DNA of 64,000 nt, taken from the IMG/VR virus record IMGVR_UViG_3300017788_000018, positions 1 to 64,000 of that record; one strand, given 5' to 3'. The notes under the pieces were generated by a model. That model saw only the letters and a program-made list of their open reading frames with translations, did not search any database and was not told where the DNA came from. Each line of letters starts with the position of its first letter. Positions within the stretch are counted from its first letter, which is position 1. Shown in pieces: positions 1 to 64,000 of the stretch. The translations under genes were made by a program, and so were the position numbers. The stretch comes from a virus.

Positions 1-2121
1 AAGGGATATCCCGACATTGACTCCGATTTCGGAGATCGAGAGCGGGCTGTGCAGATTATCTCTGACTACTTCGGAGCCGAGAACGTCATCCCCGTTAGCA
101 ACTTCAATCAGTTGCAGCTTCGCTCTCTCATTAAGGACATTGCCCGATTGAACGGCATTGCCCACACTGAGATCAATTCCTACACCAGCAAGATCGAAAC
201 CGAGTGTCTCCAGGAGGCCAAGAAGGCTGATGGTTTCGACCGAGCACAGTGGGTTCTGACCTATGAGGAAGCCGAGAAGAACTCACCGGCCTTCCGAGAA
301 CTTCTGAGCAAGTATCCCGATTTCGAGCACACCATCCGTATTCTGTTCAAGCAGATGCGTAACGTGTCTCGTCACGCAGGAGGGGTTATCATCTCCAATG
401 ACCCTAAGACCAACATGCCTGTGATCAAGAGCGGTCAGATGCTCCAGACTCCATGGCCTGAGGGTTTGAACGCTCGTCACCTCGAGGATTTCGGGCAGCT
501 TAAGTTTGATATCCTCGGTCTCGGAACTCTCCGAATGTTCGAGGACTGCATCCGAAAGATCATCAAGAAGGAGACTGGTCAGAAGTACGTCGCCTTCGAC
601 CAGATTAGCGACTGGTACTACGAGAAGCTCCACCCAGACAACAACAGTCTGGATGACCAGAAAGTCTATCACAACGTCTACTGGAATAGCCGCTATACCG
701 GCATCTTCCAATTCGTTCAGCCCAACGTGCAGGCATTCATGGCGAACATGAAGCCCACGAGCATTTTGGACATTGCCACCGCCACCAGCATCTTCCGTCC
801 CGGTCCCTTGGGAATCGATGCTGACAAGCAATTCCTTGGCAACCGCAAGAACCCCAAGAACATCGTCTACAAGCATCCTCTGCTCCAGGAGGTGCTTGAG
901 TCCACGGCTGGTCTGGTTATCTTCCAGGAGCAGCTTCAGATGATCTACAACAAACTGGCCGGTGTCCCCTTGGAGGAAACCGATGCCGTGAGAAAGGCCT
1001 TCACCAAAAAGGACCTCTCCAATAAGGAGAAGGCCGAGAAGGAGCGTTTGGCAATGCGTGAGGACTTCGCCGAGAAGTGCCTGGCCGCCAATGAGATTCC
1101 GAAGAGCATCAGCTACTCCATCTTTGATGAAATGCAGAAGTATGTGGCTTACTCCTTCAACAAGAGTCATGCCGTGGCCTATGCCATTATCTCCTACCAG
1201 TGCGCCTGGTTCCTGACATACTATCCCAATGAGTGGGTTACGACCTACATCGACTACTGCTCAACCACAAAGGGAAAGCAAACCGGCAAGGAAGACCCTA
1301 AGAGTGTGGCTCTGTCAGAGGCCAAGGGCCTGGGCTTTGTCATCGGCAAGCCCGACATTAACCTCTCGGAGCGGGACTGCACCATTCAGAACAATAAGAT
1401 CATCCCGAGCTTTGCCTCTCTCAAGTACGTTGGTAATTCCGTACTAGGCGAAATCTCTCAGTTCCGCCCCTATCGGAATCTTGAGGACCTTCTCTTTGAG
1501 CCCAATGATTCCTGGCGTCATAGCAAGTTTAACAAGCGCGCCATGAGCACCCTGGTTAAGCTTGAGGCCTTCGAGTCCATGGACCTCGTGGGCGAGGGCA
1601 AGATGTTTGCAAACTATCGGCAGCTTCATCACGTCCTGGTGGATCGAGCCGATGCCCTTAAGAGGGCCGTGTCCAACAAGAAAAAGACCCACAAGGAAGA
1701 CCTGCTCAAGTATATCGAGGAGGCGAAGGAGCTTCCCGATTGGACGCTGACCGAGAAGGTCACGACCTCACGGGAGTTGGCCGGGTCGGTGGACCTCGCC
1801 CTGATCGTTACCCCTGAGATTTCTCAGTATTTCGACAGTAAGGGAATCGTGTCTATTGACGAGAGGGAGGATGACGACCAGTGGGTTTGGTGCATCGTTA
1901 AGACCTCTCAGGCCGCAAAGACCAAGTCTGAGAAGGCCAAGGACTATCTCCGCATGAAGGTCTACGGTCAGAGCGGCCAGGACAAGACAGTCTTCTGTTG
2001 GAATTTCAAGCCAGCCAAGGATCAGGTCATCCCTGAGAACACTCTCATCATCGGTCGCTTCAAGGAGTCGCCCTTTGGCTTCTCGGCTTTCTTCGGTGGG
2101 CTTGAGGTTATCGGCAGTTGA
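1..2121 (+). CDS. dnaE: DNA polymerase III alpha subunit (DnaE type), C-terminal part
   Basis: Replicative DNA polymerase of the bacterial C family. The reading frame is open from base 1, so the gene starts before the window; 706 residues are present. The first visible residues contain PDIDSDF, the motif with two catalytic aspartates, and KFDILGL about 150 residues later carries the third. Further C-family landmarks are IFRPGPLG, LVIFQEQLQMI, AVRKAFTKKD and YSFNKSHAVAY. The lysine-rich stretch and C-terminal 200 residues fit the tau-binding/OB region, but that assignment is weak. The stop overlaps the next gene as TTGA. With the DnaQ-like exonuclease at 18016, the phage appears to carry its own alpha and epsilon equivalents. 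Active-site residues look intact. Confidence 0.95.
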   Translation, partial: KGYPDIDSDFGDRERAVQIISDYFGAENVIPVSNFNQLQLRSLIKDIARLNGIAHTEINSYTSKIETECLQEAKKADGFDRAQWVLTYEEAEKNSPAFRELLSKYPDFEHTIRILFKQMRNVSRHAGGVIISNDPKTNMPVIKSGQMLQTPWPEGLNARHLEDFGQLKFDILGLGTLRMFEDCIRKIIKKETGQKYVAFDQISDWYYEKLHPDNNSLDDQKVYHNVYWNSRYTGIFQFVQPNVQAFMANMKPTSILDIATATSIFRPGPLGIDADKQFLGNRKNPKNIVYKHPLLQEVLESTAGLVIFQEQLQMIYNKLAGVPLEETDAVRKAFTKKDLSNKEKAEKERLAMREDFAEKCLAANEIPKSISYSIFDEMQKYVAYSFNKSHAVAYAIISYQCAWFLTYYPNEWVTTYIDYCSTTKGKQTGKEDPKSVALSEAKGLGFVIGKPDINLSERDCTIQNNKIIPSFASLKYVGNSVLGEISQFRPYRNLEDLLFEPNDSWRHSKFNKRAMSTLVKLEAFESMDLVGEGKMFANYRQLHHVLVDRADALKRAVSNKKKTHKEDLLKYIEEAKELPDWTLTEKVTTSRELAGSVDLALIVTPEISQYFDSKGIVSIDEREDDDQWVWCIVKTSQAAKTKSEKAKDYLRMKVYGQSGQDKTVFCWNFKPAKDQVIPENTLIIGRFKESPFGFSAFFGGLEVIGS

Positions 2122-2540
2122 GGTCGTGTGTGCACTCTAGCCTTGGAACCCTGGACTACTCCCTGAGTGACGGATACTATCGCCTGGTGGTATCCGTGGA
2201 TCCAGAACTACATCGGTACTATCGGTCCAGGATTCCAAAGTACTTTGTGTGCAATCCTCAAAGGTACCCGCCTCATATCACGGTTGTAAGGGGAGAGGTT
2301 CCTCCCCTTAAGGATCTTTGGGGTCGGTACCAGGGAAAGCAAGTCAGTTTTGATTACAGTCCCGAGATACACAACGACGAAACCTATTGGTGGCTTAACT
2401 GCTATTCTCAGGCTCTAACAGAAATCCGCCTTGAACTTGGACTCCCTAGGAGTTACCACCTGACCCGACCACCTAGTGGAGAGGAGTGCTTTCACACCAC
2501 CATAGGAAACCGTAAGACACTGGATTCTGCGAAAAAGTAA
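2118..2540 (+). CDS. 2H phosphoesterase-like protein
   Basis: A 140-residue protein with two H-x-T motifs, HITV at residues 53-56 and HTTI at 126-129, spaced as in the 2H phosphoesterase superfamily (RNA ligase-like cyclic phosphodiesterases and phage RNA-repair-associated proteins). The substrate is unknown; a 2',3'-cyclic nucleotide or RNA end is the usual guess. The chosen start is TTG at 2118, sharing TTGA with the dnaE stop and preceded by GAGG; a GTG at 2130 is an alternative. A strong terminator follows, so it ends the replication operon. Confidence 0.7.
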   Translation: MRSCVHSSLGTLDYSLSDGYYRLVVSVDPELHRYYRSRIPKYFVCNPQRYPPHITVVRGEVPPLKDLWGRYQGKQVSFDYSPEIHNDETYWWLNCYSQALTEIRLELGLPRSYHLTRPPSGEECFHTTIGNRKTLDSAKK

Positions 2541-2555
2541 CCGATTCCAACGAAG

Positions 2556-2587
2556 GAGAGGGGTACCAAAAGTGCCCCTCTCTTTTT
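2556..2587 (+). terminator. Rho-independent terminator
   Basis: GAGAGGGG (2556-2563) pairs perfectly with CCCCTCTC (2575-2582) and is followed by TTTTT. It closes the dnaE/2H operon. Confidence 0.9.
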
Positions 2588-2611
2588 GTCTTCCCTTGTT
2601 ACAAGGTCACC

Positions 2612-2629
2612 AGAGAACTATTTATCTCT
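2612..2629 (+). promoter_or_regulatory. CTATTTA motif in an inverted repeat (candidate late element)
   Basis: AGAGA and TCTCT flank ACTATTTA, 37 bases before the ATG at 2656. Similar flanked CTATTTA motifs precede 6579, 9130 and 16816. It could be a late promoter or an RNA hairpin. Confidence 0.4.
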
Positions 2630-2655
2630 AGTTTTACTCTAGAGTCAGGTCAAAC

Positions 2656-3618
2656 ATGTCACAGAAATCGCCACTAAACCTGCATGAAATTGTCAAGTCC
2701 TCAATCAGAAAGACTCTGAGCGAGTCCGGTGTGGACCTAACTCCCGCAGCCAAGCCACTCGCAAAGAAAGAGTCCCCAAAGGTGGCCCCGCTGACAAAGC
2801 TCAAGGAAGCCATCATTCTGACCCCGCGCTCTTTCCTGATCAAGACAGAGTTTCTGAGCGCCGGTGCAAAGCGTGCTCATGAGCTCCTTTACAACAGCTA
2901 TGTGGAGGCCGTTAACAAGATTGGTGCGGCCCTGGATGCTGCCAGCACAGAGGATGCCAAGTCAACCACCTCGAGCTTCCGCTCCCTTAAGGTTGACGAG
3001 ACCTTCAACCTGAATGCCGTCAAGCTCCATGAGCTTCACTTTAGCAACATTTCGGACCAGGCCTCTGAGATTGGTGTGGACTCCATTCCTTACATGAGGC
3101 TTTCCCGTGACTTCGGTACCTTCGAGAAGTGGCAATTCAACTTCATGGCCTGTGCCCTTAGTGCTCGCAGTGGCTGGGCCGTTACCTACTTTGAACCATA
3201 CCGCAATGTCTTTGTCAACACCTTCATCGATGGCCACGACGTAAATGTCCCTGTGGGTGTGATTCCGGTTTTGGTTCTGGATATGTGGGAGCATGCCTAC
3301 TTCAAGGACTATGGCGATGACAAGAAATCCTACATCATTTCCATGATGAGAGAGATTAACTGGAACGTCGTGGAGGCCCGCATGACCGTGGTAGAGAAGT
3401 GCCCAATGGACATGCTCTACAGAATTGTGCCGGTTACAAATGACGTTCCCGAGCATATGCTCTCGGCAGCCCAAGAGGCAGCAGGTCGCCCTCCCATTGT
3501 GGACGTTGTTCCTGCCGCTGGTACCCCAGCAACCTCCCAGAGCAGACCAGGCATGGTAGCACCCACAGCCCCACCTTCTCCTGCAACGCAGACGCCTTCC
3601 ACCAATCCTAGGACCTGA
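2656..3618 (+). CDS. Fe/Mn superoxide dismutase-like protein, probably virion-associated
   Basis: 320 residues. Residues 64-225 follow the Fe/Mn superoxide dismutase plan. The four metal ligands are in place: His75 (in LSAGAKRAHELL), His125 (LHELHFSNI), Asp209 and His213 (LDMWEHAYF). The segment DFGTFEKWQFNF and SGWAVTYF match the conserved middle. The usual KHH of the second helix is absent, so the fold is divergent. Residues 1-30 form a short amphipathic start (LHEIVKSSIRKTLSE), like other probable inner-virion proteins here; the last 50 residues are a Pro/Ala linker. It lies among structural-type genes behind a CTATTTA motif. Activity is inferred from the ligands, not shown. Confidence 0.75.
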   Translation: MSQKSPLNLHEIVKSSIRKTLSESGVDLTPAAKPLAKKESPKVAPLTKLKEAIILTPRSFLIKTEFLSAGAKRAHELLYNSYVEAVNKIGAALDAASTEDAKSTTSSFRSLKVDETFNLNAVKLHELHFSNISDQASEIGVDSIPYMRLSRDFGTFEKWQFNFMACALSARSGWAVTYFEPYRNVFVNTFIDGHDVNVPVGVIPVLVLDMWEHAYFKDYGDDKKSYIISMMREINWNVVEARMTVVEKCPMDMLYRIVPVTNDVPEHMLSAAQEAAGRPPIVDVVPAAGTPATSQSRPGMVAPTAPPSPATQTPSTNPRT

Positions 3619-3621
3619 AAT

Positions 3622-4593
3622 ATGCCAGTAAAGACAAACATGTCGGCTGAGGCCTTGGCCGTTAGAATCATTACGAGAGCCATCGAGAATGACGTGGACG
3701 TTTGGAGCGCCTGCCGTGAGGTTGAGCGTTTCTTCGGCGGGCGAGGTGTGCAGATTCCTTTCTCTCTCAAGAACAAGGCTTGTGAGATTGCCGATCAAAA
3801 ACTAACAGAAATGGATGAACTGGAAACCATGAACGAGGCAAAAAAAGCAAGGAAAAAGAGGCTTAAGGAACAGACCATGGTTGGTGAACAAAATCTGCCC
3901 GATCAACCTCGGCAGATGGCAGACTTCCAGGCACCTCCCCAGAAGCCGGTCAGCCTTGATCAGGTTGTGGATCGCTACATCGTCCGCTATGAGAGAGAAA
4001 GCATCCCACTAGAAAACCAGCCAAATGGACCAGGGATTGCACCTCCCCAGGGCTCGCAGCCAGCGGGTGGTTCCCCTAGCACCCTGGAAGAGGGTACAAG
4101 GCCCCTTAGAAGCCTTTTGGAGTTTCTCCTGCTTGAGCAGGCACCTCCTCCACCCCCTGAGGACGAGCCTCCTGCCGAGGATCCCGCAGCAGACGCAGGC
4201 ACCACGCCTCCAGGTATGGATGACATACCTGACCTAGGTGGAGATGAGGGCATGGAAGACCCAAGTGGCGGTGGCGGAGCAGCTCCACCCGAGGGTGCAG
4301 GCGGCGCAATTGTCAACACTCCACAGATCAACCTCAATGAGTTTGCAAGAAGCATCGCACGCATGGTAAACAACTATGATGCCCTTCTCAACCCAAAGAC
4401 GATCATTCTGAATCGCGTGGAAGCCTACCTCAGAAGCAACTATAACGAGCCCACGGCAAAACACTTTATGCAAATCATGGAACGCAACTACGGTCTCAAT
4501 ATCACCTCGGTTGAATACCCAGATGACACCAACTCCTTCCCGGTTGTTTACGGGGTTGGAGCCTTTGCAGGTGGTGCAGGGGGCGGCGGTTGA
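3622..4593 (+). CDS. Hypothetical protein with long Pro/Glu/Gly-rich linkers
   Basis: 323 residues, three bases after the SOD-like gene. An N-terminal helical part (1-90) is followed by a basic stretch, then two proline- and acidic-rich linkers (about 125-145 and 165-220) split by the helix RSLLEFLLLEQ, and a folded C-terminal region (about 225-305) ending in glycine repeats. LLLEQ resembles an (I/L)-X-E cleavage site. The linker design and neighbours suggest a virion or scaffold component. Family not recognised. Confidence 0.75.
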   Translation: MPVKTNMSAEALAVRIITRAIENDVDVWSACREVERFFGGRGVQIPFSLKNKACEIADQKLTEMDELETMNEAKKARKKRLKEQTMVGEQNLPDQPRQMADFQAPPQKPVSLDQVVDRYIVRYERESIPLENQPNGPGIAPPQGSQPAGGSPSTLEEGTRPLRSLLEFLLLEQAPPPPPEDEPPAEDPAADAGTTPPGMDDIPDLGGDEGMEDPSGGGGAAPPEGAGGAIVNTPQINLNEFARSIARMVNNYDALLNPKTIILNRVEAYLRSNYNEPTAKHFMQIMERNYGLNITSVEYPDDTNSFPVVYGVGAFAGGAGGGG

Positions 4594-4626
4594 ACAGCTC
4601 CCTTTAGCAAACAAGGAACAAAACTC

Positions 4627-4992
4627 ATGAGTTCAGAAGCCTCAATGCCAATGAACCCTGCCGAGGTGGAAGCTTCCCTAGGGGAAGTTAGTTCTGTCAG
4701 AAGACGTGGGCGAGGGAAGAAATCCCTTCGACTCAAGAAGTCTGCCGTTACCATTGGATTTGAGCCAGGCCAACTGCTTGAACTCTCGAGGGTGATGTTT
4801 GTCAGTGGGTTGACGTTTCATCAGTTTTTCGGCTATCTCGTCCAACAGATTATCAGCGGGGATGAGAGACTGCTCGAACTTATCAAGGAGGCACAGAACT
4901 ACAAGAAACAAAGGATTCTGGAAGGAAAGGAAGAAAAGGTTGATGCCGCAACCCTCTATCGAATGATAGAGGAGCAGCTAAATGTCGGTTAG
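4627..4992 (+). CDS. Hypothetical small basic protein
   Basis: 121 residues. A flexible acidic start is followed by a very basic patch (RRRGRGKKSLRLKKS, residues 25-39), then a compact domain beginning VTIGFEPGQLLELSRVMF and a charged helical tail. The strand-helix-helix order recalls ribbon-helix-helix DNA binders, but no diagnostic residues were found. It sits between virion-type and lysis-type genes on the + strand. Confidence 0.7.
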   Translation: MSSEASMPMNPAEVEASLGEVSSVRRRGRGKKSLRLKKSAVTIGFEPGQLLELSRVMFVSGLTFHQFFGYLVQQIISGDERLLELIKEAQNYKKQRILEGKEEKVDAATLYRMIEEQLNVG

Positions 4993-5021
4993 ATATAGCT
5001 TGGAAAGATAGCGAGGTTCCT

Positions 5022-5396
5022 ATGTCACTTAAGTCGTTTATTGAGGGTGTGTTTTTGTCTCTAGCTGGAATCTGGTGGCCAAAGGGTGAGACCCAGACCA
5101 TTGCAACCCTTCCCGCTGAGACCTCCAATCAGGACAATGAGAGACTGAACTATATTGAGACCAAGCTCCACCGCATCGGCCACAGGCTTGATGAGATTGA
5201 GAAAAGGCAAGAGGAAATCGATCGCAAGTTGGATGCCCAGATTCTTCTGTCCGAGGAAATTCTGTCGTCTCTGGCTGCTCTAGAGACCCAGAAGGCTAAT
5301 CGAAAGAATGCCGCCGCCTTGGTAGATAAGGCCCCCGAGATTAAGGTTGTGGCTCAGGTTCATCAACAAAAATCGAAGAAACAAATCCTCAATTGA
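5022..5396 (+). CDS. Coiled-coil hypothetical protein
   Basis: 124 residues. A short hydrophobic N-terminus (FIEGVFLSLAGIWW) leads into a heptad-rich coiled coil (residues 38-90, LNYIETKLHRIGHRLDEIEK and onward) and a basic tail. It immediately precedes the spanin-like pair, so it may be an accessory lysis or envelope protein. No family recognised. Confidence 0.7.
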   Translation: MSLKSFIEGVFLSLAGIWWPKGETQTIATLPAETSNQDNERLNYIETKLHRIGHRLDEIEKRQEEIDRKLDAQILLSEEILSSLAALETQKANRKNAAALVDKAPEIKVVAQVHQQKSKKQILN

Positions 5397-5412
5397 GTCC
5401 CAAACTCAATGG

Positions 5413-5943
5413 ATGCCTGTCGATCCATTTTCACTACCGGACGAACCGGGGACAATGCTTCCTCCCCCGGCTTCTCCACCATCTGTGCAACCCACAAAGA
5501 AAGAAGCACCTCCCCCTAGGGAGGAGTCGGCCCTTACCAAGGCCTTTTCTAGGTTGGGCTCTTTTATTCGGGCCAATTGGAAACCTGTCCTAGGACTGGT
5601 TCTGGTGGCCCTTGTGGGCTTGTTTATTTTCTTTCAACTCAGGGAACTTGAGAAGAGGAACGCCGATCTAAAGACGGACCTTGTGGCCCAGAGAGCCCAG
5701 CACATGGAAGAAATGAGGGAGCTCACCGAGAGCTTTCAGAGACAGCAACAGGCCCAGGCCGAGATTGACCGTAAGTTTGAGGGTCGCCTTCAGGAGCTTT
5801 CCGTTCAGTACGAGGAAGCCCTGACTCGGATTGCCCAGACCAGAAGAACCCGGCAGAGACAGATTGAGGAGAACCCCTCAACCCTTCCCTCTGTGTTTGA
5901 AAACGTTTTTGGAATTCCCTCTCGGGAAGGCACCCAACCATGA
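5413..5943 (+). CDS. Inner-membrane spanin-like protein
   Basis: 176 residues: a Pro-rich cytoplasmic start, one transmembrane segment at about residues 57-76 (VLGLVLVALVGLFIFF), then a long charged coiled coil (78-150). This is the layout of an i-spanin, which links the inner membrane to an outer-membrane partner to complete lysis of Gram-negative hosts. The frame is open upstream to 5347, but that would overlap the previous gene by 50 bases, so ATG 5413 was chosen. Its stop overlaps the next start as ATGA, as in Rz/Rz1-type pairs. Function is inferred from topology and position only. Confidence 0.6.
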   Translation: MPVDPFSLPDEPGTMLPPPASPPSVQPTKKEAPPPREESALTKAFSRLGSFIRANWKPVLGLVLVALVGLFIFFQLRELEKRNADLKTDLVAQRAQHMEEMRELTESFQRQQQAQAEIDRKFEGRLQELSVQYEEALTRIAQTRRTRQRQIEENPSTLPSVFENVFGIPSREGTQP

Positions 5944-6521
5944 ATACTCTCACCAAAAGAACCATTGCCCTTGTTACCACTCTCTGCCTTGTCCTGGCAA
6001 CAGTGGGGTGCGGAGCCTCCTCGTCCTCGGGACCAAGCAGAACCACCCTTGAGAACATTCGGGCTCAGTTTCCTCCACTTGAGGAAGGACCCCCGCCAGA
6101 GCCCCTAGAGGAGGTTGTAACGCCCACAAGAGAACAACCTGATGCTGAGTCCTCTTTCTCCCAGAGAGTCCTACAGGGGCAATCTGTGCCCTTTAGCGGG
6201 CTACTCCTGAGCGATGCTGCGGCTGCCTTTGTGGCCTCGGAGTATGAGGCCCTAACCCAGAGATTCGGGGCCTCGCTTACTCAGCAACGTCAAAGGGACT
6301 TTGCTAGGCTGGTGCATCTTTCCGAGACAATGAGACTCCAAATTAACTCTGATCGTGAGAGATTTCTGATCATTGCCGAGAATCAGGAAACCTACATCAA
6401 CAGCCTGGAAAGAGCCCTGAGTGCTTCCAATGAACCCAACGTTCTAGAGATTCTGGCAATGGTTGGAATTGGAGCTCTAGGAATCCTTGTGGGTATCGTG
6501 GTTGGAATTTTGCTCAATTAA
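5940..6521 (+). CDS. Lipoprotein, possible outer-membrane spanin partner
   Basis: 193 residues. A signal peptide ends in a lipobox (ATVGC, Cys24), followed by a Ser- then Pro/Glu-rich linker and a helical middle. The last 25 residues (ILAMVGIGALGILVGIVVGILLN) form a second hydrophobic segment. Start overlap with the i-spanin-like gene and the lipobox suggest an o-spanin. The C-terminal membrane segment is not typical of Rz1-like proteins, so this may be a variant or an unrelated envelope lipoprotein. Confidence 0.6.
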   Translation: MNTLTKRTIALVTTLCLVLATVGCGASSSSGPSRTTLENIRAQFPPLEEGPPPEPLEEVVTPTREQPDAESSFSQRVLQGQSVPFSGLLLSDAAAAFVASEYEALTQRFGASLTQQRQRDFARLVHLSETMRLQINSDRERFLIIAENQETYINSLERALSASNEPNVLEILAMVGIGALGILVGIVVGILLN

Positions 6522-6550
6522 GAACACCCCAAAAGCAACACGGCATTTCC

Positions 6551-6566
6551 TAACCTATTTAGAGGT
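6551..6566 (+). promoter_or_regulatory. CTATTTA motif in an inverted repeat (candidate late element)
   Basis: AACC and GGTT flank TATTTAGA, 23 bases before the ATG at 6579. Same arrangement as at 2612 and 9092. Confidence 0.35.
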
Positions 6567-6578
6567 TGGAGAAAATCT

Positions 6579-6908
6579 ATGATGCTACCGATGTTCGAGC
6601 AAAGCAATGGAGAAAAGTCTGCCTCCTTCACAATGATGGCCGCAGCATTTGGTGTCATCACCATTTGGTTGCTCCTGAGCATCGTTGAGGAGATTGCTGG
6701 CGTTCCCATCAGGGAATTCAACGGTGCTGAGGCCATGGCCTATTTCACCCCATTGGCTGCTCTCTATTTTGGTAGAAGGTGGACCGCAGACATGGGATCC
6801 GAAAGAGCTAACAAGATCCTTGAGTCCGTAAGAGGCAATCCGGTGAATTCTATTCCTCCACCTCCACCTCCTGCTGGTGGTGACGAGGAAGAGGAAGCCG
6901 AAAAGTAG
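6579..6908 (+). CDS. Small membrane protein, holin candidate
   Basis: 109 residues with two hydrophobic segments (about 17-41, FTMMAAAFGVITIWLLLSI; and 49-65, AEAMAYFTPLAALYFG) and a charged tail with a proline run ending in acidic residues. Size, topology and position right after the spanin-like pair fit a class II-type holin, though small membrane proteins are hard to assign. A second ATG lies at 6582. Confidence 0.6.
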   Translation: MMLPMFEQSNGEKSASFTMMAAAFGVITIWLLLSIVEEIAGVPIREFNGAEAMAYFTPLAALYFGRRWTADMGSERANKILESVRGNPVNSIPPPPPPAGGDEEEEAEK

Positions 6909-6930
6909 GATTTCCCTTGCAAAATAATGG

Positions 6931-6959
6931 TTTAATGTAGGCCAGACCTGTGCTAGAAT
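6931..6959 (+). promoter_or_regulatory. Phage early-type promoter
   Basis: TTTAAT (6931-6936), 17 bp ending TGC, then TAGAAT (6954-6959), preceded by CCCTTGCAAAATAATGG. Drives the gene at 6979. Confidence 0.75.
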
Positions 6960-6978
6960 AAAGATTCGGGAGAAACGA

Positions 6979-7890
6979 ATGAGCGAAAATACCAAGAAGC
7001 TGAGTGCGTTCGAGGTTACGACCATGATCCAGGAGATGGTCTCCGAGGAATTGCGAAAGGCACGAGAGGACAGCCGTCCCATCCGTGAGGGCGTCAACCT
7101 TGCAACCCTGGACAAGGATGACCTAAACCCCGTTTTCACTTCGATGCGTCCAGCGGATCAGAAGGCCATGATTCAGTGGATCATGCGCTATTTCTTCACG
7201 CCTGCAAAGAAGAACCAGCCCTGGTGGAGCAACAAGATTACCCCGGCCAACGTGCTTGCGTTCATTTCGCAGCCTCGTTCGGGCTTCCCTCTGACTCCAC
7301 GAGAAATGGTGGACGACTGGAAGATCAAGAAGTCCCTCAAGACCGATCTGGCAAAGATCAGTGATGCAGACGTGGAGAGCTTCTCTGCCGAGCCCACTGG
7401 ACCTGTGAACAACACCGGGGAAAAGTCCCTTAAGGACATTGCCGCCGAGCTTGGAGGCCTTAGCCTTCCATCGATCTCTCAGACCGAGCTTGCTGGTCTT
7501 GAGAAGCTCAAGAAGCTCCTGGGTGGAAAGAACCCTATGAGCATGGACGCAGATGAGCTTGAGAACCTTCTCAAGCATGTCAAGGTTGCTCGTGAGACGA
7601 CCTCTCACACCTTCGCACAGGACCTCAAGGCGGCTGGTGGTGATGTGAAGAAGTTTTTCAAGGGGCTTGTGGCCAAGGGCATCATGCAGCCAGTGGACAT
7701 TTCCCTTCTCAAGCCCCGTGAGATCGAAATGCTCGTGTTCCTCATGGACAAGCCTGAGGATCAGATTGCACAGTACCTCCGAGGCGATGCCCTCAAGGCC
7801 GACAATAAGATTAAGACTTTCCAGGCAGCAGTGGCTCGCAGCCTCTCGCCGGTTCGTCCTCGTGGTCGTCCCCGTAAGAACCCCGTCTGA
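6979..7890 (+). CDS. Hypothetical protein with C-terminal AT-hook-like motif
   Basis: 303 residues. The middle is helical with no recognised family. The last ten residues include RPRGRPRKNP, which matches the AT-hook core (RGRP flanked by basic residues) that binds the minor groove of AT-rich DNA. The N-terminus (TTMIQEMVSEELRKA) is amphipathic with E-type sites like the other possible inner-virion proteins. It has its own early-type promoter and a terminator right after it, so it is a single-gene unit. DNA binding is inferred from the motif. Confidence 0.75.
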   Translation: MSENTKKLSAFEVTTMIQEMVSEELRKAREDSRPIREGVNLATLDKDDLNPVFTSMRPADQKAMIQWIMRYFFTPAKKNQPWWSNKITPANVLAFISQPRSGFPLTPREMVDDWKIKKSLKTDLAKISDADVESFSAEPTGPVNNTGEKSLKDIAAELGGLSLPSISQTELAGLEKLKKLLGGKNPMSMDADELENLLKHVKVARETTSHTFAQDLKAAGGDVKKFFKGLVAKGIMQPVDISLLKPREIEMLVFLMDKPEDQIAQYLRGDALKADNKIKTFQAAVARSLSPVRPRGRPRKNPV

Positions 7891-7917
7891 TACCCTAGCC
7901 ACACCAACACCCAACTG

Positions 7918-7951
7918 AAGGGCGCATACTTAACGGTATGCGCCCTTCTTT
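7918..7951 (+). terminator. Rho-independent terminator
   Basis: AAGGGCGCATAC and GTATGCGCCCTT pair around a short loop, with a T-rich tail. The ATG of the next frame (7938) falls in the 3' arm. Confidence 0.85.
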
Positions 7952-8291
7952 CATTTCGGACCTGTTTCGTAGAACCTTGGGCCTCGGTGAGGGCCCTAAT
8001 CCCTTACCTGCTGATGGCTGGACTCAGATAAGCGATCAATCTTCTGAGGGACCAACCTTTCAACGTCTCTATACGCCCATGGACCTAGGCCTGGATAAGG
8101 AAACACTTTTAACGAGCATCAAGCTATCTGTATTAAATGTCAAACATGGTCGTGGTATACTAATAGAAATTGAGAATCGCAATTCCTCAACTATCATTCT
8201 CAAAGTCCTAGGGGAGTCGCACCTTCTCAAGGATTGTTGTGTCGTTACCCATCACATCAATGCCCTTATCGATAGGGCCGAAAAGGCATAG
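7938..8291 (+). CDS. Hypothetical protein, start uncertain
   Basis: 117 residues from an ATG inside the preceding terminator hairpin; later in-frame starts (TTG 7977, ATG 8079) are possible. The C-terminal half looks like a compact alpha/beta domain (TSIKLSVLNVKHGRGILIEI). Family unknown. Its end overlaps the untranslated lead of the next gene. Confidence 0.55.
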   Translation: MRPSFISDLFRRTLGLGEGPNPLPADGWTQISDQSSEGPTFQRLYTPMDLGLDKETLLTSIKLSVLNVKHGRGILIEIENRNSSTIILKVLGESHLLKDCCVVTHHINALIDRAEKA

Positions 8292-8301
8292 GAAATTCAC
8301 C

Positions 8302-9072
8302 ATGAGCAATGACTCTACGGAAAAAGAAGCGGGCCCGAGCCTAGTCATGTCTCCCGTGGAACCTGTCGCACAGGAACCCTCCGAGGCCGTGTCAGAAGAA
8401 AAGGAAGTAGACTTGGAGTCTATGCTGGGGTCTGCCCCACAGATTCCTATGCCTCAATCTGGACCGTTTGTTCGTATCACCAAGAAATACCTAGAGGCTC
8501 GCAAAAGACGCCTCAAGGTAAAGTGGAATGGTTTTGGAGAAAAGGCTGCGTCCCTTCCTTATCCTGAGACTCTTGATGAAGAAACCGTTAATCCAGAGGA
8601 TGAGGACATTGAGGAAATGAACAAGCTAATCAGCTTGAAGTACAGTAAAGAGAAGTCTTCTAAAGTCTCAAAAGCATCGGAAGATAGAAAGCCCAAAACA
8701 ATGAAACCCAATTTCGTCGTACACTTTGCGTGTCATGGCATTAGACCAATCGCCCTGAGCGGTAGACTTAGGGTTCTCTCTGAGGACAACAATGAACTCC
8801 GCATCACCCTGAGAGTGGTTCTCGTGGATGCGGGTAAGATCCTTGGTGCCTTTGGAAACACCACGGTCTCGCGAAAGCTCTACATTCAAAGAACCTCGAT
8901 TGTGGATGGATACGGAAGGCAACATACGGCCACGCCCACTCCCAATTGTGGAAAGAAGCGGCGCACCAAGGGCAACTATGAGGTCACGAGCGTACTCGTG
9001 GATACTTCTAAGGACAATGTGGACAGACTCAAGGATACGATGCAGTTGACGATTCGAGCCTCTAGGACCTAG
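8302..9072 (+). CDS. Hypothetical protein with acidic linker and C-terminal beta domain
   Basis: 256 residues; ATG 8302 was chosen because AGGA precedes it. Residues 1-50 are acidic and disordered, 60-80 are very basic, and the last 120 residues (from NFVVHFACHGIRPIALSG) look like a beta-rich fold. Family unknown. The context is virion/late genes. Confidence 0.7.
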   Translation: MSNDSTEKEAGPSLVMSPVEPVAQEPSEAVSEEKEVDLESMLGSAPQIPMPQSGPFVRITKKYLEARKRRLKVKWNGFGEKAASLPYPETLDEETVNPEDEDIEEMNKLISLKYSKEKSSKVSKASEDRKPKTMKPNFVVHFACHGIRPIALSGRLRVLSEDNNELRITLRVVLVDAGKILGAFGNTTVSRKLYIQRTSIVDGYGRQHTATPTPNCGKKRRTKGNYEVTSVLVDTSKDNVDRLKDTMQLTIRASRT

Positions 9073-9091
9073 AAGTGTGTAATGCCTGGGT

Positions 9092-9112
9092 GAGTGCCTA
9101 TTTATACTCACC
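9092..9112 (+). promoter_or_regulatory. CTATTTA motif in an inverted repeat (candidate late element)
   Basis: GTGAGT and ACTCAC (6 bp) flank GCCTATTTAT, about 30 bases before the ATG at 9130. Confidence 0.4.
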
Positions 9113-9129
9113 TAGGAGTTACATTACGC

Positions 9130-9651
9130 ATGAGTACGGAAATTAGAAAAGCTCTGGTTAGTGAGCGTCGGAAAAGATATCTTGAGTCCCTAATCAAGGA
9201 AGCCCTCACCAGTGCTCTTTTGGAGCAAGGACAGCCCTCGGCTGCGCCGCCTGCTCCTGCACCAGCTCCTCCTGCGCCAGCACCAGACGCCGCAGCAACA
9301 CCTCCACCACCTCCTGGTGCCGATGTGGCTTCTGGTCAACAGCCTTTTACGGTAGACGACATGATCGAACGTCTCAACGTAATCAGAGGCGGCAGAAGCT
9401 TTACCGACCCTGAGGTCTATGGTCGTCTCGTGACGTACTTTAAGACCCTAGAGGATGGAGCCAAGGAAAGCCTTGAGACCTTCCTTGTGGAGCTTGGCAA
9501 GATTGTAATTGACGTTGGTAGTGAGGGAGCCGGTCAGAAGGCCGCCGATCCAAGCGCACCTCTGGCACCTCCTGCGCCTGCGGCTGCTCCACCCCCTGCT
9601 CCCGCACCGGCCACTTCGGCCGGTGCGGCACCACCAATTGCTCCAACCTGA
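9130..9651 (+). CDS. Probable inner-virion protein with Ala/Pro linkers
   Basis: 173 residues starting at ATG 9130 after AGGAG. The N-terminus (residues 1-32) is an amphipathic helix with LIKEALTSALLEQ, followed by a long Ala/Pro linker, a folded helical segment (about 74-140, VDDMIERLNVI) and a second Ala/Pro tail. The LIKEA and LLEQ sequences resemble (I/L)-X-E sites cut by T4-type prohead proteases. Packaging in the capsid is inferred, not shown. Confidence 0.7.
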   Translation: MSTEIRKALVSERRKRYLESLIKEALTSALLEQGQPSAAPPAPAPAPPAPAPDAAATPPPPPGADVASGQQPFTVDDMIERLNVIRGGRSFTDPEVYGRLVTYFKTLEDGAKESLETFLVELGKIVIDVGSEGAGQKAADPSAPLAPPAPAAAPPPAPAPATSAGAAPPIAPT

Positions 9652-9688
9652 CCTTAAAAACCCTTATTTTGTAAGGGGAAAATAATGG

Positions 9689-9717
9689 TTTAAACATTGC
9701 CCCTGGTGTGCTATTCT
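9689..9717 (+). promoter_or_regulatory. Phage early-type promoter
   Basis: TTTAAA (9689-9694), 17 bp ending TGTGC, TATTCT (9712-9717), preceded by AAGGGGAAAATAATGG. Drives 9737 and probably 10088. Confidence 0.85.
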
Positions 9718-9736
9718 ATTAATAGAGGATCACATA

Positions 9737-10039
9737 ATGGCAAACAAGCCGAGACTGATGTGGGGCGACGTTCGACAGGTCATGGTTACGGGCGTTCCCG
9801 GCATGCGCTTCCTTCCTTGCATGCCCATGCCTGGTAGCATTCATGCCATCGGTGAGATTCCCAACGGCACCTTTATCACTTTTGTGCGTTCCATGCACCT
9901 AGGTGCGGGCGAGGATTCCGAAATGTGGGTTGTCGCCTTCACGGACAAACCCTCAGTCGAGGTGTTGATCACCCCGGCAGCCTACACAAACGGCTTTCTT
10001 TGGAAGGCAGTCCGCCCCCGCAAGATCGCCCGACGCTGA
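9737..10039 (+). CDS. Hypothetical protein
   Basis: 100 residues beginning MANKPRLMWGDVRQV with a strong early-type promoter just upstream. It appears to be a compact beta-rich protein (IPNGTFITFVRSMHL; MWVVAFTDK) with a basic C-terminus; the layout loosely resembles the small SH3-like proteins elsewhere in the window. No family recognised. Confidence 0.75.
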   Translation: MANKPRLMWGDVRQVMVTGVPGMRFLPCMPMPGSIHAIGEIPNGTFITFVRSMHLGAGEDSEMWVVAFTDKPSVEVLITPAAYTNGFLWKAVRPRKIARR

Positions 10040-10087
10040 TTCCTCCGCAAACAAACATTCCCTCATTCCAAGAAAAGAGAAAAGAAA

Positions 10088-11182
10088 ATGCCGAGCCTTC
10101 ACTGCGATAACACCGACCGTCACTGCTCACGTTGTGGCCTTCCTCTCACGGACGTTGCTAGTCGTGAGAGCGGCGTCGGTCCCGTGTGCCGTGCAAAGAA
10201 CACGCACCTCTTCGCAAAGACCATCCCGGCCAACTATTCCATTGCACAGGCACTTGCCTGGGGTCTGAACGAGAAGGTCTCCACAGGCATGCACCCGGAC
10301 ACCCGTGCGGGCTGGTCGAAGGCCTACAAGTCTCTTAACCGCATGTGCGAGCGTGCCCTTGCCGCAACCGAGGAGATTTCTTTCTCCGTGCGTGGGCAGG
10401 ATCTTCGCAAGGTCGTGACCGCTCTCGACTTCATGTGCTCCTATGCGCATCCCGACTCGGACGTGCGCCGGATGCTCAACAAGCTCGTGGGGAGTCTTGG
10501 CTACGTCGGGCTGGCTGGCGTCCTCTCGGGTGAGGCCTCTACCTCGAAGAGCCGTCTCTGGTTCGAGAATGGCCGCATTCTGATGCAGGGTCTCAATAAC
10601 ACGTCCGGGTGGCGTGCGATGGGCGAGATTCCCGGAATCCAGCGTCCCCTGCGTGGTCGCAAGGCTCCCTACTCGGCCCCCGCCGTCCAGGCTGAGGCCT
10701 TCGTCGCCCTTGCTCGTCGCTACTGGCCCATGTTCGAGGAGTCGGAGACTGAGGTTCTGGCCCAGGCTCGGACGTGGTGTCGTGAGAACGCCCAGGCTGC
10801 TCAGGAGGCCCAGGCTAGTGCCGCCCCGGTTCACACCTTCTCCGTGACGGTGCGCTCGGCCGACTTCCTCACGACCTTCCCGTGGGTTCGTGGTGCGAAC
10901 ATGGCCGGTTTCCTCACGCAGCTTAAGACGATCCCGGCTGGTGATCGTTCCTACAACCCTGCAACCCGTCAGTGGTCGTTCCGCACGGCCCACCTCCAGA
11001 CCGTGCTGGGCATGGCCCGTGCCTCTGGCATCTTCCCCAACGTGACCGAGGTTCAGTCGCAGGATGAAACCCCTGCCGGAACCTACCGCACCCAGGCAGA
11101 GCGCACCCAGGCTGCCCGTGCCATCGGGCGCTACAATACTTGGCACAGTGCCGGGCGTGGATGGCGTCGTGGCGGGTGGTGA
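10088..11182 (+). CDS. Zinc-motif protein with DUF6011-like N-terminus and HARP-like C-terminus
   Basis: 364 residues. The N-terminus has Cys13, Cys16 and Cys34 in CSRCGLPL...SGVGPVCR, the pattern of the DUF6011 zinc-binding module. The C-terminal part (about residues 245-325) contains FLTQLKTIPAGDRSYNPATR followed by a W-containing strand, resembling the HARP-like region found next to some helicases. No helicase motifs are present here. The last residues are Gly/Arg/Trp-rich. It is encoded with CGN arginine codons, unlike the AGA/AGG-rich virion genes. A terminator follows. Confidence 0.7.
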   Translation: MPSLHCDNTDRHCSRCGLPLTDVASRESGVGPVCRAKNTHLFAKTIPANYSIAQALAWGLNEKVSTGMHPDTRAGWSKAYKSLNRMCERALAATEEISFSVRGQDLRKVVTALDFMCSYAHPDSDVRRMLNKLVGSLGYVGLAGVLSGEASTSKSRLWFENGRILMQGLNNTSGWRAMGEIPGIQRPLRGRKAPYSAPAVQAEAFVALARRYWPMFEESETEVLAQARTWCRENAQAAQEAQASAAPVHTFSVTVRSADFLTTFPWVRGANMAGFLTQLKTIPAGDRSYNPATRQWSFRTAHLQTVLGMARASGIFPNVTEVQSQDETPAGTYRTQAERTQAARAIGRYNTWHSAGRGWRRGGW

Positions 11183-11210
11183 TTCCTAAACGCTAGAAAA
11201 CGAAAGAAGC

Positions 11211-11237
11211 AAGGCCTGGCTAACGCCAGGCCTTTTC
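11211..11237 (+). terminator. Rho-independent terminator
   Basis: AAGGCCTGGC pairs with GCCAGGCCTT around TAAC, followed by TTCC and a T-rich stretch. Confidence 0.88.
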
Positions 11238-11252
11238 CTTTGGAGAAAAGAC

Positions 11253-11330
11253 ATGAGTACCCGCAATAGCAATAACGACCTTGAGCATCTCGGTTCAAGA
11301 CATTTTCCTTCATTGAGGAGAGTCCTATGA
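11253..11330 (+). CDS. Mini-gene (25 residues) coupled to the next gene
   Basis: ATG 11253 lies seven bases after GGAG. The 25-codon frame ends in a TGA that overlaps the next ATG (11327) as ATGA. The peptide (MSTRNSNNDLEHLG, then a basic end) has no known relatives, but its MSTR start resembles that of the gene at 12353. It may be a leader that couples translation to the tetrad below, or a shortened paralogue start. Confidence 0.5.
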   Translation: MSTRNSNNDLEHLGSRHFPSLRRVL

Positions 11331-11869
11331 ACCTGGGGCCGAAGGCGTATTCTAATGCTCCGATTACATTGCCTAGGGTCGGTGACAAGCATTTGCCATG
11401 GTTTGCGAGGTTCTTCAAAACGACCGTGATCACCTCTTGCTTGGGTGGTGAGCAAACCTCTCAAACGGTAAAAAGCGGCATTCGGCCCGGTGACCTTGTT
11501 TCGTTCAACTACTTTGTGGACAGAGAGGTGTGCGCCACAGGTCACCCTAGGGTGTATCTCTCTGCCTTTGACTGCTCCAACGAACTTCCACTTCGAGACC
11601 TCGTGACCGGTACCGAACACATGAATTTTTTGTGCGAAGACACTCACCTGGAGAATGCACTGGTTCTGAGAACGGAGAATCCCCTAGCCAAAAAGAGTAG
11701 GGACCACCTTTACGTCCAGATTCTTTGGCGTGAGCGTCCATGGTGGTTCACTTGTCGCCCCGAAGATGTTTTTGGCTGTGCCGTAGCCAGCAATCATTTC
11801 TTTGGATTTGATTTCCGAGGAAAGAGCGTTTGTCAAATGTTGCACCTTACTCGTTACGCTCAGGAATGA
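11327..11869 (+). CDS. Tetrad paralogue 1 (GDLVSFNYF / PWWF family)
   Basis: 180 residues. It shares with the three following genes an N-terminal SNAPITLPRVGD-like strand, RPGDLVSFNYF, a VLR strand, YVQILWRERPWWF and the C-terminal MLHLTRYA. These features point to a beta-rich, SH3-like fold repeated by gene duplication. No known function. Translation appears coupled to the mini-gene by ATGA. Confidence 0.75.
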   Translation: MNLGPKAYSNAPITLPRVGDKHLPWFARFFKTTVITSCLGGEQTSQTVKSGIRPGDLVSFNYFVDREVCATGHPRVYLSAFDCSNELPLRDLVTGTEHMNFLCEDTHLENALVLRTENPLAKKSRDHLYVQILWRERPWWFTCRPEDVFGCAVASNHFFGFDFRGKSVCQMLHLTRYAQE

Positions 11870-11879
11870 GGATAGCCAT

Positions 11880-12356
11880 ATGACGGACTATTCAAAGCCA
11901 ACCAAATTCTTGACTCGCCTTGTTGATCCCAATAACCTCACAGGGAAACCCAAGATCGTCAGATCCATTCCTGTGCCAGGGGATTTGGTTTCCTATTCCT
12001 ATTTCGACAAAAATGGTGAGAACCGAACCATGGTTCCTCCTCTGAGTCTTCTTCTGAGAGCCTATCCACAATCAAACGACGTGCCAGGGAGCCTGCCATT
12101 CATTGCGATGGTGCGTATTTTTGCCTATCTAGACAAGGCTTTAATTCTCAGAGTTGTGGAAACACAATACACTTACATTCATTGGGTTCAGGTGTTGTAC
12201 AACAATCGTCCGTGGTGGTTTTCAACAAACACCGAGCTAGCCGAACGAACCTTATTTGACAAGTCTGTAAAGGATATGTACACTCAGATGCATCTTACCC
12301 GATATTTTGGAGTGACCGTTCCTCCCGTTCCGGCAGAAGAAAAGAAGGCACTATGA
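11880..12356 (+). CDS. Tetrad paralogue 2
   Basis: 158 residues from ATG 11880, preceded by GAGGAT. Shared family blocks are VPGDLVSYSYF, LILRVVETQYTYIHWVQVL, RPWWF and MHLTRYF. The N-terminal part is shorter than in its neighbours. The stop overlaps the next ATG as ATGA. The frame is open further upstream, but that would overlap the previous gene by 68 bases. Confidence 0.75.
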   Translation: MTDYSKPTKFLTRLVDPNNLTGKPKIVRSIPVPGDLVSYSYFDKNGENRTMVPPLSLLLRAYPQSNDVPGSLPFIAMVRIFAYLDKALILRVVETQYTYIHWVQVLYNNRPWWFSTNTELAERTLFDKSVKDMYTQMHLTRYFGVTVPPVPAEEKKAL

Positions 12357-12946
12357 GTACTCGTGAGGCCAAATCCCTCATTCCGATCGCATTCAAGACC
12401 TTTTCGCATCTGGAGGTCAGTCCCCTAAACATGGGACGAGAAGAATATTGCTCGGCCCCGGTAACACCTCTAAAGGTCGGGGACTATCTCTCATTGGGAT
12501 ATTTTGTTGGTAGGCCTTTTCAAGGTTACGATATCGTTCCGGTTCAAAAGGACGATGCTGATTTTGAACCCCAAATCAAGACCCTAGAGCGTGTGTCAAA
12601 GTTCGATGCGCGCATCGAGACCGCTTTTCCAAAGACTGGTTTTAGTCGTAGGTATGAATCCGATTCATGTCCGTTTCTTGCAGAATGCACTGATGCAAGC
12701 GACCCTCCTCGCGTCATATATAGCGAACTTCAGCTTGAAAGGAGTCTCGTGTTGCAAGTGATTCCAACGCATGTGGCAGGTAGGCCCGTTGGCGAGTGCA
12801 TATACGTTCAGGTACTCACCTGCGGCCAGAAGTGGTGGACCGTGTTTGACAGCTACTTTACTGAACCACGCTATGCGAGAGGCGTCGTTCCGGCTGTCGT
12901 GAACCAAGGTATTTATGCCATGGCATATCTTCATCGACCAACCTGA
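12353..12946 (+). CDS. Tetrad paralogue 3
   Basis: 197 residues. Family blocks are EYCSAPVTPLKVGDYLSLGY, SLVLQVIPTHV, YVQVLTCGQKWWT and MAYLHRP. An insertion of about 40 residues with two Cys separates the first strand pair from the rest. It is joined to the previous gene by ATGA and overlaps the next by 32 bases. Confidence 0.75.
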   Translation: MSTREAKSLIPIAFKTFSHLEVSPLNMGREEYCSAPVTPLKVGDYLSLGYFVGRPFQGYDIVPVQKDDADFEPQIKTLERVSKFDARIETAFPKTGFSRRYESDSCPFLAECTDASDPPRVIYSELQLERSLVLQVIPTHVAGRPVGECIYVQVLTCGQKWWTVFDSYFTEPRYARGVVPAVVNQGIYAMAYLHRPT

Positions 12947-13538
12947 GACCAATGTCAACCCAAACCGGTTATGCAGCGCACCACTACCTGACATATCTTG
13001 CCCGATCGACAAACCCATGAGCCATATTAACACATCACTCCCACCCTCACTGCCACACGGGCACGTCTGGTTCAACACCTACACCTATCCACAAGAGCCA
13101 AAAGCTGGCATAAAGCCAGAGAAAACTTTGATGCGCCCCGGGGATTTAATATCCATGGGCTATATCCGCTTGGATGGAAGCATAATTGACACTTTTGCTC
13201 ACCCGCCACGCATTCGTTGTTACGAACACGTCCGCAAGACTATGACAGGAAATTTCACAGTAGGCGCAGAGAACCCCATTCTTCAGGCGAATGGGCATCG
13301 TTTAAGCATCACTCGTGCTCTCGTTTTGCAAATACTCAACGCAGATGTGACCGGTGAGGATCTTGTCCAAGTGCTCATTGGTGTGACACCATGGTGGTGT
13401 TATGTAAGGGTGAGAGATGCCGAGGGCATCTCTTATCATATGGCGTCGGAACTGGAGCCTTATAACTTCTGCAGGCAGCTCTACATTACACGCTACCCTA
13501 GAATTCCACAGGAAACAGTTGCGTCTCAAGGCTTGTAA
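12915..13538 (+). CDS. Tetrad paralogue 4
   Basis: 207 residues if the ATG at 12915 is used; ATG 13017 is the alternative. The upstream start is preferred because it keeps RLCSAPLPDIS, which matches the N-terminal block of the other paralogues, and AAGG precedes it. Other family blocks are RPGDLISMGYI, ALVLQILNAD, LVQVLIGVTPWWC and LYITRYP. The 3' end overlaps the convergent gene at 13498 by 41 bases. Confidence 0.7.
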   Translation: MPWHIFIDQPETNVNPNRLCSAPLPDISCPIDKPMSHINTSLPPSLPHGHVWFNTYTYPQEPKAGIKPEKTLMRPGDLISMGYIRLDGSIIDTFAHPPRIRCYEHVRKTMTGNFTVGAENPILQANGHRLSITRALVLQILNADVTGEDLVQVLIGVTPWWCYVRVRDAEGISYHMASELEPYNFCRQLYITRYPRIPQETVASQGL

Positions 13539-13899
13539 CGAGCATGAAGGCATCCAGGTGGTGTAGCCATCCCACCTGGACGATTATCTCTTCTCCTGCA
13601 TTGTCAAGCTCCTCAAGCTCGGTGTCATCCAGAAAGATGATTGTACCTGAGGCCTGGATTGGCTTTACGGCATAATAGCTGACAATGCAGTGAACCCACT
13701 CATTTTTCTCGGAGATTTGACCAGTCAAGATGATGCTCGTCATTAGCGTGTTGGCTATCCTGATAAAGCTTGCATTGGTGGAACGAAACCAATTCGTCTT
13801 AGGAGGGTTTGCGCTATTGAAAAATAGGCAAACCAAATTGCCGGACTTCTCTGAGGCCTTACGGATATTGTCCTTGAGAAAAAGTCGAGGACGTGTCAT
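13498..13899 (-). CDS. Hypothetical protein
   Basis: 133 residues from ATG 13899, chosen because GGAGGGG lies just before it. Beta-rich; the C-terminal EEIIVQVGWLHHLDAFM recalls the LVQVLIGVTPWW block of the convergent tetrad, so it may be a distant relative on the other strand. It is the last gene of the leftward operon headed by 16414. Confidence 0.65.
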   Translation of the reverse strand: MTRPRLFLKDNIRKASEKSGNLVCLFFNSANPPKTNWFRSTNASFIRIANTLMTSIILTGQISEKNEWVHCIVSYYAVKPIQASGTIIFLDDTELEELDNAGEEIIVQVGWLHHLDAFMLVTSLETQLFPVEF

Positions 13900-13997
13900 G
13901 TCCCCTCCGCAGTCTATGAAGTCTTGCAGTTTGGAGGTTATCTTGACATCGGTATCGACCGGATCCACCACTCTTTTAAGTAGGGATTCTCTGGGCG

Positions 13998-14780
13998 TTA
14001 CTTATCGATGATTTTGTTGAGGGAGTCTGTTATGTCCACGCCGGGCTCCACTCCATCCCCAATGCAGTCCCAGCCTGTCATGGTATCCCTGGCGAATACC
14101 TCGAGGCGGTTTGTGGAGCCAGCGGGAAATGCCTTTTCAATGAGGGAGTGGAAAATCTTGGGCTTCGAGGAGTGTCCCTTGGGAGCGCGAGGTTCCACAA
14201 CTATTTGTGGAATGGCACTATCGAGCAACTTAAGTGGACGACCCTTCTTTGAGGTCGTGGCCACAAGAAGTAGCTCCGAGGTGGGCTTGCTGTAGGTAGG
14301 CGGAATTCCTTGTCCATTGATGATTTTGCCTGCCTTGTTGGCCTTTACCCAAACGTGTGCCACGCCTCGGTAGTGAAGGCCCCAGGCCTTGAGGGTAGCA
14401 ATGGCTAGGTCCAGTTTTGGACATGTGGCCCAGAGGAATACATAGGCTCCGTTCTTGGCCAGGACGCTCTTGATGGGGAGGGCCTGAATTTGGGCATCCG
14501 TCATCAAGGAGTAGTGTTTTCCTGCAGCAGCATTCTTGTTGGCATCCCCGTAGTAGGACCAGGGAGGGTCTGCCAATAGTACCTCATAGCGTTTCCCGGC
14601 TAAGGGATGCTTCGGTGGGGGCGGCAAAGGCAAAAGAACCTCAATCTGTTCCTGGGTGGTGATTGCTGTAACCGGAACTTCTGAGGCGTTTTCTTCCTTG
14701 GGAGCGTCCAAAGAAAAATGTGCAGGGAGGTCACTCACCTGCACATTATCTGGATAATCCAGTGGTTGTCTAAGGGGCAC
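13998..14780 (-). CDS. MT-A70 family adenine methyltransferase
   Basis: 260 residues. The catalytic DPPW is at residues 71-74 (EVLLADPPWSYYG). Further MT-A70 landmarks are HYSLMT, AYVFLWATCP, VWVKANK, YSKPTSELLLVAT and VVEPRAPKGHSSKP, and an RLEVFAR strand before GWDCIGD. These enzymes transfer methyl to the N6 of adenine in DNA or RNA; in phages they usually modify DNA against host nucleases. The first 60 residues are a Pro-rich lead. The start is GTG 14780, directly after the upstream stop. No restriction partner is nearby. Confidence 0.88.
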   Translation of the reverse strand: MPLRQPLDYPDNVQVSDLPAHFSLDAPKEENASEVPVTAITTQEQIEVLLPLPPPPKHPLAGKRYEVLLADPPWSYYGDANKNAAAGKHYSLMTDAQIQALPIKSVLAKNGAYVFLWATCPKLDLAIATLKAWGLHYRGVAHVWVKANKAGKIINGQGIPPTYSKPTSELLLVATTSKKGRPLKLLDSAIPQIVVEPRAPKGHSSKPKIFHSLIEKAFPAGSTNRLEVFARDTMTGWDCIGDGVEPGVDITDSLNKIIDK

Positions 14781-15605
14781 TCACTCCATGGAGATGAAAT
14801 CCGTCATCCTGGACCAATGTTCGTCCTTGGGATCCAAACACAGCCTCCACTTTCCGAAGTACAAGGCCAACCCATCCTCACGCCATGGCTCGATGTTCGG
14901 ATTTCTGCGACAGTCCTTTGCGTTCTGGATTTTATCGGCGAGGAGCATGAGATGGAGCTCCTTCACCTTTACCTCGGGTACCTTATCCCTAACATTGCGT
15001 GGAAGGTAGGAATTGGCCGTTTCCCTATAGGCCATGGCCATCATAACCACTTCCATGTCCAGTTTGAGGCCACCGTAGTTTCTCTTGTGGAAATTCTCTA
15101 GGTCCACCTGAAAGAGAGGATGGAGCATCCAGGCCTTGAGCACATAATCCTCCACGCCAAACTTTCGGAGAATCGCGATTCCCTCGTCAATGTGATTCAT
15201 GTAGTAGAGCCCCGACCTCTTTGCACGGGCATCGCCATAATGCCTAGTAATCTCCTCATATTCCGGCCAGGTCATCCAGGCACCTGCCACCCTATAGGGG
15301 ATCTTGTGGTTTTCTAGAAACAGCTCGAGTCGGCAATCGGGTGCCGTAAGGATCCTCCCTGTGGCCTCGGTTTCCAGCCAATGACTGTAATTCATGTTGC
15401 CACGGCCGCTCTTTAGGACATAGAGGCTGTCATAGACCTCCTCGGTCTCAAGGTCACGAAATTGAGCACTGCATCCATAGTCAAAGTGCCGAAAGGAATT
15501 CGGTACCAGGGCAATGTTGTCACCCCGAAGTTGAATGGAGCAATTTCGGAAATACTCCTCTGCCTCCTCGTGGGTTTCACAATCGGGGCTGAAGCGTTCG
15601 TTCAT
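14781..15605 (-). CDS. Putative HD-like phosphohydrolase
   Basis: 274 residues from ATG 15605. Residues 130-230 show the arrangement NHIDEG (His138), LHPLFQVD (His162), YRETAN and ADKIQN, which resembles a group of phage HD-superfamily hydrolases. A clear HD doublet is not visible, so the call is tentative. The N-terminal 100 residues are unassigned. It is transcribed with the MT-A70 and M23-like genes. Confidence 0.45.
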   Translation of the reverse strand: MNERFSPDCETHEEAEEYFRNCSIQLRGDNIALVPNSFRHFDYGCSAQFRDLETEEVYDSLYVLKSGRGNMNYSHWLETEATGRILTAPDCRLELFLENHKIPYRVAGAWMTWPEYEEITRHYGDARAKRSGLYYMNHIDEGIAILRKFGVEDYVLKAWMLHPLFQVDLENFHKRNYGGLKLDMEVVMMAMAYRETANSYLPRNVRDKVPEVKVKELHLMLLADKIQNAKDCRRNPNIEPWREDGLALYFGKWRLCLDPKDEHWSRMTDFISME

Positions 15606-15622
15606 ATGACTACCATCCTTTT

Positions 15623-16414
15623 CTAGGAAGACTTTGGTTTGGCTGTGGTAATGACTTCCAACAGAAGCTCTGTTGGATTGAGAAGCTGCCTTGGCTGGCG
15701 GTGTCCATTTTCCCACCAGACACTCTTTCGGGCACCCTTGCGATATAACTCCAGGTGAAGCATCGAGGTGCCGTTACCCTTGTTCTTCTTAAGGACGGGC
15801 AAGACCGTTCCAATAACCTCACCCGCCTGGAGGGTAGTTCCAATGTTCAGATCAGACCTGGGATTGATTTCTCCGTAAAGAACGACCCCTGACTTGCCCT
15901 CAACCAAAACGGCCATGGTGGTATTATAGAAAGGACTGGCTGCCTCTGGCCCGGTGAAGTATTCGATAGCCACGACCTTTCCCGTTTCCACCAGGGCAAC
16001 TTCCTGACCAATGGGGCAATAGAGGTCAACTCCGGTATGGATGCTGTGCTTCCGCACAAAAGCAAAACCTCCTGGGTGATACTTCCCGATAGGGACACTC
16101 CAAGAGGCGTTGGGTAGTGGATTCTTCCACATTGTTCTATTTTTTGGCTGACCTAGATTCGGATCGAGGGCCAAGGACTCGGTAAAGTCCTTATTGCGAT
16201 AGACAGTAATGTTAGGTCGTGAGTAGGTGTTTCTAGATGGGGTTTGCAATTCTGTTCTCTTGGTGACTTTCTTTGGCGCAGCGGCCAAAGGCTTTTCTGG
16301 CTGTGGGACTCTCCGCACAACGTAAGGTCTGGTCTCTCCTGCGGGCCTTGGGAGATTACCTACATCCTTCTGGTCTGATTCCTCAGAAGGTGAATTAGGT
16401 AGTGGCTTTGACAT
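15623..16414 (-). CDS. M23 (LytM)-like peptidase with altered catalytic residues
   Basis: 263 residues: a Pro/Lys-rich lead (1-95) and an M23-type domain (about 105-230). The zinc ligands of the family are present: His126 and Asp130 in HTGVD and His220 in MLHLE. However, the two catalytic histidines of LytM-type enzymes appear replaced: YGEI at 180-183 instead of Y-x-H, and Met218 instead of the first His of H-x-H. It could be a divergent peptidoglycan hydrolase or a binding-only form. No signal peptide is visible. It is the first gene of a leftward operon with its own early-type promoter. Confidence 0.7.
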   Translation of the reverse strand: MSKPLPNSPSEESDQKDVGNLPRPAGETRPYVVRRVPQPEKPLAAAPKKVTKRTELQTPSRNTYSRPNITVYRNKDFTESLALDPNLGQPKNRTMWKNPLPNASWSVPIGKYHPGGFAFVRKHSIHTGVDLYCPIGQEVALVETGKVVAIEYFTGPEAASPFYNTTMAVLVEGKSGVVLYGEINPRSDLNIGTTLQAGEVIGTVLPVLKKNKGNGTSMLHLELYRKGARKSVWWENGHRQPRQLLNPTELLLEVITTAKPKSS

Positions 16415-16716
16415 GGTGAGATGGCATTACTTGTACGGATGGACAGAGGGTTTACCACACAAGGTGGTCTGGGACGTATTCATCCGTTTGAGAAGTCATC
16501 CAGCCTCATTGGAGGCAAAGGGAAGGTTCTAAACGGGTTTGTCTCCAGGCAAGGGGTGGAGAACCGTGTCATCTACGGCTTAAGTATGATGCCCAGGCAT
16601 CGACTTGGATATCCTTTCCATCTTTTTCCCTGAGGCCTCGACAAGTATCAGTATTGCAAGGAAAAGAGTGAATGCGGTGGTAAAGTCAGTAAAACCTGGT
16701 CTTTACCCCTAGGTAT

Positions 16717-16745
16717 AGGGTAGCACAACCCAAGATTGTTTTGAA
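16717..16745 (-). promoter_or_regulatory. Phage early-type promoter (leftward)
   Basis: On the minus strand: TTCAAA, 17 bp ending TGTGC, TACCCT. One mismatch in the -35 box. Serves the operon 16414 to 13498. Confidence 0.6.
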
Positions 16746-16769
16746 GCAATATGAGAAGTTGTTGGGTTG

Positions 16770-16785
16770 CCCCTATTTAGAAGGG
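16770..16785 (+). promoter_or_regulatory. CTATTTA motif (candidate late element)
   Basis: CCCCTATTTAGAAGGG with a short CCCT/AGGG pairing, about 43 bases before ATG 16816. Confidence 0.35.
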
Positions 16786-16815
16786 AACCAAGTTGGGGAA
16801 AACAGGAGAAATAAC

Positions 16816-17223
16816 ATGGGTATCAGAAACAAGGTAACAAACAAGGGTTGGATCAGCGAAGACGTTACTGGCACAGCAGTTGAGCTTGACATGGGCGCTG
16901 CCACAGTAACCACTCCTACACTTAACAAGGTGCAGGTTGTTGTTTCCGGCGCTGCACAGACAGCAGGCGCACCAGCGATCCTCCTGGCGGGTGCAAGAGT
17001 TCACGTTACGGCGGCACTTCCAGCGATCTCCAATGCAATCGTTGGCAGAACCTTCATGATCGTGACCACGGGTTCTAACCCAACGCTACTGACCGCATCC
17101 AATGCGATCAACCATGGTCTTTGGACCCGCACTCTTTTCACGCCAAATGCGATTGTGTCCTGCGTTGCCGCAACCACAGATTTCGGCTTCACTTGGCTCG
17201 CATCCTCGGGTTCTGCAATCTGA
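16816..17223 (+). CDS. Small probable virion protein
   Basis: 135 residues from ATG 16816 after AGGAG. The sequence is rich in Ala, Thr, Val and Ser with few charges, like the fibre-associated proteins at 22251 and 22911. It is a single-gene unit between a CTATTTA motif and a perfect terminator, which suggests high late expression of a structural or decoration protein. No family recognised. Confidence 0.7.
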   Translation: MGIRNKVTNKGWISEDVTGTAVELDMGAATVTTPTLNKVQVVVSGAAQTAGAPAILLAGARVHVTAALPAISNAIVGRTFMIVTTGSNPTLLTASNAINHGLWTRTLFTPNAIVSCVAATTDFGFTWLASSGSAI

Positions 17224-17251
17224 GTTCACCGTAGTTCTCCCTAACAACGAA

Positions 17252-17290
17252 GAAGGACAGGTTTCCAACCGGAACCTGTCCTTCTTCATT
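17252..17290 (+). terminator. Rho-independent terminator
   Basis: GAAGGACAGGTT (17252-17263) pairs perfectly with AACCTGTCCTTC (17273-17284), followed by a T-rich tail. It lies between convergent genes. Confidence 0.92.
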
Positions 17291-17325
17291 TTTGCTAACT
17301 GGTATTTAGGCAAAGCCCACTAGGG

Positions 17326-17979
17326 TCACTTAGAAAGGCTGCCAGGAATAAGCCAATCAAACTTGTGGTCGAGCTTGATGTTGACTGTAAATTGTGGAAT
17401 GGCAACGTGGTTGGCAAGGTTGTGCTTCATGCACTCATTGGCATCCAAATACCAATCGGCGTGCTTTTTCTCGTGCACGATATCCGAGAAGTAATTGTCC
17501 TTCTTGCCACAGTTGCGAGCCATGAGACTCATGATGCGGGTGTTGAGACGGTCGGTCTCCACGGCACTGGCCTTGATTTCCTCATTCTTACCGAAGTTGA
17601 AGCTGGAGACCTCGTGGATCATTACCGTGGCATTCGGGGCCACGAATCGATAACCCTCGGCTCCGCAGGTAAAGAGAACCGCTCCGCAACTCATGGCTTT
17701 ACCTTCCACGATGGTAGCAATCTTGACCTTGCATGCATCAATCATGTCGATCATGGATAGGAGAGCATACACGTCTCCGCCATAGGAATCGATTACGATT
17801 GGGAGGACTTCCTGTCCACTCTTCATGCAAAGGTCCTCTGCCTGTTGAAGATCCTCACAGAATTTGACGGCACTCTCCTCTGAGAATGAACCTCCAAACC
17901 TGACGTAGATGGGCATCTGACAACTGTTCTCAATGTCCTTGATTTGGATTCGAGGATCAACGTTGACTGTATATCTCAT
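17326..17979 (-). CDS. ClpP-like serine protease
   Basis: 217 residues. The ClpP plan is clear: IDSYGGDVYALLSMIDMI (64-81), the nucleophile Ser97 in GKAMSCGAV and His122 in VMIHEVSS. The third catalytic position, normally Asp in GLID-V, aligns with Asn190 in NLANHV. Some ClpP paralogues also have Asn there. In large phages ClpP-like enzymes may serve as prohead proteases or act on host proteins; neither is shown. GGAG lies seven bases before ATG 17979. It is cotranscribed with the DnaQ-like gene. Confidence 0.85.
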   Translation of the reverse strand: MRYTVNVDPRIQIKDIENSCQMPIYVRFGGSFSEESAVKFCEDLQQAEDLCMKSGQEVLPIVIDSYGGDVYALLSMIDMIDACKVKIATIVEGKAMSCGAVLFTCGAEGYRFVAPNATVMIHEVSSFNFGKNEEIKASAVETDRLNTRIMSLMARNCGKKDNYFSDIVHEKKHADWYLDANECMKHNLANHVAIPQFTVNIKLDHKFDWLIPGSLSK

Positions 17980-18015
17980 TTATGACTCCGATTGTGGTAA
18001 GGTTAACCAAAACTG

Positions 18016-18597
18016 TTATAGACTGCGAAGTTTCTTGTAGAGTTGCAAGGTTGCTCGGGCATCGCCCTTGGCAGTATGTCTTTCTCTTGCGCCAATTGCT
18101 ATCTCAAAATGCTTAAGCAGGGATCCCAGGCTCCCGATGTTTTCGGGAAGCTTCTTCTGTTCCTGCAAGAAACGAACGATTGTGGCGGTATCCAGTGTCC
18201 TATAGGAAACGTACATTGGGAAGTCTTGCATCAGGTGACTTGTCACAACCCTTGCGTCAAAGCTGACGTTATGACCCAGGAGAGTCATCTTGCTCTCCGC
18301 TGAATAGCTGAGGCATACACGAGCCCCCGTAATGAAGCTGCGAAGCTCTCTACCGGCCTGGGAACATGTAATGGCGGTCTTGTCATGCTCCACGAGGTTA
18401 ATCCCATTGACTTCCAGACCCTCGGCCTCCACTCGGTAGATGCCGTCGTCCGGCTTGATTTTCAAGTCAAGGCTCCAGTCAAGGCTCCTGTGTGGCTCAA
18501 GGTTTTCGTCCAAAACCTCTGCGTAGAGACTTAGGGGTGTACACTTCTCGGGAAAGCGACCGCCTGTCTCGGTGTCAATTAGGAGGTATTGTGTCAT
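18016..18597 (-). CDS. DnaQ-like 3'-5' exonuclease (DEDDh)
   Basis: 193 residues. ExoI has LLIDTETGG with Asp8 and Glu10, ExoII has GHNVSFDARVV with Asp114, and ExoIII has HTAKGDARATLQLY with His174 and Asp179, giving the complete DEDDh set. It probably provides proofreading for the DnaE-type polymerase at 1, as epsilon does in bacteria, though a repair or RNA-turnover role is possible. Confidence 0.9.
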   Translation of the reverse strand: MTQYLLIDTETGGRFPEKCTPLSLYAEVLDENLEPHRSLDWSLDLKIKPDDGIYRVEAEGLEVNGINLVEHDKTAITCSQAGRELRSFITGARVCLSYSAESKMTLLGHNVSFDARVVTSHLMQDFPMYVSYRTLDTATIVRFLQEQKKLPENIGSLGSLLKHFEIAIGARERHTAKGDARATLQLYKKLRSL

Positions 18598-18760
18598 ATG
18601 GATTTTTGACTCTCTACAAGTAACCTAGCCCATAGTGACACACCAGGGTTTGCTTTTTAAACGCTTAGATTATTCACTTACTCTAGGGATGCGTGGAACC
18701 CTACCAATTAAGGGAGCAGAGGGGGTTATCATTTGGAGACGCTAATTACCAGTTATACCA

Positions 18761-21010
18761 ATGGCACGCAAATCCCCCAAAAAACCTAAGGGCTCAGGTA
18801 AGTTGGCCGAGCAGGGTCCGAACATGCATGGCACTGCCACATTTTCTGGTACTGGCAACCTGGGTGTGGGCGGTTACAAGCAGTTGGCAACCATGCATCT
18901 GAATCCTGCCACGCAGGATATGGCCGACCAGGAACAGAACGAACTAGAGAAGAACCTTCAAAGACAGGATTGGTCTGTGGCCGGTAAGAGTTACATGGGA
19001 AATGCAAAGCCTGTGGATCCTCCTATTCCTCATTGGGATGGAAGAAATGGTACCAGGGAAACGGCAGTGGAGGAACAGCTTAACCCTATTTATCCTGCGG
19101 CCACCAGACAGAGAGACCTTCCTGGCTTTCCTCAGGTGAATGCCCTGGTTAACCCGAAGGCACATGTGCCGGCCAATGATTCCCCTAAGAATGAGGACCC
19201 TGTGACAGGCAAGAAAATCCAGTACCTAGGCCCAACTGTCAACGGAGTCGAGCTAAATGACCTTCCTCCAGAACGTAAACAGGAGCTTGAGGCAGAACTT
19301 CTTGAGACCATTGAGAATGCTCGGTCAATGAGGCCAGATCGCCAGGGATGGAACAATACCCGCATAAACTCGCTTGCAAGACGAAGAAATCACATCAATC
19401 CAGATCGTCCGCCACCAGATATGTGGCGTCCGCTTTTCCGAGATCCAACCGGGGAACACAACCCGGAGAACCTAAGGGATGAAACCGAAAACATGAACTC
19501 CCCAGCAAAGAACTCTCTGTTTGCTCGCAACTCCAGCACTCCTGCACACTCTGTTGGGGCAATTGGGTTTCCAAAGGTATTTGTCCCTGAGGACTATGAA
19601 CAAGTCCAGCCTGAGTATGACGACATTGTAAAGGATCCCATTGGTTCCAGACGCCTCCAGATTCCTCAGGACAATGCTCAGCCCATGGCAAAGGAGAGCC
19701 TCGAGACTTTTGACTCGGGTTGTGAGTGCAAGAAGGCTAGCTGCTCGGGGTGCCATGGGAAGGGCCGTAGGGATTCCGTAAAACCCGTGTACGGCTCCAA
19801 AGTACCCGATGGCATGGGTGGAGCCATTGCCTTTGACAAGAGTCGCCAAAAGGCTCTCAGGAATATTATCGAACTCTTGGTCCGTGAGGAGCTTGAGGGA
19901 ATAGGAAATTATGCCTACCATGTAACGCTTCGCAAGTTCCTAAGGAGCATCCTTGAGAATGGTCTCCTGCCACAGGAACATGAGTCCCTGGATGAACCAG
20001 GGATCTTTTTCGAACCCGATGAGGAAGGGGCGGCAATCTATCACGAACCTCCTAAGACGGTTATGTTGAGATGGAAGCTCTCGGGCACCCCTACCTCTTC
20101 TACTCCTGATGGAGAGTATGCACACTACAGTCCTGTACCTAGTGAGCAACTGGAGATTCGTAGCAAAAAGGGTTGGGTGCCGCTTCGAAAGCTTATCCAA
20201 GAACAAAACACCGTGGCACCAAGAAGGCGTGGAGGAGCTGGTGCAGCCCAACAGGCTGCTCAGGCAACCGATCCAGGTCTTACCCTTCCTCAGCTAAGGC
20301 AGTTGCTTGCAAGCAAGGCACCCGAGGCCTTCAGCCGTCAGGAAGTCAGCTCTGTCATTGACTATGTGCACAGAAGACCTGATCTCAAACAGGACTTCCA
20401 GCACATGGACGAAAAGGAGATTCAGAGCCTTGAGACCGTTCTGGATAACAATATCGACAATGAAAAGATCGGTCCCTTTGCCAGCAAGATCGAAATGGCC
20501 AGGGGCAGCAAGCACCTGGCCCAGCTAGGAAATCAACCACAAGCTGCTGGTGCCCCTCAAGGACGTACTCCTCCAAAGAGAGTTACCACAAGCCCTGGTT
20601 CAGGCCCGGCTCAGAAGATTACCCTTCCAAAGCAGGCTTTGTCCAAACAGTTCACGGATACCGTTCAACAAAAATACAACCAGATTACATCTGCCGCAGG
20701 TCTTTCCAAGGATCAGAAGGAACGTCTAGTAAGTCAGCTTGGACGCATTCAACTTGAACCAGACAGCTCTGAGGCCTCCAAGCTTAAGCGCATTGATGAT
20801 CTTGTGAGGGTTGGTGTTGGTACTCGTGTGGACTTCGGTGGCGATCAGCCCCAGGGCAAGAAACCAAACCCTGCCCAACAGGTTGCAACAACTCCACCAA
20901 AGTCAAGTGGTGGCGGCTTCATCGGCTCGGCAAAGAAGTTCCTGGGTCTCAACGAGACTCTTGAGTACCTTCTTGACGAGGAAGACGAAGATGAAAAGGA
21001 AGAATCATGA
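18761..21010 (+). CDS. Large virion-type protein with ADP-ribosyltransferase-like segment
   Basis: 749 residues. The first 315 are low in hydrophobics and Pro/Asn-rich. A Cys cluster at about 319-331 (CECKKASCSGCHGKG) may bind zinc. Next comes the helix ALRNIIELLVREELEG and the segment YAYHVTLRKFLRSILENGLL (about 382-401), with GIFFEPDEEGAA after it; this YH-T...IL..GL pattern is typical of ADP-ribosyltransferase and KptA-like folds. The rest is helical with Gln/Pro linkers, ending in LNETLEYLLDEEDEDEKEE. It may be an injected effector, as phage Alt proteins are, but catalytic residues could not be confirmed. Confidence 0.7.
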   Translation: MARKSPKKPKGSGKLAEQGPNMHGTATFSGTGNLGVGGYKQLATMHLNPATQDMADQEQNELEKNLQRQDWSVAGKSYMGNAKPVDPPIPHWDGRNGTRETAVEEQLNPIYPAATRQRDLPGFPQVNALVNPKAHVPANDSPKNEDPVTGKKIQYLGPTVNGVELNDLPPERKQELEAELLETIENARSMRPDRQGWNNTRINSLARRRNHINPDRPPPDMWRPLFRDPTGEHNPENLRDETENMNSPAKNSLFARNSSTPAHSVGAIGFPKVFVPEDYEQVQPEYDDIVKDPIGSRRLQIPQDNAQPMAKESLETFDSGCECKKASCSGCHGKGRRDSVKPVYGSKVPDGMGGAIAFDKSRQKALRNIIELLVREELEGIGNYAYHVTLRKFLRSILENGLLPQEHESLDEPGIFFEPDEEGAAIYHEPPKTVMLRWKLSGTPTSSTPDGEYAHYSPVPSEQLEIRSKKGWVPLRKLIQEQNTVAPRRRGGAGAAQQAAQATDPGLTLPQLRQLLASKAPEAFSRQEVSSVIDYVHRRPDLKQDFQHMDEKEIQSLETVLDNNIDNEKIGPFASKIEMARGSKHLAQLGNQPQAAGAPQGRTPPKRVTTSPGSGPAQKITLPKQALSKQFTDTVQQKYNQITSAAGLSKDQKERLVSQLGRIQLEPDSSEASKLKRIDDLVRVGVGTRVDFGGDQPQGKKPNPAQQVATTPPKSSGGGFIGSAKKFLGLNETLEYLLDEEDEDEKEES

Positions 21011-21555
21011 GTGATGACGATGAATTTGGTGGCTCCGATTGGGAAGCCAAGTATTGGGCCAACAGACAGAGGCAGTTGGATGCCGCAAAGCACGCTGGGC
21101 CGGCCCACCAGCAGCACACCCCGTCTGCCCCTAGACCATTTTCCAACGTGCCTCAGCATCAGATGCGTGATATTGACCCCATGCAGCTCCTTCAGCAGCA
21201 GATGATGATGGGCCAGGGTCCATCCTCATCGGGACGCCCCGTGTTCCTCAGAGAAGGGGCTGATTACTTCAGGCACATTCAGGGTGCTGATGGTTTTGGC
21301 AATGTGATTCCCTTGGTTCGTAACATGGGCAAGCTCTCTGGCGTCGTCGGAAAGGAGTTTGCTTTCATGGGAGAAACACGAGGAATTTGCGTGGATGGTA
21401 TGCAAATGGTTGACATGAGCAAGGTAAATGAAGACCCAAGCCGGGTTGGCATGTATGTTCGTGTGCGTGCTCCCTTTGTCGGTGACATTCTCGTTGAGAG
21501 AAATGCCGTCATAGAATTGCAGCAAAATGGCCAGCGTCAAATCCTGCGCGGCTGA
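21007..21555 (+). CDS. Hypothetical virion-type protein
   Basis: 182 residues, joined to the previous gene by ATGA. An acidic, Gln/His/Pro-rich first half (residues 1-75) precedes a compact beta-rich second half (about 76-180; FAFMGETRGICVDGMQMVD, YVRVRAPFVGDILVERNAV). No family recognised; the operon position suggests a structural partner of the large protein. Confidence 0.7.
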   Translation: MSDDDEFGGSDWEAKYWANRQRQLDAAKHAGPAHQQHTPSAPRPFSNVPQHQMRDIDPMQLLQQQMMMGQGPSSSGRPVFLREGADYFRHIQGADGFGNVIPLVRNMGKLSGVVGKEFAFMGETRGICVDGMQMVDMSKVNEDPSRVGMYVRVRAPFVGDILVERNAVIELQQNGQRQILRG

Positions 21556-21690
21556 AAAACAGAGTTAGAAATTCTTGCCTCAAATTCGTATACTTTGTAC
21601 GAATTATGGATTAATTTTGCAACATAGTTACACTAGGTAGCCGCAAAGTATGCGTCCCGAATAGTTTACGTTTCCTTACGCTAGGTACTA

Positions 21691-22161
21691 ATGCCCACGA
21701 ATTTTCCCAGCGGGTTAGACTCACTTCCTAATCCCACAGCAGCAACAGTACTCGATCAACCTGGGTTAACCCATGCTGATCAGCACATCAACTCTAATGA
21801 TGCCATTGAGGCTCTAGAGACGAAGCTGGGAATTGATCTTAGTACGGCCACAACTACTATAGACTACATTGCCCGTCTTTTCCTTCTCACAAACACGGAG
21901 CACCCCAACGGACACTATGCAGAGTGTGAAATGGTGCCAGGCAAGGTGTTCCCTCTGAGAGTCACTTGGTATACCAACTCCGGTAAGACCATCAAACTTG
22001 TGGAGAAGGAATTTACCTATGGGTCCTCGATTCCTGTTCCAACGGTCATTACCATGCGACTCTACAATGGAACCGTGGCCAACACCATTCTGAGGACAAT
22101 CACCGACACCATTACCTACAACCAAGTTTTCGAGGTCTCAAGAACAAGAGTTGTGGTGTGA
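21691..22161 (+). CDS. Tail-fibre/baseplate-type protein
   Basis: 156 residues. The start (FPSGLDSLPNP...LTHADQHINSNDAIEALE) is a pattern commonly seen at the N-termini of phage fibre proteins, where it is thought to form the attachment helix. A beta-rich C-terminal domain follows. About 135 bases upstream are non-coding with an AT-rich palindrome (CGTATACTTTGTACG). Confidence 0.7.
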   Translation: MPTNFPSGLDSLPNPTAATVLDQPGLTHADQHINSNDAIEALETKLGIDLSTATTTIDYIARLFLLTNTEHPNGHYAECEMVPGKVFPLRVTWYTNSGKTIKLVEKEFTYGSSIPVPTVITMRLYNGTVANTILRTITDTITYNQVFEVSRTRVVV

Positions 22162-22250
22162 ATACATACTTAAGGTAGATTGTTCCGTTTCACAGAAGGC
22201 AAAGAAAGCATAAGCGAACAGCGTTTCTAACACCAAAAGGGTAATAAATT

Positions 22251-22844
22251 ATGGCATTTGAATCTCCAGTCTCAGTCCTATACAATGGTGAAGGCCTTGA
22301 ACTTGCGCTGAGCGCATCGCAATCCCTTTCGAACGCCTCCCAGGGCGGATTGATGATCATGGGTTCCGGCTCTAACGGAACCGCACAGTTCTTCAGGCTC
22401 GGTGGTGACGGCTCTCTCTTCATCACTGGTTCTGTAACCACAAACGTCGCGACCGTGGCAACTCAGTCGGTGTTTGTTGGCGGCTGGGCTAACGGTGTAA
22501 CCGGTTCCTTTGTCCTTGGTGGCATTGCAACCGCAGTTACCCAAAGCACCAGAGAAATTGGTGCAAGCACCGCCACTGTGTCGGCAACCATTGCAGCCAA
22601 CGGTCTCGTGGGCTTCACACTTCTTGCAGCAAGCAACACACGCAAGGGCGCAGTTCTCTTCCTGGAAGGCAACCGTATCGCCTTCGTTAAACTCGGTACC
22701 GGCGCTGATACAAACACCTTCACCACTCGTTTGACTAACGGTGCCTACTGGGAAATCCCAGGCAACTACACCGGTCCTGTTACCGTGAGCTTCCAGTCCG
22801 GCGCAGCCGTTGCTCGTCTATACACAACTAATATAACAGTCTGA
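22251..22844 (+). CDS. Probable fibre/virion protein, Ser/Thr/Gly-rich
   Basis: 197 residues, low in charge and rich in Thr, Ser, Gly and Ala (for example VTTNVATVATQSVFVGG), typical of beta-structured fibre or decoration proteins. AGGG lies before ATG 22251. A strong terminator follows the gene. Confidence 0.7.
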   Translation: MAFESPVSVLYNGEGLELALSASQSLSNASQGGLMIMGSGSNGTAQFFRLGGDGSLFITGSVTTNVATVATQSVFVGGWANGVTGSFVLGGIATAVTQSTREIGASTATVSATIAANGLVGFTLLAASNTRKGAVLFLEGNRIAFVKLGTGADTNTFTTRLTNGAYWEIPGNYTGPVTVSFQSGAAVARLYTTNITV

Positions 22845-22872
22845 TACAATAGCTGGCTGATCAGCATACTTA

Positions 22873-22910
22873 TGTGGTGGGTTTCCCTAAGGAGACTCAC
22901 CACATTTTTT
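22873..22910 (+). terminator. Rho-independent terminator carrying the next gene's SD-like sequence
   Basis: A 13-bp stem (with two G-T pairs) between GTGGTGGGTTTCC and GGAGACTCACCAC around CTAA, then ATTTTTT. AAGGAG is in the loop and 3' arm, and ATG 22911 follows the T-run directly. Confidence 0.85.
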
Positions 22911-23261
22911 ATGCCGCTTTTCGACCAAATAGCAACATTCTACTCTGGAACGCAAGGTGCAAGCAACAACACGACCCCTGTGACGGTCGTTCCTGATCCG
23001 GGCACTGGAGCGCCGGTTTTTATCATTGAGCCCGAAAACCTCTCGGTACTCAATCGAGATACGGTGAATGCCACTGTCATTCTGACTTTGACTGCTCCCT
23101 CTACAATCATCGAGAGAGTGACCCTTACCACGGGCGACAAGTGGACGAACAACAGCAAGGTTATTGTGGGGCCGGGCCAAACTCTTACCCTAGAACTTGC
23201 CGGTTCCGTGACCACCAACCAAGTCACCTACAATACTGCCTTCTTCCAGGTATCCGGTTAA
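22911..23261 (+). CDS. Small beta-rich virion protein
   Basis: 116 residues from ATG 22911. Thr/Val-rich with alternating strands (TVNATVILTLTAPSTIIERV), probably an immunoglobulin-like or decoration fold. The start sits directly after the T-run of a terminator, and the only SD-like sequence is inside that hairpin, so its expression may depend on read-through. Confidence 0.65.
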   Translation: MPLFDQIATFYSGTQGASNNTTPVTVVPDPGTGAPVFIIEPENLSVLNRDTVNATVILTLTAPSTIIERVTLTTGDKWTNNSKVIVGPGQTLTLELAGSVTTNQVTYNTAFFQVSG

Positions 23262-23264
23262 TCT

Positions 23265-23807
23265 ATGCCCATGTATGACAATAGCGGAAGCCTAAAGGTA
23301 ATAGGCGACCGAGCTGGCAACATCGCCATTCAGGACCCAACTGGTGCCACGGTTAACTCCACAGCATTCTTCATTCAGTTCAGTGGCAGTGCTGTCAGCA
23401 GCGTAACAACCGCCACCTCTGGTGTTATTGTCAACTTAGTTTCGGGTTCTGGTGGTTCTAGCGGTACTGGCAGTTCTGGTGGTGCCTTCAACAAGGGCGC
23501 TCTCTACAACTGGCCGGTGTTCCCTAGAAATACCATTGTGTGGCGCTCGGAGGGTACTCATACCCTAGGCAGAATCAGAGCCCTGATAAGCGGTTCCACA
23601 GGTGCCACGGCAAGCTGTCAGGCGTTCCGAAACAGCACCAACCCTCATCTCAGTGCGACCCTGGTGGCAAACGCAAACAACACCTGGTTTGATGGCGGCA
23701 CCGTGGCAACTTCCTCCTATGTGCTTGGTGACTACCTACAGTTTAGACTTCTGGGCGTGAGCGGCACGATCGAATATGCCATTATACAGGCCGACTTCAC
23801 GGCCTAA
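23265..23807 (+). CDS. Probable fibre protein
   Basis: 180 residues, four bases after the previous gene. The first 60 residues are a low-charge beta-type region, then a Gly/Ser linker (SGSGGSSGTGSSGG), then a beta-rich head (about 78-180). It is probably a short fibre or adhesin component. Confidence 0.7.
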   Translation: MPMYDNSGSLKVIGDRAGNIAIQDPTGATVNSTAFFIQFSGSAVSSVTTATSGVIVNLVSGSGGSSGTGSSGGAFNKGALYNWPVFPRNTIVWRSEGTHTLGRIRALISGSTGATASCQAFRNSTNPHLSATLVANANNTWFDGGTVATSSYVLGDYLQFRLLGVSGTIEYAIIQADFTA

Positions 23808-23831
23808 ATTGGACATAAGGAATCTCTAGAG

Positions 23832-25817
23832 ATGGCTCTCCGCATAAAAACCATAGAGTATGGGTTTACAAGTGTTACGGCCTCGTCGTTCACTCCACCG
23901 GACTATGCGGCGCATCCTGCCCAACTCATCAGTATCCCAGAAAGAACCAGCAGGACTTTCAAGTCGGTCTTTCTGTATCAGTATGCCCAACAGAATGTTG
24001 GTGCTGCTGCCACACCCACCAACTTGACAGCCTCTTTCAGGCTTTTCGGCGCAGATGCAACCACGCCAGGCGTACAGCGAACCACCGTAACGGCTTCCAC
24101 CATGACCAACTCCGGTGAATCCCTGAGTTTTTCCTGGATAACGGATCTCACTGCCTACTTCACAACCAACTTCTCTGCCTCCTATCAGAACGTTTCGGCT
24201 GCTTTGTCTGGTGGCATGAGCGTTAGTGCTTTCTCCAACTTGTCCTCGAAACTCATCATCACCTACCAATTTGAGGACAGCACGGTCACCGGAAGCAACA
24301 CTCTCATCAAGACTGTGAGAATTCCTCAGGACGGTAGAAACGGAAGCCTGACCACGGCTCTTACGCTGGTGGATGCCATTCCTCGTCTAGAGGGCTTCTG
24401 CCCTGAGGCCAATAAGACGTTCCGCAATATATTCTTCCAGATCGAAGGTCAAACCGGTACCACGGCCGCTGTGGCTCCTGATCCTGCCCTGAGCATGAGT
24501 CTGGATACCGAGCCTGGGCAGCCAAACTTCGGTATAAACGATACCCTGATCTCGGCACAGTATTACTACGGAATTTGGAACCGTAACAACATGGTCACCA
24601 GCTCCATTCACTGGCTGAGTGCCTCTGTGACTAACACAGCAACCCCATATCCTTCCCTGACAACCGTTCTCTACGCAACCTATGAGTATACTCCAAGCGG
24701 CACTACCAGTCTTCTCAACTCCATAATGCTTCCTCTGCGGCCGGATGGCGGTATCATTGGCGGAAGTACAACCGCTCTCAAGACTCGTTTTGCAACCTCC
24801 ATTCCAATTGTGGACAGAGGTCCAATTTTGTTGATGTCCTCTGCTGTACAGTTCCACTATTCGGACGGAGCGGCGCTCGCCGTTGACATTCGGAACGGAA
24901 GCCAGGCCTCCAGGGTTTACTCCATTCCTGCCACCGTAAGAGCCGGTGGCTGTGTGTCACAAAGAAGATTTGACGGTGGTGCCATCGGTGGCGCTGGTAT
25001 GACCCTGAACAGGGGAATGAATACTTTGATAACTGATGTGTTCAGAACCGGCACTGCGGCGGGCAGCTTGGGCACCGGTCTCAATGGGGTGATCTTCCTG
25101 AACTACACCTCAAGCGTAAATGGTGCAGGCGCAGAGTCGCATCCAAAAACCATCCTGACGCTTCTTCAGGAAACTCCGCCCACCGTATCTACTCCTCTGA
25201 TCATCGTTTCTTCTTCTACCAATGCCAGGGGTTTGTCGATTCCTGAGTCCTACTACTACCTCTATTGCCATGGTGGCTATCTGCCAATTGTTTGGCGCAA
25301 CACGGCCCATGCCGATGTGTTCCAGGAGTTGCACTGCTCGGTCGAGGCCAATGAGGCCGAATTGGGTGGCTGGAGAAGGCTTACGACCCAGACCCTGGTG
25401 GGTGACTCTGAGACTGGCGTGTATCCTATGTATTACTGTCCTCCAGAGGGAACCTGGAGGAATGCTCCAAACCTTCCCGATCTAAAGTCAGGTTCTCTTA
25501 ACCCCACGCAGAACAGACAGTACAGGCTCACGGGCTTCCCGGCCTCTGCTGCAAGTCCTCAGGGTTGGCACGTTACAACCTACCACTCCAGACAATTTGC
25601 GAAGACTGGCTCTGTCTATCCAAATCCTGGTGCGGGTGTAACCGTCAGAACCTATAGAGACGACACCGATGAGTTGATCAGCAGCTCCAGCACGAATGCA
25701 AACGGGCAATACTTTGTGACCTTCCATGATGACACAGTGGATCTCTACTCAGAAACCCGGGTGTCTGCCGTGCTGGCCGGGCGTTCAAGTCTGTTCAGAG
25801 TTACGGCCTCGATCTAG
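23832..25817 (+). CDS. Large tail-fibre-like protein with C-terminal CarboxypepD_reg-like domain
   Basis: 661 residues, Thr/Ser/Asn-rich, with several repeats of the kind LKTRFATSIPIVD and VRIPQDGRNGSLTTALTLVD, suggesting two or three related beta domains (about 1-300). Near the C-terminus (about 600-661) the pattern GAGVTVRTYRDDTDELISSS...NANGQYFV matches the carboxypeptidase-regulatory-like beta sandwich often found at fibre tips. A receptor-binding or baseplate role is likely. Confidence 0.75.
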   Translation: MALRIKTIEYGFTSVTASSFTPPDYAAHPAQLISIPERTSRTFKSVFLYQYAQQNVGAAATPTNLTASFRLFGADATTPGVQRTTVTASTMTNSGESLSFSWITDLTAYFTTNFSASYQNVSAALSGGMSVSAFSNLSSKLIITYQFEDSTVTGSNTLIKTVRIPQDGRNGSLTTALTLVDAIPRLEGFCPEANKTFRNIFFQIEGQTGTTAAVAPDPALSMSLDTEPGQPNFGINDTLISAQYYYGIWNRNNMVTSSIHWLSASVTNTATPYPSLTTVLYATYEYTPSGTTSLLNSIMLPLRPDGGIIGGSTTALKTRFATSIPIVDRGPILLMSSAVQFHYSDGAALAVDIRNGSQASRVYSIPATVRAGGCVSQRRFDGGAIGGAGMTLNRGMNTLITDVFRTGTAAGSLGTGLNGVIFLNYTSSVNGAGAESHPKTILTLLQETPPTVSTPLIIVSSSTNARGLSIPESYYYLYCHGGYLPIVWRNTAHADVFQELHCSVEANEAELGGWRRLTTQTLVGDSETGVYPMYYCPPEGTWRNAPNLPDLKSGSLNPTQNRQYRLTGFPASAASPQGWHVTTYHSRQFAKTGSVYPNPGAGVTVRTYRDDTDELISSSSTNANGQYFVTFHDDTVDLYSETRVSAVLAGRSSLFRVTASI

Positions 25818-25850
25818 TTAATCGCATGGGGGAAAGGACCCACGTCTAAC

Positions 25851-25946
25851 ATGAATCCAGAAGACATTTACCTTCACACAATTTTGCCAACCGGCAACGA
25901 TGCAGACATTTTCTTGGTTGAGTCTGACATTGTTCTCATCAACTAA
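25851..25946 (+). CDS. Possible small gene (31 residues)
   Basis: ATG 25851 to TAA 25946 encodes a peptide beginning MNPEDIYLHTILP and ending in a hydrophobic strand. A weak AAAGGA lies 13 bases upstream. It fills the gap between two fibre genes. Protein-like composition, but the evidence is thin. Confidence 0.35.
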   Translation: MNPEDIYLHTILPTGNDADIFLVESDIVLIN

Positions 25947-25959
25947 ATAAAGGCTGCAG

Positions 25960-26730
25960 ATGACCCAATACGATTCAAATGGAAGGTTTAAAATTTCATT
26001 TAGCTCAACCGGTGGCCCCCCATCCGTCACGACGATCGAGGGCTTTTCCGCGACGGACTACTACGAGGCGGCCCCCGGTGTGGCGCAGGGGGGTGCTACC
26101 TTTGCCGCCATTTGGTACGGCTATTTCATCGATTTCGTGGATGGCGCTGGACAATTCCTGATGGGCCAAACTTCCGGTGGCCTTACCGGCGGATGGGGAT
26201 TGCAAGTCGGCGGTCGTGTTGCGAGCGGCGGTGTGACTCCGGTGGGGGTTTTTGCGGTAGAGGCAGGGCCGTCGTTTATCGACATCAACGAGTCTATAGA
26301 TCAATCAACGGTCTGGCATCGAGCGGCGCCCGTTCACTATGCGATGTCGTATGTCAGTGCGGGACCGGGGCTGGAGTTGTGGGTCAACGGCGTGCGCGCC
26401 CGGTTTTCGCCTAATGCATCGGTAGCGGCGTTTCTGCCTTCTCCAACTGGCCAGTTTCGCCTGGGTCGTGGAGGACTTTTTGGTTTTGAACACGCACAGC
26501 ATCAGGGCTTCATTGGGGCTGGGTATCTGACGAGCTCCTTGAGCGCATCAGACGTGCAGGAGCACCTCCAGGCGTGCCGCGACGCAGGGTTCGGGTTTGC
26601 GGCGGGTGCGTTGCCGTGGGTGCATCGCTGGGATGCCTCGGGTGGAGCCCTTGCAACGCTCCCAGACCAGGTTGGGACGGGTTCTCTGACCCGTGTCGGA
26701 ACACCAACGTTTCGAACTCGTAGGATCTGA
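25960..26730 (+). CDS. LamG/jelly-roll-like receptor-binding protein of foreign composition
   Basis: 256 residues. Short alternating strands and motifs such as HYAMSYVSAGPGLELWVNGV and GQFRLGRGGLF are typical of concanavalin/LamG-type domains used in sugar or surface binding. The DNA is visibly richer in G+C than the neighbouring fibre genes and uses CGN arginine codons. It follows the main fibre gene, where host-range proteins are often swapped. Recent acquisition is inferred from composition. Confidence 0.65.
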   Translation: MTQYDSNGRFKISFSSTGGPPSVTTIEGFSATDYYEAAPGVAQGGATFAAIWYGYFIDFVDGAGQFLMGQTSGGLTGGWGLQVGGRVASGGVTPVGVFAVEAGPSFIDINESIDQSTVWHRAAPVHYAMSYVSAGPGLELWVNGVRARFSPNASVAAFLPSPTGQFRLGRGGLFGFEHAQHQGFIGAGYLTSSLSASDVQEHLQACRDAGFGFAAGALPWVHRWDASGGALATLPDQVGTGSLTRVGTPTFRTRRI

Positions 26731-26785
26731 TCCAAGATGGGCCTATACCATCTATACTTACACACACAATCCCATGTGAGGCCCA

Positions 26786-27706
26786 ATGTCAAAAAGAATT
26801 CTGGTGTTGTCTGGAGGCGGTAGTAAGGGAGCCTATCAAGTAGGCGCAATCCAGGCACTTCTAGAATCTGGTAGCACTTGGGATGGTGTCTATGGAATAT
26901 CCGTAGGGGCTCTAAATGCAGGATGGCTAGCCATGTTTCCAAAGGAACTTCAGGCAGCCAGCTTTGGAGGCCTTAGGGAGATATGGGACAAGGTAAGGAA
27001 GACCGGGGACATTTACGAACCCTGGGCTCCCTTGGGCCTAAACTACATCGCCTCTCTGTGGAAAGGTTCTCTCAACTCTGGCAAGCCACTGAGGAAACTG
27101 GTTGAGCAGTTTTTCGACATTGAGCAAGTGAGGAAAAGCGGAACCAAGTTGGTCGTGGGCTGCTGCTCCCTGAGCACCAGCCGCTATCACTCTTTCGACC
27201 AGGACAATGAATTCATCAAGGAGTATATCCTGGCCTCCTCACACCTTCCAGTGATCTTCGAGCCTCTGGAGGTAGAGGGTCAGCTCTGGATTGATGGAGG
27301 GGTCCGCCATCAGATTCCCATCCTGGACGCTCTTAAGGACGACCCGGATGAAATCGACGTTATCGTTACCCAGCCCATCACCAACTACGAAAACTCTGTC
27401 ATCCCAAATGAGAAGATGAAAAGCGCCATTCAGGTAAGCCTTAGAGGGGCTAGCATCTTTTCGGATCAGGTCTACTTTGAGGATTGCATGAACGTTCTTC
27501 GAATCATCAAGGGCGAGGGAAAGAAGAACAACGTCAAGCGTGTGAGGTTTTTTGTTCCCTCGGCCATGCCGAACGAGGACAGCATGAACTTTGACGGTGA
27601 CATGATTCAACGTGTCATTGCAATGGGCTATGAGGAAACAAAGAAGAAGCTTGAGGCCGAGTCTTCTGAGTCGGATGCCGTATACTCTCCTGACCTAGCG
27701 AAGTGA
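26786..27706 (+). CDS. Patatin-like phospholipase
   Basis: 306 residues. The three family signatures are present: the oxyanion loop GGGSKGAYQVG (10-20), the nucleophile elbow GISVG with Ser39, and IDGG with Asp170 as the dyad partner. These enzymes hydrolyse acyl esters of membrane lipids. The C-terminal part is a helical extension. In the midst of virion genes it could be a packaged or late-acting lipase that helps in entry or lysis; related proteins also serve in defence systems. Catalytic residues look intact. Confidence 0.9.
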   Translation: MSKRILVLSGGGSKGAYQVGAIQALLESGSTWDGVYGISVGALNAGWLAMFPKELQAASFGGLREIWDKVRKTGDIYEPWAPLGLNYIASLWKGSLNSGKPLRKLVEQFFDIEQVRKSGTKLVVGCCSLSTSRYHSFDQDNEFIKEYILASSHLPVIFEPLEVEGQLWIDGGVRHQIPILDALKDDPDEIDVIVTQPITNYENSVIPNEKMKSAIQVSLRGASIFSDQVYFEDCMNVLRIIKGEGKKNNVKRVRFFVPSAMPNEDSMNFDGDMIQRVIAMGYEETKKKLEAESSESDAVYSPDLAK

Positions 27707-27712
27707 CCTGAA

Positions 27713-28357
27713 ATGCCCCTTCCCTCGCCTCCATATACCTATGACGATCCTCGTCTGACCTACAACGAGCACTGTTTCTACTACAACGGTGGCTATGACT
27801 CGGTGTGTCTCATCATTGGCTTTGACCGTAAGCGAAGGGTGGGTGTGGGTGGAGGAACAGCCTCTGGTGGAAAGAGACGTGATGAGGAGCTCCCGCCGCT
27901 TCCGTGGATCGACATTACGGTCTGCGCCCAGCTTCTCCAGGCCAACGAGGAAGAGGTTGAGGACAGTCTTGTCGTGACACAGGGAGCCAAGGGCGAGCTA
28001 GCTCCTGGTACCATTGCCCTGTTGGCGAGCCGTACAGACTCTCAGGAGCCTCAAATCAACTATCTGGCACAGAGAATCGAACCAGAGGCTCCTGAGCCTC
28101 TGAGCCCCGGCGTGGAGGTTGTGGCAGACCCAATTTTGGCCACGCAGGCTGGGAAAAACATTCCCTTGGGCAATCTCAGGTCGTCTACCAAAACATCGAG
28201 TATCATATTTAGAACAGAGGTCACGAGTTCAAAGGGTTCTTCTTCCGAGGAACCAAAGGTTACCAAGTCCCAGAAGTCCGTAGAAATCCCAAGCAATATC
28301 TCGGTCAATGCCGCTGTGATCCTCAAGAATCCTTCCGATAACAAGCCAAAAGAGTAA
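27713..28357 (+). CDS. Hypothetical virion-type protein
   Basis: 214 residues, six bases after the patatin gene. The first 80 residues look folded (Tyr-rich start, PLPWIDITVCAQLL); the remainder is acidic and Ser/Lys-rich linker. No family recognised. Confidence 0.65.
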   Translation: MPLPSPPYTYDDPRLTYNEHCFYYNGGYDSVCLIIGFDRKRRVGVGGGTASGGKRRDEELPPLPWIDITVCAQLLQANEEEVEDSLVVTQGAKGELAPGTIALLASRTDSQEPQINYLAQRIEPEAPEPLSPGVEVVADPILATQAGKNIPLGNLRSSTKTSSIIFRTEVTSSKGSSSEEPKVTKSQKSVEIPSNISVNAAVILKNPSDNKPKE

Positions 28358-28365
28358 CGACGACG

Positions 28366-29082
28366 ATGAGTAACGACAAGAAACTAGACCTCAAACTGAA
28401 TGACGACAACGAGTTGTCCTTCAAGCTTTCCATTGAGGGAACCGTTAGCGACCCAGAGTTGGCCTCGCCTCGTTACCGGTTTACCATCACAGAGCTTGGT
28501 GAGGAAGAAAAGGGCTGGATCTTTCCTGCTAGGAAAGAGGCTGATGACATTGTTACGGTTTCCATCCCGGCTCCTCTCAAGTCTGGCTTCAAGGCAAAGC
28601 GTGTATACAAGGGTACCCTCGAGGTTATCCTTGGCCGTCTTTACTTCTCGCCTGCGGAATTGCAGTTGGAGTTCTCGACCCCATTGGAAATCCAGGCCGA
28701 GATTGCCTCTGCCACAGGCCTAAAGACTCAGGAGCCCAAACCGCTTCTTTCAGAGGAAAGCCCCTCTGCCGAGCCCTCGGCTCTAAGGGAAAAAAATGAC
28801 ATGTACGATGAGGAGGAGATCCTTTCTGTTATTTCCGAGGAGAAGAAAGCTGCTCCACCACCAAGAAAAACCGCTCCTCCTCGAATTGTTCAACAGCCTT
28901 CGCCTGTCAAGAAGTCTGTTCCTGCTCAGAGGGTTCCTGTTCCTGGGGCGGTTGCCAAGAAGGCCCCAGCAGTAGCCAAGCCCACAACAAAAGAAAAACC
29001 AGCCCCTCTAAAGGAAACGGACGAGAAGAAGCTCTTTAAGGCAAAGCTCCTCAGCATGTTCAAGTCAGCCCTTAGTGACTGA
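28366..29082 (+). CDS. Hypothetical protein with beta domain and Pro/Lys tail
   Basis: 238 residues. The first 110 form a beta-rich domain (NELSFKLSIEGT; YRFTITELGEEEKGW; LYFSPAELQLEF); the rest is a Pro/Lys/Ala linker and a short C-terminal helix (KKLFKAKLLSMFKSAL). This domain-plus-tail shape is common in phage head-associated proteins. It is the last gene of the rightward virion cluster. Confidence 0.65.
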   Translation: MSNDKKLDLKLNDDNELSFKLSIEGTVSDPELASPRYRFTITELGEEEKGWIFPARKEADDIVTVSIPAPLKSGFKAKRVYKGTLEVILGRLYFSPAELQLEFSTPLEIQAEIASATGLKTQEPKPLLSEESPSAEPSALREKNDMYDEEEILSVISEEKKAAPPPRKTAPPRIVQQPSPVKKSVPAQRVPVPGAVAKKAPAVAKPTTKEKPAPLKETDEKKLFKAKLLSMFKSALSD

Positions 29083-29117
29083 TACCGTTCCACGCCAGCG
29101 AGCTGATTCGGTTATTC

Positions 29118-29279
29118 TTATAGGCCTTGTGGCCAGCCTTGCATCGTGTGTGAAAAAATAGTGTTGTTGAACATCTCTGTGTCTAGAACCATGCCAGTCT
29201 GGCCTCTCAGACCCATGTAGTCGGTGTCAACACAAACACTGTCTCCAACCTGATATTTTCTATACTTGACGTAGTTCAT
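29118..29279 (-). CDS. SH3-like array member 10 (truncated)
   Basis: 53 residues from ATG 29279. It keeps the N-terminal KYQVGDSV and RGQTGMVLDTE strands but lacks the VL.T.P..E.P block and final strand of its paralogues, so it looks decayed or shortened at the end of the array. Twenty bases separate it from member 9. Confidence 0.55.
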   Translation of the reverse strand: MNYVKYRKYQVGDSVCVDTDYMGLRGQTGMVLDTEMFNNTIFSHTMQGWPQGL

Positions 29280-29299
29280 GGTGAATTTACAGGTCTCTG

Positions 29300-29584
29300 T
29301 TATGGCACTTCCTCGTTCTTTGTGCATTCCACGGAGTCTTTAGGAGTCAACTCGGTGGCATAGAACGCCACAACCTCTGGTTGTTCTTTGTGTAGTGGAG
29401 AGACCAATACACTGTATATGTTGGGAATGTTGTCAACCCATGGGAAATTCACCTCAGGGAATTCAACTTCCTCAAGAATGATTCCTGAACTTTCATTGTA
29501 CTTGCCGAGATAGGTGTTTTCACACCTGACAATCACCAGATCGCCAATCTTGAATTGGGTATTCTTCTTTTCTGTTTTCGTCAC
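29300..29584 (-). CDS. SH3-like array member 9
   Basis: 94 residues from GTG 29584, overlapping the stop of member 8 as GTGA with GGAG upstream. Family blocks are QFKIGDLV, SSGIILEEVEF, YSVLVSPLHKEQP and VVAFYATELTP. It has a longer middle loop and an acidic tail. Confidence 0.75.
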   Translation of the reverse strand: MTKTEKKNTQFKIGDLVIVRCENTYLGKYNESSGIILEEVEFPEVNFPWVDNIPNIYSVLVSPLHKEQPEVVAFYATELTPKDSVECTKNEEVP

Positions 29585-29802
29585 CTAACCAACTCCAGTT
29601 GCGGTTCAATGGCCCAATAGTACACGGGCTTATCGCTGTCTGTCCTCGACAAGAGGACGCAATACTCAATCATTGTACCAGCGTATGGCTCTTTCTCTAC
29701 TTTCAGAATTACGGCTGTGTCCCCGGAAAAGGCCTTGCCGAATCTATGGATTTCGTAGAAATACACAAGGTCACCGACCTTGAATTTAGGCTCGGGTCTC
29801 AC
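29581..29802 (-). CDS. SH3-like array member 8
   Basis: 73 residues from GTG 29802 with AAGGAGG just upstream. Family blocks are KFKVGDLVYF, DTAVILKVEK, YCVLLSRTDSDKP and YYWAIEPQLELV. It overlaps member 7 by 17 bases. Confidence 0.75.
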   Translation of the reverse strand: MRPEPKFKVGDLVYFYEIHRFGKAFSGDTAVILKVEKEPYAGTMIEYCVLLSRTDSDKPVYYWAIEPQLELVR

Positions 29803-30001
29803 TGTCCCTCCTTAGAGCAGTTAGAAGGTAGCCCCAGAAAGCTCGAATGATGGGAGCTTCCTTGTCTGGGTGTGTCACCAACACAAAGTACAGAAAGCCA
29901 TTGTAGTTGTCCTCAACCTCATCTACCACCACACCTATTGCGCTGGGATCTCGGTTGATAGACACAAGGTCACCGACCTTGAATTTGAATTCGGGGTTCA
30001 T
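29786..30001 (-). CDS. SH3-like array member 7
   Basis: 71 residues. Family blocks are KFKVGDLVSIN, AIGVVVDEVEDN, YFVLVTHPDKEAP and IIRAFWGYLLTAL. ATG 30001 overlaps the stop of the mini-gene as ATGA, with GGAGGG just before it. Confidence 0.78.
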   Translation of the reverse strand: MNPEFKFKVGDLVSINRDPSAIGVVVDEVEDNYNGFLYFVLVTHPDKEAPIIRAFWGYLLTALRRDSETRA

Positions 30002-30081
30002 TCTTCCCTCCCTGTATCAGGGACAAGATCCATAACATCCACTTTGCGAGGGGCAGGAGTCTCTTTGGAAAAGAAAGTCAT
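29998..30081 (-). CDS. Mini-gene (27 residues) inside the SH3-like array
   Basis: ATG 30081 overlaps the stop of member 6 as ATGA, and its own TGA overlaps the ATG of member 7 as ATGA. The 27-residue product (MTFFSKETPAPRKVDVM, then acidic) has none of the family blocks. It contains the ribosome site of member 7 and may exist to keep translational coupling, or be the remnant of a lost member. Confidence 0.5.
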   Translation of the reverse strand: MTFFSKETPAPRKVDVMDLVPDTGREE

Positions 30082-30335
30082 GGTTTTGTGGTGGTTAGGG
30101 TGCGAATAAGGTCGGATCTAAAGAAGGTTTCGAGAAAAGGCACCTCTTTGCTTGGCATAGTCAAGAGCACCTCACATTGCTCAAAGCGGAGAGTGCCATC
30201 CCTGGCGATTCCGTGGTCACGAACCACCATACCAACGGCCTCTCTGTAAACAGGAAAGAAGTCGCACAGTGATGGTGCAGGTCTTACGATATCGCCTATT
30301 TCTAGCCTGATAGGGTTCTTAGCCTGTGAGGTCAT
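30078..30335 (-). CDS. SH3-like array member 6
   Basis: 85 residues. Family blocks are RLEIGDIV, VGMVVRDHGIA, CEVLLTMPSKEVP and LETFFRSDLIRTL. ATG overlap with the member 5 stop (ATGA). Confidence 0.77.
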   Translation of the reverse strand: MTSQAKNPIRLEIGDIVRPAPSLCDFFPVYREAVGMVVRDHGIARDGTLRFEQCEVLLTMPSKEVPFLETFFRSDLIRTLTTTKP

Positions 30336-30547
30336 GTTGGTATCAGTATCAGATAGGTGGTGCTGAAATACTCAAGTCTAGGTGTTTCATAAAAGGGATG
30401 AGTGACAAGCACCGTGTAGTAGTATTCCTCCATTGCCATTGGATTGTTCCGTTCGATGCCTACAATCAAACCGGTAGAATTGTGATAATGAAATAGGGCT
30501 GTGTTGAAACTAACGAGGTCACCCACCCTGAAACCAGGACCTGTCAT
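30332..30547 (-). CDS. SH3-like array member 5
   Basis: 71 residues from ATG 30547, which overlaps the member 4 stop as ATGA; ATG 30568 in the same frame is an alternative. Family blocks are GFRVGDLVSF, STGLIVGIER, YTVLVTHPFYETP and LEYFSTTYLILI. Confidence 0.77.
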   Translation of the reverse strand: MTGPGFRVGDLVSFNTALFHYHNSTGLIVGIERNNPMAMEEYYYTVLVTHPFYETPRLEYFSTTYLILIPT

Positions 30548-30759
30548 TTCTTCACCAAAATGAGACATACGGCGGGGATGTTCATCATCACAGGTTCCTC
30601 TCTGTTAGGATAGGTGGTGAGAATGTCGCAGTGCGGGAGGCGATCGGCCTCGTGCACGGCCACGACAATAGCCTTTGCCCCTCGGAGGCCAGTGAAGTAC
30701 ATCATACTTGTCGGTTCAGCAAACTCCACAATGTCGCCAACTTGAAAATTGTTCTTCAT
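30544..30759 (-). CDS. SH3-like array member 4
   Basis: 71 residues from ATG 30759, overlapping the member 3 stop as ATGA; ATG 30771 is an alternative. Family blocks are NFQVGDIVEFAEP, AKAIVVAVHEAD, CDILTTYPNREEP and MMNIPAVCLILV. Confidence 0.76.
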   Translation of the reverse strand: MKNNFQVGDIVEFAEPTSMMYFTGLRGAKAIVVAVHEADRLPHCDILTTYPNREEPVMMNIPAVCLILVKK

Positions 30760-31040
30760 TCTGGCAACCATCGGCTAAGTTCAAATTCCCAATAGCTGTG
30801 CACAACAGGAGCTTCTAAGTCTGGAATGGACATTAGTATCCTATAGTTCCACCGCTGCCCTCGAAATTCGGCCCAATCTGATTTCCGACAAGTACAGGTA
30901 AGCACCATTCCCCTGACCCCTTCGTGTCTTAGGATGCTGCCCATGTTAAGGGCAGACTTAAAGTCTAGGCTCAGGATTACCATGTCCCCAACCTGGAACT
31001 TTTGCTTCTTCGGCGTAGAGGAGTTTGCATTTTCAGTCAT
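30756..31040 (-). CDS. SH3-like array member 3
   Basis: 94 residues from ATG 31040. Family blocks are KFQVGDMVILS, GVRGMVLTCTCR, YRILMSIPDLEAP and VHSYWEFELSRWL. A longer, Cys-containing middle loop sets it apart. It overlaps member 2 by 8 bases. Confidence 0.75.
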   Translation of the reverse strand: MTENANSSTPKKQKFQVGDMVILSLDFKSALNMGSILRHEGVRGMVLTCTCRKSDWAEFRGQRWNYRILMSIPDLEAPVVHSYWEFELSRWLPE

Positions 31041-31251
31041 TGTGCACCCGTCTAAGATTGCATTCTCTGAATATATGGAGACGGGGTTCCTCAGCCTTTT
31101 GCATAGAGAGGAGTACGGTATACCGTTGCGACTCCCCAATCCAAGGGTCGTAGATGACATCCACAATCATTCCCCTGGACCCAACGAAATCATGATGTGG
31201 GAGATTGCAAGGTTCCACAATGTCTCCGACCTTAAAGAATGGCACTGTCAT
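31033..31251 (-). CDS. SH3-like array member 2
   Basis: 72 residues. Family blocks are FFKVGDIVEPCN, SRGMIVDVIYDP, YTVLLSMQKAEEP and LHIFRECNLRRV. ATGA overlap with member 1. Confidence 0.77.
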   Translation of the reverse strand: MTVPFFKVGDIVEPCNLPHHDFVGSRGMIVDVIYDPWIGESQRYTVLLSMQKAEEPRLHIFRECNLRRVHND

Positions 31252-31457
31252 GGGTCTACCTTTGCCGGTACAAGCTCATCCTCGAAGAAAACTCTCAATG
31301 TCGGTGTTTCAAGGTGTGGCTTGGTCAGTAGCACCTTGTAATACAAATCGTCTCGATCGTAGCCAACCACGATATCAACTGACCCTTCCAAGCCTCCGAT
31401 AATTCTTTGAAGGCGAGCATCCGGTTCAACACGGTCTCCAATATTGAATCGTCTCAT
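31248..31457 (-). CDS. SH3-like array member 1 (first of the array)
   Basis: 69 residues. Family blocks are RFNIGDRVEPD, EGSVDIVVGYDRD, YYKVLLTKPHLETP and LRVFFEDELVPA. It has an ordinary upstream gap, and translation of most following members is probably coupled to it through ATGA overlaps. The fold is inferred: five short strands starting with VGD, like KOW/SH3-type barrels. Function unknown. Confidence 0.76.
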   Translation of the reverse strand: MRRFNIGDRVEPDARLQRIIGGLEGSVDIVVGYDRDDLYYKVLLTKPHLETPTLRVFFEDELVPAKVDP

Positions 31458-31512
31458 GGTACACTCGTTGCTTAAAGCCTACCATATTCACAAAGAGAGA
31501 ATAAAGGAATTC

Positions 31513-31881
31513 CTAGCCAACCCGAATGATCGGGCAAATCTTCACGGAATCCTCGTAGTGGGACTTTCGCTTCTTTGCCGGGAGGGTGTCCCTTGACTTG
31601 GAGTGGTAAGGATGCGTGCGGCGAATCATCGGGCTTTCCGGCTGCACCATGGAGATATAGACTTTGTTCTCTTCCATGAAGTTCTCGTACCAATCAAGCT
31701 CTCGATGGAGATTTTGGATTTCGTATGTGGTGTAGTCCACCCCGTTGAACACAACGGCTTCCTTTTTTGACAAGAGCCTTTCCAGCTTCTCTAGGGCATT
31801 CAGATAATCCGAACGGACCTTGTTGAGTCTCTCCTTGGTCAGGGGTAAGGAGGCACCCACAGTGATTTTAGCTTTGCTCAT
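31513..31881 (-). CDS. Hypothetical protein
   Basis: 122 residues from ATG 31881, with GAGGGG nine bases upstream; ATG 31890 is also in frame. Helical first half (LTKERLNKVRSDYLNALEKL), basic C-terminus. A (CT)n run at 31893-31908 and a CTATTTA motif lie upstream. No family recognised. Confidence 0.65.
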   Translation of the reverse strand: MSKAKITVGASLPLTKERLNKVRSDYLNALEKLERLLSKKEAVVFNGVDYTTYEIQNLHRELDWYENFMEENKVYISMVQPESPMIRRTHPYHSKSRDTLPAKKRKSHYEDSVKICPIIRVG

Positions 31882-31892
31882 ATGTGCCATCC

Positions 31893-31908
31893 CCTCTCTC
31901 TCTCTCTC
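31893..31908. repeat. Short (CT)n simple repeat
   Basis: Eight CT-type units just upstream of the leftward gene at 31881; on that strand it reads (GA)n and provides a purine-rich stretch near the ribosome site. Confidence 0.8.
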
Positions 31909-31917
31909 GGACCAAAA

Positions 31918-31924
31918 TAAATAG
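31918..31924 (-). promoter_or_regulatory. CTATTTA motif (candidate late element)
   Basis: On the minus strand CTATTTA lies 36 bases before ATG 31881, with CTCG/CGAG flanks. The position overlaps the 3' part of the next gene. Confidence 0.3.
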
Positions 31925-31954
31925 GCGAGCCCACAGGGGCTCGCCAGGGTTGGC

Positions 31955-32725
31955 TCACAGAGTCCGCTCAAAAATTGTTGCTGGATCTACTTCTGAGCTT
32001 AGGCAGTATCGGCTGACCTTACCGTTAACGAGGAAGTCCACACGATAAGTCTTTCGTGCACTTAGGACCGTATATGTAACGAATTCCTTTAGCTGCTGCG
32101 CTCGGGCGGAGAGTACGGGGGGAGGTCCATGGAAACGAATGGTACCATTGGGCTCAAACCCAAATCCAAGCTCCTGGAGTGTGGTTCCGTTAGATCCAAA
32201 TTTGAGCTTTTCGAAAATCTTGTTCTTCTCACGCAGACGCGTCTCCATGAAATTCCGAATTTCTGCTGTTCGATTCGAAATCTTCCGACCTCCGGCGTCT
32301 TCCGTGAGCCCAAGATACAGAAGTTGGTCGTATACTACTCGATAAAACCCGGACGTGGGTCGAATAACCTTGGCTGCGGGCGACCAGTATAGGTTGCTTG
32401 ACAAGTTCGCAGCTAGCTCTGGGAGCTTCACTACCGGCAAATTCCAGATTGGATTGCTCAGAAGAAGCATGTTATTGAAGTCATGGAGTTGACTGGCCTC
32501 TGCTCCTCCACGTCGAAGGGTGGCTTCAGACGAATTGACTTTGTTGCAGAATCGATAGACCTTTCCCTTTTGCAGGAAAAATCTTCCTTTCGTGCTGTTA
32601 ATGCGCTTTTCTGACTTGGGCCATGGAATGGCCTGGGCCTCACGGGCCCATTCCATGAAGAGTTTCGTGAGCCCTCGGCGCACAGCCGTCGCTCGTGCCC
32701 CATTTTGCACAAACTCGTTGCTCAT
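31955..32725 (-). CDS. Hypothetical protein
   Basis: 256 residues from ATG 32725. Basic and mixed alpha/beta, with segments such as GRFFLQKGKVYRFCNKV and YRVVYDQLLYLGL. No recognised motifs. The neighbours are short unrecognised leftward genes, so it is probably an early accessory protein. Confidence 0.65.
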   Translation of the reverse strand: MSNEFVQNGARATAVRRGLTKLFMEWAREAQAIPWPKSEKRINSTKGRFFLQKGKVYRFCNKVNSSEATLRRGGAEASQLHDFNNMLLLSNPIWNLPVVKLPELAANLSSNLYWSPAAKVIRPTSGFYRVVYDQLLYLGLTEDAGGRKISNRTAEIRNFMETRLREKNKIFEKLKFGSNGTTLQELGFGFEPNGTIRFHGPPPVLSARAQQLKEFVTYTVLSARKTYRVDFLVNGKVSRYCLSSEVDPATIFERTL

Positions 32726-32803
32726 TGTTCTCTTTGCGAACGAGTGTTGCTTCGGTCGGTTCTTTTTGGATCTCATAGGGGGGAGTGCTTTGGGAAACGG
32801 AAT

Positions 32804-33268
32804 TCATTTGACAATGTTGATCGGAATCAGAGGGCCCTTGGGTCCGTGAACCTTGTTGTCCGCAATGTCATACATTTCCCGCTGCTGCTCCGACAAGGTC
32901 CAGTAGGAACCGGTGAGCTTATGGCGGAACACGAGCCAGCCCACGAGCATGTCAGGAAGCATCACGTTGTAAAGCGTGTAACAATCTGCGATCCCAATGC
33001 GCTTACCGAGCGACACAACGGAGGTGTCCACAGGAAGGGAGGCATGGTGCTGGGTTGCCGTATTGTTTGGGGCTCCTGACAGGAGGTGTCGATATAGTGC
33101 GGTGTTACGGTACTGCGATAGAAAACTCTCCCATCTCACTTCCCATGGAGCACTAGACTTAGCGCCAAACGATGAGGGTGAGGGCCCGCATGTGCAAGCC
33201 AACGGAAGATTGGTGAAAGTAATCCGTTCAGAGGTAACGAAAAGCCCCATGGGCAAACGATCGTACAT
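32804..33268 (-). CDS. Hypothetical protein
   Basis: 154 residues. ATG 33268 was chosen; ATG 33250 is also in frame. Mixed composition with a C-terminal segment NVMLPDMLVGWLVFRHKL. No clear ribosome site and no family. Confidence 0.55.
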   Translation of the reverse strand: MYDRLPMGLFVTSERITFTNLPLACTCGPSPSSFGAKSSAPWEVRWESFLSQYRNTALYRHLLSGAPNNTATQHHASLPVDTSVVSLGKRIGIADCYTLYNVMLPDMLVGWLVFRHKLTGSYWTLSEQQREMYDIADNKVHGPKGPLIPINIVK

Positions 33269-33305
33269 GGTTCTGTTCTGTGAGAGAGTTTACTGGAAAC
33301 CAAGC

Positions 33306-33515
33306 CTATTCGGCCAGGTCGTTCTTCCACTCGGTCTTGCGGCGCTTCTTTCGGCGCTTGTCCTCATGGGTACCGGCACCAGTACGAAAGGAAGCCTGGA
33401 CGATCATGTCCGACTTGGCACCGATCACGAGATCAACGGTTGAGGGCAGCGACTTGCGTGCCTTCTTGCGGTTTCGGTTGCGGGCCTTGCGGCTATTCTT
33501 TCGAGACTTGCTCAT
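33306..33515 (-). CDS. Very basic small protein
   Basis: 69 residues, with two Lys/Arg-rich blocks (residues 2-22, and KRRKKRRK near 53-60) around a short folded stretch (STVDLVIGAKSDMIVQASF). It probably binds nucleic acid. ATG 33515 lies about 40 bases after an early-type promoter. Confidence 0.65.
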   Translation of the reverse strand: MSKSRKNSRKARNRNRKKARKSLPSTVDLVIGAKSDMIVQASFRTGAGTHEDKRRKKRRKTEWKNDLAE

Positions 33516-33554
33516 GGTCAGACCTATAGATATGGGAGAAATCCCAACAATACC

Positions 33555-33583
33555 AGTATAACCCATTTCCGAGCCACTTTAAA
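33555..33583 (-). promoter_or_regulatory. Phage early-type promoter (leftward)
   Basis: Minus strand: TTTAAA, 17 bp, TATACT, preceded by CCTTGCAAAATAAGGG. Drives 33515. Confidence 0.8.
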
Positions 33584-33607
33584 CCCTTATTTTGCAAGGT
33601 AAATTGG

Positions 33608-33841
33608 CTATTCATCAACGCTATATTTGTCGTTGAAGAATTGCCTTGATTCCGTATCTAGCTGTTTGTCCAGACTTGGGTTGCGAACAAGGTTCTCTTT
33701 GTGTTGATTGAGAAGAGTCGCCAGGGCGGGGCCTTCCTTTGCCGTGGCAGGAGCAGGCACCAGGAAGGAGGGCAAGGGCAAGGTTTTGACTCCTTGCCAT
33801 TGGAGCATTGATTGCTGCCTCTGGAAGGCTCTCTGTGTCAC
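33608..33841 (-). CDS. Hypothetical protein (one of two overlapping frames)
   Basis: 77 residues from GTG 33841, nine bases after GGAGG. The C-terminal half (LLNQHKENLVRNPSLDKQL) looks like ordinary protein. A second frame, 33890-33621, begins at an ATG after AAGG and a CTATTTA motif, and its N-terminus (MTIQRKPRFSLREAMNSD) is also protein-like while its C-terminus is not. A frameshift joining the two, or two overlapping genes, cannot be excluded. Confidence 0.4.
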   Translation of the reverse strand: MTQRAFQRQQSMLQWQGVKTLPLPSFLVPAPATAKEGPALATLLNQHKENLVRNPSLDKQLDTESRQFFNDKYSVDE

Positions 33842-33889
33842 TGTTCATCGCCTCCCTGAGGGAGAACCTGGGCTTTCGTTGAATCGTCA

Positions 33890-33911
33890 TACTGAGCCTT
33901 AAATAGCCACC
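33890..33911 (-). promoter_or_regulatory. CTATTTA motif in an inverted repeat
   Basis: On the minus strand GAGCC and GGCTC flank the motif, about ten bases before an ATG at 33890. Confidence 0.3.
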
Positions 33912-33940
33912 GGCTCGAGGCCCTTACGCAGGGACAAACG

Positions 33941-33972
33941 AAAAAGGACAATGGATTTATGTCCATTGTCCT
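33941..33972 (-). terminator. Rho-independent terminator (leftward)
   Basis: AGGACAATGGA pairs perfectly with TCCATTGTCCT, followed by TTTTT on the minus strand. Ends the 34014 gene. Confidence 0.9.
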
Positions 33973-34013
33973 CTTAAGGAAACAACCTAGGTCTTAGGTT
34001 ACTTCAACTTACT

Positions 34014-34271
34014 TCACTTCCACTTACGAGCAGGAAGCTTGACGCTTGCGAGACCCTTGATGTGGCGCTGGAACGAACGACCAGCGTTCAGGGTTGCGGC
34101 ATCCAGAAGGAACTCAGCCATGCGTGCACGACCAATGCGGTACTGGTAGGTTGCTCCGTTGCTGAAACGGATGCGGAGGGTTCCGGTGCCGTTCGAGGTG
34201 GTGGGCGCAAGGAAGGAGCAGCTACGAACGAAGGAGTTGTCGGCAAACTGGCGGTAATAACGTGCGGTCAT
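34014..34271 (-). CDS. KTSC-domain-like protein
   Basis: 85 residues from ATG 34271. The order SFVRSCSFLAP, GTLRIRFSNGATYQYRIG and a helix ending FQRHIKGL follows the KTSC domain, a small domain with S-[ST]-x-G near its start in other proteins and unclear function. It is a single-gene unit with its own promoter and terminator. Confidence 0.6.
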   Translation of the reverse strand: MTARYYRQFADNSFVRSCSFLAPTTSNGTGTLRIRFSNGATYQYRIGRARMAEFLLDAATLNAGRSFQRHIKGLASVKLPARKWK

Positions 34272-34392
34272 GGTTGTATCTTTCTTTTGATGGTGAATCA
34301 CTTTTGGTTCACCTGATCCGGTTTGTTGCCTATTCCTGCCATCATTGGCAGGCTCTCGGCTTTCCTAACCGGGGAGTCATCTGACATATATC

Positions 34393-34421
34393 AATGTATC
34401 ACAGCATCTTTGAACTTTAAA
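34393..34421 (-). promoter_or_regulatory. Phage early-type promoter (leftward), weaker match
   Basis: Minus strand: TTTAAA, 17 bp, TACATT. No TGC before the -10 box. Serves 34271. Confidence 0.5.
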
Positions 34422-34437
34422 CCAGTTTCGTTTCTTC

Positions 34438-34941
34438 TTAACCCAGCTCTTTTTGGTAAAGAGCAACGTCCGCAGCACGACGCTTCTCCATTTCTTGGAG
34501 AGCCTTGCGGCCCTCCAGCAGCAATTGCTGAACCTGCTCACGAGTAAGCACTACTCCACGGTTCTTGGGTTGGTGGGGTGGCTGCTGGTGGATTGAGACC
34601 TGCTTTTCACCTTCTTCCTTCAAGGGAAGCTCAGGGTAAACATTCCCGACCTTGTCGGTTTCCATGAGAACAATGGAAAGGTGAGAATTGGCCTCATCCG
34701 TGGCTTTCTGGTTTGCCTCGGCCCGCTCGGGATCGGTTGTGCCAGACTCCCTGGCCAGGGAGAGATAGGCGACCGTGGCAGCCTCGTGGAGGCGGGAAAA
34801 CTGAGCCCTTAGACGATCAATCTCGGTCAGCAGGTTGCGAAGGATGACACGTTGCGTGTTGTTTTTCCGCTCTCCCGCCATGAATTCCCTGTCGAGTTCT
34901 ACTAATTTCTCACGGAGAAGCTTTTCTGTGTGTTTGTCCAT
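34438..34941 (-). CDS. Coiled-coil hypothetical protein
   Basis: 167 residues, almost wholly helical (LLREKLVELDREFMAGE; LLTEIDRLRAQFSRLHEA) with a Gln/Pro-rich break near residue 120 and a C-terminal helix. No family recognised. Confidence 0.65.
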   Translation of the reverse strand: MDKHTEKLLREKLVELDREFMAGERKNNTQRVILRNLLTEIDRLRAQFSRLHEAATVAYLSLARESGTTDPERAEANQKATDEANSHLSIVLMETDKVGNVYPELPLKEEGEKQVSIHQQPPHQPKNRGVVLTREQVQQLLLEGRKALQEMEKRRAADVALYQKELG

Positions 34942-34953
34942 GTGTGTGGGTAC

Positions 34954-35544
34954 TCAGTGCTTTCTATGGTTGATTTCTGGGGCATAGGACTTGAGGCTCG
35001 GGTCACCTTGGGCAATAACCTCAGGAAGGTTGCTTGGATACGAGAATGCGGACCAGCCAATCCTACCTTCTCTTAGAAACTGAAAGTTCCAAACTGTCGT
35101 GGCTTCCTGCACCCACTCATTGCGATTCCGCTTCTTAACATAATTGATTTCCGAGGACACAAAGGAGCGGAGGACAATCATTTTCTCGTCAGCCTCCACT
35201 CTGATTTCCTTGCGGTTTCCGAACATCGTAAATACGCTCCCGGCGCTATCTCTGTAGAGATTCCACGGCGGCCATCGTGAGTGGAAATCCAGAGCAATTC
35301 CTCTGTGCTTAAAAGACTCTAGAGGCTCCAACTCATGCATGAGGCAGTATTGAGAGCCGGGCACGCACACCAGAGAACCAGGAGGATATGTGTAGTCCCC
35401 CGTTTCAAGCAGATTCGACTGCAAGGCCTCGATGTAGATTGTTTCAAGGGTCTGGAGAAACCTCGGATATTCCTCGGGGAGGTTTTTCCGAAGGTCATAG
35501 ATTTCCCTGAGAGCATGCTGCAACTCTGTGGATTCTGTGGACAT
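34954..35544 (-). CDS. Hypothetical protein, paralogue of the next gene
   Basis: 196 residues from ATG 35544 (GTG 35562 possible). Shares with the gene at 35618 the blocks NLPEEYPRFL, LLETGDYTYPPGSLVCVP, LREGRIGW and a final LPEVIAQGDPSLKSY. The two are tandem duplicates. Function unknown. Confidence 0.65.
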   Translation of the reverse strand: MSTESTELQHALREIYDLRKNLPEEYPRFLQTLETIYIEALQSNLLETGDYTYPPGSLVCVPGSQYCLMHELEPLESFKHRGIALDFHSRWPPWNLYRDSAGSVFTMFGNRKEIRVEADEKMIVLRSFVSSEINYVKKRNRNEWVQEATTVWNFQFLREGRIGWSAFSYPSNLPEVIAQGDPSLKSYAPEINHRKH

Positions 35545-35617
35545 ATTTTCCGTGGACACGTTGGCGCTCACAACGAAATGGGTGGGAGAAAGGTAGGATT
35601 GACTGGCAACAACAGAT

Positions 35618-36175
35618 TTACCGGTATGGATTGAAGTTGGGATCGCCCAAGGTAACAATTTCAGGCATGTCCGTGTCGTCGGCCCAAATCCAACCGAGGG
35701 AGCCATTCCTCATAACCTGAATTTCGATGCCGTGGTCGTCCTCGGGCATAATCAGAGAGCGAGTAACAAGCAGGGGCTCAGAGGAGCAGTCAACATCTTC
35801 ACTATATTGGCAGAGATATTTCATGTGAAGGTTGAAATAGCTAATACCCTCAGATATGGGCCACAGAGGCCACTTTGCAAAGAAAGCCGAAATTTGGGCA
35901 CCGAACTGGTCCTCGGGCACAGTTAGAAATCCAATTTCCCGTATCCATGGTTTCCGTAGATTATCAGGCGACAGCGGCCACCGGATCATGGAACCAGGCG
36001 GGATCTGAGGACAGAGAGACACGACTCCCGTCTCTAGATCGAGGAGATTGAGAGTCTCGGCACGATCGAGAAAGCGGGGAATGTCCTCGGGGAAATTTTC
36101 TGAGGCCTGCTGGGCTTCCCAGATAATTTGTTCCCTGTATTTTGGATTGAATGGCGAGCGGTCGGAGGGGTGCAT
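35618..36175 (-). CDS. Hypothetical protein, paralogue of 34954
   Basis: 185 residues from ATG 36175, 12 bases after AAAGGA. Shared blocks are NFPEDIPRFLDRAE, LETGVVSLCPQIPPGSM, MRNGSLGW and MPEIVTLGDPNFNPY. The middle differs strongly from its paralogue, suggesting old duplication. Function unknown. Confidence 0.65.
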   Translation of the reverse strand: MHPSDRSPFNPKYREQIIWEAQQASENFPEDIPRFLDRAETLNLLDLETGVVSLCPQIPPGSMIRWPLSPDNLRKPWIREIGFLTVPEDQFGAQISAFFAKWPLWPISEGISYFNLHMKYLCQYSEDVDCSSEPLLVTRSLIMPEDDHGIEIQVMRNGSLGWIWADDTDMPEIVTLGDPNFNPYR

Positions 36176-36216
36176 GGTCGAACCGTGTCCTTTGTTGCTC
36201 TCTATGGGAATCAGAA

Positions 36217-36254
36217 AAGACCAAGGCTCCCTCCGTGGCGGGAGGGAGCCTTGG
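36217..36254 (-). terminator. Rho-independent terminator (leftward)
   Basis: A perfect 14-bp stem, CCAAGGCTCCCTCC with GGAGGGAGCCTTGG, and TCTTTT after it on the minus strand. Ends the 36261 gene. Confidence 0.92.
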
Positions 36255-36260
36255 GAGCTT

Positions 36261-37052
36261 TTACTCCTCAAACTTGTTGTAAGAGGCGTACTCCTCAAGT
36301 GCATCCACCTGAACGAAACGCAAGGTCTCACGCTCCGAGAGAACCTCATCCTTCTCAAGGAGAACAGCGGTCAGCTTGCCGCCGAACACGCAGCCGGTGT
36401 CGATTCCGTGGCAGGCACCACGGGAGTTGGAACCGTTCCAGGTCTTAGGCTCACCACGACCCACAACGTTGTGTCCGAAGAGAACGTCCTCGGGACCATC
36501 GTAGACTTCTGCCCAATAGACAGACTGAGGTGGCTGGCGGAAACCCGGCATAAGGAGCGGAAGCATCATATGCTTCGACTCGCTGATGAACCGGACCATG
36601 GTGAGGATCTCCAGGGGCAGAGTCTCAGGGTCACGGCCGGGAGTCATGCCAGCATGAACGATGATGGCATTGTTCTCAGGAAGGCGGATAAGCCCCGGAA
36701 GCTCCGAAAGCCAGTTAAGGTCATCCTGACTCAAATTCTGAATCGTGTACTCCTGATCCAGATCGGGCTTCATGGGATTGCGGTAATTCTTGTCCCTACG
36801 GGCACGAGCAAGGTGACGAGCCCTGCGAAGGAGCTTGCCCTCATGGTTTCCTAGGACGCACTCACCATGCTCCCGAACGAAACGAACCACGCCCGCACTG
36901 TCGGGGCCTCGATCCACAAGGTCACCGGCCACGATGAGACGGTCTGCACCCGGATCGAATTGCACCTTATCGAGCAAGGCCTTAAGCTCCGTAAGGCAGC
37001 CATGCACATCGCCCACGACGATCGTTCGCTTGAATTGCGTATTTTTGTCCAT
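36261..37052 (-). CDS. PPP-type serine/threonine or Ap4A-type phosphatase
   Basis: 263 residues. The PPP metallophosphatase signature is complete: GDVHG (14-18), GDLVDRG (43-49), GNHE (68-71), IVHAGMTPG and FGHNVVG. Lambda phosphatase and bacterial ApaH/PrpE-type enzymes share this set, so the substrate could be phosphoprotein or a dinucleoside polyphosphate. The -10 box of its promoter ends five bases before the ATG, so the message is probably leaderless or nearly so. Confidence 0.9.
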   Translation of the reverse strand: MDKNTQFKRTIVVGDVHGCLTELKALLDKVQFDPGADRLIVAGDLVDRGPDSAGVVRFVREHGECVLGNHEGKLLRRARHLARARRDKNYRNPMKPDLDQEYTIQNLSQDDLNWLSELPGLIRLPENNAIIVHAGMTPGRDPETLPLEILTMVRFISESKHMMLPLLMPGFRQPPQSVYWAEVYDGPEDVLFGHNVVGRGEPKTWNGSNSRGACHGIDTGCVFGGKLTAVLLEKDEVLSERETLRFVQVDALEEYASYNKFEE

Positions 37053-37057
37053 AACCT

Positions 37058-37086
37058 ATAATAGCACGTTTTGCACAGCCTTTAAA
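37058..37086 (-). promoter_or_regulatory. Phage early-type promoter, leaderless type (leftward)
   Basis: Minus strand: TTTAAA, 17 bp ending CGTGC, TATTAT, preceded by CCTTGCAATTTAAGCC. The ATG follows the -10 box after five bases. Confidence 0.85.
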
Positions 37087-37142
37087 GGCTTAAATTGCAA
37101 GGAAAACGTCGCTATAAATAGGGCTGGACCTGCGAATCTAGC

Positions 37143-38015
37143 TCAGAATTCCAGGAACGAATCGACCTTAGGGAGCCCGTAGTGGGCTTCTCCGGTGATG
37201 CAAGTCAGGTTGGTTTTTCCTGCTGTGAAGTGAGCCTTGCCGTGCGAGTGACCGCAGAATACCTCAAAGCTTACCTGAGGATTGCCATCGGCCAAACGAA
37301 GAATGGCGTCGCCCATGAGCTTGCTCGAAAAGAACGGAAGCCAGTCCCCGTCACTCTGCTTTCCATTGTAGAGGGAATTCTGAGGGAACGGAGGAATGTG
37401 GGTTCCGATGACGATCTTGGTGTGACCCGCCACAATAGCGGCTCGGGCACCATCCTCGACATGCTTTGCCCCTTCCTTGGCAAGCTCCTGGAGCTTCTTG
37501 TGCAACTTTCCGTTCAACTCGTGCTTAACCGAGTACACGTTGAGGCTATGAAGGCTTTTCAACTCTCTGATGATCAGAAAGTCGTTCATCATCAGCCTCG
37601 ACTTACGGATATCCGAGTAAAGGGCATCGTACCAACCATCATGCCCGACCAGGGCTGTGGTGGTATTGAGACTCACGAATGGGAGGTTGTTAAGGTGCCT
37701 AAGATTGGGCATGGCAGTCTCAAGATCCTTGAGCTGCTGGCGAACATCCTGAATCCCGTTGTTGTAGTAGTCGTGATTGCCGAGAATGTACCAAATCGGA
37801 AAGTCTGGACCAAGGCCTTTTTGGAGGGCCACAAGATGATCCCTGATGAATACACCACTCGATATGTCGCCGGTCAGAAGAAGCCCCTGAGCACCCTGCC
37901 TCTGAATGCTGTTAACAAATCCAGTCAGGAGCCAGGGCTCGTTGATCGTGTGATCAAAGTGAGTGTCCGTGGCCCAGGCAAGTAGGAAAGGAGTGGGTGT
38001 GGGGTTGGCAGTCAT
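37143..38015 (-). CDS. Calcineurin-like metallophosphoesterase
   Basis: 290 residues. Metal-binding motifs are ATDTHFDH (Asp and His), LLLTGDISSG, LGNHDYYN, a GTH motif (IGTHIPPFP) and CGHSHGKAH. It belongs to the wider calcineurin-like family and is distinct from the PPP enzyme next door. The substrate is unknown; nucleotide or nucleic-acid phosphodiesters are possible. The predicted +1 of its promoter is the A of ATG 38015. Confidence 0.88.
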   Translation of the reverse strand: MTANPTPTPFLLAWATDTHFDHTINEPWLLTGFVNSIQRQGAQGLLLTGDISSGVFIRDHLVALQKGLGPDFPIWYILGNHDYYNNGIQDVRQQLKDLETAMPNLRHLNNLPFVSLNTTTALVGHDGWYDALYSDIRKSRLMMNDFLIIRELKSLHSLNVYSVKHELNGKLHKKLQELAKEGAKHVEDGARAAIVAGHTKIVIGTHIPPFPQNSLYNGKQSDGDWLPFFSSKLMGDAILRLADGNPQVSFEVFCGHSHGKAHFTAGKTNLTCITGEAHYGLPKVDSFLEF

Positions 38016-38021
38016 GTCTCT

Positions 38022-38050
38022 AGCCTAACACATTACCAACCGAATTTAAA
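38022..38050 (-). promoter_or_regulatory. Phage early-type promoter, leaderless type (leftward)
   Basis: Minus strand: TTTAAA, 17 bp, TAGGCT; exactly six bases separate the -10 box from ATG 38015. Confidence 0.75.
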
Positions 38051-38416
38051 GCTTTTCTCTCGATTGAGATTTCTTCGGAGATTTTCATGGAGCATGTAGC
38101 GCCACGTCGGTTGGGGAAGGGTGGGAAGCTGGCAAATGAGATTGCCCTGAGCCATGCCCTCAAGATAGGCCTTGGCGGCTTGGTTTGCTCTGTCCAACAG
38201 AATGTCAGAAACATTCTGGTTTACAACCATGGAGTTGATCAGAATTCCAAGTTGGACCTGCACGACCACAGCATCCTCAGGATATTCCCATTCCTCTGCA
38301 TTCAGAGAGACTTCAATGGCTTGTTGACGAAGCGTCGTGAAGTCCTCGTGAAGTATATGAGTTGGAATAGGAGTCACGGGAGCAAAATAGGTCTCAACGC
38401 TAGGAATGGCGATCAC
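38033..38416 (-). CDS. Hypothetical protein
   Basis: 127 residues. Two halves joined by a hydrophobic segment (VVVQVQLGILINSMVVNQNV). Its 3' end overlaps the promoter of the metallophosphoesterase gene. No family recognised; joined to the upstream gene by ATGA. Confidence 0.65.
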   Translation of the reverse strand: MIAIPSVETYFAPVTPIPTHILHEDFTTLRQQAIEVSLNAEEWEYPEDAVVVQVQLGILINSMVVNQNVSDILLDRANQAAKAYLEGMAQGNLICQLPTLPQPTWRYMLHENLRRNLNREKSFKFGW

Positions 38417-38634
38417 TTTTCAGTCTCCTTGAGCTTTTCCTCAAGTTCAGATACCAGAATCTTGAGACGTGAGGAGTCAAGAAAGGCAGACATTCCCAGA
38501 TAGAAATACGCAATTTCCATGGAATCAAAAGCCCATCCCGCACCCAAGACGATGAGAGCAGTCACGAGGCCAGGGAAATTATACTTGGCGTAGTTCTTGA
38601 GAGTTTGCATAACGGTGCTTGAGGTCGTATTCAT
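38413..38634 (-). CDS. Small membrane protein
   Basis: 73 residues. One or two membrane segments (FPGLVTALIVLGAGWAFDSM; IAYFYLGMSAFL) and a charged helical tail (LKILVSELEEKLKETEK). Coupled to the downstream gene by ATGA. Topology suggests an inner-membrane protein; function unknown. Confidence 0.65.
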   Translation of the reverse strand: MNTTSSTVMQTLKNYAKYNFPGLVTALIVLGAGWAFDSMEIAYFYLGMSAFLDSSRLKILVSELEEKLKETEK

Positions 38635-38654
38635 GGTTTACAGGCCCCTCTTGA

Positions 38655-39380
38655 TCAGTACGTTGATGTTCTCATCGGTTGCTTCAACTCATTTTGAAGC
38701 TCTGCGAGTTTCTCTTGGGCCTCATTACGTTCCCTCACAACCCTTTCCACGGCTGCCAGGGTCGAGTCGTCGGTTTCCACTTCCCCTACAACCAAAGAGA
38801 TTTTGGCGATGTACTCTCTAAGGGCATCGGATCTTTCTCGAAAGATTGCGAGATCGGCTTTGGTGGTTTCGAGGGCCTTCTCTGCCTTGGTGGCACGCTC
38901 AATCAGCGTACCAACGTTATTCTGGGCCGTTGAGAAGTCTGTTCCCTCAAAACCAGCCTCATTGAGAGCGGCAACCAGAGGATAGACATGCTCAGACCAG
39001 TTAACTCTCTGAGACCCGATAATGCTGTTCCGAATGCCGTTGATCTTGTTGAGGGCCCTGAGAGCCATGTCGGTTCTCTCAAGTTCTTTCTCTGCCTTCT
39101 CGGCTCGGGCACGTTCAATCCCAATTTGGGTTTTGCAAGCCTCAAGCAATTGATTTGCATCTTCCTGAATGCGGATTTCTTCAGCGGTGGCAGGCTTGGC
39201 TGCAATTCCACTGGAATCAGTCTCTCCAGGAAATGGAGGCATGGATTCGGTATACTGTCCTTCCATAATGGAATGGAGTACACCCGCCCATTGCTCTGCA
39301 TTTCGGGGACGGAACATAAGCTGACCGTCTCGCTCGTTCAAACGCTCCGCAAGAGCCAGGAGCCATTCATCTTTCGTCAT
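38655..39380 (-). CDS. Coiled-coil hypothetical protein
   Basis: 241 residues from ATG 39380 with GGAG upstream. An N-terminal globular part (KDEWLLALAERLNERDGQ), a Pro-rich hinge, then coiled coils at about 70-115 and 160-235. Possibly structural or a chaperone; no family recognised. Confidence 0.65.
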   Translation of the reverse strand: MTKDEWLLALAERLNERDGQLMFRPRNAEQWAGVLHSIMEGQYTESMPPFPGETDSSGIAAKPATAEEIRIQEDANQLLEACKTQIGIERARAEKAEKELERTDMALRALNKINGIRNSIIGSQRVNWSEHVYPLVAALNEAGFEGTDFSTAQNNVGTLIERATKAEKALETTKADLAIFRERSDALREYIAKISLVVGEVETDDSTLAAVERVVRERNEAQEKLAELQNELKQPMRTSTY

Positions 39381-39382
39381 GT

Positions 39383-39661
39383 TTACTCTCCATCCTTGGC
39401 GGGGCAGTAAAGGTCGCAGGTGTTGATGATCGTGTTCATGGCGAACCAAGCCCTGGTATCAATGCAGTCCAAAATCTGCCCAGCATACCATTCCACCTGT
39501 TGCTCGGGCGTCATCGACTTGTTGCCTAGATGGCAACCTGCGACCAGGCCACGCTCGGCAAGGGCATGCCTAAGGGTTTCAGCGACCATCATGGCCTCCG
39601 TAATGTGCCCATTGTCAAGATCCTGGATTGCCTTGCGAACGATTGTGCGTAGGGAAGTCAT
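39383..39661 (-). CDS. Hypothetical protein
   Basis: 92 residues from ATG 39661 with GAGG upstream. Helical, with AEMM- and ETLRHALAERG-type segments and Cys residues near the end. The next gene starts three bases downstream. Confidence 0.65.
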   Translation of the reverse strand: MTSLRTIVRKAIQDLDNGHITEAMMVAETLRHALAERGLVAGCHLGNKSMTPEQQVEWYAGQILDCIDTRAWFAMNTIINTCDLYCPAKDGE

Positions 39662-39674
39662 GTTTCCTCGTTTA

Positions 39675-39947
39675 TCAAATTGTTTCCGACCAAGTGTCCT
39701 CTCGGGAGCGAAACTCGGCCTCATCGAGGACTTCCTCGATTACATGCCAATCCCCGCCACGCCAAGTCCAGCCATTCGTCTTCCAATGTTCCCTTACGGA
39801 CTGCTCCCTAGGAGCCACAGCAGCCTCGGCAGAGGCACGGTCTGCGAACAGATAGGCCTCGGGATGCTTGCCTGTCTCTGTGTTGCCAGAGGCGTCAGCC
39901 CAATAGAGAATGGTCTGATCGGCAGGTGCTAGAACGGCGTATTTCAT
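39675..39947 (-). CDS. Hypothetical protein
   Basis: 90 residues. Begins with a strand (MKYAVLAPADQTILYWADAS) and contains many Trp (WTWRGGDWHVIEE). The compact alpha/beta appearance resembles small phage regulatory proteins, but no family is recognised. Confidence 0.65.
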   Translation of the reverse strand: MKYAVLAPADQTILYWADASGNTETGKHPEAYLFADRASAEAAVAPREQSVREHWKTNGWTWRGGDWHVIEEVLDEAEFRSREDTWSETI

Positions 39948-39964
39948 ATGTTTCTCAACAGTCC

Positions 39965-40405
39965 TTAGATGGACTTGGTTTCCCTGTCTGTTTCGATTTC
40001 CGAAACAGTTGACGCGGCAGCCTCTAGAGCAGCATCCAGCTTTGCCACAAGGTCACGCCATCCACCACCAGAGCTGTTTGGCGCATGATCAGGCTGAATT
40101 TCATCGGGGTCCAAGCCCCATCGCACATGCTGTGCGGCCTCACGGAGGGCAGCTAGCTTTGCCTCGGCCTCCTCAGCCCGCTCCCTCAACTCGTTCATTT
40201 CGAGTTGGGTGGGAGACTGCGTTAGGATATGATCAATCTCTCGGTTCCACCACTTGTAACGCTGGATCACTCCAACGCCCACAGGCCAGAAGTCACCGCA
40301 GGCAGAGGGACCAACATGCTGTCCGCCCTTTGGCTTCTCAAAGGAACGAATAGAAGCCTCAAACTGGCCCCTGAGGGCCTCAAGTACGTCTCTCTCGGTC
40401 TTCAT
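39965..40405 (-). CDS. Hypothetical protein with coiled coil
   Basis: 146 residues. An N-terminal helix, then GPSACGDFWPVGVGVIQRYK, a central coiled coil (MNELRERAEEAEAKLAALRE) and a Gly-containing C-terminal region. Function unknown. Confidence 0.65.
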   Translation of the reverse strand: MKTERDVLEALRGQFEASIRSFEKPKGGQHVGPSACGDFWPVGVGVIQRYKWWNREIDHILTQSPTQLEMNELRERAEEAEAKLAALREAAQHVRWGLDPDEIQPDHAPNSSGGGWRDLVAKLDAALEAAASTVSEIETDRETKSI

Positions 40406-40408
40406 GGC

Positions 40409-40492
40409 TTAGGACCTTCTCCAAAAAATCCACCAAATCGCAATTACGGCCAATGCCGAAATAGCGTTATTTACAACATCAGGCCAAGTCAT
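40409..40492 (-). CDS. Very small membrane protein (27 residues)
   Basis: ATG 40492 lies eight bases after a strong GGAGG. The peptide is one membrane segment (AISALAVIAIWWIFW) with a basic end (RRS). It starts two bases after the stop of the glycosylase-like gene. Many phages make such single-span peptides; role unknown. Confidence 0.6.
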   Translation of the reverse strand: MTWPDVVNNAISALAVIAIWWIFWRRS

Positions 40493-40493
40493 A

Positions 40494-40913
40494 TCACTTA
40501 CCTCCACTAGTGGGCCAGAAATAGGTCTGACCCGGACTTTCATTCCAATTCCATCGTGAATACCAATCAGGGAGCTTTTCAAGCAAGCGTGAGCGGTGAG
40601 AGGAATGAACCCTCTCGTCCCCAATCCAATGGGGTCTGGTTCCGTCGTGATTTGTCAATGCCTGAAACTTAGGCAAAAGGGTATCCTTGTATCCCCTGGA
40701 GCGCCATTCCTCACAAATGGCAGTTCCGTACTCAGCCAGGGCAGGAACATGACCTTGCCACATTTTTGTGGCAGGGTGGTTCTTCCATCCATAACCGGGC
40801 ACCGTGAGAGCCTGGATAATCTGCCAGGTCTCTACTCGCTGCTTGCCAAGCCGCATTCTATCAAGCCACTTTGCACTTTGGGCAAAGTCAGGAGAAGGCA
40901 AAAAAGTCTGCAT
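40494..40913 (-). CDS. Pyrimidine-dimer DNA glycosylase-like protein
   Basis: 139 residues. The order MQTFLPSPDFAQSAKWLDRM, RLGKQRVETWQI, NHPATKMWQGH, YGTAICEEWRSRGY and SSHRSRLLEKLPDWY closely follows the family annotated as pyrimidine-dimer DNA glycosylase (MSMEG_6728-like). The N-terminal Thr that acts as nucleophile in T4 DenV is position 3 here. A repair role is likely; activity is inferred from family resemblance. Confidence 0.75.
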   Translation of the reverse strand: MQTFLPSPDFAQSAKWLDRMRLGKQRVETWQIIQALTVPGYGWKNHPATKMWQGHVPALAEYGTAICEEWRSRGYKDTLLPKFQALTNHDGTRPHWIGDERVHSSHRSRLLEKLPDWYSRWNWNESPGQTYFWPTSGGK

Positions 40914-40921
40914 GGTTACCT

Positions 40922-41278
40922 CTAGTCGTCCAGGGACGGGTCATAGTGCCAAGGGGTTAGAAACTCTTTGTCAATGCAGAAAAACTTGAGATCCAGGAGA
41001 ATGATTGCCTTGCGACCAATCATTTTTATCACAAGCCCGACCTCATCACGTTGCAACACTCGGAAATAGAGCTTTGTGAAACTGGTGTCGAGCGGTAGTT
41101 TGTCAATACCTTGCAATTCCTCTTTGGTGATTTCGAAAATGAAGGGACCGAGCGCCTCAGGGAGATAAGGTTTCCATCGTGGCCTTACCAGCATACCGAT
41201 TTCGATTATCGGATGGTGTCTCTCAAGAAACGAGGCAGTTTCGATTTCGTCCATGTGCACCCACCCAAGGGGATGCAC
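40922..41278 (-). CDS. Hypothetical small protein, possible SH3-like relative
   Basis: 118 residues from GTG 41278, seven bases after AGGA; ATG 41254 is the alternative. Beta-rich, with IEIGMLVRPRW near the start and VGLVIKMIGRKAIILLDL later, which resembles the xVGDxV small-protein families in this window. Function unknown. Confidence 0.6.
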   Translation of the reverse strand: MHPLGWVHMDEIETASFLERHHPIIEIGMLVRPRWKPYLPEALGPFIFEITKEELQGIDKLPLDTSFTKLYFRVLQRDEVGLVIKMIGRKAIILLDLKFFCIDKEFLTPWHYDPSLDD

Positions 41279-41296
41279 ATAAATATCCTGCTCTGG

Positions 41297-41623
41297 TCAG
41301 TCCCTAGACGGGAAGAGGCTCGGGTTGTCGAAGTCTAGATAGAGAATGTTCTCGGCTTCCCAATCCTTCTGGATATCCAACTGGAGCTTAGGAGTGGGGC
41401 TCACTCCATCAATCTTGACAACCAAGGGAAACGTCCACTCGGGAACCATAGGTTCCTGCTGGTGCTTCTGTCCGAGCACCCGACCCAAAATCTGCTTTGT
41501 CTTTTCGTATCCTGCCGGGGTACGAGGGTCGATGTGATTGATCATCAGATCCATTACGACCTGCTCTGTCAACCAATTGAGCATCGAGTTAATCCTACGC
41601 CGGTAGGTTCGAATCTTGTTCAA
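41297..41623 (-). CDS. Hypothetical protein
   Basis: 108 residues. TTG 41623 overlaps the upstream stop as TTGA, the same arrangement as at 2118; ATG 41584 after AGGA is an alternative. Basic helical start (IRTYRRRINSMLNWL), then beta strands. No family recognised. Confidence 0.6.
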   Translation of the reverse strand: MNKIRTYRRRINSMLNWLTEQVVMDLMINHIDPRTPAGYEKTKQILGRVLGQKHQQEPMVPEWTFPLVVKIDGVSPTPKLQLDIQKDWEAENILYLDFDNPSLFPSRD

Positions 41624-42081
41624 GTTGCCTCGCCTTCTGAGTTTTCCTCAGGATTCGGGGGCGTGAGGGCACCAGGAATGGGCACGACACCAGGCATAGC
41701 CAGCACCTTCACGAAGGTACCGCCGAAAAGGTTGTCACCAGCCTGGTGAATCTTCTGGTAGTTGTAGTGAACCACGATTCCATCATAGAGGAAACGCAGA
41801 TAGACCCAGCTACTCCAGTGATCGTAGGCCGGACCAAGATAGGTCACCATGCTCTGACCCTCAATGGTGATGTACTCGGTCTCGGCGGTCTCCTTGGTGG
41901 AGGGAACCGGGTCACGCTCGATCATCGTCTGTGCGTCCACGGTATGAACGACCTTGACGATATCGCCCACGTTGAGGCTGTGCTTAGCGGCCATCTCAAA
42001 CTTCACGTCCAGAAGGCGACGATTGATAATCGCCTTAGGGGCCGGGCCTGCCCGTCTCTCTCTACGTTCCTCTAGAGCCAT
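41620..42081 (-). CDS. GE.W/LYDGK-family protein
   Basis: 153 residues. LNVGDIVKVVHTVD starts the folded part, followed by SMVTYLGPAY and VYLRFLYDGIVVHYNY, the strand pair that marks a dispersed family (42123, 60687, 61076, 61614, 63461). The C-terminus is Pro/Glu-rich. GTGAGG lies before ATG 42081, and a strong early-type promoter precedes it. Function unknown. Confidence 0.7.
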   Translation of the reverse strand: MALEERRERRAGPAPKAIINRRLLDVKFEMAAKHSLNVGDIVKVVHTVDAQTMIERDPVPSTKETAETEYITIEGQSMVTYLGPAYDHWSSWVYLRFLYDGIVVHYNYQKIHQAGDNLFGGTFVKVLAMPGVVPIPGALTPPNPEENSEGEAT

Positions 42082-42121
42082 ACGATTTCCTCACAAAGGG
42101 GTTGTGCGTTGTGTCTATTCC

Positions 42122-42150
42122 ATTATAGACCGTTTTCGTTCTGGTTTAAA
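42122..42150 (-). promoter_or_regulatory. Phage early-type promoter (leftward)
   Basis: Minus strand: TTTAAA, 17 bp, consensus TATAAT, preceded by AGAATAAATGG. The -35 end lies inside the 3' end of the upstream gene. Confidence 0.88.
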
Positions 42151-42569
42151 CCATTTATTCTGGGCTCAATTTTTACTAGATAGGCCTCAGGCGTCAACAG
42201 AGCGAAGGTATGATAGACTTTTCCATCGAACAAAATTCTGATCTCAAGAGCTCCACTGATCTTTTCTACGGAGGAAAGGAATACCACGACGAACCCTCCA
42301 TGGAGGGTTCGTGAGGCGGATCTTGGGCGGTATCTAGGGCTGGAGGGGTAGTAGATGGCATACAGGCCTTCATGAATTGGTCGAAATTCCTGCAAGTCAT
42401 TGGAAGCTAGTTCTGACACGGGAGCCCAAAGCAAGGGTTCCTTAACGGCTGCCATGTCACCTGCCTGCAACTTTACATATGGCCTCTGAACCCAGAGCGG
42501 CCTTGCGGTCTCTGGGTTGGAGTCGTCATATGGCAGAAGATCATCAAACGATGTTTTTTTCTTCGTCAT
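42123..42569 (-). CDS. GE.W/LYDGK-family protein
   Basis: 148 residues from ATG 42569; ATG 42584 is also in frame. Family landmarks are VKLQAGDMAAVKEP, GGFVVVFLSSVEK and LEIRILFDGKVYHTFALL. The start overlaps the end of the upstream gene by 26 bases. Function unknown. Confidence 0.65.
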   Translation of the reverse strand: MTKKKTSFDDLLPYDDSNPETARPLWVQRPYVKLQAGDMAAVKEPLLWAPVSELASNDLQEFRPIHEGLYAIYYPSSPRYRPRSASRTLHGGFVVVFLSSVEKISGALEIRILFDGKVYHTFALLTPEAYLVKIEPRINGLNQNENGL

Positions 42570-42936
42570 CGGGAATTTCTTCATCTATCGGGGTCGCAGG
42601 GGATGCCTTCGAGGCCTTCGAGGCCTTCTTCCTAGGACCCACGGGTGCATGCTCCTCTAAAAGCTGGTCGATCGTATCCTTTACCTCTTGATCGGGCTCC
42701 ATGTCACAAAAGACCTCGAAGGCACGGGCAAAATCCGTATCATACGAAATCTGATCCTTTTGAAGTCCGGTCAGGAAATCCAGGGCATTGCTCTTGGTTA
42801 CACTCTTGCTGCGAAGAAAGTCCTCGGTGGTCTGCCTGCGCCGCCTGAGAATGTCCGTGATGTTCGGAAAACCAGGCTTCACAAGGCTTTCAAGGGCAGC
42901 GATCAGTCTTTCGCGAAAGGAAGGGCTCTTACTCAT
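42544..42936 (-). CDS. Hypothetical protein
   Basis: 130 residues, helical (SFRERLIAALESLVKPGF; DILRRRRQTTEDFLRS) with a Lys/Ala/Ser linker and acidic tail. It forms an operon with 42933 and 43247 joined by ATGA overlaps. Confidence 0.65.
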   Translation of the reverse strand: MSKSPSFRERLIAALESLVKPGFPNITDILRRRRQTTEDFLRSKSVTKSNALDFLTGLQKDQISYDTDFARAFEVFCDMEPDQEVKDTIDQLLEEHAPVGPRKKASKASKASPATPIDEEIPDDEEKNIV

Positions 42937-43250
42937 TTTCTCTTACCTGCCTGGTCTTCCTCATGGACAACATGCAGAATGTCAGCCAGGGCATTGTGGA
43001 CCGTTTGATTCTGAAGAAGCTTGGATAGCTGCGCCTTGGAGAGCTTTGCCCCGGCCTGCTTGGCCACATCATCCAGGAGCTTCGTGAGGGCAATCATAAG
43101 CTGATTGCGTGCGGTGGCATGATTCATCTGGTAGCCAGCCTGAGTCATAACCTCAGCAATCTTACGGAAGTCAACACCACTCTCGAGGGTGATGTACTTC
43201 CTGGATGAGGTGGTCTCCGTGGATGCAGTTGTTTTCTTTGGGGTTTTCAC
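42933..43250 (-). CDS. Hypothetical protein
   Basis: 105 residues. A Thr/Lys-rich start, then a helical domain (DFRKIAEVMTQAGYQM; NQLMIALTKLLDDVAKQA). ATGA overlaps with both neighbours. Function unknown. Confidence 0.65.
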   Translation of the reverse strand: MKTPKKTTASTETTSSRKYITLESGVDFRKIAEVMTQAGYQMNHATARNQLMIALTKLLDDVAKQAGAKLSKAQLSKLLQNQTVHNALADILHVVHEEDQAGKRK

Positions 43251-43720
43251 TTCTGTTTCTCCTTCTTGGGCTCTCCATCCTCAGAGAGGTCGGACTCAAT
43301 AGAGCCGCTCAGAGAGGATCCCGATGGGATAAAGCCCTTAAGCAATTGGGTGACGAATTGTAGCTTGGCTTCCTTGGACTCCATCTCGGTGTCCAACCCG
43401 GCCCTCTTTTTCTCTGCCTCTCGTGCCTTGACCTTAGAGGAAATGTAGGCTGTGAGAAGGTCGGAATACATGGCAGGGGCACGGCTGGTTGCAACGTATT
43501 TTGTGAGAGAGGCACAGTCATTTCTGCTGGCCACGTCCCTTGAGAACAAATCTGGAAAGGCTCCACCCTCTCGGTCGAAATAGTTTCGATAACTACCAGA
43601 CTCTCCCTTTGTAACCGTCTCCAGGGGTTCAATGATGGACTTCTTCGGAGGCACCGAGGAAGAAGTGGATTCTTCAGAAACGGAAGGAGAGTCGTTATCT
43701 AGGGAAATGTCTTTTGTCAT
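43247..43720 (-). CDS. Hypothetical protein with Ser/acidic flanks
   Basis: 157 residues. Ser/Glu-rich start (1-25), a central globular part (YRNYFDREGGAFPDLFSR; ASLTKYVATSRAPAMYSDL), a charged helix and a Ser/Asp/Lys tail. The last member upstream in this operon is the sigma factor, 33 bases away. Confidence 0.65.
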   Translation of the reverse strand: MTKDISLDNDSPSVSEESTSSSVPPKKSIIEPLETVTKGESGSYRNYFDREGGAFPDLFSRDVASRNDCASLTKYVATSRAPAMYSDLLTAYISSKVKAREAEKKRAGLDTEMESKEAKLQFVTQLLKGFIPSGSSLSGSIESDLSEDGEPKKEKQK

Positions 43721-43753
43721 AGAGAGATTCTTTCACACCAAGGGAAATGGGTC

Positions 43754-44596
43754 TCAAACGGATTGGATGATGTCGAAACGGAGGAGCAATACAAGTCTTT
43801 CTCTTTCCGAAAGCTTGTCCAAGGCATTTTTCACTAGGTCGCTTACGGCGGCCCCAGAAAAGAGCATTTCTGTGTTGAGTTCTCGCTCATCTGGAATGGT
43901 CTCGGCCAGGGTAGGCTCTCCGTGCTTGGATGGTTCATCAAAGGAAACGATATTCTTTGTCTGGCCAGCCCTGGTAATGGACTGCATCATCTTCTCGGAA
44001 AACTCCGAGGACTTATAGTCTGCTAGTACGCCGCCCAGCGTTCTGTTCTCAGCGGTGAGCTTTTTGGCTAGCTTGCCCTTTGCAATCCTGACATGGCTGG
44101 GTACATGAATCATGGGCTCGACATTGAGCAGGAAGCTGTTAACGGACTGTCGAATCCACCAAGTGGCATAGGTTGAGAAACGAAAGCCAAGCTCAGGCTT
44201 GAAACCCTCGATAGCTGACATTAGACCAATGAGACCTTCCTGCATGAGGTCTTCCTTGAGGAAAAGGAAGGAACGATCATTGGCATAGAATTTTGTGACA
44301 ATGTAGGAGACGAGAGGGGTGTTCCTTTTGATCAACTCATTGCGAGTCTTCACAAGCCGATTGGCCGAGTATTCGAAGAACAGTGGATCAATTTTCTGCT
44401 TGGTTGCAGGACCGGCCTGGGTGGCCTCTGCATTGAATTCGGCCACAATCTCACTGATTTCGACTCTCTCCTCTGAGGAGAGACCATTTAGATTGTCAGC
44501 AGGTGGTGACTTAAGAGGACCGGCACGTTCGATATGGGGCGTAGGAACATGAACAGACGAACTAGAAACTTTCTGGGTGGTTAGGTGGGCTTTCAT
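43754..44596 (-). CDS. Sigma-70 family factor lacking region 4.2
   Basis: 280 residues. Region 2 is clear (117-151): DLMQEGLIGLMSAIEGF and FRFSTYATWWIRQS, the strand-opening and -10-reading part. Region 3 (IHVPSHVR, 163-170) follows. Region 4 stops after LSERERLVLLLRF (262-274): the helix-turn-helix that reads the -35 box is missing, and no continuation was evident in the other frames. T4 gp55 is likewise a short sigma that reads only a -10-like element. It probably directs late transcription by host RNA polymerase. AAGGA lies eight bases before ATG 44596. Confidence 0.88.
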   Translation of the reverse strand: MKAHLTTQKVSSSSVHVPTPHIERAGPLKSPPADNLNGLSSEERVEISEIVAEFNAEATQAGPATKQKIDPLFFEYSANRLVKTRNELIKRNTPLVSYIVTKFYANDRSFLFLKEDLMQEGLIGLMSAIEGFKPELGFRFSTYATWWIRQSVNSFLLNVEPMIHVPSHVRIAKGKLAKKLTAENRTLGGVLADYKSSEFSEKMMQSITRAGQTKNIVSFDEPSKHGEPTLAETIPDERELNTEMLFSGAAVSDLVKNALDKLSERERLVLLLRFDIIQSV

Positions 44597-45149
44597 TTGT
44601 GAATTCCTTGGGAAGCGGCAGCTTTACCGGCGTAATCGCAATGTGATTGGTCGAGGGGGTAACGACCAGACTCGACGTGGGTCGATCGGGCTCGGCAGGG
44701 GCCTGTGCCTTTTTACTGGTGCGGCGTGAGGCCCATGCTATGTATGTCATAGCATACTTTGACTTCACTTTCTCGTAGTTTCGACGGTTGACTTTGAGAT
44801 TAAGCCTAAAACACAATCGAAGACCTGTCCGCCAAGCCTCAAGTTCTTCCTCAATGCGTGCAATGCTTACTGGTTGGGTACCTCCTGTAAACTCATCAAA
44901 CACGGCTTCGTATTTTGAAGAGTAAGCTCGGTTGTTCTGAAACATGAGCATATGACCTAGCTCATGCAGGAAGACATAAAAAAGCTCCTCTTTGTTGGTC
45001 CTCTCCTTGAGGCGCACGCTCTTACGAGCCCAATCAGCCCAATCATTCTTTGCTTTTGCACGGTAAATGACAGACCATTTTTTGGAAGCAGCGTATTCCT
45101 CAAGCAATTCCAGTTGTTTTTTCCAGTTGATTTTCCGATTTCGAGCCAT
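44562..45149 (-). CDS. HExxH metallopeptidase
   Basis: 195 residues. HELGH at 62-66 within YVFLHELGHMLMF is a zinc metallopeptidase motif, and EEELEAW about 35 residues later supplies a plausible third ligand, as in ImmA/IrrE-like enzymes. The tail is Pro/Thr-rich. It overlaps the sigma gene by 35 bases. It could process a host or phage regulator; the target is unknown. Confidence 0.75.
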   Translation of the reverse strand: MARNRKINWKKQLELLEEYAASKKWSVIYRAKAKNDWADWARKSVRLKERTNKEELFYVFLHELGHMLMFQNNRAYSSKYEAVFDEFTGGTQPVSIARIEEELEAWRTGLRLCFRLNLKVNRRNYEKVKSKYAMTYIAWASRRTSKKAQAPAEPDRPTSSLVVTPSTNHIAITPVKLPLPKEFTNESPPNHPESF

Positions 45150-45235
45150 ACAACACCGAACCTGCTATAGGTAAGTGTATCACAGCAGACAAAATCGCCT
45201 ATTGTATTTTTCTCAACCACACCATTTTGCGAGCC

Positions 45236-46177
45236 CTAGGTTTTTCGCCTCAAAAGAAGCCTGAGACTATCGGGCTCATACACGCAAGAAAGCCGATTTC
45301 CGTAAGAAAATGGGAAACTTAGAGAGTCTCCATCGGGGCTTACCAGACCTTCTCTCATGTAGGAGCTAATCCAGATCGGGGCATAGCTATTCGCAAATCC
45401 CTCAACAAGGTCGGTGGAGCGAAACTGCGTGGCGACGCCGGGATGAGTGAATCTCTCTCTGACCCGCCACTGCATACGATTGTCCAAGTCGGGTTGGACA
45501 TAGCCTCCTGCCGAGCGCATCGCCGCATGAGAGCCCAGAGGGGTACAGAGCCAAATGCCGCTGCTGATGTGAGCGGTGCCCTTTCCATCGTGGCCGATCC
45601 AATACTTGGAAACAGCGGCAGGGTGAGCAGCCGATACCAGAATGTCGTTGACAGCCACGCCTTCCTTGAAAAGCTCTGTGTCCCTGTAGACGTAGTAACG
45701 GATGACGCCCAGGCTCTCGAAGGCGAAGGAGCTTAGATTTCCACTTAGAAGGCCCTGCTTGCAGTAGTGTTCAAATTCCGTCACGCTTCCGCAGGAATAG
45801 AAACCCACCGAGGTCAGTGGCGAGGAGTTGATTGAAATGATGGGCTGACCAAACCTGAGGTGTCGGGCTCCCCACAAATAGGTGCCGTCACCACCGAAGG
45901 CGATAACGAGGTCGGCCATCTGGTACTCAACAAGTAGTTCGGGCTCTGAGAGATTTTCTCTACAGAAGTAATCCACCGTGATGAATGGCTCGCGAGCCTC
46001 AAGAATGGCCCGGAGACGACCTAGGTCTCGGGTGTGCTCATTATGAGCCAGCAGCATCGTGGCGGTCTCAGGCACCTGAGCATGAATCTTATCCTGCACA
46101 AGAGAATTCTCGTGCAGAATTGCCATCTCGTACTGAGAGCGTTTCGCAAGCAACGCCACACGCATCTTTGTTTGCAT
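45236..46177 (-). CDS. NAD kinase
   Basis: 313 residues. The family motifs are present: GGDGT at 95-99 (AFGGDGTYLWG), VNDIL at 176-180, and SGIWLCTPLGSHAAM then SAGG at 206-225, the nucleotide- and NAD-binding loops (bacterial enzymes usually have TPTGSTAY). NAD kinase phosphorylates NAD+ to NADP+. Viral copies are uncommon. It could raise NADPH for deoxynucleotide synthesis or alter NAD pools used by NAD-depleting defences; both are guesses. ATG 46177 was chosen because the longer frame runs into the tRNA-like gene; ATG 46165 is possible. Confidence 0.88.
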   Translation of the reverse strand: MQTKMRVALLAKRSQYEMAILHENSLVQDKIHAQVPETATMLLAHNEHTRDLGRLRAILEAREPFITVDYFCRENLSEPELLVEYQMADLVIAFGGDGTYLWGARHLRFGQPIISINSSPLTSVGFYSCGSVTEFEHYCKQGLLSGNLSSFAFESLGVIRYYVYRDTELFKEGVAVNDILVSAAHPAAVSKYWIGHDGKGTAHISSGIWLCTPLGSHAAMRSAGGYVQPDLDNRMQWRVRERFTHPGVATQFRSTDLVEGFANSYAPIWISSYMREGLVSPDGDSLSFPFSYGNRLSCVYEPDSLRLLLRRKT

Positions 46178-46185
46178 AACCGGTA

Positions 46186-46258
46186 TCCGATATCCAGGAG
46201 TTGAACCTGGCACGCTAAGCTTATAAGGCTCGGCAGCCCAACCGGGGTCTCATATCGG
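46186..46258 (-). tRNA. tRNA-like gene, probable tRNA-Ile(UAU)
   Basis: 73 bases on the minus strand. A perfect 7-bp acceptor stem (CCGATAT with ATATCGG), a perfect T arm (CCAGG-TTCAACT-CCTGG), discriminator A, and a 7-base anticodon loop CTTATAA with U33 and anticodon UAU on a 4/5-paired stem. The D arm pairs poorly and position 8 is G instead of U, so it may be a degenerate or unusual tRNA. CCA is not encoded. It would read the rare ATA codon. Confidence 0.55.
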
Positions 46259-46309
46259 GCTTTCTTTCTAACTATAGCACACCCTACTTGAGAGGATAAA
46301 CGGTTATCA

Positions 46310-46519
46310 TCAAGGAATAGAAATGCACCGATAGTCCTCATCCTCGAAGGCACAAGCCTCAAAGGTTGAGAACGAACCCCAAATATCGCTTACCTGAAGC
46401 GTCCAGGCAAGATCCCAGGCTGAGTCGGATATCGGAGCGACCGGTTGGTACCCGCAAGAAACCTGATTGCAGGCACCCAATAGGAATACCGGCAAAAGAA
46501 TCCAGGTCTTACGGGACAT
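46310..46519 (-). CDS. Small lipoprotein
   Basis: 69 residues from ATG 46519. A typical signal sequence ends in the lipobox LLGAC (Cys17). The mature part has four more Cys, so disulfides are possible in the periplasm. It could be a superinfection-exclusion or envelope protein, but nothing shows this. Confidence 0.65.
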   Translation of the reverse strand: MSRKTWILLPVFLLGACNQVSCGYQPVAPISDSAWDLAWTLQVSDIWGSFSTFEACAFEDEDYRCISIP

Positions 46520-46520
46520 G

Positions 46521-46868
46521 TTACTCGGTCTCAACATACTCAGTTAGAGCCAGTGGCAAAGCTGCACAGAAGGCCCGTGCATCGTCCGAGGGCTCAAGGG
46601 CAACTGCCGTGTAGGCCATGCCAAGGTCAGGCTCTTGGAAAGAGGCCCATCGAAACTTCTTCTCGATAGCCTGCTGCATGATCAGCACCAGAGCCTTCTC
46701 ATTCTCAACAGAGAGAAAGCAAAGGTGGTTGCTCCTGGAGAACCACTCGGCTTCAAGCTCAGAGTGTCGAGCAATGAATTCACGAAACGCATGACAGGCC
46801 TGCACAGCCTGCGAACCAGGCGGAAAATCCCTCCGTGAGATCAGATAGAGCTTTTGGTTGAAACGCAT
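46521..46868 (-). CDS. PTH2-like peptidyl-tRNA hydrolase
   Basis: 115 residues. LYLISRRDFPPGSQAVQACH followed by AFREFIARH, a central strand (NHLCFLSVENEKALVLIMQQ) and a final MAYTAVALEPSD fit the type 2 peptidyl-tRNA hydrolase fold, which frees tRNA from stalled peptides. The basic residues of the usual active site are only partly matched. It lies close to the tRNA-like gene. Confidence 0.6.
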   Translation of the reverse strand: MRFNQKLYLISRRDFPPGSQAVQACHAFREFIARHSELEAEWFSRSNHLCFLSVENEKALVLIMQQAIEKKFRWASFQEPDLGMAYTAVALEPSDDARAFCAALPLALTEYVETE

Positions 46869-46903
46869 TGAGCATTTCCCTTCAAAAGGGGTAAATGTTG
46901 CTA

Positions 46904-47185
46904 TCAGAGGTAATAACCGAAACGTCTGAGGTGTTCGTTCACTTCCTCAAGGGAATAGCCCATTGAGGTTTTGCCATTGTCGTCAACTGTTTTCATTGCG
47001 GCCAACATTTCCCTTAGATACATAAGGTCGGAGCAGGCCGAGGCCACATCGACAACCTTTTGATAGTTGAGGGAAACTGCTGCAAAGGCAATCTGAACAG
47101 CTAAGTCCTTGTCGAGATTGGAGAGAACGACACTCAGCGCATCTTTCGATTTCTTTATCTGGGAAGCAGCATCATCAGTTGCCAT
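46904..47185 (-). CDS. Hypothetical helical protein
   Basis: 93 residues, all-helical (KDALSVVLSNLDKDLAVQIA; VVDVASACSDLMYLREMLAA). The ATG lies in the 3' arm of a hairpin (GCCATAT with ATATGGC) whose 5' part contains TATTTA, so its start site may be masked by RNA structure. Function unknown. Confidence 0.65.
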   Translation of the reverse strand: MATDDAASQIKKSKDALSVVLSNLDKDLAVQIAFAAVSLNYQKVVDVASACSDLMYLREMLAAMKTVDDNGKTSMGYSLEEVNEHLRRFGYYL

Positions 47186-47203
47186 ATTGCCTAAATATGG
47201 CGA

Positions 47204-47226
47204 TGAAAATGAGACTTGTGTCTCAT
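47204..47226 (-). terminator. Rho-independent terminator (leftward)
   Basis: ATGAGAC pairs with GTCTCAT around ACAA, followed by TTTTC on the minus strand. Probably ends the 47503 transcript. Confidence 0.7.
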
Positions 47227-47237
47227 GTTAAACCTGG

Positions 47238-47291
47238 CGTGGGTTTGCGGCCAAGTGAAGTCGAACACCTATAGCCGCAAACCCACTTCCC
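47238..47291. other. Long inverted repeat
   Basis: GTGGGTTTGCGGC and GCCGCAAACCCAC, 13 bp perfect, around a loop of about 20 bases. No T-run on either side. The loop has a T-arm-like sequence on the minus strand (GTTCGACTTC) but no tRNA can be folded. Confidence 0.6.
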
Positions 47292-47502
47292 CTAATGGCA
47301 TTCCCGATATGCGTTGGGGCGTGTGTGATGGCTGGTCTGATTTGCAGTCAGGGATTTCATCGCACGACATATCAGTATTTAGAGCCTAGACACCGTAGAG
47401 ACAATACATGCGACTCTAAAAAACATGTATTGTTTGACTTACCCCTACAGAAATTTGCGTTGCGGTCGTTGGGCTCGATCGCGCAACATGGAAGCTTTGA
47501 TA
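47292..47502. other. Non-coding stretch
   Basis: About 210 bases between the 47503 gene end and the long hairpin. It holds a second inverted repeat (CAATACATG with CATGTATTG, 47402-47433). A 71-codon + frame at 47295 has no ribosome site. Nothing else is seen. Confidence 0.5.
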
Positions 47503-48207
47503 TCAGGTGAAATCGGGAGCAACCTCAACGCTCCCCCGACCGTACATTTCAAATTCGCTTTCTCGCCAGCTAAGCTCCTCAACGAGGACCTTCTTAGCAG
47601 CACCAGAAACATTCTTGTTGGAAACGGCGTCCTTAAGGACTGCCAGGAGAATGGCCTGGTGGCCTCCTCGCAGTGTTTCATCGCTCAACTTGAATGCGTG
47701 GGGATCCGAGGCAAGTCGGCCCGTGGCAATCTTTCGCCCAATGTCACGGGAGAAGCGATCACCCTTGTTGACGGCGTAGCCTCCCATCAATTGGACCTTG
47801 CTGGGATGACAAACGGCCATCTGGTACTCCAGGATATTCTGGTCACCATTGATTCGGGTGGCCAGAGTGATCACTCGATCCGTACCCTGAGCATAGGTGG
47901 GCCAAGAGGCCCGGTTCTCCATCGTGAACCGGGAAAGGTCTGCATGCTGCGTGATGTAGAGGAAATGCGTTCGTCCAACCGAGGGGCTGACGGCCGAGGT
48001 CCAACCCTCCCTCCGAGAGGGGAGATTGGGTTCGATGGCCTCACCAGGAGCCCTGCGCTTTGTGACCGGAAGCGACTTGGACTTGCTGCCCATCTTCTTG
48101 GGCGCAACAGGCTCCTTGGTCTTTACTGCCTTGGACACAGCCTTGGTGACTGCCCTGACAGCCTTCAGGGCCTTCTTTTCCTTCTTATCCTTGTTCTTCT
48201 TGGACAT
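47503..48207 (-). CDS. Hypothetical protein with Lys-rich N-terminus
   Basis: 234 residues. The first 55 are very rich in Lys and Ala (KKNKDKKEKKALKAVRAV), suggesting nucleic-acid binding. The remainder is a mixed alpha/beta domain (TDRVITLATRINGDQNILEY; GGHQAILLAVLKDAVSN). It has a long leader after an early-type promoter. No family recognised. Confidence 0.7.
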   Translation of the reverse strand: MSKKNKDKKEKKALKAVRAVTKAVSKAVKTKEPVAPKKMGSKSKSLPVTKRRAPGEAIEPNLPSRREGWTSAVSPSVGRTHFLYITQHADLSRFTMENRASWPTYAQGTDRVITLATRINGDQNILEYQMAVCHPSKVQLMGGYAVNKGDRFSRDIGRKIATGRLASDPHAFKLSDETLRGGHQAILLAVLKDAVSNKNVSGAAKKVLVEELSWRESEFEMYGRGSVEVAPDFT

Positions 48208-48280
48208 GACTTTTTGTGACTTTCTCTTTAGGAGGACTGTTTGACACTTGCGGAAGTTTGCGTGCTCCTTGGATTACCTT

Positions 48281-48309
48281 ACCCTAGCACACTCACTTTA
48301 CCCTTTAAT
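48281..48309 (-). promoter_or_regulatory. Phage early-type promoter (leftward)
   Basis: Minus strand: ATTAAA, 17 bp ending TGTGC, TAGGGT. Drives 48207. Confidence 0.65.
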
Positions 48310-48315
48310 TGAATT

Positions 48316-48346
48316 CGGGGCGGTCCCGAAAGACCGCCCCGTTTTC
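48316..48346. terminator. Strong GC hairpin with T-run on the plus strand
   Basis: CGGGGCGGTC pairs with GACCGCCCCG and is followed by TTTTC on the plus strand only, although nearby genes run leftward. It may still stop leftward transcription from 48382, but lacks a T-run in that direction. Confidence 0.5.
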
Positions 48347-48381
48347 TTGTTACTTTACCCTAGCCGGTAAATCAACTCCTA

Positions 48382-49668
48382 TCAGCGACGAGCACCTCGG
48401 GTGCGGGGAGCCGGGGCTCCACCAGCCGCCCCGGCTGCTGCTGCCTGGGCAGCGGCCTTCGTTGCCGCCTTGGCCTCTGCCGAACGGCGCTCGGGCTTCG
48501 GAAGGTCTGCCACCGATGCGCCCGTGGCTGCACGAACGATCAGGGGCATCACATACTGGTGAATCATTGCCTGATTCTTGCTCGACTTCTGGATGTGCTG
48601 CCAGAGCGTCATGCGGGGCTCGGGAGCCAGGTCGTACATGCAAAGAGCAAGCTCGATTGCCTGGTCCTGGTCGAGAACGTTCTTCTTGATCCAGTCGCCG
48701 AGCTTGGCCGTGATCTCCACGAAAATCTCGTTGGAGGTCTTGCCGAGCTTCACAAGGGCCTTGTCCCAATCCGCAAGGATCTCGGCGGCCGAAACCTGAC
48801 GGTCACGCTCGGCACAGAACTTCTTGAAGAGACCAGCGGCGTTGATTCCGACGAAAGCGCCCGTGAGAACGTAGAACATCGGATCTTCCACGTTGTCATA
48901 GAGCTTGTGCGAGCGAAGCTCCTCGTCAAGGGCCACCCAGGCACGACGATCGGGATACTTCTTGTTCGACTCGAACGGACCCTCGTGCTCGATCTGAGCC
49001 TCGTTCTGACGGCAGAATTCCACCAGGGCTCCATCGCAACGGGTCGAAATGTAGTCGATCCACTCCGCACGGGAAGGGTTCAACTCCACGATCGCACCAC
49101 GGCTTACCTCGGCAGGATCGGACTGGTTCACCGTGTAAGCGTCGCCGATGTTCTCAGCGATGGCGATGAACGTCTCGTCGTGGAGACGGTTGCCGTAGAA
49201 GGCCTTGGAATCGGCAAGCTGGAACACGGCCTGCTTGACGCCCTCAAGCGCCCGGTTGCGCTCGTCAAGGAAGAGAACCACCGGAAACTCGCATGCCTGA
49301 ATCAGCCAGTCAACCGGCTTGAACATCGTGGACTTGGAGTTGCCGTCGAGCATGGGGAGACCGATGATATCGCCCTCCGTCATCTGCGAAAGACGGCGCT
49401 CGATCACGGGCACGCCCATTTCGTACTTCCATTCCGTGACCTGATTCTTCGCACGAAGGTACGGAAGCGACCCACCAAGGGCCTTCACCATACGTGCGCA
49501 ATACGAGGGATCCTTGTAGGCCTCGCAACGTCGGGTGCTGGCACCCTGGTAAATGCCCTCCGACTTACCCACGGCGTGACGCCCACGCACCACGAGCGTG
49601 CGATCGGGAGAGAGCATCGTCATAAGACGCTGCATGTTCTTCATGGAAACGGGAAGGGAAAGACTCAT
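48382..49668 (-). CDS. MoxR-type AAA+ ATPase
   Basis: 428 residues. Walker A GRHAVGKS (29-36), Walker B VVLFLDERNRA (130-140), a sensor-1-like AENIGD, and an Asn/Arg-containing segment (IVELNPSRAEWIDYI) match MoxR-type ATPases. The C-terminal 40 residues are Ala-rich. Divergent to the VWA/HExxH protein at 50118, which is the usual kind of partner in MoxR-VWA chaperone systems. AAGGAG precedes ATG 49668. Confidence 0.85.
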   Translation of the reverse strand: MSLSLPVSMKNMQRLMTMLSPDRTLVVRGRHAVGKSEGIYQGASTRRCEAYKDPSYCARMVKALGGSLPYLRAKNQVTEWKYEMGVPVIERRLSQMTEGDIIGLPMLDGNSKSTMFKPVDWLIQACEFPVVLFLDERNRALEGVKQAVFQLADSKAFYGNRLHDETFIAIAENIGDAYTVNQSDPAEVSRGAIVELNPSRAEWIDYISTRCDGALVEFCRQNEAQIEHEGPFESNKKYPDRRAWVALDEELRSHKLYDNVEDPMFYVLTGAFVGINAAGLFKKFCAERDRQVSAAEILADWDKALVKLGKTSNEIFVEITAKLGDWIKKNVLDQDQAIELALCMYDLAPEPRMTLWQHIQKSSKNQAMIHQYVMPLIVRAATGASVADLPKPERRSAEAKAATKAAAQAAAAGAAGGAPAPRTRGARR

Positions 49669-49777
49669 GTTGGAAACTCCTTTGAACGGGTTGTTTGTGG
49701 ATTGCTAGGGTAACTCGGTTTGCCCGTCCAGCCAGAGAAGCCAGCCAGGCGGTTTATCAACCTTTGTTCGATATCTA

Positions 49778-49806
49778 ACTGTAGCACGGCCTGGGGCAAC
49801 ATTTAG
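49778..49806 (-). promoter_or_regulatory. Phage early-type promoter (leftward)
   Basis: Minus strand: CTAAAT, 17 bp ending CGTGC, TACAGT, preceded by CCCTTGAAAAATAATAG. Drives the MoxR gene. Confidence 0.7.
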
Positions 49807-50082
49807 CTATTATTTTTCAAGGGAAAACGCATGTTTTTGGGTCGGTCCCCTTGCCTTCCAAGGGGGAAACAAAATTCGTACTAAGGGAATTTCCCTAATT
49901 GAAACAAAAACGTAATCCCCTAGGTCTCCCCTAATTGGTAGGGTTCCACTCTTCCCTGGTTTCTGGAATAAATGCCCAGAAAAGCAGAACAAAATAATCG
50001 GACAAAGCTCTCTGGCCGATTATACTTATGGAACGGGTACTTAGTGTTCGAAAACTGGCCGTTTTTCCTTGCGAAAAATGTC

Positions 50083-50111
50083 TTTAAAGTGCAAGTGAAG
50101 TATGCTAGGAT
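50083..50111 (+). promoter_or_regulatory. Phage early-type promoter, leaderless type
   Basis: TTTAAA, 17 bp ending ATGC, TAGGAT, preceded by CCTTGCGAAAAATG. Exactly six bases lie between the -10 box and ATG 50118. Confidence 0.8.
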
Positions 50112-50117
50112 TTTCCA

Positions 50118-51473
50118 ATGACCACCAACACCGCTAATTCGCCCGCACCGAACGCTCCCACGACGGAGGAAGCCTCTGCTGAATCTCGTGCGCCGGCGAT
50201 CGATCCCGAAAACTACCTGCGCCGCTCGGACGAATTCGATGCGGATTTCCTTGCGCTCTACATGTGGGATCCATTCCTGGGTGCCGTGAGCATGGACGTA
50301 ACGAAGTTTGCCGATCCCAAGTGCCCAACGGCCTACATCGGTATCCGTAAGAACGGAGCACGTTTCGACGTTGTGATGGGCTACAGCCCCAAGTTTTTCC
50401 GTGGCCTTTCTTCCAACGAGCGCCAGGGCGTGATCAAGCACGAGCTTTATCACATGATCTTCCAGCACATTTTCTCTCGTGCAGTGGCCGAGGGTTCCGA
50501 CCAGAAGCTCTGGAATTGGGCGACTGACATGGCGATCAACTCGCTCATTGGCGCTGAGAACCTTCCCCGCATGTGCCTGATTCCGGGTCAGAATCCGATC
50601 GACCCCAAGACGGGCAAGCCCATTGAGGGTCCTTACGCAACCTACATGAAGTCGGCCGCAAAGCTTCAGGCCAGCGACCACTACTATGATGAGCTTCGCA
50701 AGATCCGTGATGAGAATGGCGAGAACACCGACGACTTCGCCATCCTGAGCAGCATGGACAACCACGACGAGTGGGCGGACATTGATCCTGAGGTCATGGA
50801 AGAGTTGCGTGACAAGGTGAAGGGAATGATCGCCAATGGCGCTCGTCGTGCAGACCGGGACAACTCCTGGGGCACCGTGAGCCACGCCATTCAGGAGTAC
50901 ATTCGCAAGCTCCTGTCCAACGAGGTTGACTGGCGCTCGATCATCCGTAACTTCGTGGGCCGTGCTCGCACGCTGGAGCGTTACTCCACGATCAAGCGAA
51001 TCAACAAGAAGTTCCCCTATGTGCAGCCCGGCGTGAAGCGCCCGATGCGTGCCAACTTTGCGTGCTTCATGGATCAGTCGGGCTCCATGAGCGACGAGGA
51101 CATTGCCCTTCTGTTCAGTGAGCTTGGCAACCTTGCGAACCTCACGACCCTGGACGTGTACCACTTCGACACGGAGATTGACGAGAAGAGCCATCACGTT
51201 TGGAAGCGTGGAGACAATACGCCCAAGCAGCTCCGCACCCGTGGTGGTGGCACGGATTTCCAGGCAGTTGCGGATTTCTGCAATCGTCAGGAGAATCGCC
51301 ATCGCTGGTCGGGTGTCATCATCCTCACGGATGGTTACGCCCCGAAGATGGGCGCAATCAACGGAGCCCGAACGCTTTGGGTGGTGACGCCCACGGGCAC
51401 CTTGGAGCACGTTCGTCCCGGCGACTTGTGCTGCCAGATGAAGAAGGACAACGGTCAATTCAAGCGGTACTGA
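50118..51473 (+). CDS. VWA-domain protein with HExxH metallopeptidase-like domain
   Basis: 451 residues. The N-terminal half has HELYH (108-112) in QGVIKHELYHMIFQH and NWATDMAIN, the pattern of the DUF2201 putative metallopeptidase. The C-terminal half is a VWA-like domain with the MIDAS motif DQSGSMS (319-325), and GGGTDFQAV and ILTDGYA downstream. With the divergent MoxR ATPase it forms a likely MoxR-VWA unit that could remodel a protein or metal complex. Its promoter predicts a leaderless message. Confidence 0.85.
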   Translation: MTTNTANSPAPNAPTTEEASAESRAPAIDPENYLRRSDEFDADFLALYMWDPFLGAVSMDVTKFADPKCPTAYIGIRKNGARFDVVMGYSPKFFRGLSSNERQGVIKHELYHMIFQHIFSRAVAEGSDQKLWNWATDMAINSLIGAENLPRMCLIPGQNPIDPKTGKPIEGPYATYMKSAAKLQASDHYYDELRKIRDENGENTDDFAILSSMDNHDEWADIDPEVMEELRDKVKGMIANGARRADRDNSWGTVSHAIQEYIRKLLSNEVDWRSIIRNFVGRARTLERYSTIKRINKKFPYVQPGVKRPMRANFACFMDQSGSMSDEDIALLFSELGNLANLTTLDVYHFDTEIDEKSHHVWKRGDNTPKQLRTRGGGTDFQAVADFCNRQENRHRWSGVIILTDGYAPKMGAINGARTLWVVTPTGTLEHVRPGDLCCQMKKDNGQFKRY

Positions 51474-51477
51474 CAAA

Positions 51478-51495
51478 AGGCCCCGAAAGGGGCCT
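51478..51495 (+). terminator. GC hairpin after the VWA gene
   Basis: AGGCCCC pairs with GGGGCCT around GAAA. No T-run, but it is followed by a second terminator. Confidence 0.6.
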
Positions 51496-51505
51496 AGCGT
51501 CGAGT

Positions 51506-51541
51506 AAGGCCTGCCCAAGGAAGGGACCAGGCCTTTTCTTT
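51506..51541 (+). terminator. Rho-independent terminator
   Basis: AAGGCCTG pairs with CAGGCCTT, then TTTTCTTTT. Confidence 0.8.
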
Positions 51542-51566
51542 TGACCTCAAACTCAGAGTATAGAGC

Positions 51567-52109
51567 ATGCTAGCACCTCTTGATGAATTCGAAAACTATG
51601 GTCAGGTGTCTGTGAACGCCCAGGACTATTGCGCTCGGTGGCAAGACAAGGTTGGCATGCTTTATACTCCGAAGGGCATAGATGAGATTGTTCCAGCCGT
51701 GCTAGGTGAATCTCAGCACGGTTTGGGATTTGCAAAATCCGTTACGGTCGAGTACTCCAAGGCTTGGTCCTTTGGGAAACAGGACGACGAAGACGACGAT
51801 GACTTAGAGAATGAGGAGGATCGCCCGATCGGGATGTTCCTGGGGATGTTTCCAACAATTGTTTCAGGGGCATTCTCACAAAGTGTCTATCGCAGCTACT
51901 TCCTTCCCGTTTTTTTGCTCATGGATAAGACCGTGGTAATGTATCCTAGCGGTTACTACTTCAACCGGTTCACATCCGACAAGGATTCGTGGTTTTGGGA
52001 GAAGTTTACTCTTGTCCAACAATGGAGCAGGTGTACTTCATCCCACACTTGCAGCGTGGGAATCACTCAGTTTGCATGGAAGCAGATGTACCATGAGGTA
52101 CGCCCATGA
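51567..52109 (+). CDS. Tandem paralogue pair, member 1 (GMFLGMFP family)
   Basis: 180 residues. Shared with the next gene: VGMLYTPKG, GLGFAKSV, GMFLGMFPTI, FLPVFLLMDKTVVMY, an F-L-WSR stretch and TQFAWKQMYHEV at the end. A very acidic loop (EDDDDLENEED) is inserted. No known function; ATGA joins it to its paralogue. Confidence 0.7.
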   Translation: MLAPLDEFENYGQVSVNAQDYCARWQDKVGMLYTPKGIDEIVPAVLGESQHGLGFAKSVTVEYSKAWSFGKQDDEDDDDLENEEDRPIGMFLGMFPTIVSGAFSQSVYRSYFLPVFLLMDKTVVMYPSGYYFNRFTSDKDSWFWEKFTLVQQWSRCTSSHTCSVGITQFAWKQMYHEVRP

Positions 52110-52669
52110 GACGCTATCCCTATTGGGAAGCCAGTGTTTACGCTGTTTTTGAGCGAAACGCCATGGACTACCTAAAGAAGTGGGAACCCATGATTGGTAA
52201 GCTCTACACCATTAGGCGAAGCCTCAATGATGTCAACCTGACGCAAGTTAAACTTGTGGACTCGGAACACGGCTTGGATTTTGCGCATAGTCTACGCGTG
52301 CTTGAAGACAGGGGCAGTCTGGGGTTGTTTGGACCTGAACCATGCCCAGCGGGCATGTTCCTAGGTCTCTTTCCTTCGTTTGACTATACAGGCGCTGATG
52401 AGGTGGTTTTTAGACCGGTGTTTTTGCGTGATGAAACGCTTTGCACTATCAGCCTCGATCGACGACCTCACGCACCCGGTCTGGGCAGGCGTGGTGCCGC
52501 TGCGCCCCGGTCGCGAGCAGCGTTCACAGAAACCGACTCTGATAAATGGCAGGTCTTTGATTTGGCTTGCCGCTTTAGCAAAAACACCTCAGTCACGCAT
52601 GTGGCCTTCGGCCCAACCATGGTTGCCTGGAATGAAGTTTTTTGCGAGCTTCCCACAAATTCCCCTTAG
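52106..52669 (+). CDS. Tandem paralogue pair, member 2
   Basis: 187 residues. Matching blocks are IGKLYTIRR, HGLDFAHSLRV, AGMFLGLFPSF, FRPVFLRDETLCTI and TMVAWNEVFCEL. It carries an Arg/Gly/Ala-rich insertion near residue 130 that looks different in base composition from the rest. Function unknown. Confidence 0.7.
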   Translation: MRRYPYWEASVYAVFERNAMDYLKKWEPMIGKLYTIRRSLNDVNLTQVKLVDSEHGLDFAHSLRVLEDRGSLGLFGPEPCPAGMFLGLFPSFDYTGADEVVFRPVFLRDETLCTISLDRRPHAPGLGRRGAAAPRSRAAFTETDSDKWQVFDLACRFSKNTSVTHVAFGPTMVAWNEVFCELPTNSP

Positions 52670-52680
52670 GGAATAATGCC

Positions 52681-52709
52681 TTTAAAGGCCCTCGCATTCG
52701 TGCTATACT
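52681..52709 (+). promoter_or_regulatory. Phage early-type promoter
   Basis: TTTAAA, 17 bp ending CGTGC, TATACT, preceded by CTTAGGGAATAATGCC. Drives 52746. Confidence 0.85.
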
Positions 52710-52745
52710 AAATTGATCAGAAATTCGCAGAGAAACAGGTTCAAA

Positions 52746-53243
52746 ATGATGAAGCACAACAAGACCAGCATCGAAGCCCAACTCAACCCGAAGTGCGTGA
52801 TCCTCCGAGGAATCTCTGGCTCGGGGAAGAGTACCTTCATCGCCAAGAATCTTCAGGGTGCGGAGGTGTGCTCGGCCGATAACTTCCCGGACCTTTACGA
52901 GGGACCGGACAAGGTTTTCAACCCCAAGAAGCTCGGGGATGCTCACCGATGGTGCATGCAGAAGTTCATCCGTGCCACGACGCACCTCGATCCCATCGGT
53001 CGAGCAAACCTTGTGGTGGTGGACAATACCAACCTCATGCTTTGGGAGTTCATGGGCTATGTCCAGATTGCTGGGGCCATGGGGTATGAGGTCCAGATCA
53101 TTCAAATGGACACGCCAGTTCACATCGCTGCAAAGCGCAACGTGCATGGCGTTTCCATGAACAAGGTCGAGGACATGAGCCGTCGTTTCCAGCGAATCCC
53201 ACCTTTCCTTGGTTTGAACGAGAAGATCGTCAAGGGCGTCTGA
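52746..53243 (+). CDS. P-loop kinase of the polynucleotide-kinase-like (AAA_33) family
   Basis: 165 residues. Walker A GISGSGKST (22-30) in CVILRGISGSGKSTF; CSADNF and AHRWCMQKF follow, and LVVVDNTNLMLWE matches the second conserved block. This family includes 5' polynucleotide kinases and small nucleotide kinases. The phosphate acceptor is unknown. A role in RNA or DNA end repair fits with the 2H phosphoesterase at 2118 but is a guess. Confidence 0.8.
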   Translation: MMKHNKTSIEAQLNPKCVILRGISGSGKSTFIAKNLQGAEVCSADNFPDLYEGPDKVFNPKKLGDAHRWCMQKFIRATTHLDPIGRANLVVVDNTNLMLWEFMGYVQIAGAMGYEVQIIQMDTPVHIAAKRNVHGVSMNKVEDMSRRFQRIPPFLGLNEKIVKGV

Positions 53244-53284
53244 GACTCACTAACCAAGAAACTCTCTAGTAAGGAAACAGGAAA

Positions 53285-53614
53285 ATGGGTTACATCGCAC
53301 ATCACGCCATGGTCATCACCGGTTGGGACGACGACACCACCGAGCGGGCTCACTCCTTCTGTACGGAGCTTGGGCTTAAGCCCGGTCCGATCACCGAGGT
53401 TCAGGTGAACCTCTATCGGAGTTTCTTTGTGCCCCCGGATGGTTCCAAGGAGGGCTGGGAAACGAGCGATGAGCGTGATGAGGCTCGTCGTGAGTTTCGG
53501 CGGTATCTTCGAGCCACTCGGGGCCTGGATTGGGCCGAGGTCCGTTTCGGAGGGGACAATCCTGAGTGGGCCCAGCTAGAACACTTTTCTAGCAAGGAAG
53601 ATGACGAAGACTGA
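53285..53614 (+). CDS. Hypothetical protein
   Basis: 109 residues. Starts MGYIAHHAMVITGWDDDT and includes a strand-rich middle and acidic C-terminus (SSKEDDED). Cotranscribed with the kinase. No family recognised. Confidence 0.68.
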   Translation: MGYIAHHAMVITGWDDDTTERAHSFCTELGLKPGPITEVQVNLYRSFFVPPDGSKEGWETSDERDEARREFRRYLRATRGLDWAEVRFGGDNPEWAQLEHFSSKEDDED

Positions 53615-53644
53615 CCGCTTCTCGGACAGCCGCAACGATAATCG

Positions 53645-53680
53645 AAGGGTGCTCGGATATTTAGTCCAAGCACCCTTTTT
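53645..53680 (+). terminator. Rho-independent terminator with TATTTAG loop
   Basis: GGGTGCT-GGA pairs with TCC-AGCACCC (one mismatch) around TATTTAG, followed by TTTTT. Confidence 0.85.
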
Positions 53681-53695
53681 CATTTCCACAAACCA

Positions 53696-54067
53696 ATGTC
53701 ACAACAGCAAGACATACACGCCAGGATTCGAGACCTTCAGAGAAGGAATGAGGCTGTGCGCCATGGCATGCGAGAGGCCACGGATGACACCAAGGGCTTC
53801 TGGAAGGATCCCAGGACCATCTTCGGCATTCTTCTGACCTGCGTGTTCTCTGCTGTGTGGGTGGTGGCGAGCTGGGAAATTCGAGACGCTGCCTTTGAGT
53901 CAGGGAGGCGCTCGGTCTATGAACCTGCCTGTGTGGCCTCGTGCGAGAGACGCCTCAGCGGCATGGACGACCTTCGGTTGACGAGGGGCACCTTCACTTG
54001 CTTCTGTGAGGATGGTACCCGTCTTCAACCGGTTCAGTCCAGATTGTTTACCAACTTTGAGGACTAA
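53696..54067 (+). CDS. Single-span membrane protein
   Basis: 123 residues. A charged N-terminus, one membrane segment (about 42-60, IFGILLTCVFSAVWVVAS) and a C-terminal part with four Cys (CVASCERR; FTCFCED). The Cys spacing suggests disulfides in the periplasm. It follows a terminator, and its 3' end overlaps the convergent gene by four bases. Function unknown. Confidence 0.65.
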   Translation: MSQQQDIHARIRDLQRRNEAVRHGMREATDDTKGFWKDPRTIFGILLTCVFSAVWVVASWEIRDAAFESGRRSVYEPACVASCERRLSGMDDLRLTRGTFTCFCEDGTRLQPVQSRLFTNFED

Positions 54068-54402
54068 CGGGAGCTTGAGAAGAACACCTGATGAGGAATC
54101 ATCTTAAGGGTGCGCTCAATCATTCCAAGGGTTAGTTCAACGTCGGCCATCTCAGCCTCAAGGCCCACTGAGTTCCTCTGAGAGGTATCCACGGCCTGAA
54201 TGGCCTGACTTACCAACTCAACAAACTCGGCCTGAGAATTAACGCCGTCTGGTGCCAGTTCCAGAATGGTGTCCTGAACAGCCTTCATCAGGGTTTCTTT
54301 CCAGAGATAGGCCTTGCCTATCTCGCCTCGAGAAACTTGCTCCCAAAGAGAGTTGAGTTGCAACCAGCCGACTAGGCGTTCTTTTTCTGTGATTGTGGAC
54401 AT
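54064..54402 (-). CDS. Hypothetical helical protein
   Basis: 112 residues, nearly all-helical (LWKETLMKAVQDTILEL; EFVELVSQAIQAVD). Downstream of the 54414 gene in the same leftward operon. No family recognised. Confidence 0.65.
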   Translation of the reverse strand: MSTITEKERLVGWLQLNSLWEQVSRGEIGKAYLWKETLMKAVQDTILELAPDGVNSQAEFVELVSQAIQAVDTSQRNSVGLEAEMADVELTLGMIERTLKMIPHQVFFSSSR

Positions 54403-54413
54403 GCAAAGGGTAA

Positions 54414-55172
54414 TTACGTACCCAAAACCTTCTTGTGTATGAGCCGCAGTCTTTCTCTGAAATCGGCCGGATAGGACTGATCACGGAAGGGTTCGAGCCA
54501 CTGAGGCAAAACCCATAGAAACTTGGGCAGGGTATGCTCGTTGACTAGCTGGACATTTTCTGAATTGTCCCAAACGCCTAGGCTGCATTTCCAATAGGTC
54601 TTGCTGGACAAGACCATCTTGGTGCGCCTTATCTGCCTATAGAGCGTCTTGGAAAAGAGAGGGACGAGACTAAGCTTTGCCTGCTGCGGCTCTGTAAAAG
54701 AAGGATGGTAGGGAAATGGTGACCACTTCGGGAAGCCCTTGAGCATGGAGTAGGGCATGTTTGTGTCCCAGGGATCCTGGTCTAGGTACTTCATGTTATG
54801 AGCCCCGCGGCTCCCAAAGACAGAGGTTACCTCATAGGGATCCTTTGGATTCGAGACCACTGGATAGTAGTGGCCGTAGGCATTGTTGCGATATGCAGGA
54901 ATCTGAAAGGGCGAGTTGCCTTGCGGTGGAGCAGGATAGCCAACCGGATACGCTACGTCCTGTTCCTTTGGAGCCAAGTGATTTCGGGCAAGATACTCAT
55001 CCGAGATAAAGACGGGCAACGCAGGATCTTGCTTCAGAGATCGGCTCATGGCATACAGAATTGCTGCATGTTTGTCCTGAGGATAGTCGGTAGCAATGAA
55101 CATTCCGTTGAAGTGTTCCTTGTACTGATACATGAGGCCCGCTGTAATTTCGTGGTCGGTTGTGTTGCTCAC
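54414..55172 (-). CDS. Hypothetical protein, aromatic-rich
   Basis: 252 residues. Rich in Tyr, Pro and Trp (YPVGYPAPPQGNSPFQIP; GFPKWSPFPYHPSF), with an N-terminal alpha/beta region (GLMYQYKEHFNGMFIATDYP). No catalytic motif seen. It is read divergently from the membrane protease at 55293 through a shared promoter region. Confidence 0.65.
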   Translation of the reverse strand: MSNTTDHEITAGLMYQYKEHFNGMFIATDYPQDKHAAILYAMSRSLKQDPALPVFISDEYLARNHLAPKEQDVAYPVGYPAPPQGNSPFQIPAYRNNAYGHYYPVVSNPKDPYEVTSVFGSRGAHNMKYLDQDPWDTNMPYSMLKGFPKWSPFPYHPSFTEPQQAKLSLVPLFSKTLYRQIRRTKMVLSSKTYWKCSLGVWDNSENVQLVNEHTLPKFLWVLPQWLEPFRDQSYPADFRERLRLIHKKVLGT

Positions 55173-55230
55173 TATAGTTTGCTTTCAGCAAGAGGTTATT
55201 GTTTTTGAGACCCGCCTGGGGCCTCTTCCA

Positions 55231-55260
55231 AGTATACACGAAACCCGGAAGGCGCTTAAA
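55231..55260 (-). promoter_or_regulatory. Leftward promoter, overlapping divergent pair
   Basis: Minus strand: TTTAAG, 18 bp, TATACT. Its -35 box overlaps that of the rightward promoter. Confidence 0.55.
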
Positions 55261-55285
55261 CAGATAGGCGATTTTCGGGTATACT
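55255..55285 (+). promoter_or_regulatory. Rightward promoter, overlapping divergent pair
   Basis: CTTAAA with 19 bp (or TTAAAC with 18 bp), then TATACT (55280-55285). Seven bases separate the -10 box from ATG 55293, so the leader is very short or absent. Confidence 0.55.
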
Positions 55286-55292
55286 TACTCGT

Positions 55293-55979
55293 ATGACCAA
55301 CCAACCAGAACACCCTCCGCTTTCGCCCTTGGTGCAAAAATTCATTAACGAGTTTGCCCGGAAGTACAGTCCAAATTTCACCATTCGCAATAAGGCCCAC
55401 AAGGATGGGCTTTATGCCGTTGCCAGCTTCTTCGGCAAGATTTTCAACCCCGAGATCGACACTCGCTACCTTACTCAGGTGCTCCATGAGTGCTGGCTTC
55501 CTCCTCACATGTTTGAGAAGGATGACATCTCTTTGATCACGACCCTGGCCCATGAGACCATGCACGAGAGAGACCGCAAGGAGTGGACCTCGGTGGGGAC
55601 TTTACTCCTTTATGGCTTTCCTCAGATTCTTGCCGTCTTTTCCCTTTTGTCAATTCTGGCCATTTGGTTCGGCCTGGGCTGGTTGTTCTGCCTAGGCTTC
55701 CTTCTGTTCCTTCTTCCGTTTCCTGCACCTGGCAGAATGTGGATGGAACTCAGGGCCTATAGAGTGAACATGTTGTTTATCCGTGAGGTTCTAAAGGCAG
55801 ACGAGAACTATCAGAGAGGCATGGCTGTCCACTACTCACAGCAGTATACTGGCCCAGCCTACTTCTTCATGTGGCCCTTCAAGAACCACATCATTCATCT
55901 CCTTCTAACACAGAAGCCTCATCCCTACTATGATGACCTAAGGGCCTGGCTCAGGGCGAACGGAGTGCTCATCCCTTGA
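55293..55979 (+). CDS. Membrane-bound HExxH metalloprotease
   Basis: 228 residues. HETMH at 87-91 in TLAHETMHERD is a zinc-protease motif. Two membrane segments form a hairpin (about 101-145), followed by MELRAYRV whose Glu152 can be the third ligand, as in M48-like enzymes. An upstream domain (1-80) is soluble. It might process membrane or virion proteins; the target is unknown. Confidence 0.7.
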   Translation: MTNQPEHPPLSPLVQKFINEFARKYSPNFTIRNKAHKDGLYAVASFFGKIFNPEIDTRYLTQVLHECWLPPHMFEKDDISLITTLAHETMHERDRKEWTSVGTLLLYGFPQILAVFSLLSILAIWFGLGWLFCLGFLLFLLPFPAPGRMWMELRAYRVNMLFIREVLKADENYQRGMAVHYSQQYTGPAYFFMWPFKNHIIHLLLTQKPHPYYDDLRAWLRANGVLIP

Positions 55980-56196
55980 GGACCGATGGCTTCTTCTCGG
56001 TTTTCTCGAGGCGGTCCACGATGGCATCCAGGTGAGAGGAAATCTTTTCGAGCTTCTGATCAATGTCAGAAAGCATCTCCGGGATGCTTCTCTCATCCTT
56101 GACCTCAGACTCCCCTTGGGCGGCTTCTCTTTCGGCCTTCATAAGGGCGTCTTCTAGACGAACCTGGGCCTCGTAACCTGAAATGGTGTTGCTCAT
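55969..56196 (-). CDS. Coiled-coil hypothetical protein
   Basis: 75 residues. An N-terminal helix (YEAQVRLEDALMKAERE), an acidic link and a coiled coil (MLSDIDQKLEKISSHLDAIV) ending in basic residues. The 3' end overlaps the convergent protease gene by 11 bases. Function unknown. Confidence 0.65.
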   Translation of the reverse strand: MSNTISGYEAQVRLEDALMKAEREAAQGESEVKDERSIPEMLSDIDQKLEKISSHLDAIVDRLEKTEKKPSVLKG

Positions 56197-56249
56197 ATAG
56201 GTTCATTCTATGCAAAACCCCTTGGAATGGATAATTACGAGATAGCCGC

Positions 56250-57311
56250 ATGACTCAGGAAAACACTAAAAAAGCCCTGTCTCTACTGATCATTTCCCAG
56301 ATTGGACGTGTTCTCAGGGAGCAGGCCGCTGACCCCGCTGGGAGTTCCAAGAAAGCCCCAGAACCCTCCGGGGCACCTGCACCTAGCCCAGCACCCTCCG
56401 GTGACTCCGGTGGCCCTGTGGAGCCTCCTGCGAGCGCAGATAATGACCCCTCCTCGGCAGGCGACACCAGTGGTGCCGATGCGTCCGCAGACCTTGGTGG
56501 AGACATGGGCGGCACAGGTGGAGACCCAGGCGGTGACATGGGTGGAGAAGGTCTTGATGACTCTGAGGGTGGAGACCTTGGAGGAATGGGCGGCGGCGGA
56601 GGTGGCGGCTTTCTTGGCTCTGGCGGATTTGCTGGGGGAGGAGGCGGTGGAGGAGGTTTCTCCGACTCAGGCGGTGACGGAGACTCTGAGGACGAGGGTG
56701 GAAGCGGTGAGATAACCCCGCCAGGAGAACCCGAAAAGGATCTTGAGGATCCGGTGGGGGCTGCTCTTAGAGAAGCCGAGAAGGTCGCCGGGGAAACCAC
56801 AGAGGTTCAGAAGATCCTAAATGCCGTCAAGGCCTCCATTCAGGTTAATTTCTCAGACTACCGAGAAGCCTGGCCTTTGGTTAATCGCCTAGAACAAACG
56901 GAAAATAAGACTCTCCAGGCAGTTGCTCAGAGATTGGCACTATTTATCGCAGGTGTTCTGCAAGAAAGAGGACGAGTTATGAAGATCACAAAAGAAGAGC
57001 TAAGAAAAATGGTTAGAGAGGCTGTGCGTCAGAAACTCATGGCCGAGAACTCCAACTATGTGGAGCAGGAAAGGATGCGCCAGGAAGTGAACATGCTTGC
57101 CCTGGAGTTCCTTGAGAAGCTCACCCAGAAGCTTAACATTGACCCTGCAACTCTTTCTCCTGAGGCACTGGAGTCCTACAGAAGGACGCACAAGGGACTT
57201 GAGACTGCCATCCGAATGTCGGCAGCCGAGCTATTTCAGCTTGGAACGGTTCTTGCGGCTGCTGGCGGCGAGGGCCAGGGCAACAGTGGCAGCGGCGGCT
57301 CCTCTGACTGA
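56250..57311 (+). CDS. Gly-rich virion-type protein with internal start
   Basis: 353 residues. An N-terminal helix (KALSLLIISQIGRVLREQA), a long Pro/Ala then Gly/Asp linker (about 30-165), then a helical domain. At residue 244 a Met (base 56979) begins MKITKEELRKMVREAVRQKL, which matches the N-terminus of the gene at 58188 and has AAGAGGA plus a CTATTTAT motif just upstream. It may be a fusion or carry an internal, separately made product. Probably an inner-virion protein. Confidence 0.7.
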   Translation: MTQENTKKALSLLIISQIGRVLREQAADPAGSSKKAPEPSGAPAPSPAPSGDSGGPVEPPASADNDPSSAGDTSGADASADLGGDMGGTGGDPGGDMGGEGLDDSEGGDLGGMGGGGGGGFLGSGGFAGGGGGGGGFSDSGGDGDSEDEGGSGEITPPGEPEKDLEDPVGAALREAEKVAGETTEVQKILNAVKASIQVNFSDYREAWPLVNRLEQTENKTLQAVAQRLALFIAGVLQERGRVMKITKEELRKMVREAVRQKLMAENSNYVEQERMRQEVNMLALEFLEKLTQKLNIDPATLSPEALESYRRTHKGLETAIRMSAAELFQLGTVLAAAGGEGQGNSGSGGSSD

Positions 57312-57345
57312 TTCTCTCCCCTAGAAGGACAAAGGCACACACACC

Positions 57346-58191
57346 ATGGCTACCTCAAAAGAAAAACTGCAACATCAGAGAAACCTCCGTCTCCTAAGAG
57401 AGAACAGGGCGCTTGACTTTCTAAAGAAGAAGGACAAACCAACCCCATCCTCCTCGACTCCTACTCTCAAGGAGGCTGACTTTAAGTTTGACCAACAGAC
57501 CGAGACGTTCTCCGATCGAACCGATCTTCTGGATTGGCTCGATGACCTCGTTAATGAGTGGGGCGTGGAGCCAACCTTTGATGACATTTGGGCAGCTATG
57601 CAGAAGGAGCCCCGTAAGTTGGCTGGCTTCGTTGACAGCATGGGCATGACGATGCTCAAGCACTCCGTTCGTCAGGAGGCTGACATTCGTGCTGCTGAGT
57701 CCAATCACCCCTCTTCCGCAGGTTGGGATGAGGATCCTATGTTTGAGGGTCTCGCAGAGGAAGAGGACACCTGGGAGAAATCCAAGGAGCGCCGTGAGGA
57801 GCACCAGAAAGAAATCCAAAAGGGAGTTCTGGAGGAAGGCGAGGGAATAGAGTCGCCCACGAGTCTTGCAAGCCAGGCACTTGCAAGTGCCCTTGGTGCC
57901 AAGGTTTTGATCGACCGTCTTTTTGAGGCCGTTGGCAATGAGGATGCCGTGTTTGAGGTTCGGGCCATCGGCCTGAGGGATCCTCACAAGGTTAAGCAAG
58001 TTGTGAAGTTTGCAAGAAGAGACGCAATGGGTTTGGTCGCAACCCTAAAGACTCTTGTTCAACTACTTCCATCTGAGGTGGTTGCCGAGCAACAGGTAGC
58101 TCTTACCACTCAGGAGGAATGCGGTCCAAAATCCAATCTGGACAAGGTTCTTGAGGCTTGCAGCATGGATGAAGAAGAGGAAGCAAAATGA
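57346..58191 (+). CDS. Hypothetical virion-type protein
   Basis: 281 residues. A basic start (KEKLQHQRNLRLLRENRAL), a helical middle (DLLDWLDDLVNEWGVEP), a Glu-rich linker (about 130-165) and a helical C-terminal domain (LASQALASALGAKVLIDRLF). ATGA joins it to the next gene. No family recognised. Confidence 0.68.
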   Translation: MATSKEKLQHQRNLRLLRENRALDFLKKKDKPTPSSSTPTLKEADFKFDQQTETFSDRTDLLDWLDDLVNEWGVEPTFDDIWAAMQKEPRKLAGFVDSMGMTMLKHSVRQEADIRAAESNHPSSAGWDEDPMFEGLAEEEDTWEKSKERREEHQKEIQKGVLEEGEGIESPTSLASQALASALGAKVLIDRLFEAVGNEDAVFEVRAIGLRDPHKVKQVVKFARRDAMGLVATLKTLVQLLPSEVVAEQQVALTTQEECGPKSNLDKVLEACSMDEEEEAK

Positions 58192-58562
58192 AGATTTCGA
58201 AAGACGAGCTAACCAAGTTGATCAAGGAAGCAATCGCCAATAGGCTTGCGCCCTCCTCAGAGGCTCCAATCAAGGAGGCTGTGGCTTCCTCGATTGAGAA
58301 GGAAATTCTGCCTGGCAGCGGTAAGCTGGCCGACTTGGCCGGTGAGGTAGACAAGTTCCTCATGGACACGGCTGAGAAGGCTCGTGACCTCTGCACAAAG
58401 ATGGAAGAGGAAATGAAGGTTGACGTTCTGGGTGGGGACAACCCAAGCCTGGCTCCTAGAGTTGGCGAGCGCAACCGTATGCTTTCCACCCGCATTGGCA
58501 CCCTCAAGAAGCTAGCGGCCAACTGCGTGTCCATCTTTGAGTTCATTCGCAGAGAAGGCTGA
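58188..58562 (+). CDS. Probable inner-virion protein with LIKEA-type N-terminus
   Basis: 124 residues. The N-terminus, MKISKDELTKLIKEAIANRL, parallels the internal start at 56979 and the start of 9130. A compact helical domain follows (about 45-120, LADLAGEVDKFLMDTAEKA). LIKE-A is a plausible (I/L)-X-E prohead-protease site. Packaging is inferred from the pattern. Confidence 0.68.
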   Translation: MKISKDELTKLIKEAIANRLAPSSEAPIKEAVASSIEKEILPGSGKLADLAGEVDKFLMDTAEKARDLCTKMEEEMKVDVLGGDNPSLAPRVGERNRMLSTRIGTLKKLAANCVSIFEFIRREG

Positions 58563-58589
58563 GTCCTTTCTCTGAGATGCCGAAATAGA

Positions 58590-58632
58590 AAAGCTCCCGA
58601 TCCTCCTTGGGGGGATGGGAGCTTTCCTCTTT
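58590..58632. terminator. Bidirectional terminator
   Basis: AAAGCTCCC-ATCC pairs with GGAT-GGGAGCTTT. T-rich stretches follow on both strands. Lies between convergent genes 58188 and 58653. Confidence 0.8.
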
Positions 58633-58652
58633 TCCGTTAGAGGATGACTTGA

Positions 58653-59579
58653 TTAGGGAGTATTCTTCTTTTTCCTAGGAGTCTTGGCAGCAGCCTTGGC
58701 TGCACGAGCAGCTTCCTTTGTGGAACGCTTCTCCTCGGCCGCAACATTCTTGGCAATGGTCTTTGCCGCAGGAACCTTGAAGGACTCAACCAGGACACGC
58801 TCATTCTTGTTGACCATATTCCTTAGAGTTTCATAGTCGTTGCAAAGGGCCCAGTTCGCAGCACGAAGACGCTTAAGATTATCCTTGTTGCTGATGACGT
58901 TCTTAAAGGTCTCGAGGTTGTCCTGGAGTTTCTTGATCTTGAGAAGAATGTCAACTACGGCGTTATCCCTTGCCAGCGTTTTGGACATGTGGAAGGCTTC
59001 AATGTCCTCGGTTCCAAGGTTCTTTCTGGCTTTCTTGAGAAAGTTACGACGAATATCAAGGAGAGCCTTGACCCACTCATGGTATGCCGAGTTCAGCATT
59101 GATCTCATCTGCGAGGAATGAGGCGAATTCCAGGAGCGACTAGGAAGACTTGTTTGGGTGGCCTCAAACTGATACCTGGCTGTCTTCATCCCGCCAGCAC
59201 TGGCGTTAATGGTGGCGTTAATTGGAGATGGACGATTTCTATCGTCGGGCTTGGAGTTGTAAATTTCTAGGTCAGCCTTAAGGCAAGGGTATGCCACCCA
59301 ATATCTCGCCTGCCCGTTCTCAAGGGTCTTGGAGATTTCGAGACAGTTGTCCTCGGAAAGGTACGACAGAGCGGTCTCGAATTTGAGAACCGACTCACCG
59401 CAGTCATTGAGAATGAATTTTATGGTATCATAGGTCAGTTCCCTAGACCACCCCAGCTTGTTAACAACACCCCGCGACAAAGAAATACGACTAAACTTCT
59501 GATAGGCCTCTAGAGGAGAGAGGGATTCGGCGAGCTTTTCAAATTCCTGTTCAACAAATGTGGACTTGGCTAACTTCAT
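58653..59579 (-). CDS. Hypothetical protein with basic helical tail
   Basis: 308 residues. An N-terminal helical part (FVEQEFEKLAESLSPLEAYQ), a mixed middle, a long coiled region (about 155-250) and a Lys/Ala-rich tail (KEAARAAKAAAKTPRKKK) that may bind nucleic acid. ATGA couples it to the upstream gene. No family recognised. Confidence 0.68.
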   Translation of the reverse strand: MKLAKSTFVEQEFEKLAESLSPLEAYQKFSRISLSRGVVNKLGWSRELTYDTIKFILNDCGESVLKFETALSYLSEDNCLEISKTLENGQARYWVAYPCLKADLEIYNSKPDDRNRPSPINATINASAGGMKTARYQFEATQTSLPSRSWNSPHSSQMRSMLNSAYHEWVKALLDIRRNFLKKARKNLGTEDIEAFHMSKTLARDNAVVDILLKIKKLQDNLETFKNVISNKDNLKRLRAANWALCNDYETLRNMVNKNERVLVESFKVPAAKTIAKNVAAEEKRSTKEAARAAKAAAKTPRKKKNTP

Positions 59580-60085
59580 GACGATTCAGCTTTCCTTGCA
59601 AGAGAGCACCCGAAGGTGACTTGAGTGTTGGTGGCGCTACACTTTAGGTCTGTGACTGTTCCCTGTACAGGGATACGAAAACTCTCGACCGAGAACCTTT
59701 TGATATCGTCCGCTCTGGCGGATTCACCCTCAAGGTGTCTAACCTCTTCGCAGTGAGCAACTGCCACAAGAAAGAAATTGAACGAACGGCCTTGCCGTCC
59801 CTGAAGGAGTTGAACAATTTTGAGCGGTGCCTCTGGCCTGTAATCAGATTCTTCCGACCAGCCTGTTAGATGAATATTGAGCGTGATTTGTACTGTCTCG
59901 CTCCATTCTTGGTCGTTACCCTGAAGAAATTGAATGGGTGCGAGATCGGTGCCCAGGCCGATCATTGCGCTTTTATCAATTTCCTGAATCTCAGGAAAGA
60001 TTGCTTGCCACGAGGCGCTACTACGCCGGACCTTTCGAACCATCTTGAGTTCGGGTTGGCGTGAGTTGGGAGGTGCTCGATACAT
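59576..60085 (-). CDS. Hypothetical beta-rich protein
   Basis: 169 residues from ATG 60085, which has AAAGG at a workable ten bases; ATG 60094 is too close to it. Strand-rich (ETVQITLNIHLTGW; RSFNFFLVAVAHCEEV; VQGTVTDLKCSATNTQVTFG). No family recognised. Confidence 0.65.
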   Translation of the reverse strand: MYRAPPNSRQPELKMVRKVRRSSASWQAIFPEIQEIDKSAMIGLGTDLAPIQFLQGNDQEWSETVQITLNIHLTGWSEESDYRPEAPLKIVQLLQGRQGRSFNFFLVAVAHCEEVRHLEGESARADDIKRFSVESFRIPVQGTVTDLKCSATNTQVTFGCSLARKAESS

Positions 60086-60204
60086 GTAGGACATGCCTTT
60101 GAAAGAGGTAGAAAGGTGAACGTGATACGTCAATCCCCAGCCTAGCACGTCTCGGATTACAAGTTAAACCCGTGGCCAGAGCCGGTAACGAAAGGCCAGA
60201 AACC

Positions 60205-60226
60205 CTAGGGTTCCGAGCCCTAGGCC
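60205..60226. other. Inverted repeat in the 60086-60294 gap
   Basis: CCTAGGG and CCCTAGG flank TTCCGAG. The gap of about 210 bases also holds the promoter at 60260; nothing else is seen. Confidence 0.5.
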
Positions 60227-60259
60227 CGCATTCCCTTGTTTTCTAAGGGGAAATAATGG

Positions 60260-60288
60260 TTTAAACGCCTGAGTATTGGTGCTATAAT
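60260..60288 (+). promoter_or_regulatory. Phage early-type promoter, leaderless type
   Basis: TTTAAA, 17 bp ending GGTGC, TATAAT, preceded by AAGGGGAAATAATGG. Exactly six bases separate the -10 box from ATG 60295. Confidence 0.9.
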
Positions 60289-60294
60289 AGAAAT

Positions 60295-60684
60295 ATGGGA
60301 ATTCACGTCACGCAGCCCTCCGAAACCGCTTGCAAGCCCCGTGGGCGCAAGCGCCGGAACGATCGTAATCACCTGATCTATCGGCTCACCGATACGATCA
60401 CGGGCGAGAAGTACATCGGTCTCACGGTCTGCAAGGGTCGGGCCTATTGGAAGAGCCTTGCGACTCGTTGGCAGAAGCACGTCTATCATGCTGTCGTGGA
60501 AAACCGGCCGCATCTGTTGCAGCAGCGCATCCGTGCCCACGGTGAGGGGGCTTTCGAGTATGAGATCCTTTTCATCGTGCGTGGAAAGCCTGCTGCTCAC
60601 GAGCTTGAGCGTTCTCTGATTCGGAAGCACGCCCCGGCTCTGAACGTGGAATGCACCGGCCGCAAGGCTACTCGGAAGGCGTGA
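60295..60684 (+). CDS. GIY-YIG nuclease-like protein
   Basis: 129 residues. LIY (27-29) and YIG (40-42) in LIYRLTDTITGEKYIGLT match the name-giving motif; KHVYHAV and ELERSLIRKHAPALN supply the later helix with a plausible catalytic Glu. It may be a free-standing endonuclease, possibly a homing type or one that cuts host DNA. It begins an early-type operon of small genes, and its message is predicted to be leaderless. Confidence 0.75.
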   Translation: MGIHVTQPSETACKPRGRKRRNDRNHLIYRLTDTITGEKYIGLTVCKGRAYWKSLATRWQKHVYHAVVENRPHLLQQRIRAHGEGAFEYEILFIVRGKPAAHELERSLIRKHAPALNVECTGRKATRKA

Positions 60685-60686
60685 GA

Positions 60687-61073
60687 ATGTCCACGACCAA
60701 TCGCGATCTGGAATCCATGATCGGAGAGACTTTTGTGACGGTGGACGACGGGGCCCGGTACGGCCTCGCCCGCCCGTTTCGATTCTTTACGATTAGTCCG
60801 GCGGACATCGCAAAAGTCAAGGTGTCAGGCAAAAATGTCGTTGCTAGCAGATTCGAATACGTTTTTGGCAATCAAAAGATGACGGTGGTGGGCGTAAGCG
60901 ATGCTAGCATCACGTTTATTCTCGACAGGAAGCGCCCCCTCCCCGGCCCAATCAAACGGATCGTGCTCCACGGCGTGGTGTATCTTCTGTATAACGAAAA
61001 GGTGCTGTGTTGCACTCAAACGGATTTCAGACTCATTTTCCTCCGAGGGAGCATCCGAAAAGGAGAGGAATAA
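60687..61073 (+). CDS. GE.W/LYDGK-family protein
   Basis: 128 residues from ATG 60687, seven bases after GGAAGG. Family blocks are MIGETFVTVD, KMTVVGVSDASITFIL and VVYLLYNEKVLCCTQTDFR. One of at least six dispersed relatives in this window. Function unknown. Confidence 0.7.
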   Translation: MSTTNRDLESMIGETFVTVDDGARYGLARPFRFFTISPADIAKVKVSGKNVVASRFEYVFGNQKMTVVGVSDASITFILDRKRPLPGPIKRIVLHGVVYLLYNEKVLCCTQTDFRLIFLRGSIRKGEE

Positions 61074-61075
61074 GC

Positions 61076-61450
61076 ATGCCCGACCACTACCGAAATCCTG
61101 AGATCGGCGAATACTGGCGTGTAACCGTGCCGAACGCACGGGTGTTTGCAGCTCCTCCGAGTGTGATCACTCGAATTGGAGAAGGTGGCTACAAGGAAAT
61201 TAACTCCACCTATCATTTCGTTGTCGAAAATGACAAAGCAATGATTGTGGGTAGGAGCGATTCCTTTGTCGTGGCTCACCTTGCAGATCCCTTGGGTTAT
61301 CATGGCTCGATAAGGCGAATTTATAACAGTGTCGTCTATTTTCTTGTTGGCAACAAGGTAATGGCCTGCGGCACCTCAGATTTCCGGCATTCCTTCACAC
61401 CGATAGACCTTGCCAAGGAGGCATCAAAAGCATGGTCGAGCGTGCCCTAA
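61076..61450 (+). CDS. GE.W/LYDGK-family protein
   Basis: 124 residues from ATG 61076 after GGAGAGGA. Family blocks are EIGEYWRVTVPNA, GYKEINSTYHFVVENDKAMI, VGRSDSFVVA and VVYFLVGNKVMACGTSDFR. Close paralogue of the gene before it and of the short one after. Confidence 0.7.
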   Translation: MPDHYRNPEIGEYWRVTVPNARVFAAPPSVITRIGEGGYKEINSTYHFVVENDKAMIVGRSDSFVVAHLADPLGYHGSIRRIYNSVVYFLVGNKVMACGTSDFRHSFTPIDLAKEASKAWSSVP

Positions 61451-61617
61451 AGAAGATTGTCGAAATGACCGTTCTATCTCCATGCCGAAATCCTGAGGTG
61501 ATCGCAGCCATTGGCAACCTAGGTTATGTCGAAATCCAGTCTACCTTTCATCACCTCGAAAAGGGTGATGAGTTTTATTACTTCGAGTCTGTTGCTCTCT
61601 CAGAGGGGAAACCATGA
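61432..61617 (+). CDS. Short paralogue of 61076
   Basis: 61 residues with AAGGAGG upstream. NPEVIAAIGNLGYVEIQSTF matches the first half of 61076 (VITRIGEGGYKEINSTYHF), but the LYDGK-like half is missing, so it is a truncated copy. ATGA couples it to the next gene. Confidence 0.6.
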   Translation: MVERALKKIVEMTVLSPCRNPEVIAAIGNLGYVEIQSTFHHLEKGDEFYYFESVALSEGKP

Positions 61618-62051
61618 GCGTCAAGAATTGGCTTGAGGAGTGGCACGCCAGACAAGAAAGTATTGCAAATAAGCCGCCACCGCCCATTGGCACCATTTGT
61701 TGGCGAAGTAAGTGGGTCAAGACTTGGGTGGTCACACCCGCTTCCATTGCTGAGATCGAGGCCTTTGTGCCGTCGAGCGCCAAGCCGATCGTAAGCGTCG
61801 TAGGAAGCCAAGTATTCGGGAAATCCGGCTGTTCAGGTGAGTGGAACGAGCGTAAGGGCACGATTGTTGGCATGACAGACAAGCCAGTCACGATCATCCT
61901 AAACGGTCCCCATGGGAATTATGAGGAAACAATACCAGATGGCTTGGTCTATGTCCTTTTCAATGGATCTCTCATTGTTCATCCAAAGAAGAAATTCTGG
62001 TTCTACTTCTCCCTATGGGATGACGAATTGACAAACGAACTAGAAATCTAG
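61614..62051 (+). CDS. GE.W/LYDGK-family protein
   Basis: 145 residues. PIGTICWRSKWVKTWVVTP, KGTIVGMTDKPVTIIL and GLVYVLFNGSLIVHPKKKF are the family blocks. A helix (WLEEWHARQES) precedes them. The end lies one base before the next gene. Function unknown. Confidence 0.7.
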   Translation: MSVKNWLEEWHARQESIANKPPPPIGTICWRSKWVKTWVVTPASIAEIEAFVPSSAKPIVSVVGSQVFGKSGCSGEWNERKGTIVGMTDKPVTIILNGPHGNYEETIPDGLVYVLFNGSLIVHPKKKFWFYFSLWDDELTNELEI

Positions 62052-62052
62052 A

Positions 62053-62355
62053 ATGATCAAAGTCGTGAAACGTTTTCTCTACTTCTCCTTCCTTACAGTG
62101 TTCTATGCGCTGTGGGGTTTCTTGCGTGATTGCATTGTAGTTCCGCTCAGGCTTCTCCTGAGCCTCTATAGAAAGTTGAGACACAAGGTTATGGAAAAGA
62201 CGAAACCCACCATTCAGAAAGATCCCGAAACCGGCGAGGAAAAGGTGCTCCTCGATGGACGGCTCTACACAACCTCGGAGGTTTTCGAGGCCTATCACCT
62301 GGCCCTAGATATTCGGCTGCGAGCCATGCGGTCCAGGAAAGGACCGAAGAATTAG
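62053..62355 (+). CDS. Small membrane-associated protein
   Basis: 100 residues. A hydrophobic stretch (FLYFSFLTVFYALWGFLRD) followed by basic and amphipathic helices. The C-terminal half is soluble, with ETGEEKVLLDGRLYTTSEVF. Function unknown. Confidence 0.65.
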   Translation: MIKVVKRFLYFSFLTVFYALWGFLRDCIVVPLRLLLSLYRKLRHKVMEKTKPTIQKDPETGEEKVLLDGRLYTTSEVFEAYHLALDIRLRAMRSRKGPKN

Positions 62356-62379
62356 CCCATTTTTTTGGGATTATAATGG

Positions 62380-62408
62380 TTTAAATGTGGTCGGAATCGT
62401 GCTATCCT
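62380..62408 (+). promoter_or_regulatory. Phage early-type promoter
   Basis: TTTAAA, 17 bp ending CGTGC, TATCCT, preceded by TGGGATTATAATGG and a weak CCCA/TGGG hairpin. Drives 62429. Confidence 0.85.
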
Positions 62409-62428
62409 ATTAATAGGAGAAAAACACC

Positions 62429-62680
62429 ATGTCCCGCACCAAGATCACCGTCAATTCCACCGTCGTCCTTCGCAAGGGTGAGGATCTTTCCGATCGCTAT
62501 GAGCCTTGCTCTTCTCGACCCCTTACGGGCTGGCAGCCTGCGGGCATCCGTGGCACGGTTCTGGAGGTCGATTCCGAGTTGACCGACCGTCCGATCCAGG
62601 TTCGTTTCGATACCACGGGCGTGACGGCCTGGTTCTCTCGTCGGAACCTCCGTGTCATCAAGGTCGATGAGCGGCGCTGA
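62429..62680 (+). CDS. Small SH3-like protein
   Basis: 83 residues. Strand order NSTVVLRKGEDLS, IRGTVLEVDSEL, IQVRFDTTGVTAWF and RRNLRVIKV suggests a KOW/SH3-like barrel, resembling the array at 29118-31457 in shape but not in its VGD motif. AGGAG precedes ATG 62429. Confidence 0.65.
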   Translation: MSRTKITVNSTVVLRKGEDLSDRYEPCSSRPLTGWQPAGIRGTVLEVDSELTDRPIQVRFDTTGVTAWFSRRNLRVIKVDERR

Positions 62681-62972
62681 AAGCCTCGAAATCAGGCCAG
62701 GGCCTAAGGCCATGGAAAACATCGAAAAGCTCGTGGCAGTCTCGCATCCCACAACTGGTGAACGGTTGTGGGTTCCTGCTTCTTGTCTCCGTCCAGGCTG
62801 GGGGGCGATCGTGGATCGCCCCTTGACCTATCCCTTCTCTCGATGGGCCGTCAGTCCGAGCGGCTATCTCATGGACGCCCAGGTCTATCGTCTTAAGACC
62901 TGCGTCATGGGCGTTCTCAGCTATCCAACACAAAGGAACCGTGTGTCATGCAATACCGAATCCGATTCGTAA
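62667..62972 (+). CDS. Hypothetical protein
   Basis: 101 residues from ATG 62667, overlapping the previous gene by 14 bases; ATG 62712 (MENIEKLVAVSHP) is also possible. Beta-rich with GERLWVPASCLRPGW. Overlaps the next gene by 25 bases. Function unknown. Confidence 0.5.
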   Translation: MSGAESLEIRPGPKAMENIEKLVAVSHPTTGERLWVPASCLRPGWGAIVDRPLTYPFSRWAVSPSGYLMDAQVYRLKTCVMGVLSYPTQRNRVSCNTESDS

Positions 62973-63151
62973 CCGAGGCCAGTGGATGGGACAAGGCTCA
63001 CAATGTCACGCTCCAGCGTGAGTGGACGCTCAAGGAATTCCGCAAGGATACCAATCGAGCGGCCCTTGTGGATGAGGCCCTTGCTACTCTTGGCCTGGCG
63101 GAGTCTGAGGTGCGTGCGTATCGCATCGATTTGCTTTCGGAGGTAGAATAG
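62948..63151 (+). CDS. Hypothetical protein
   Basis: 67 residues. MQYRIRFVTEASGWDKAHNV, then a helix-rich second half (AALVDEALATLGLAESEV). Compact alpha/beta; no family recognised. Confidence 0.65.
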   Translation: MQYRIRFVTEASGWDKAHNVTLQREWTLKEFRKDTNRAALVDEALATLGLAESEVRAYRIDLLSEVE

Positions 63152-63191
63152 AGCTTGGTTCCATCACAGACGACGCCACTGAAAACGAGCA

Positions 63192-63464
63192 ATGAACATT
63201 CCGGCCCATATACCTGAACCCACAAAGCCTCATCGATTCCAGATTGGTGATCGGGTGACGTTCCATGCGCAGGTGGGCAGCGTTGGAATGATCGTCGGGT
63301 CCAAGTGGGGCTCCACGCACCTTAAGATTGATGGCCAAATTCGGCTAACGCACTATTCGATCTACAATGTACTTTTGACATACCTAGATGAGGAAATTCC
63401 CTGTCTCAGGAATTGCCTGGAGTACGAGATTGACCTCTTTCCGTTCAAGTCAGAGAAGACATGA
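63192..63464 (+). CDS. Detached SH3-like array relative
   Basis: 90 residues. RFQIGDRVTFH, VGMIVGSKWGS, YNVLLTYLDEEIP and LRNCLEYEIDLF match the blocks of the ten-gene array at 29118-31457. It is the only full relative found outside that array. ATGA couples it to the next gene. Confidence 0.72.
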   Translation: MNIPAHIPEPTKPHRFQIGDRVTFHAQVGSVGMIVGSKWGSTHLKIDGQIRLTHYSIYNVLLTYLDEEIPCLRNCLEYEIDLFPFKSEKT

Positions 63465-63817
63465 AATTCCGAAAGAAAATTCCGCAGGAAGGTGAGCTTT
63501 GGAAACTCAGGCTTCACCATTTCCTTTACGCAGGTGAACAAGACCGCATGCGGACCATTGGTCCGCGGACCATTTGGAGCAACGGCGAAATTAATTTCCT
63601 GCTGATCCTGAATCCCACGGAATGTCCAGAGGGCTTCAGGGGTTATCGTTGCGAAAACGGAGTTTGGTGGCACAATGAAAACAACGATTACGTCAATCGA
63701 AACATGTATCGAGTCGTTTGGTTTCTGTATGATGGCAAGATTCTCTGGTCTTACTTGGACCATTTTTTGTTGAATGCTCAGTTGGTTGACATTGAACGGG
63801 AGAAACCTCGGCCATGA
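63461..63817 (+). CDS. GE.W/LYDGK-family protein
   Basis: 118 residues. QEGELWKLRL, INFLLILNPTECP and YRVVWFLYDGKILWSYL are the family blocks. ATGA overlaps with both neighbours. Function unknown. Confidence 0.7.
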   Translation: MKFRKKIPQEGELWKLRLHHFLYAGEQDRMRTIGPRTIWSNGEINFLLILNPTECPEGFRGYRCENGVWWHNENNDYVNRNMYRVVWFLYDGKILWSYLDHFLLNAQLVDIEREKPRP

Positions 63818-64000
63818 ACAACTTCCCCAAAGAAGGCGAAATCTGGGCTGTGAATCAGGACCGCATGGTAACCTTTTACGTCAAAGCCGGTCATCGTACG
63901 CTCGACTGCAACACAACTCCGTTCGTAATCCTGCATATGCGAGTTAAGCCCGATTGGTTTCGTGGCTTTTTCCAGAGTGGTAGATGGTTCAAAGGGAAAA
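63814..64000 (+). CDS. GE.W-family protein, N-terminal part
   Basis: The first 62 residues are visible; the gene continues beyond the window. KEGEIWAVNQDRMVTFYV and a later FVILHMRVKPDWF parallel the gene before it. ATGA joins the two. Confidence 0.65.
   Translation, partial: MNNFPKEGEIWAVNQDRMVTFYVKAGHRTLDCNTTPFVILHMRVKPDWFRGFFQSGRWFKGK

Follow-up and report, generated by a model that had tools for sequence, protein, structure and literature searches.

Ten small leftward genes occupy positions 29118–31457 (−) of the window, by which we mean the whole 64,000-nt stretch of DNA that was analyzed (Table 1). The window makes up nearly all of the 64,841-bp IMG/VR virus record IMGVR_UViG_3300017788_000018, which covers part of the genome of a large tailed phage, an uncultured virus of bacteria. 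The window encodes a DnaE-type DNA polymerase, a DnaQ-like exonuclease, ClpP, an MT-A70 methylase, an M23 peptidase, patatin, two metallophosphoesterases, one sigma-70 factor, a VWA/metallopeptidase protein and a single tRNA. A further protein carries an iron/manganese superoxide dismutase domain at its C terminus (Pfam E 6.5e-20) and is about 50% identical across related phages; this is unusual phage cargo. A megablast search with 24 kb around the array found no matching record in the phage collection.

Table 1 Array genes and other features of the window, with leave-one-out profile E-values for family members
Feature	Position	Strand	Length	Remarks	Leave-one-out E
g1, SH3-like mini-protein	31248..31457	-	69 aa	ATG start	1.9e-11
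g2	31033..31251	-	72 aa	ATGA overlap with g1	2.6e-13
g3	30756..31040	-	94 aa	8-nt overlap with g2	7.5e-10
g4	30544..30759	-	71 aa	ATGA overlap with g3	9.6e-9
g5	30332..30547	-	71 aa	ATGA overlap with g4; 78 aa if started at an upstream ATG at 30568	6.7e-11
g6	30078..30335	-	85 aa	ATGA overlap with g5	3.5e-9
g6b	29998..30081	-	27 aa	ORF between g6 and g7; ATGA overlap on both sides	
g7	29786..30001	-	71 aa	ATGA overlap with g6b; own GGAGG ribosome site	1.8e-9
g8	29581..29802	-	73 aa	GTG start; 17-nt overlap with g7; own GGAGG ribosome site	3.8e-8
g9	29300..29584	-	94 aa	GTG start; GTGA overlap with g8	9.3e-9
g10	29118..29279	-	53 aa	20-nt gap after g9; upstream ATG at 29327 possible	3.9e-4
g11	63192..63464	+	90 aa	Dispersed eleventh member	1.4e-8
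ORFan	31513..31890	-	~125 aa		
Terminator-like hairpin	31924..31945	-		9 pairs, 8 of them G-C	
Superoxide dismutase-domain protein	2656..3618	+	320 aa		
Four overlapping paralogues	11327..13538	+	180-207 aa		
Small basic protein	33306..33515	-			
Two adjoining ORFs	41620..42584	-	153 aa each		
Family B chain	63461..64000, continuing to 64841 of the record	+	~115-121 aa each	Overlapping genes directly after g11	

A sequence-only reading of this DNA had described ten consecutive genes here. All ten ORFs are present, at 53–94 aa with the starts used, but they are not strictly consecutive, as g6 and g7 are separated by g6b, which may be what is left of a degenerate copy. With g6b counted as a member of the chain, 4-nt stop-start overlaps are found at seven of ten junctions (six ATGA and one GTGA), in agreement with the overlaps reported by that reading for most neighbors. 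Its proposal that the genes are probably made together fits these overlaps, from which translational coupling would be predicted. Clear ribosome sites are found in g7 and g8 only. The last gene, g10, is C-terminally short, without the final strand, and looks like a truncated copy. The ORFan upstream of g1 would lead the same transcript as the array, and the position of the hairpin is suggestive of a boundary that would part the array and this leading gene from the leftward genes upstream; terminator-like sites are as numerous as expected from shuffled sequence, and promoter-like sites are no commoner than in shuffles.

The ten ORFs follow a common plan: [FY]-x-[VI]-G-D-x-V, a G-x-[IV]-V strand and [YC]-x-[VI]-L-...-E-x-P. 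In the alignment, G-D-x-V and the P of E-x-P are invariant and the L of Y-x-V-L is nearly so. Profiles built with one gene left out recovered that gene at E-values of 2.6e-13 to 3.8e-8 for g1–g9 and 3.9e-4 for g10 (HMM search with Z=10,000), and the best of 1000 shuffles per gene scored far below the true members; the plan proposed from the sequence is thus upheld. A six-frame search of the window added g11, absent from the earlier reading, as the only further member, matched at E=1e-8 by a profile made without it. By these profile scores, the ten genes and g11 are true homologues, paralogues of one scaffold.

Pairwise identity is highest at second codon positions (0.56–0.62) and near random at third positions (0.33–0.37), which indicates that the genes are under protein-level constraint. 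The barrel consensus is retained at about 30% identity. Third positions near random also mean that dS is saturated, both in window pairs and in pairs from the relative described below, and dN/dS values were discarded. The idea that loops diverge while the scaffold stays holds in part: segment length varies, with 24–44 residues between GDxV and YxVL, but column entropy is no higher outside the strands (mean 1.98 bits) than within them (2.02 bits). The invariant residues are G, D, V and P plus the hydrophobic residues of the barrel, and for this reason the proteins are not enzyme-like. Net charge at pH 7 is negative in ten of the eleven members, and pI values range from 4.6 to 7.8. The window alignment is too diverged for a pattern search; neither a conserved basic patch nor a KOW motif is seen in it.

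The family in a related phage

Related records were collected through DnaE (21 records) and through patatin (48 records); they reach 480 kb in length. One of them, IMGVR_UViG_3300026078_000017 (320 kb; hereafter G009), shares gene order with the window phage, and its DnaE and patatin are 58% and 67% identical to those of that phage. It gave weak scattered matches to the window profile, and a chain of six overlapping genes of the same plan lies at 296.7–298.2 kb. The window profile alone missed the G009 copies, and a local full-sensitivity HMM search with iteration was needed. Iteration from the six-gene chain, with a mixed profile, retrieved 52 members below a cut-off of E 0.02, which none of 21,774 shuffled or reversed decoys passed; at E<1 there were 69 candidates. 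An independent search tool found 37 members, and a profile made from G009 sequences only, which had not converged, found at least 26; any count beyond 26 rests on iterative inclusion and is an estimate. From these searches, G009 holds at least 26 members and probably more than 50. The expansion proposed for the window is supported, and it is far larger in this relative.

The link between the two sets was evaluated with profiles of separate origin. The G009-only profile matches g5, the window member closest to the G009 family, at E-values of 9e-4 to 0.02, and several other window members follow closely. In an independent hhalign comparison the window and G009 families align over 49 columns (probability 86.7, E 4e-6). 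Homology between them is thus well but not overwhelmingly supported by profile evidence. A comparison of the window profile with the mixed profile was dropped as independent support because the mixed alignment includes window sequences.

In G009 the members lie at 26–36 kb and 242–312 kb, on both strands, as runs of overlapping genes and some single genes. The candidates cover 25% of the bases in a 70-kb part of the genome, and a homing-endonuclease-like ORF is found near the arrays. A small basic protein is encoded near array members in both phages (Table 1; G009 275445–275633, minus strand), with 47% identity over 45 aa.

The distribution beyond these two phages is narrow. The independent tool found no members in the 44 other patatin-bearing records, the iterated profile found none past the cut-off in the local set of relatives except in G009, and with the G009-only profile no other relative gave a match below E 0.1. 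Two records whose DnaE is closer to that of the window phage than G009's (G001 and G002, 74%) have no array within their 48–59 kb of sequence. The segment at 27.7–33 kb of the window has no counterpart in any relative, and we therefore regard it as an accessory island. Among the records searched, these profile results show the family to be restricted to this lineage.

In G009, similarity declines with distance along the genome. Members less than 400 bp apart score a mean of 49, versus 29 for those more than 5 kb apart (p=7e-7); within the window alone there is a trend only (Spearman rho −0.23, p=0.095). The genes g7 and g8 share a 54-nt 5′ block (29755–29808 and 29954–30007) that is 78% identical in DNA. 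The conserved F-K-V-G-D-L-V start of the two genes is nearly identical in DNA and contains the palindrome-like CAAGGTCGGTGACCTTG, possibly a recombination seam. Growth by tandem duplication is supported by these sequence comparisons.

Of the eleven window copies, ten have their best match in their own phage, and so do nearly all copies of G009. In a tree of 53 copies (11 from the window and 42 from G009), two changes of phage label suffice, compared with 10.2 by chance, and none of 500 shuffles gave so low a number. Branch support is poor and the branches are long, and the tree can carry a coarse statement only. Stated coarsely, each phage expanded the family mostly on its own, or homogenized it.

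Predicted fold and known families

The AlphaFold2 model of g2, made with the 11-sequence alignment, has five strands (pLDDT 86.5, pTM 0.73). A model of one G009 member has the same strand order (pLDDT 84.8, pTM 0.75); it came from a separate run, with an alignment led by G009 copies in which window rows were also included. Foldseek searches of the PDB returned only SH3-like barrels, with varied functions, and placed KOW domains (NusG/Spt5-type), eL21/eL27-type ribosomal proteins, Agenet/Tudor domains, chromodomains, CarD, KapB and NdhS as neighbors, with no match at E<0.001 for either model. Searches against viral models returned many solitary small phage proteins with no assigned function. 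The confident models of one window member and one G009 member, and the agreement of their neighbors, support a predicted five-strand SH3-like barrel as the fold of the family, as had been suggested from the sequence.

A search of 46 members against PHROG, Pfam, NCBIfam and PDB sequences gave no family match beyond isolated weak ones, each to one member (E 0.002–0.1), and direct family scans of the ten genes gave none. At its curated cut-off Pfam gave no KOW match, and the members are mostly acidic. The sequence-only reading could name no system of this architecture, and in these databases no family is shared by the members. Queries with single members retrieved no relatives from viral contigs and phage genomes. 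Six loci came from a scan of viral and genome contigs for the degenerate C-terminal motif; on profile check, none was a member.

Other repeated genes in the window and in related phages

Two further tandem gene sets occur in the window, and so does a pair of adjoining ORFs with a shared motif (Table 1). The chain directly after g11, here family B, has the motif P-x-[EQ]-G-E-[IL]-W; its first three genes are homologous (blastp E 1.6e-6 for B1/B2 and 2e-4 for B2/B3), and the fourth runs off the record end. The four overlapping paralogues recover one another in leave-one-out searches at E-values of 7e-14 to 7e-4, and three of them have the motif P-G-D-L-[VI]-S. The two adjoining ORFs have an A/V-G-D-x-[VA] motif; the first is conserved at 34–36% in G001, G002, G005 and G017, near the sigma factor, and may be a remote, single-copy member of the same stock as the array family.

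A separate family of tandem genes of about 100 aa, here GKLY, is present in two other relatives, at about 39 copies in G014 (260 kb) and about 29 in G011 (123 kb), with the consensus IGKLYxVK...FPTKELA...CNVxxVEP...VLLE...KVLDSNGxIGWI. The G-x-[LV]-[VY] ... VLLE ... KVL plan of these arrays is similar to that of the window family, but the hhalign probability between the two is below 10%. Homology of the window (GDxV) family with GKLY or with family B is not supported by profile comparison.

The GKLY family allows selection to be measured, as 14 of its copies in G014 are recent. In a simple test on these 14 copies, pN/pS is about 0.55 in the scaffold parts and 1.24 in a 20–34-residue insert (1.18 in gap-free columns), compared with 1.04 in a codon-shuffled control for the insert. 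Misalignment is not the full explanation, given that the insert has a pS of 0.43, well short of the 0.69 obtained on shuffling. The insert has the look of a binding loop that diversified while its scaffold stayed fixed, in a family that differs from that of the window.

Possible functions and comparison with known systems

We propose that, in a lineage of large tailed phages, one SH3-like mini-protein scaffold was duplicated in tandem and then strongly diverged. The array would be expressed as a single chain, in which re-initiation at stop-start overlaps would serve to translate most copies, and the cell would receive many different small barrels together. These may form an arsenal, early or accessory, of small binding modules. 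Each would be adapted to a different host target, which could be a defense protein, RNA polymerase, the ribosome or other machinery, and would be inhibited or redirected. The stable barrel, the lack of conserved catalytic residues, the mixed charge, the presumably co-translated chains, the lineage-specific tandem expansion and the accessory location fit host-directed protein-binding modules, and a role in target binding or anti-defense is plausible. The mixed charge, with pI values of 4.3–10.5 in G009 in addition to the window range, speaks against a ligand common to all members, such as DNA. The GKLY family of G014, from the same phage group, offers a parallel in its constrained scaffold and fast insert, which by analogy counts in favor of the proposal; against the proposal, entropy in the predicted loops is no higher than in the strands. 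We judge a lineage-specific arsenal of host-targeting modules, for takeover or counter-defense, to be the most likely reading, with a little under an even chance of being correct. A broader form, which we consider possible but rather doubtful, is a jumbo-phage clade with private repertoires, in which dozens of mini-protein binders would arise by tandem duplication of a constant scaffold, the scaffold differing by branch (GDxV in the window phage and G009, GKLY in G014 and G011), as an antibody-like host-targeting library.

The nearest folds (NusG/Spt5-type KOW, eL21/eL27-type ribosomal proteins, Agenet/Tudor, CarD and kinase-associated protein B) would suit several tuned copies of one regulator of KOW, CarD or Tudor type, binding nucleic acid or the ribosome or RNA polymerase. 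We regard this as unlikely, given that no neighbor reaches E<0.001 and that SH3-like barrels have many functions, that almost all window members are negatively charged and have neither a conserved basic patch nor a KOW motif, and that 50-odd copies are excessive for a single regulatory task. The truncated g10, the stub g6b, the extreme divergence and the homing-endonuclease-like ORF of G009 would instead suit neutral or selfish expansion, in which recombination-prone early regions duplicate a small domain and the copies drift and decay, mostly with little function. The ten intact frames with their tight overlaps, the much stronger conservation of second than of third codon positions, and a consensus retained at an identity where pseudogenes would not be expected to retain it make this somewhat more unlikely still.

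Two structural readings are improbable. Coupled, near-equimolar synthesis, as the overlaps predict, and a size and fold common to all barrels would serve a hetero-oligomer, for which ten distinct barrels would be co-produced and assemble into one mixed ring or shell; we give this little credence, as copy number is very unequal (11 versus at least 26–52), some members stand alone (g11 and the G009 singles) and G009 copies lie on both strands. The least probable is that the barrels are minor virion or packaged internal proteins. Giant phages reportedly have paralogous ejected head proteins, as is said of SPN3US, but the family has no virion-family match other than that of one member to a virion PHROG at E 0.018, its arrays sit among accessory small ORFans and not beside recognized structural genes, and they are absent from close relatives with the same core genes.

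In large phages the majority of genes are small ORFans that lack relatives, and in G009 a sizeable share of these belongs to a single hidden family. If the members of the proposed arsenal bind different host targets, the arrays would be a ready source of new counter-defense proteins and a direct route to how phages generate inhibitors, by duplicating a stable scaffold and varying its loops. As a practical rule, tandem SH3-like mini-proteins may serve as a pointer to host-interaction genes in jumbo phages.

The SH3-like fold, solitary phage SH3-like mini-proteins (as predicted structures) and phage gene amplification are already known. No phage arrays this large and diverged from one mini-protein scaffold were found in the families, genomes and papers searched; in the open-access PMC literature on jumbo phages, no comparable tandem array of SH3-like or otherwise paralogous mini-proteins turned up, which is weak evidence of absence. 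The family has the five-strand small barrel in common with the SH3-like superfamily (KOW/NusG, Agenet/Tudor, chromodomain, CarD, KapB and NdhS), but it differs in having no sequence match or significant structural match to it and in consisting wholly of phage mini-proteins in tandem arrays. Solitary SH3-like phage proteins in BFVD, such as those of Agrobacterium phage Atu_ph07 and Pseudomonas phage pf16, are similar in size and fold (TM ~0.7–0.78). A family-profile search of Atu_ph07, pf16 and phiM9 found no comparable array; phiM9 gave one partial match (35 positions, E 6.7e-4).

The nearest process is segmental amplification of the T4 kind, in which a small early phage gene occurs in tandem copies under host pressure. 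T4 overcomes ToxIN by amplifying tifA, which encodes the inhibitor, in tandem (PMC9391042), and amplification of anti-defense loci is driven by the homing endonuclease SegB (PMC13096335). Those copies are recent, identical and change dosage, whereas the copies described here are ancient, 20–40% identical and many. The arrays may represent a long-term, diverged version of such tandem anti-defense gene amplification.
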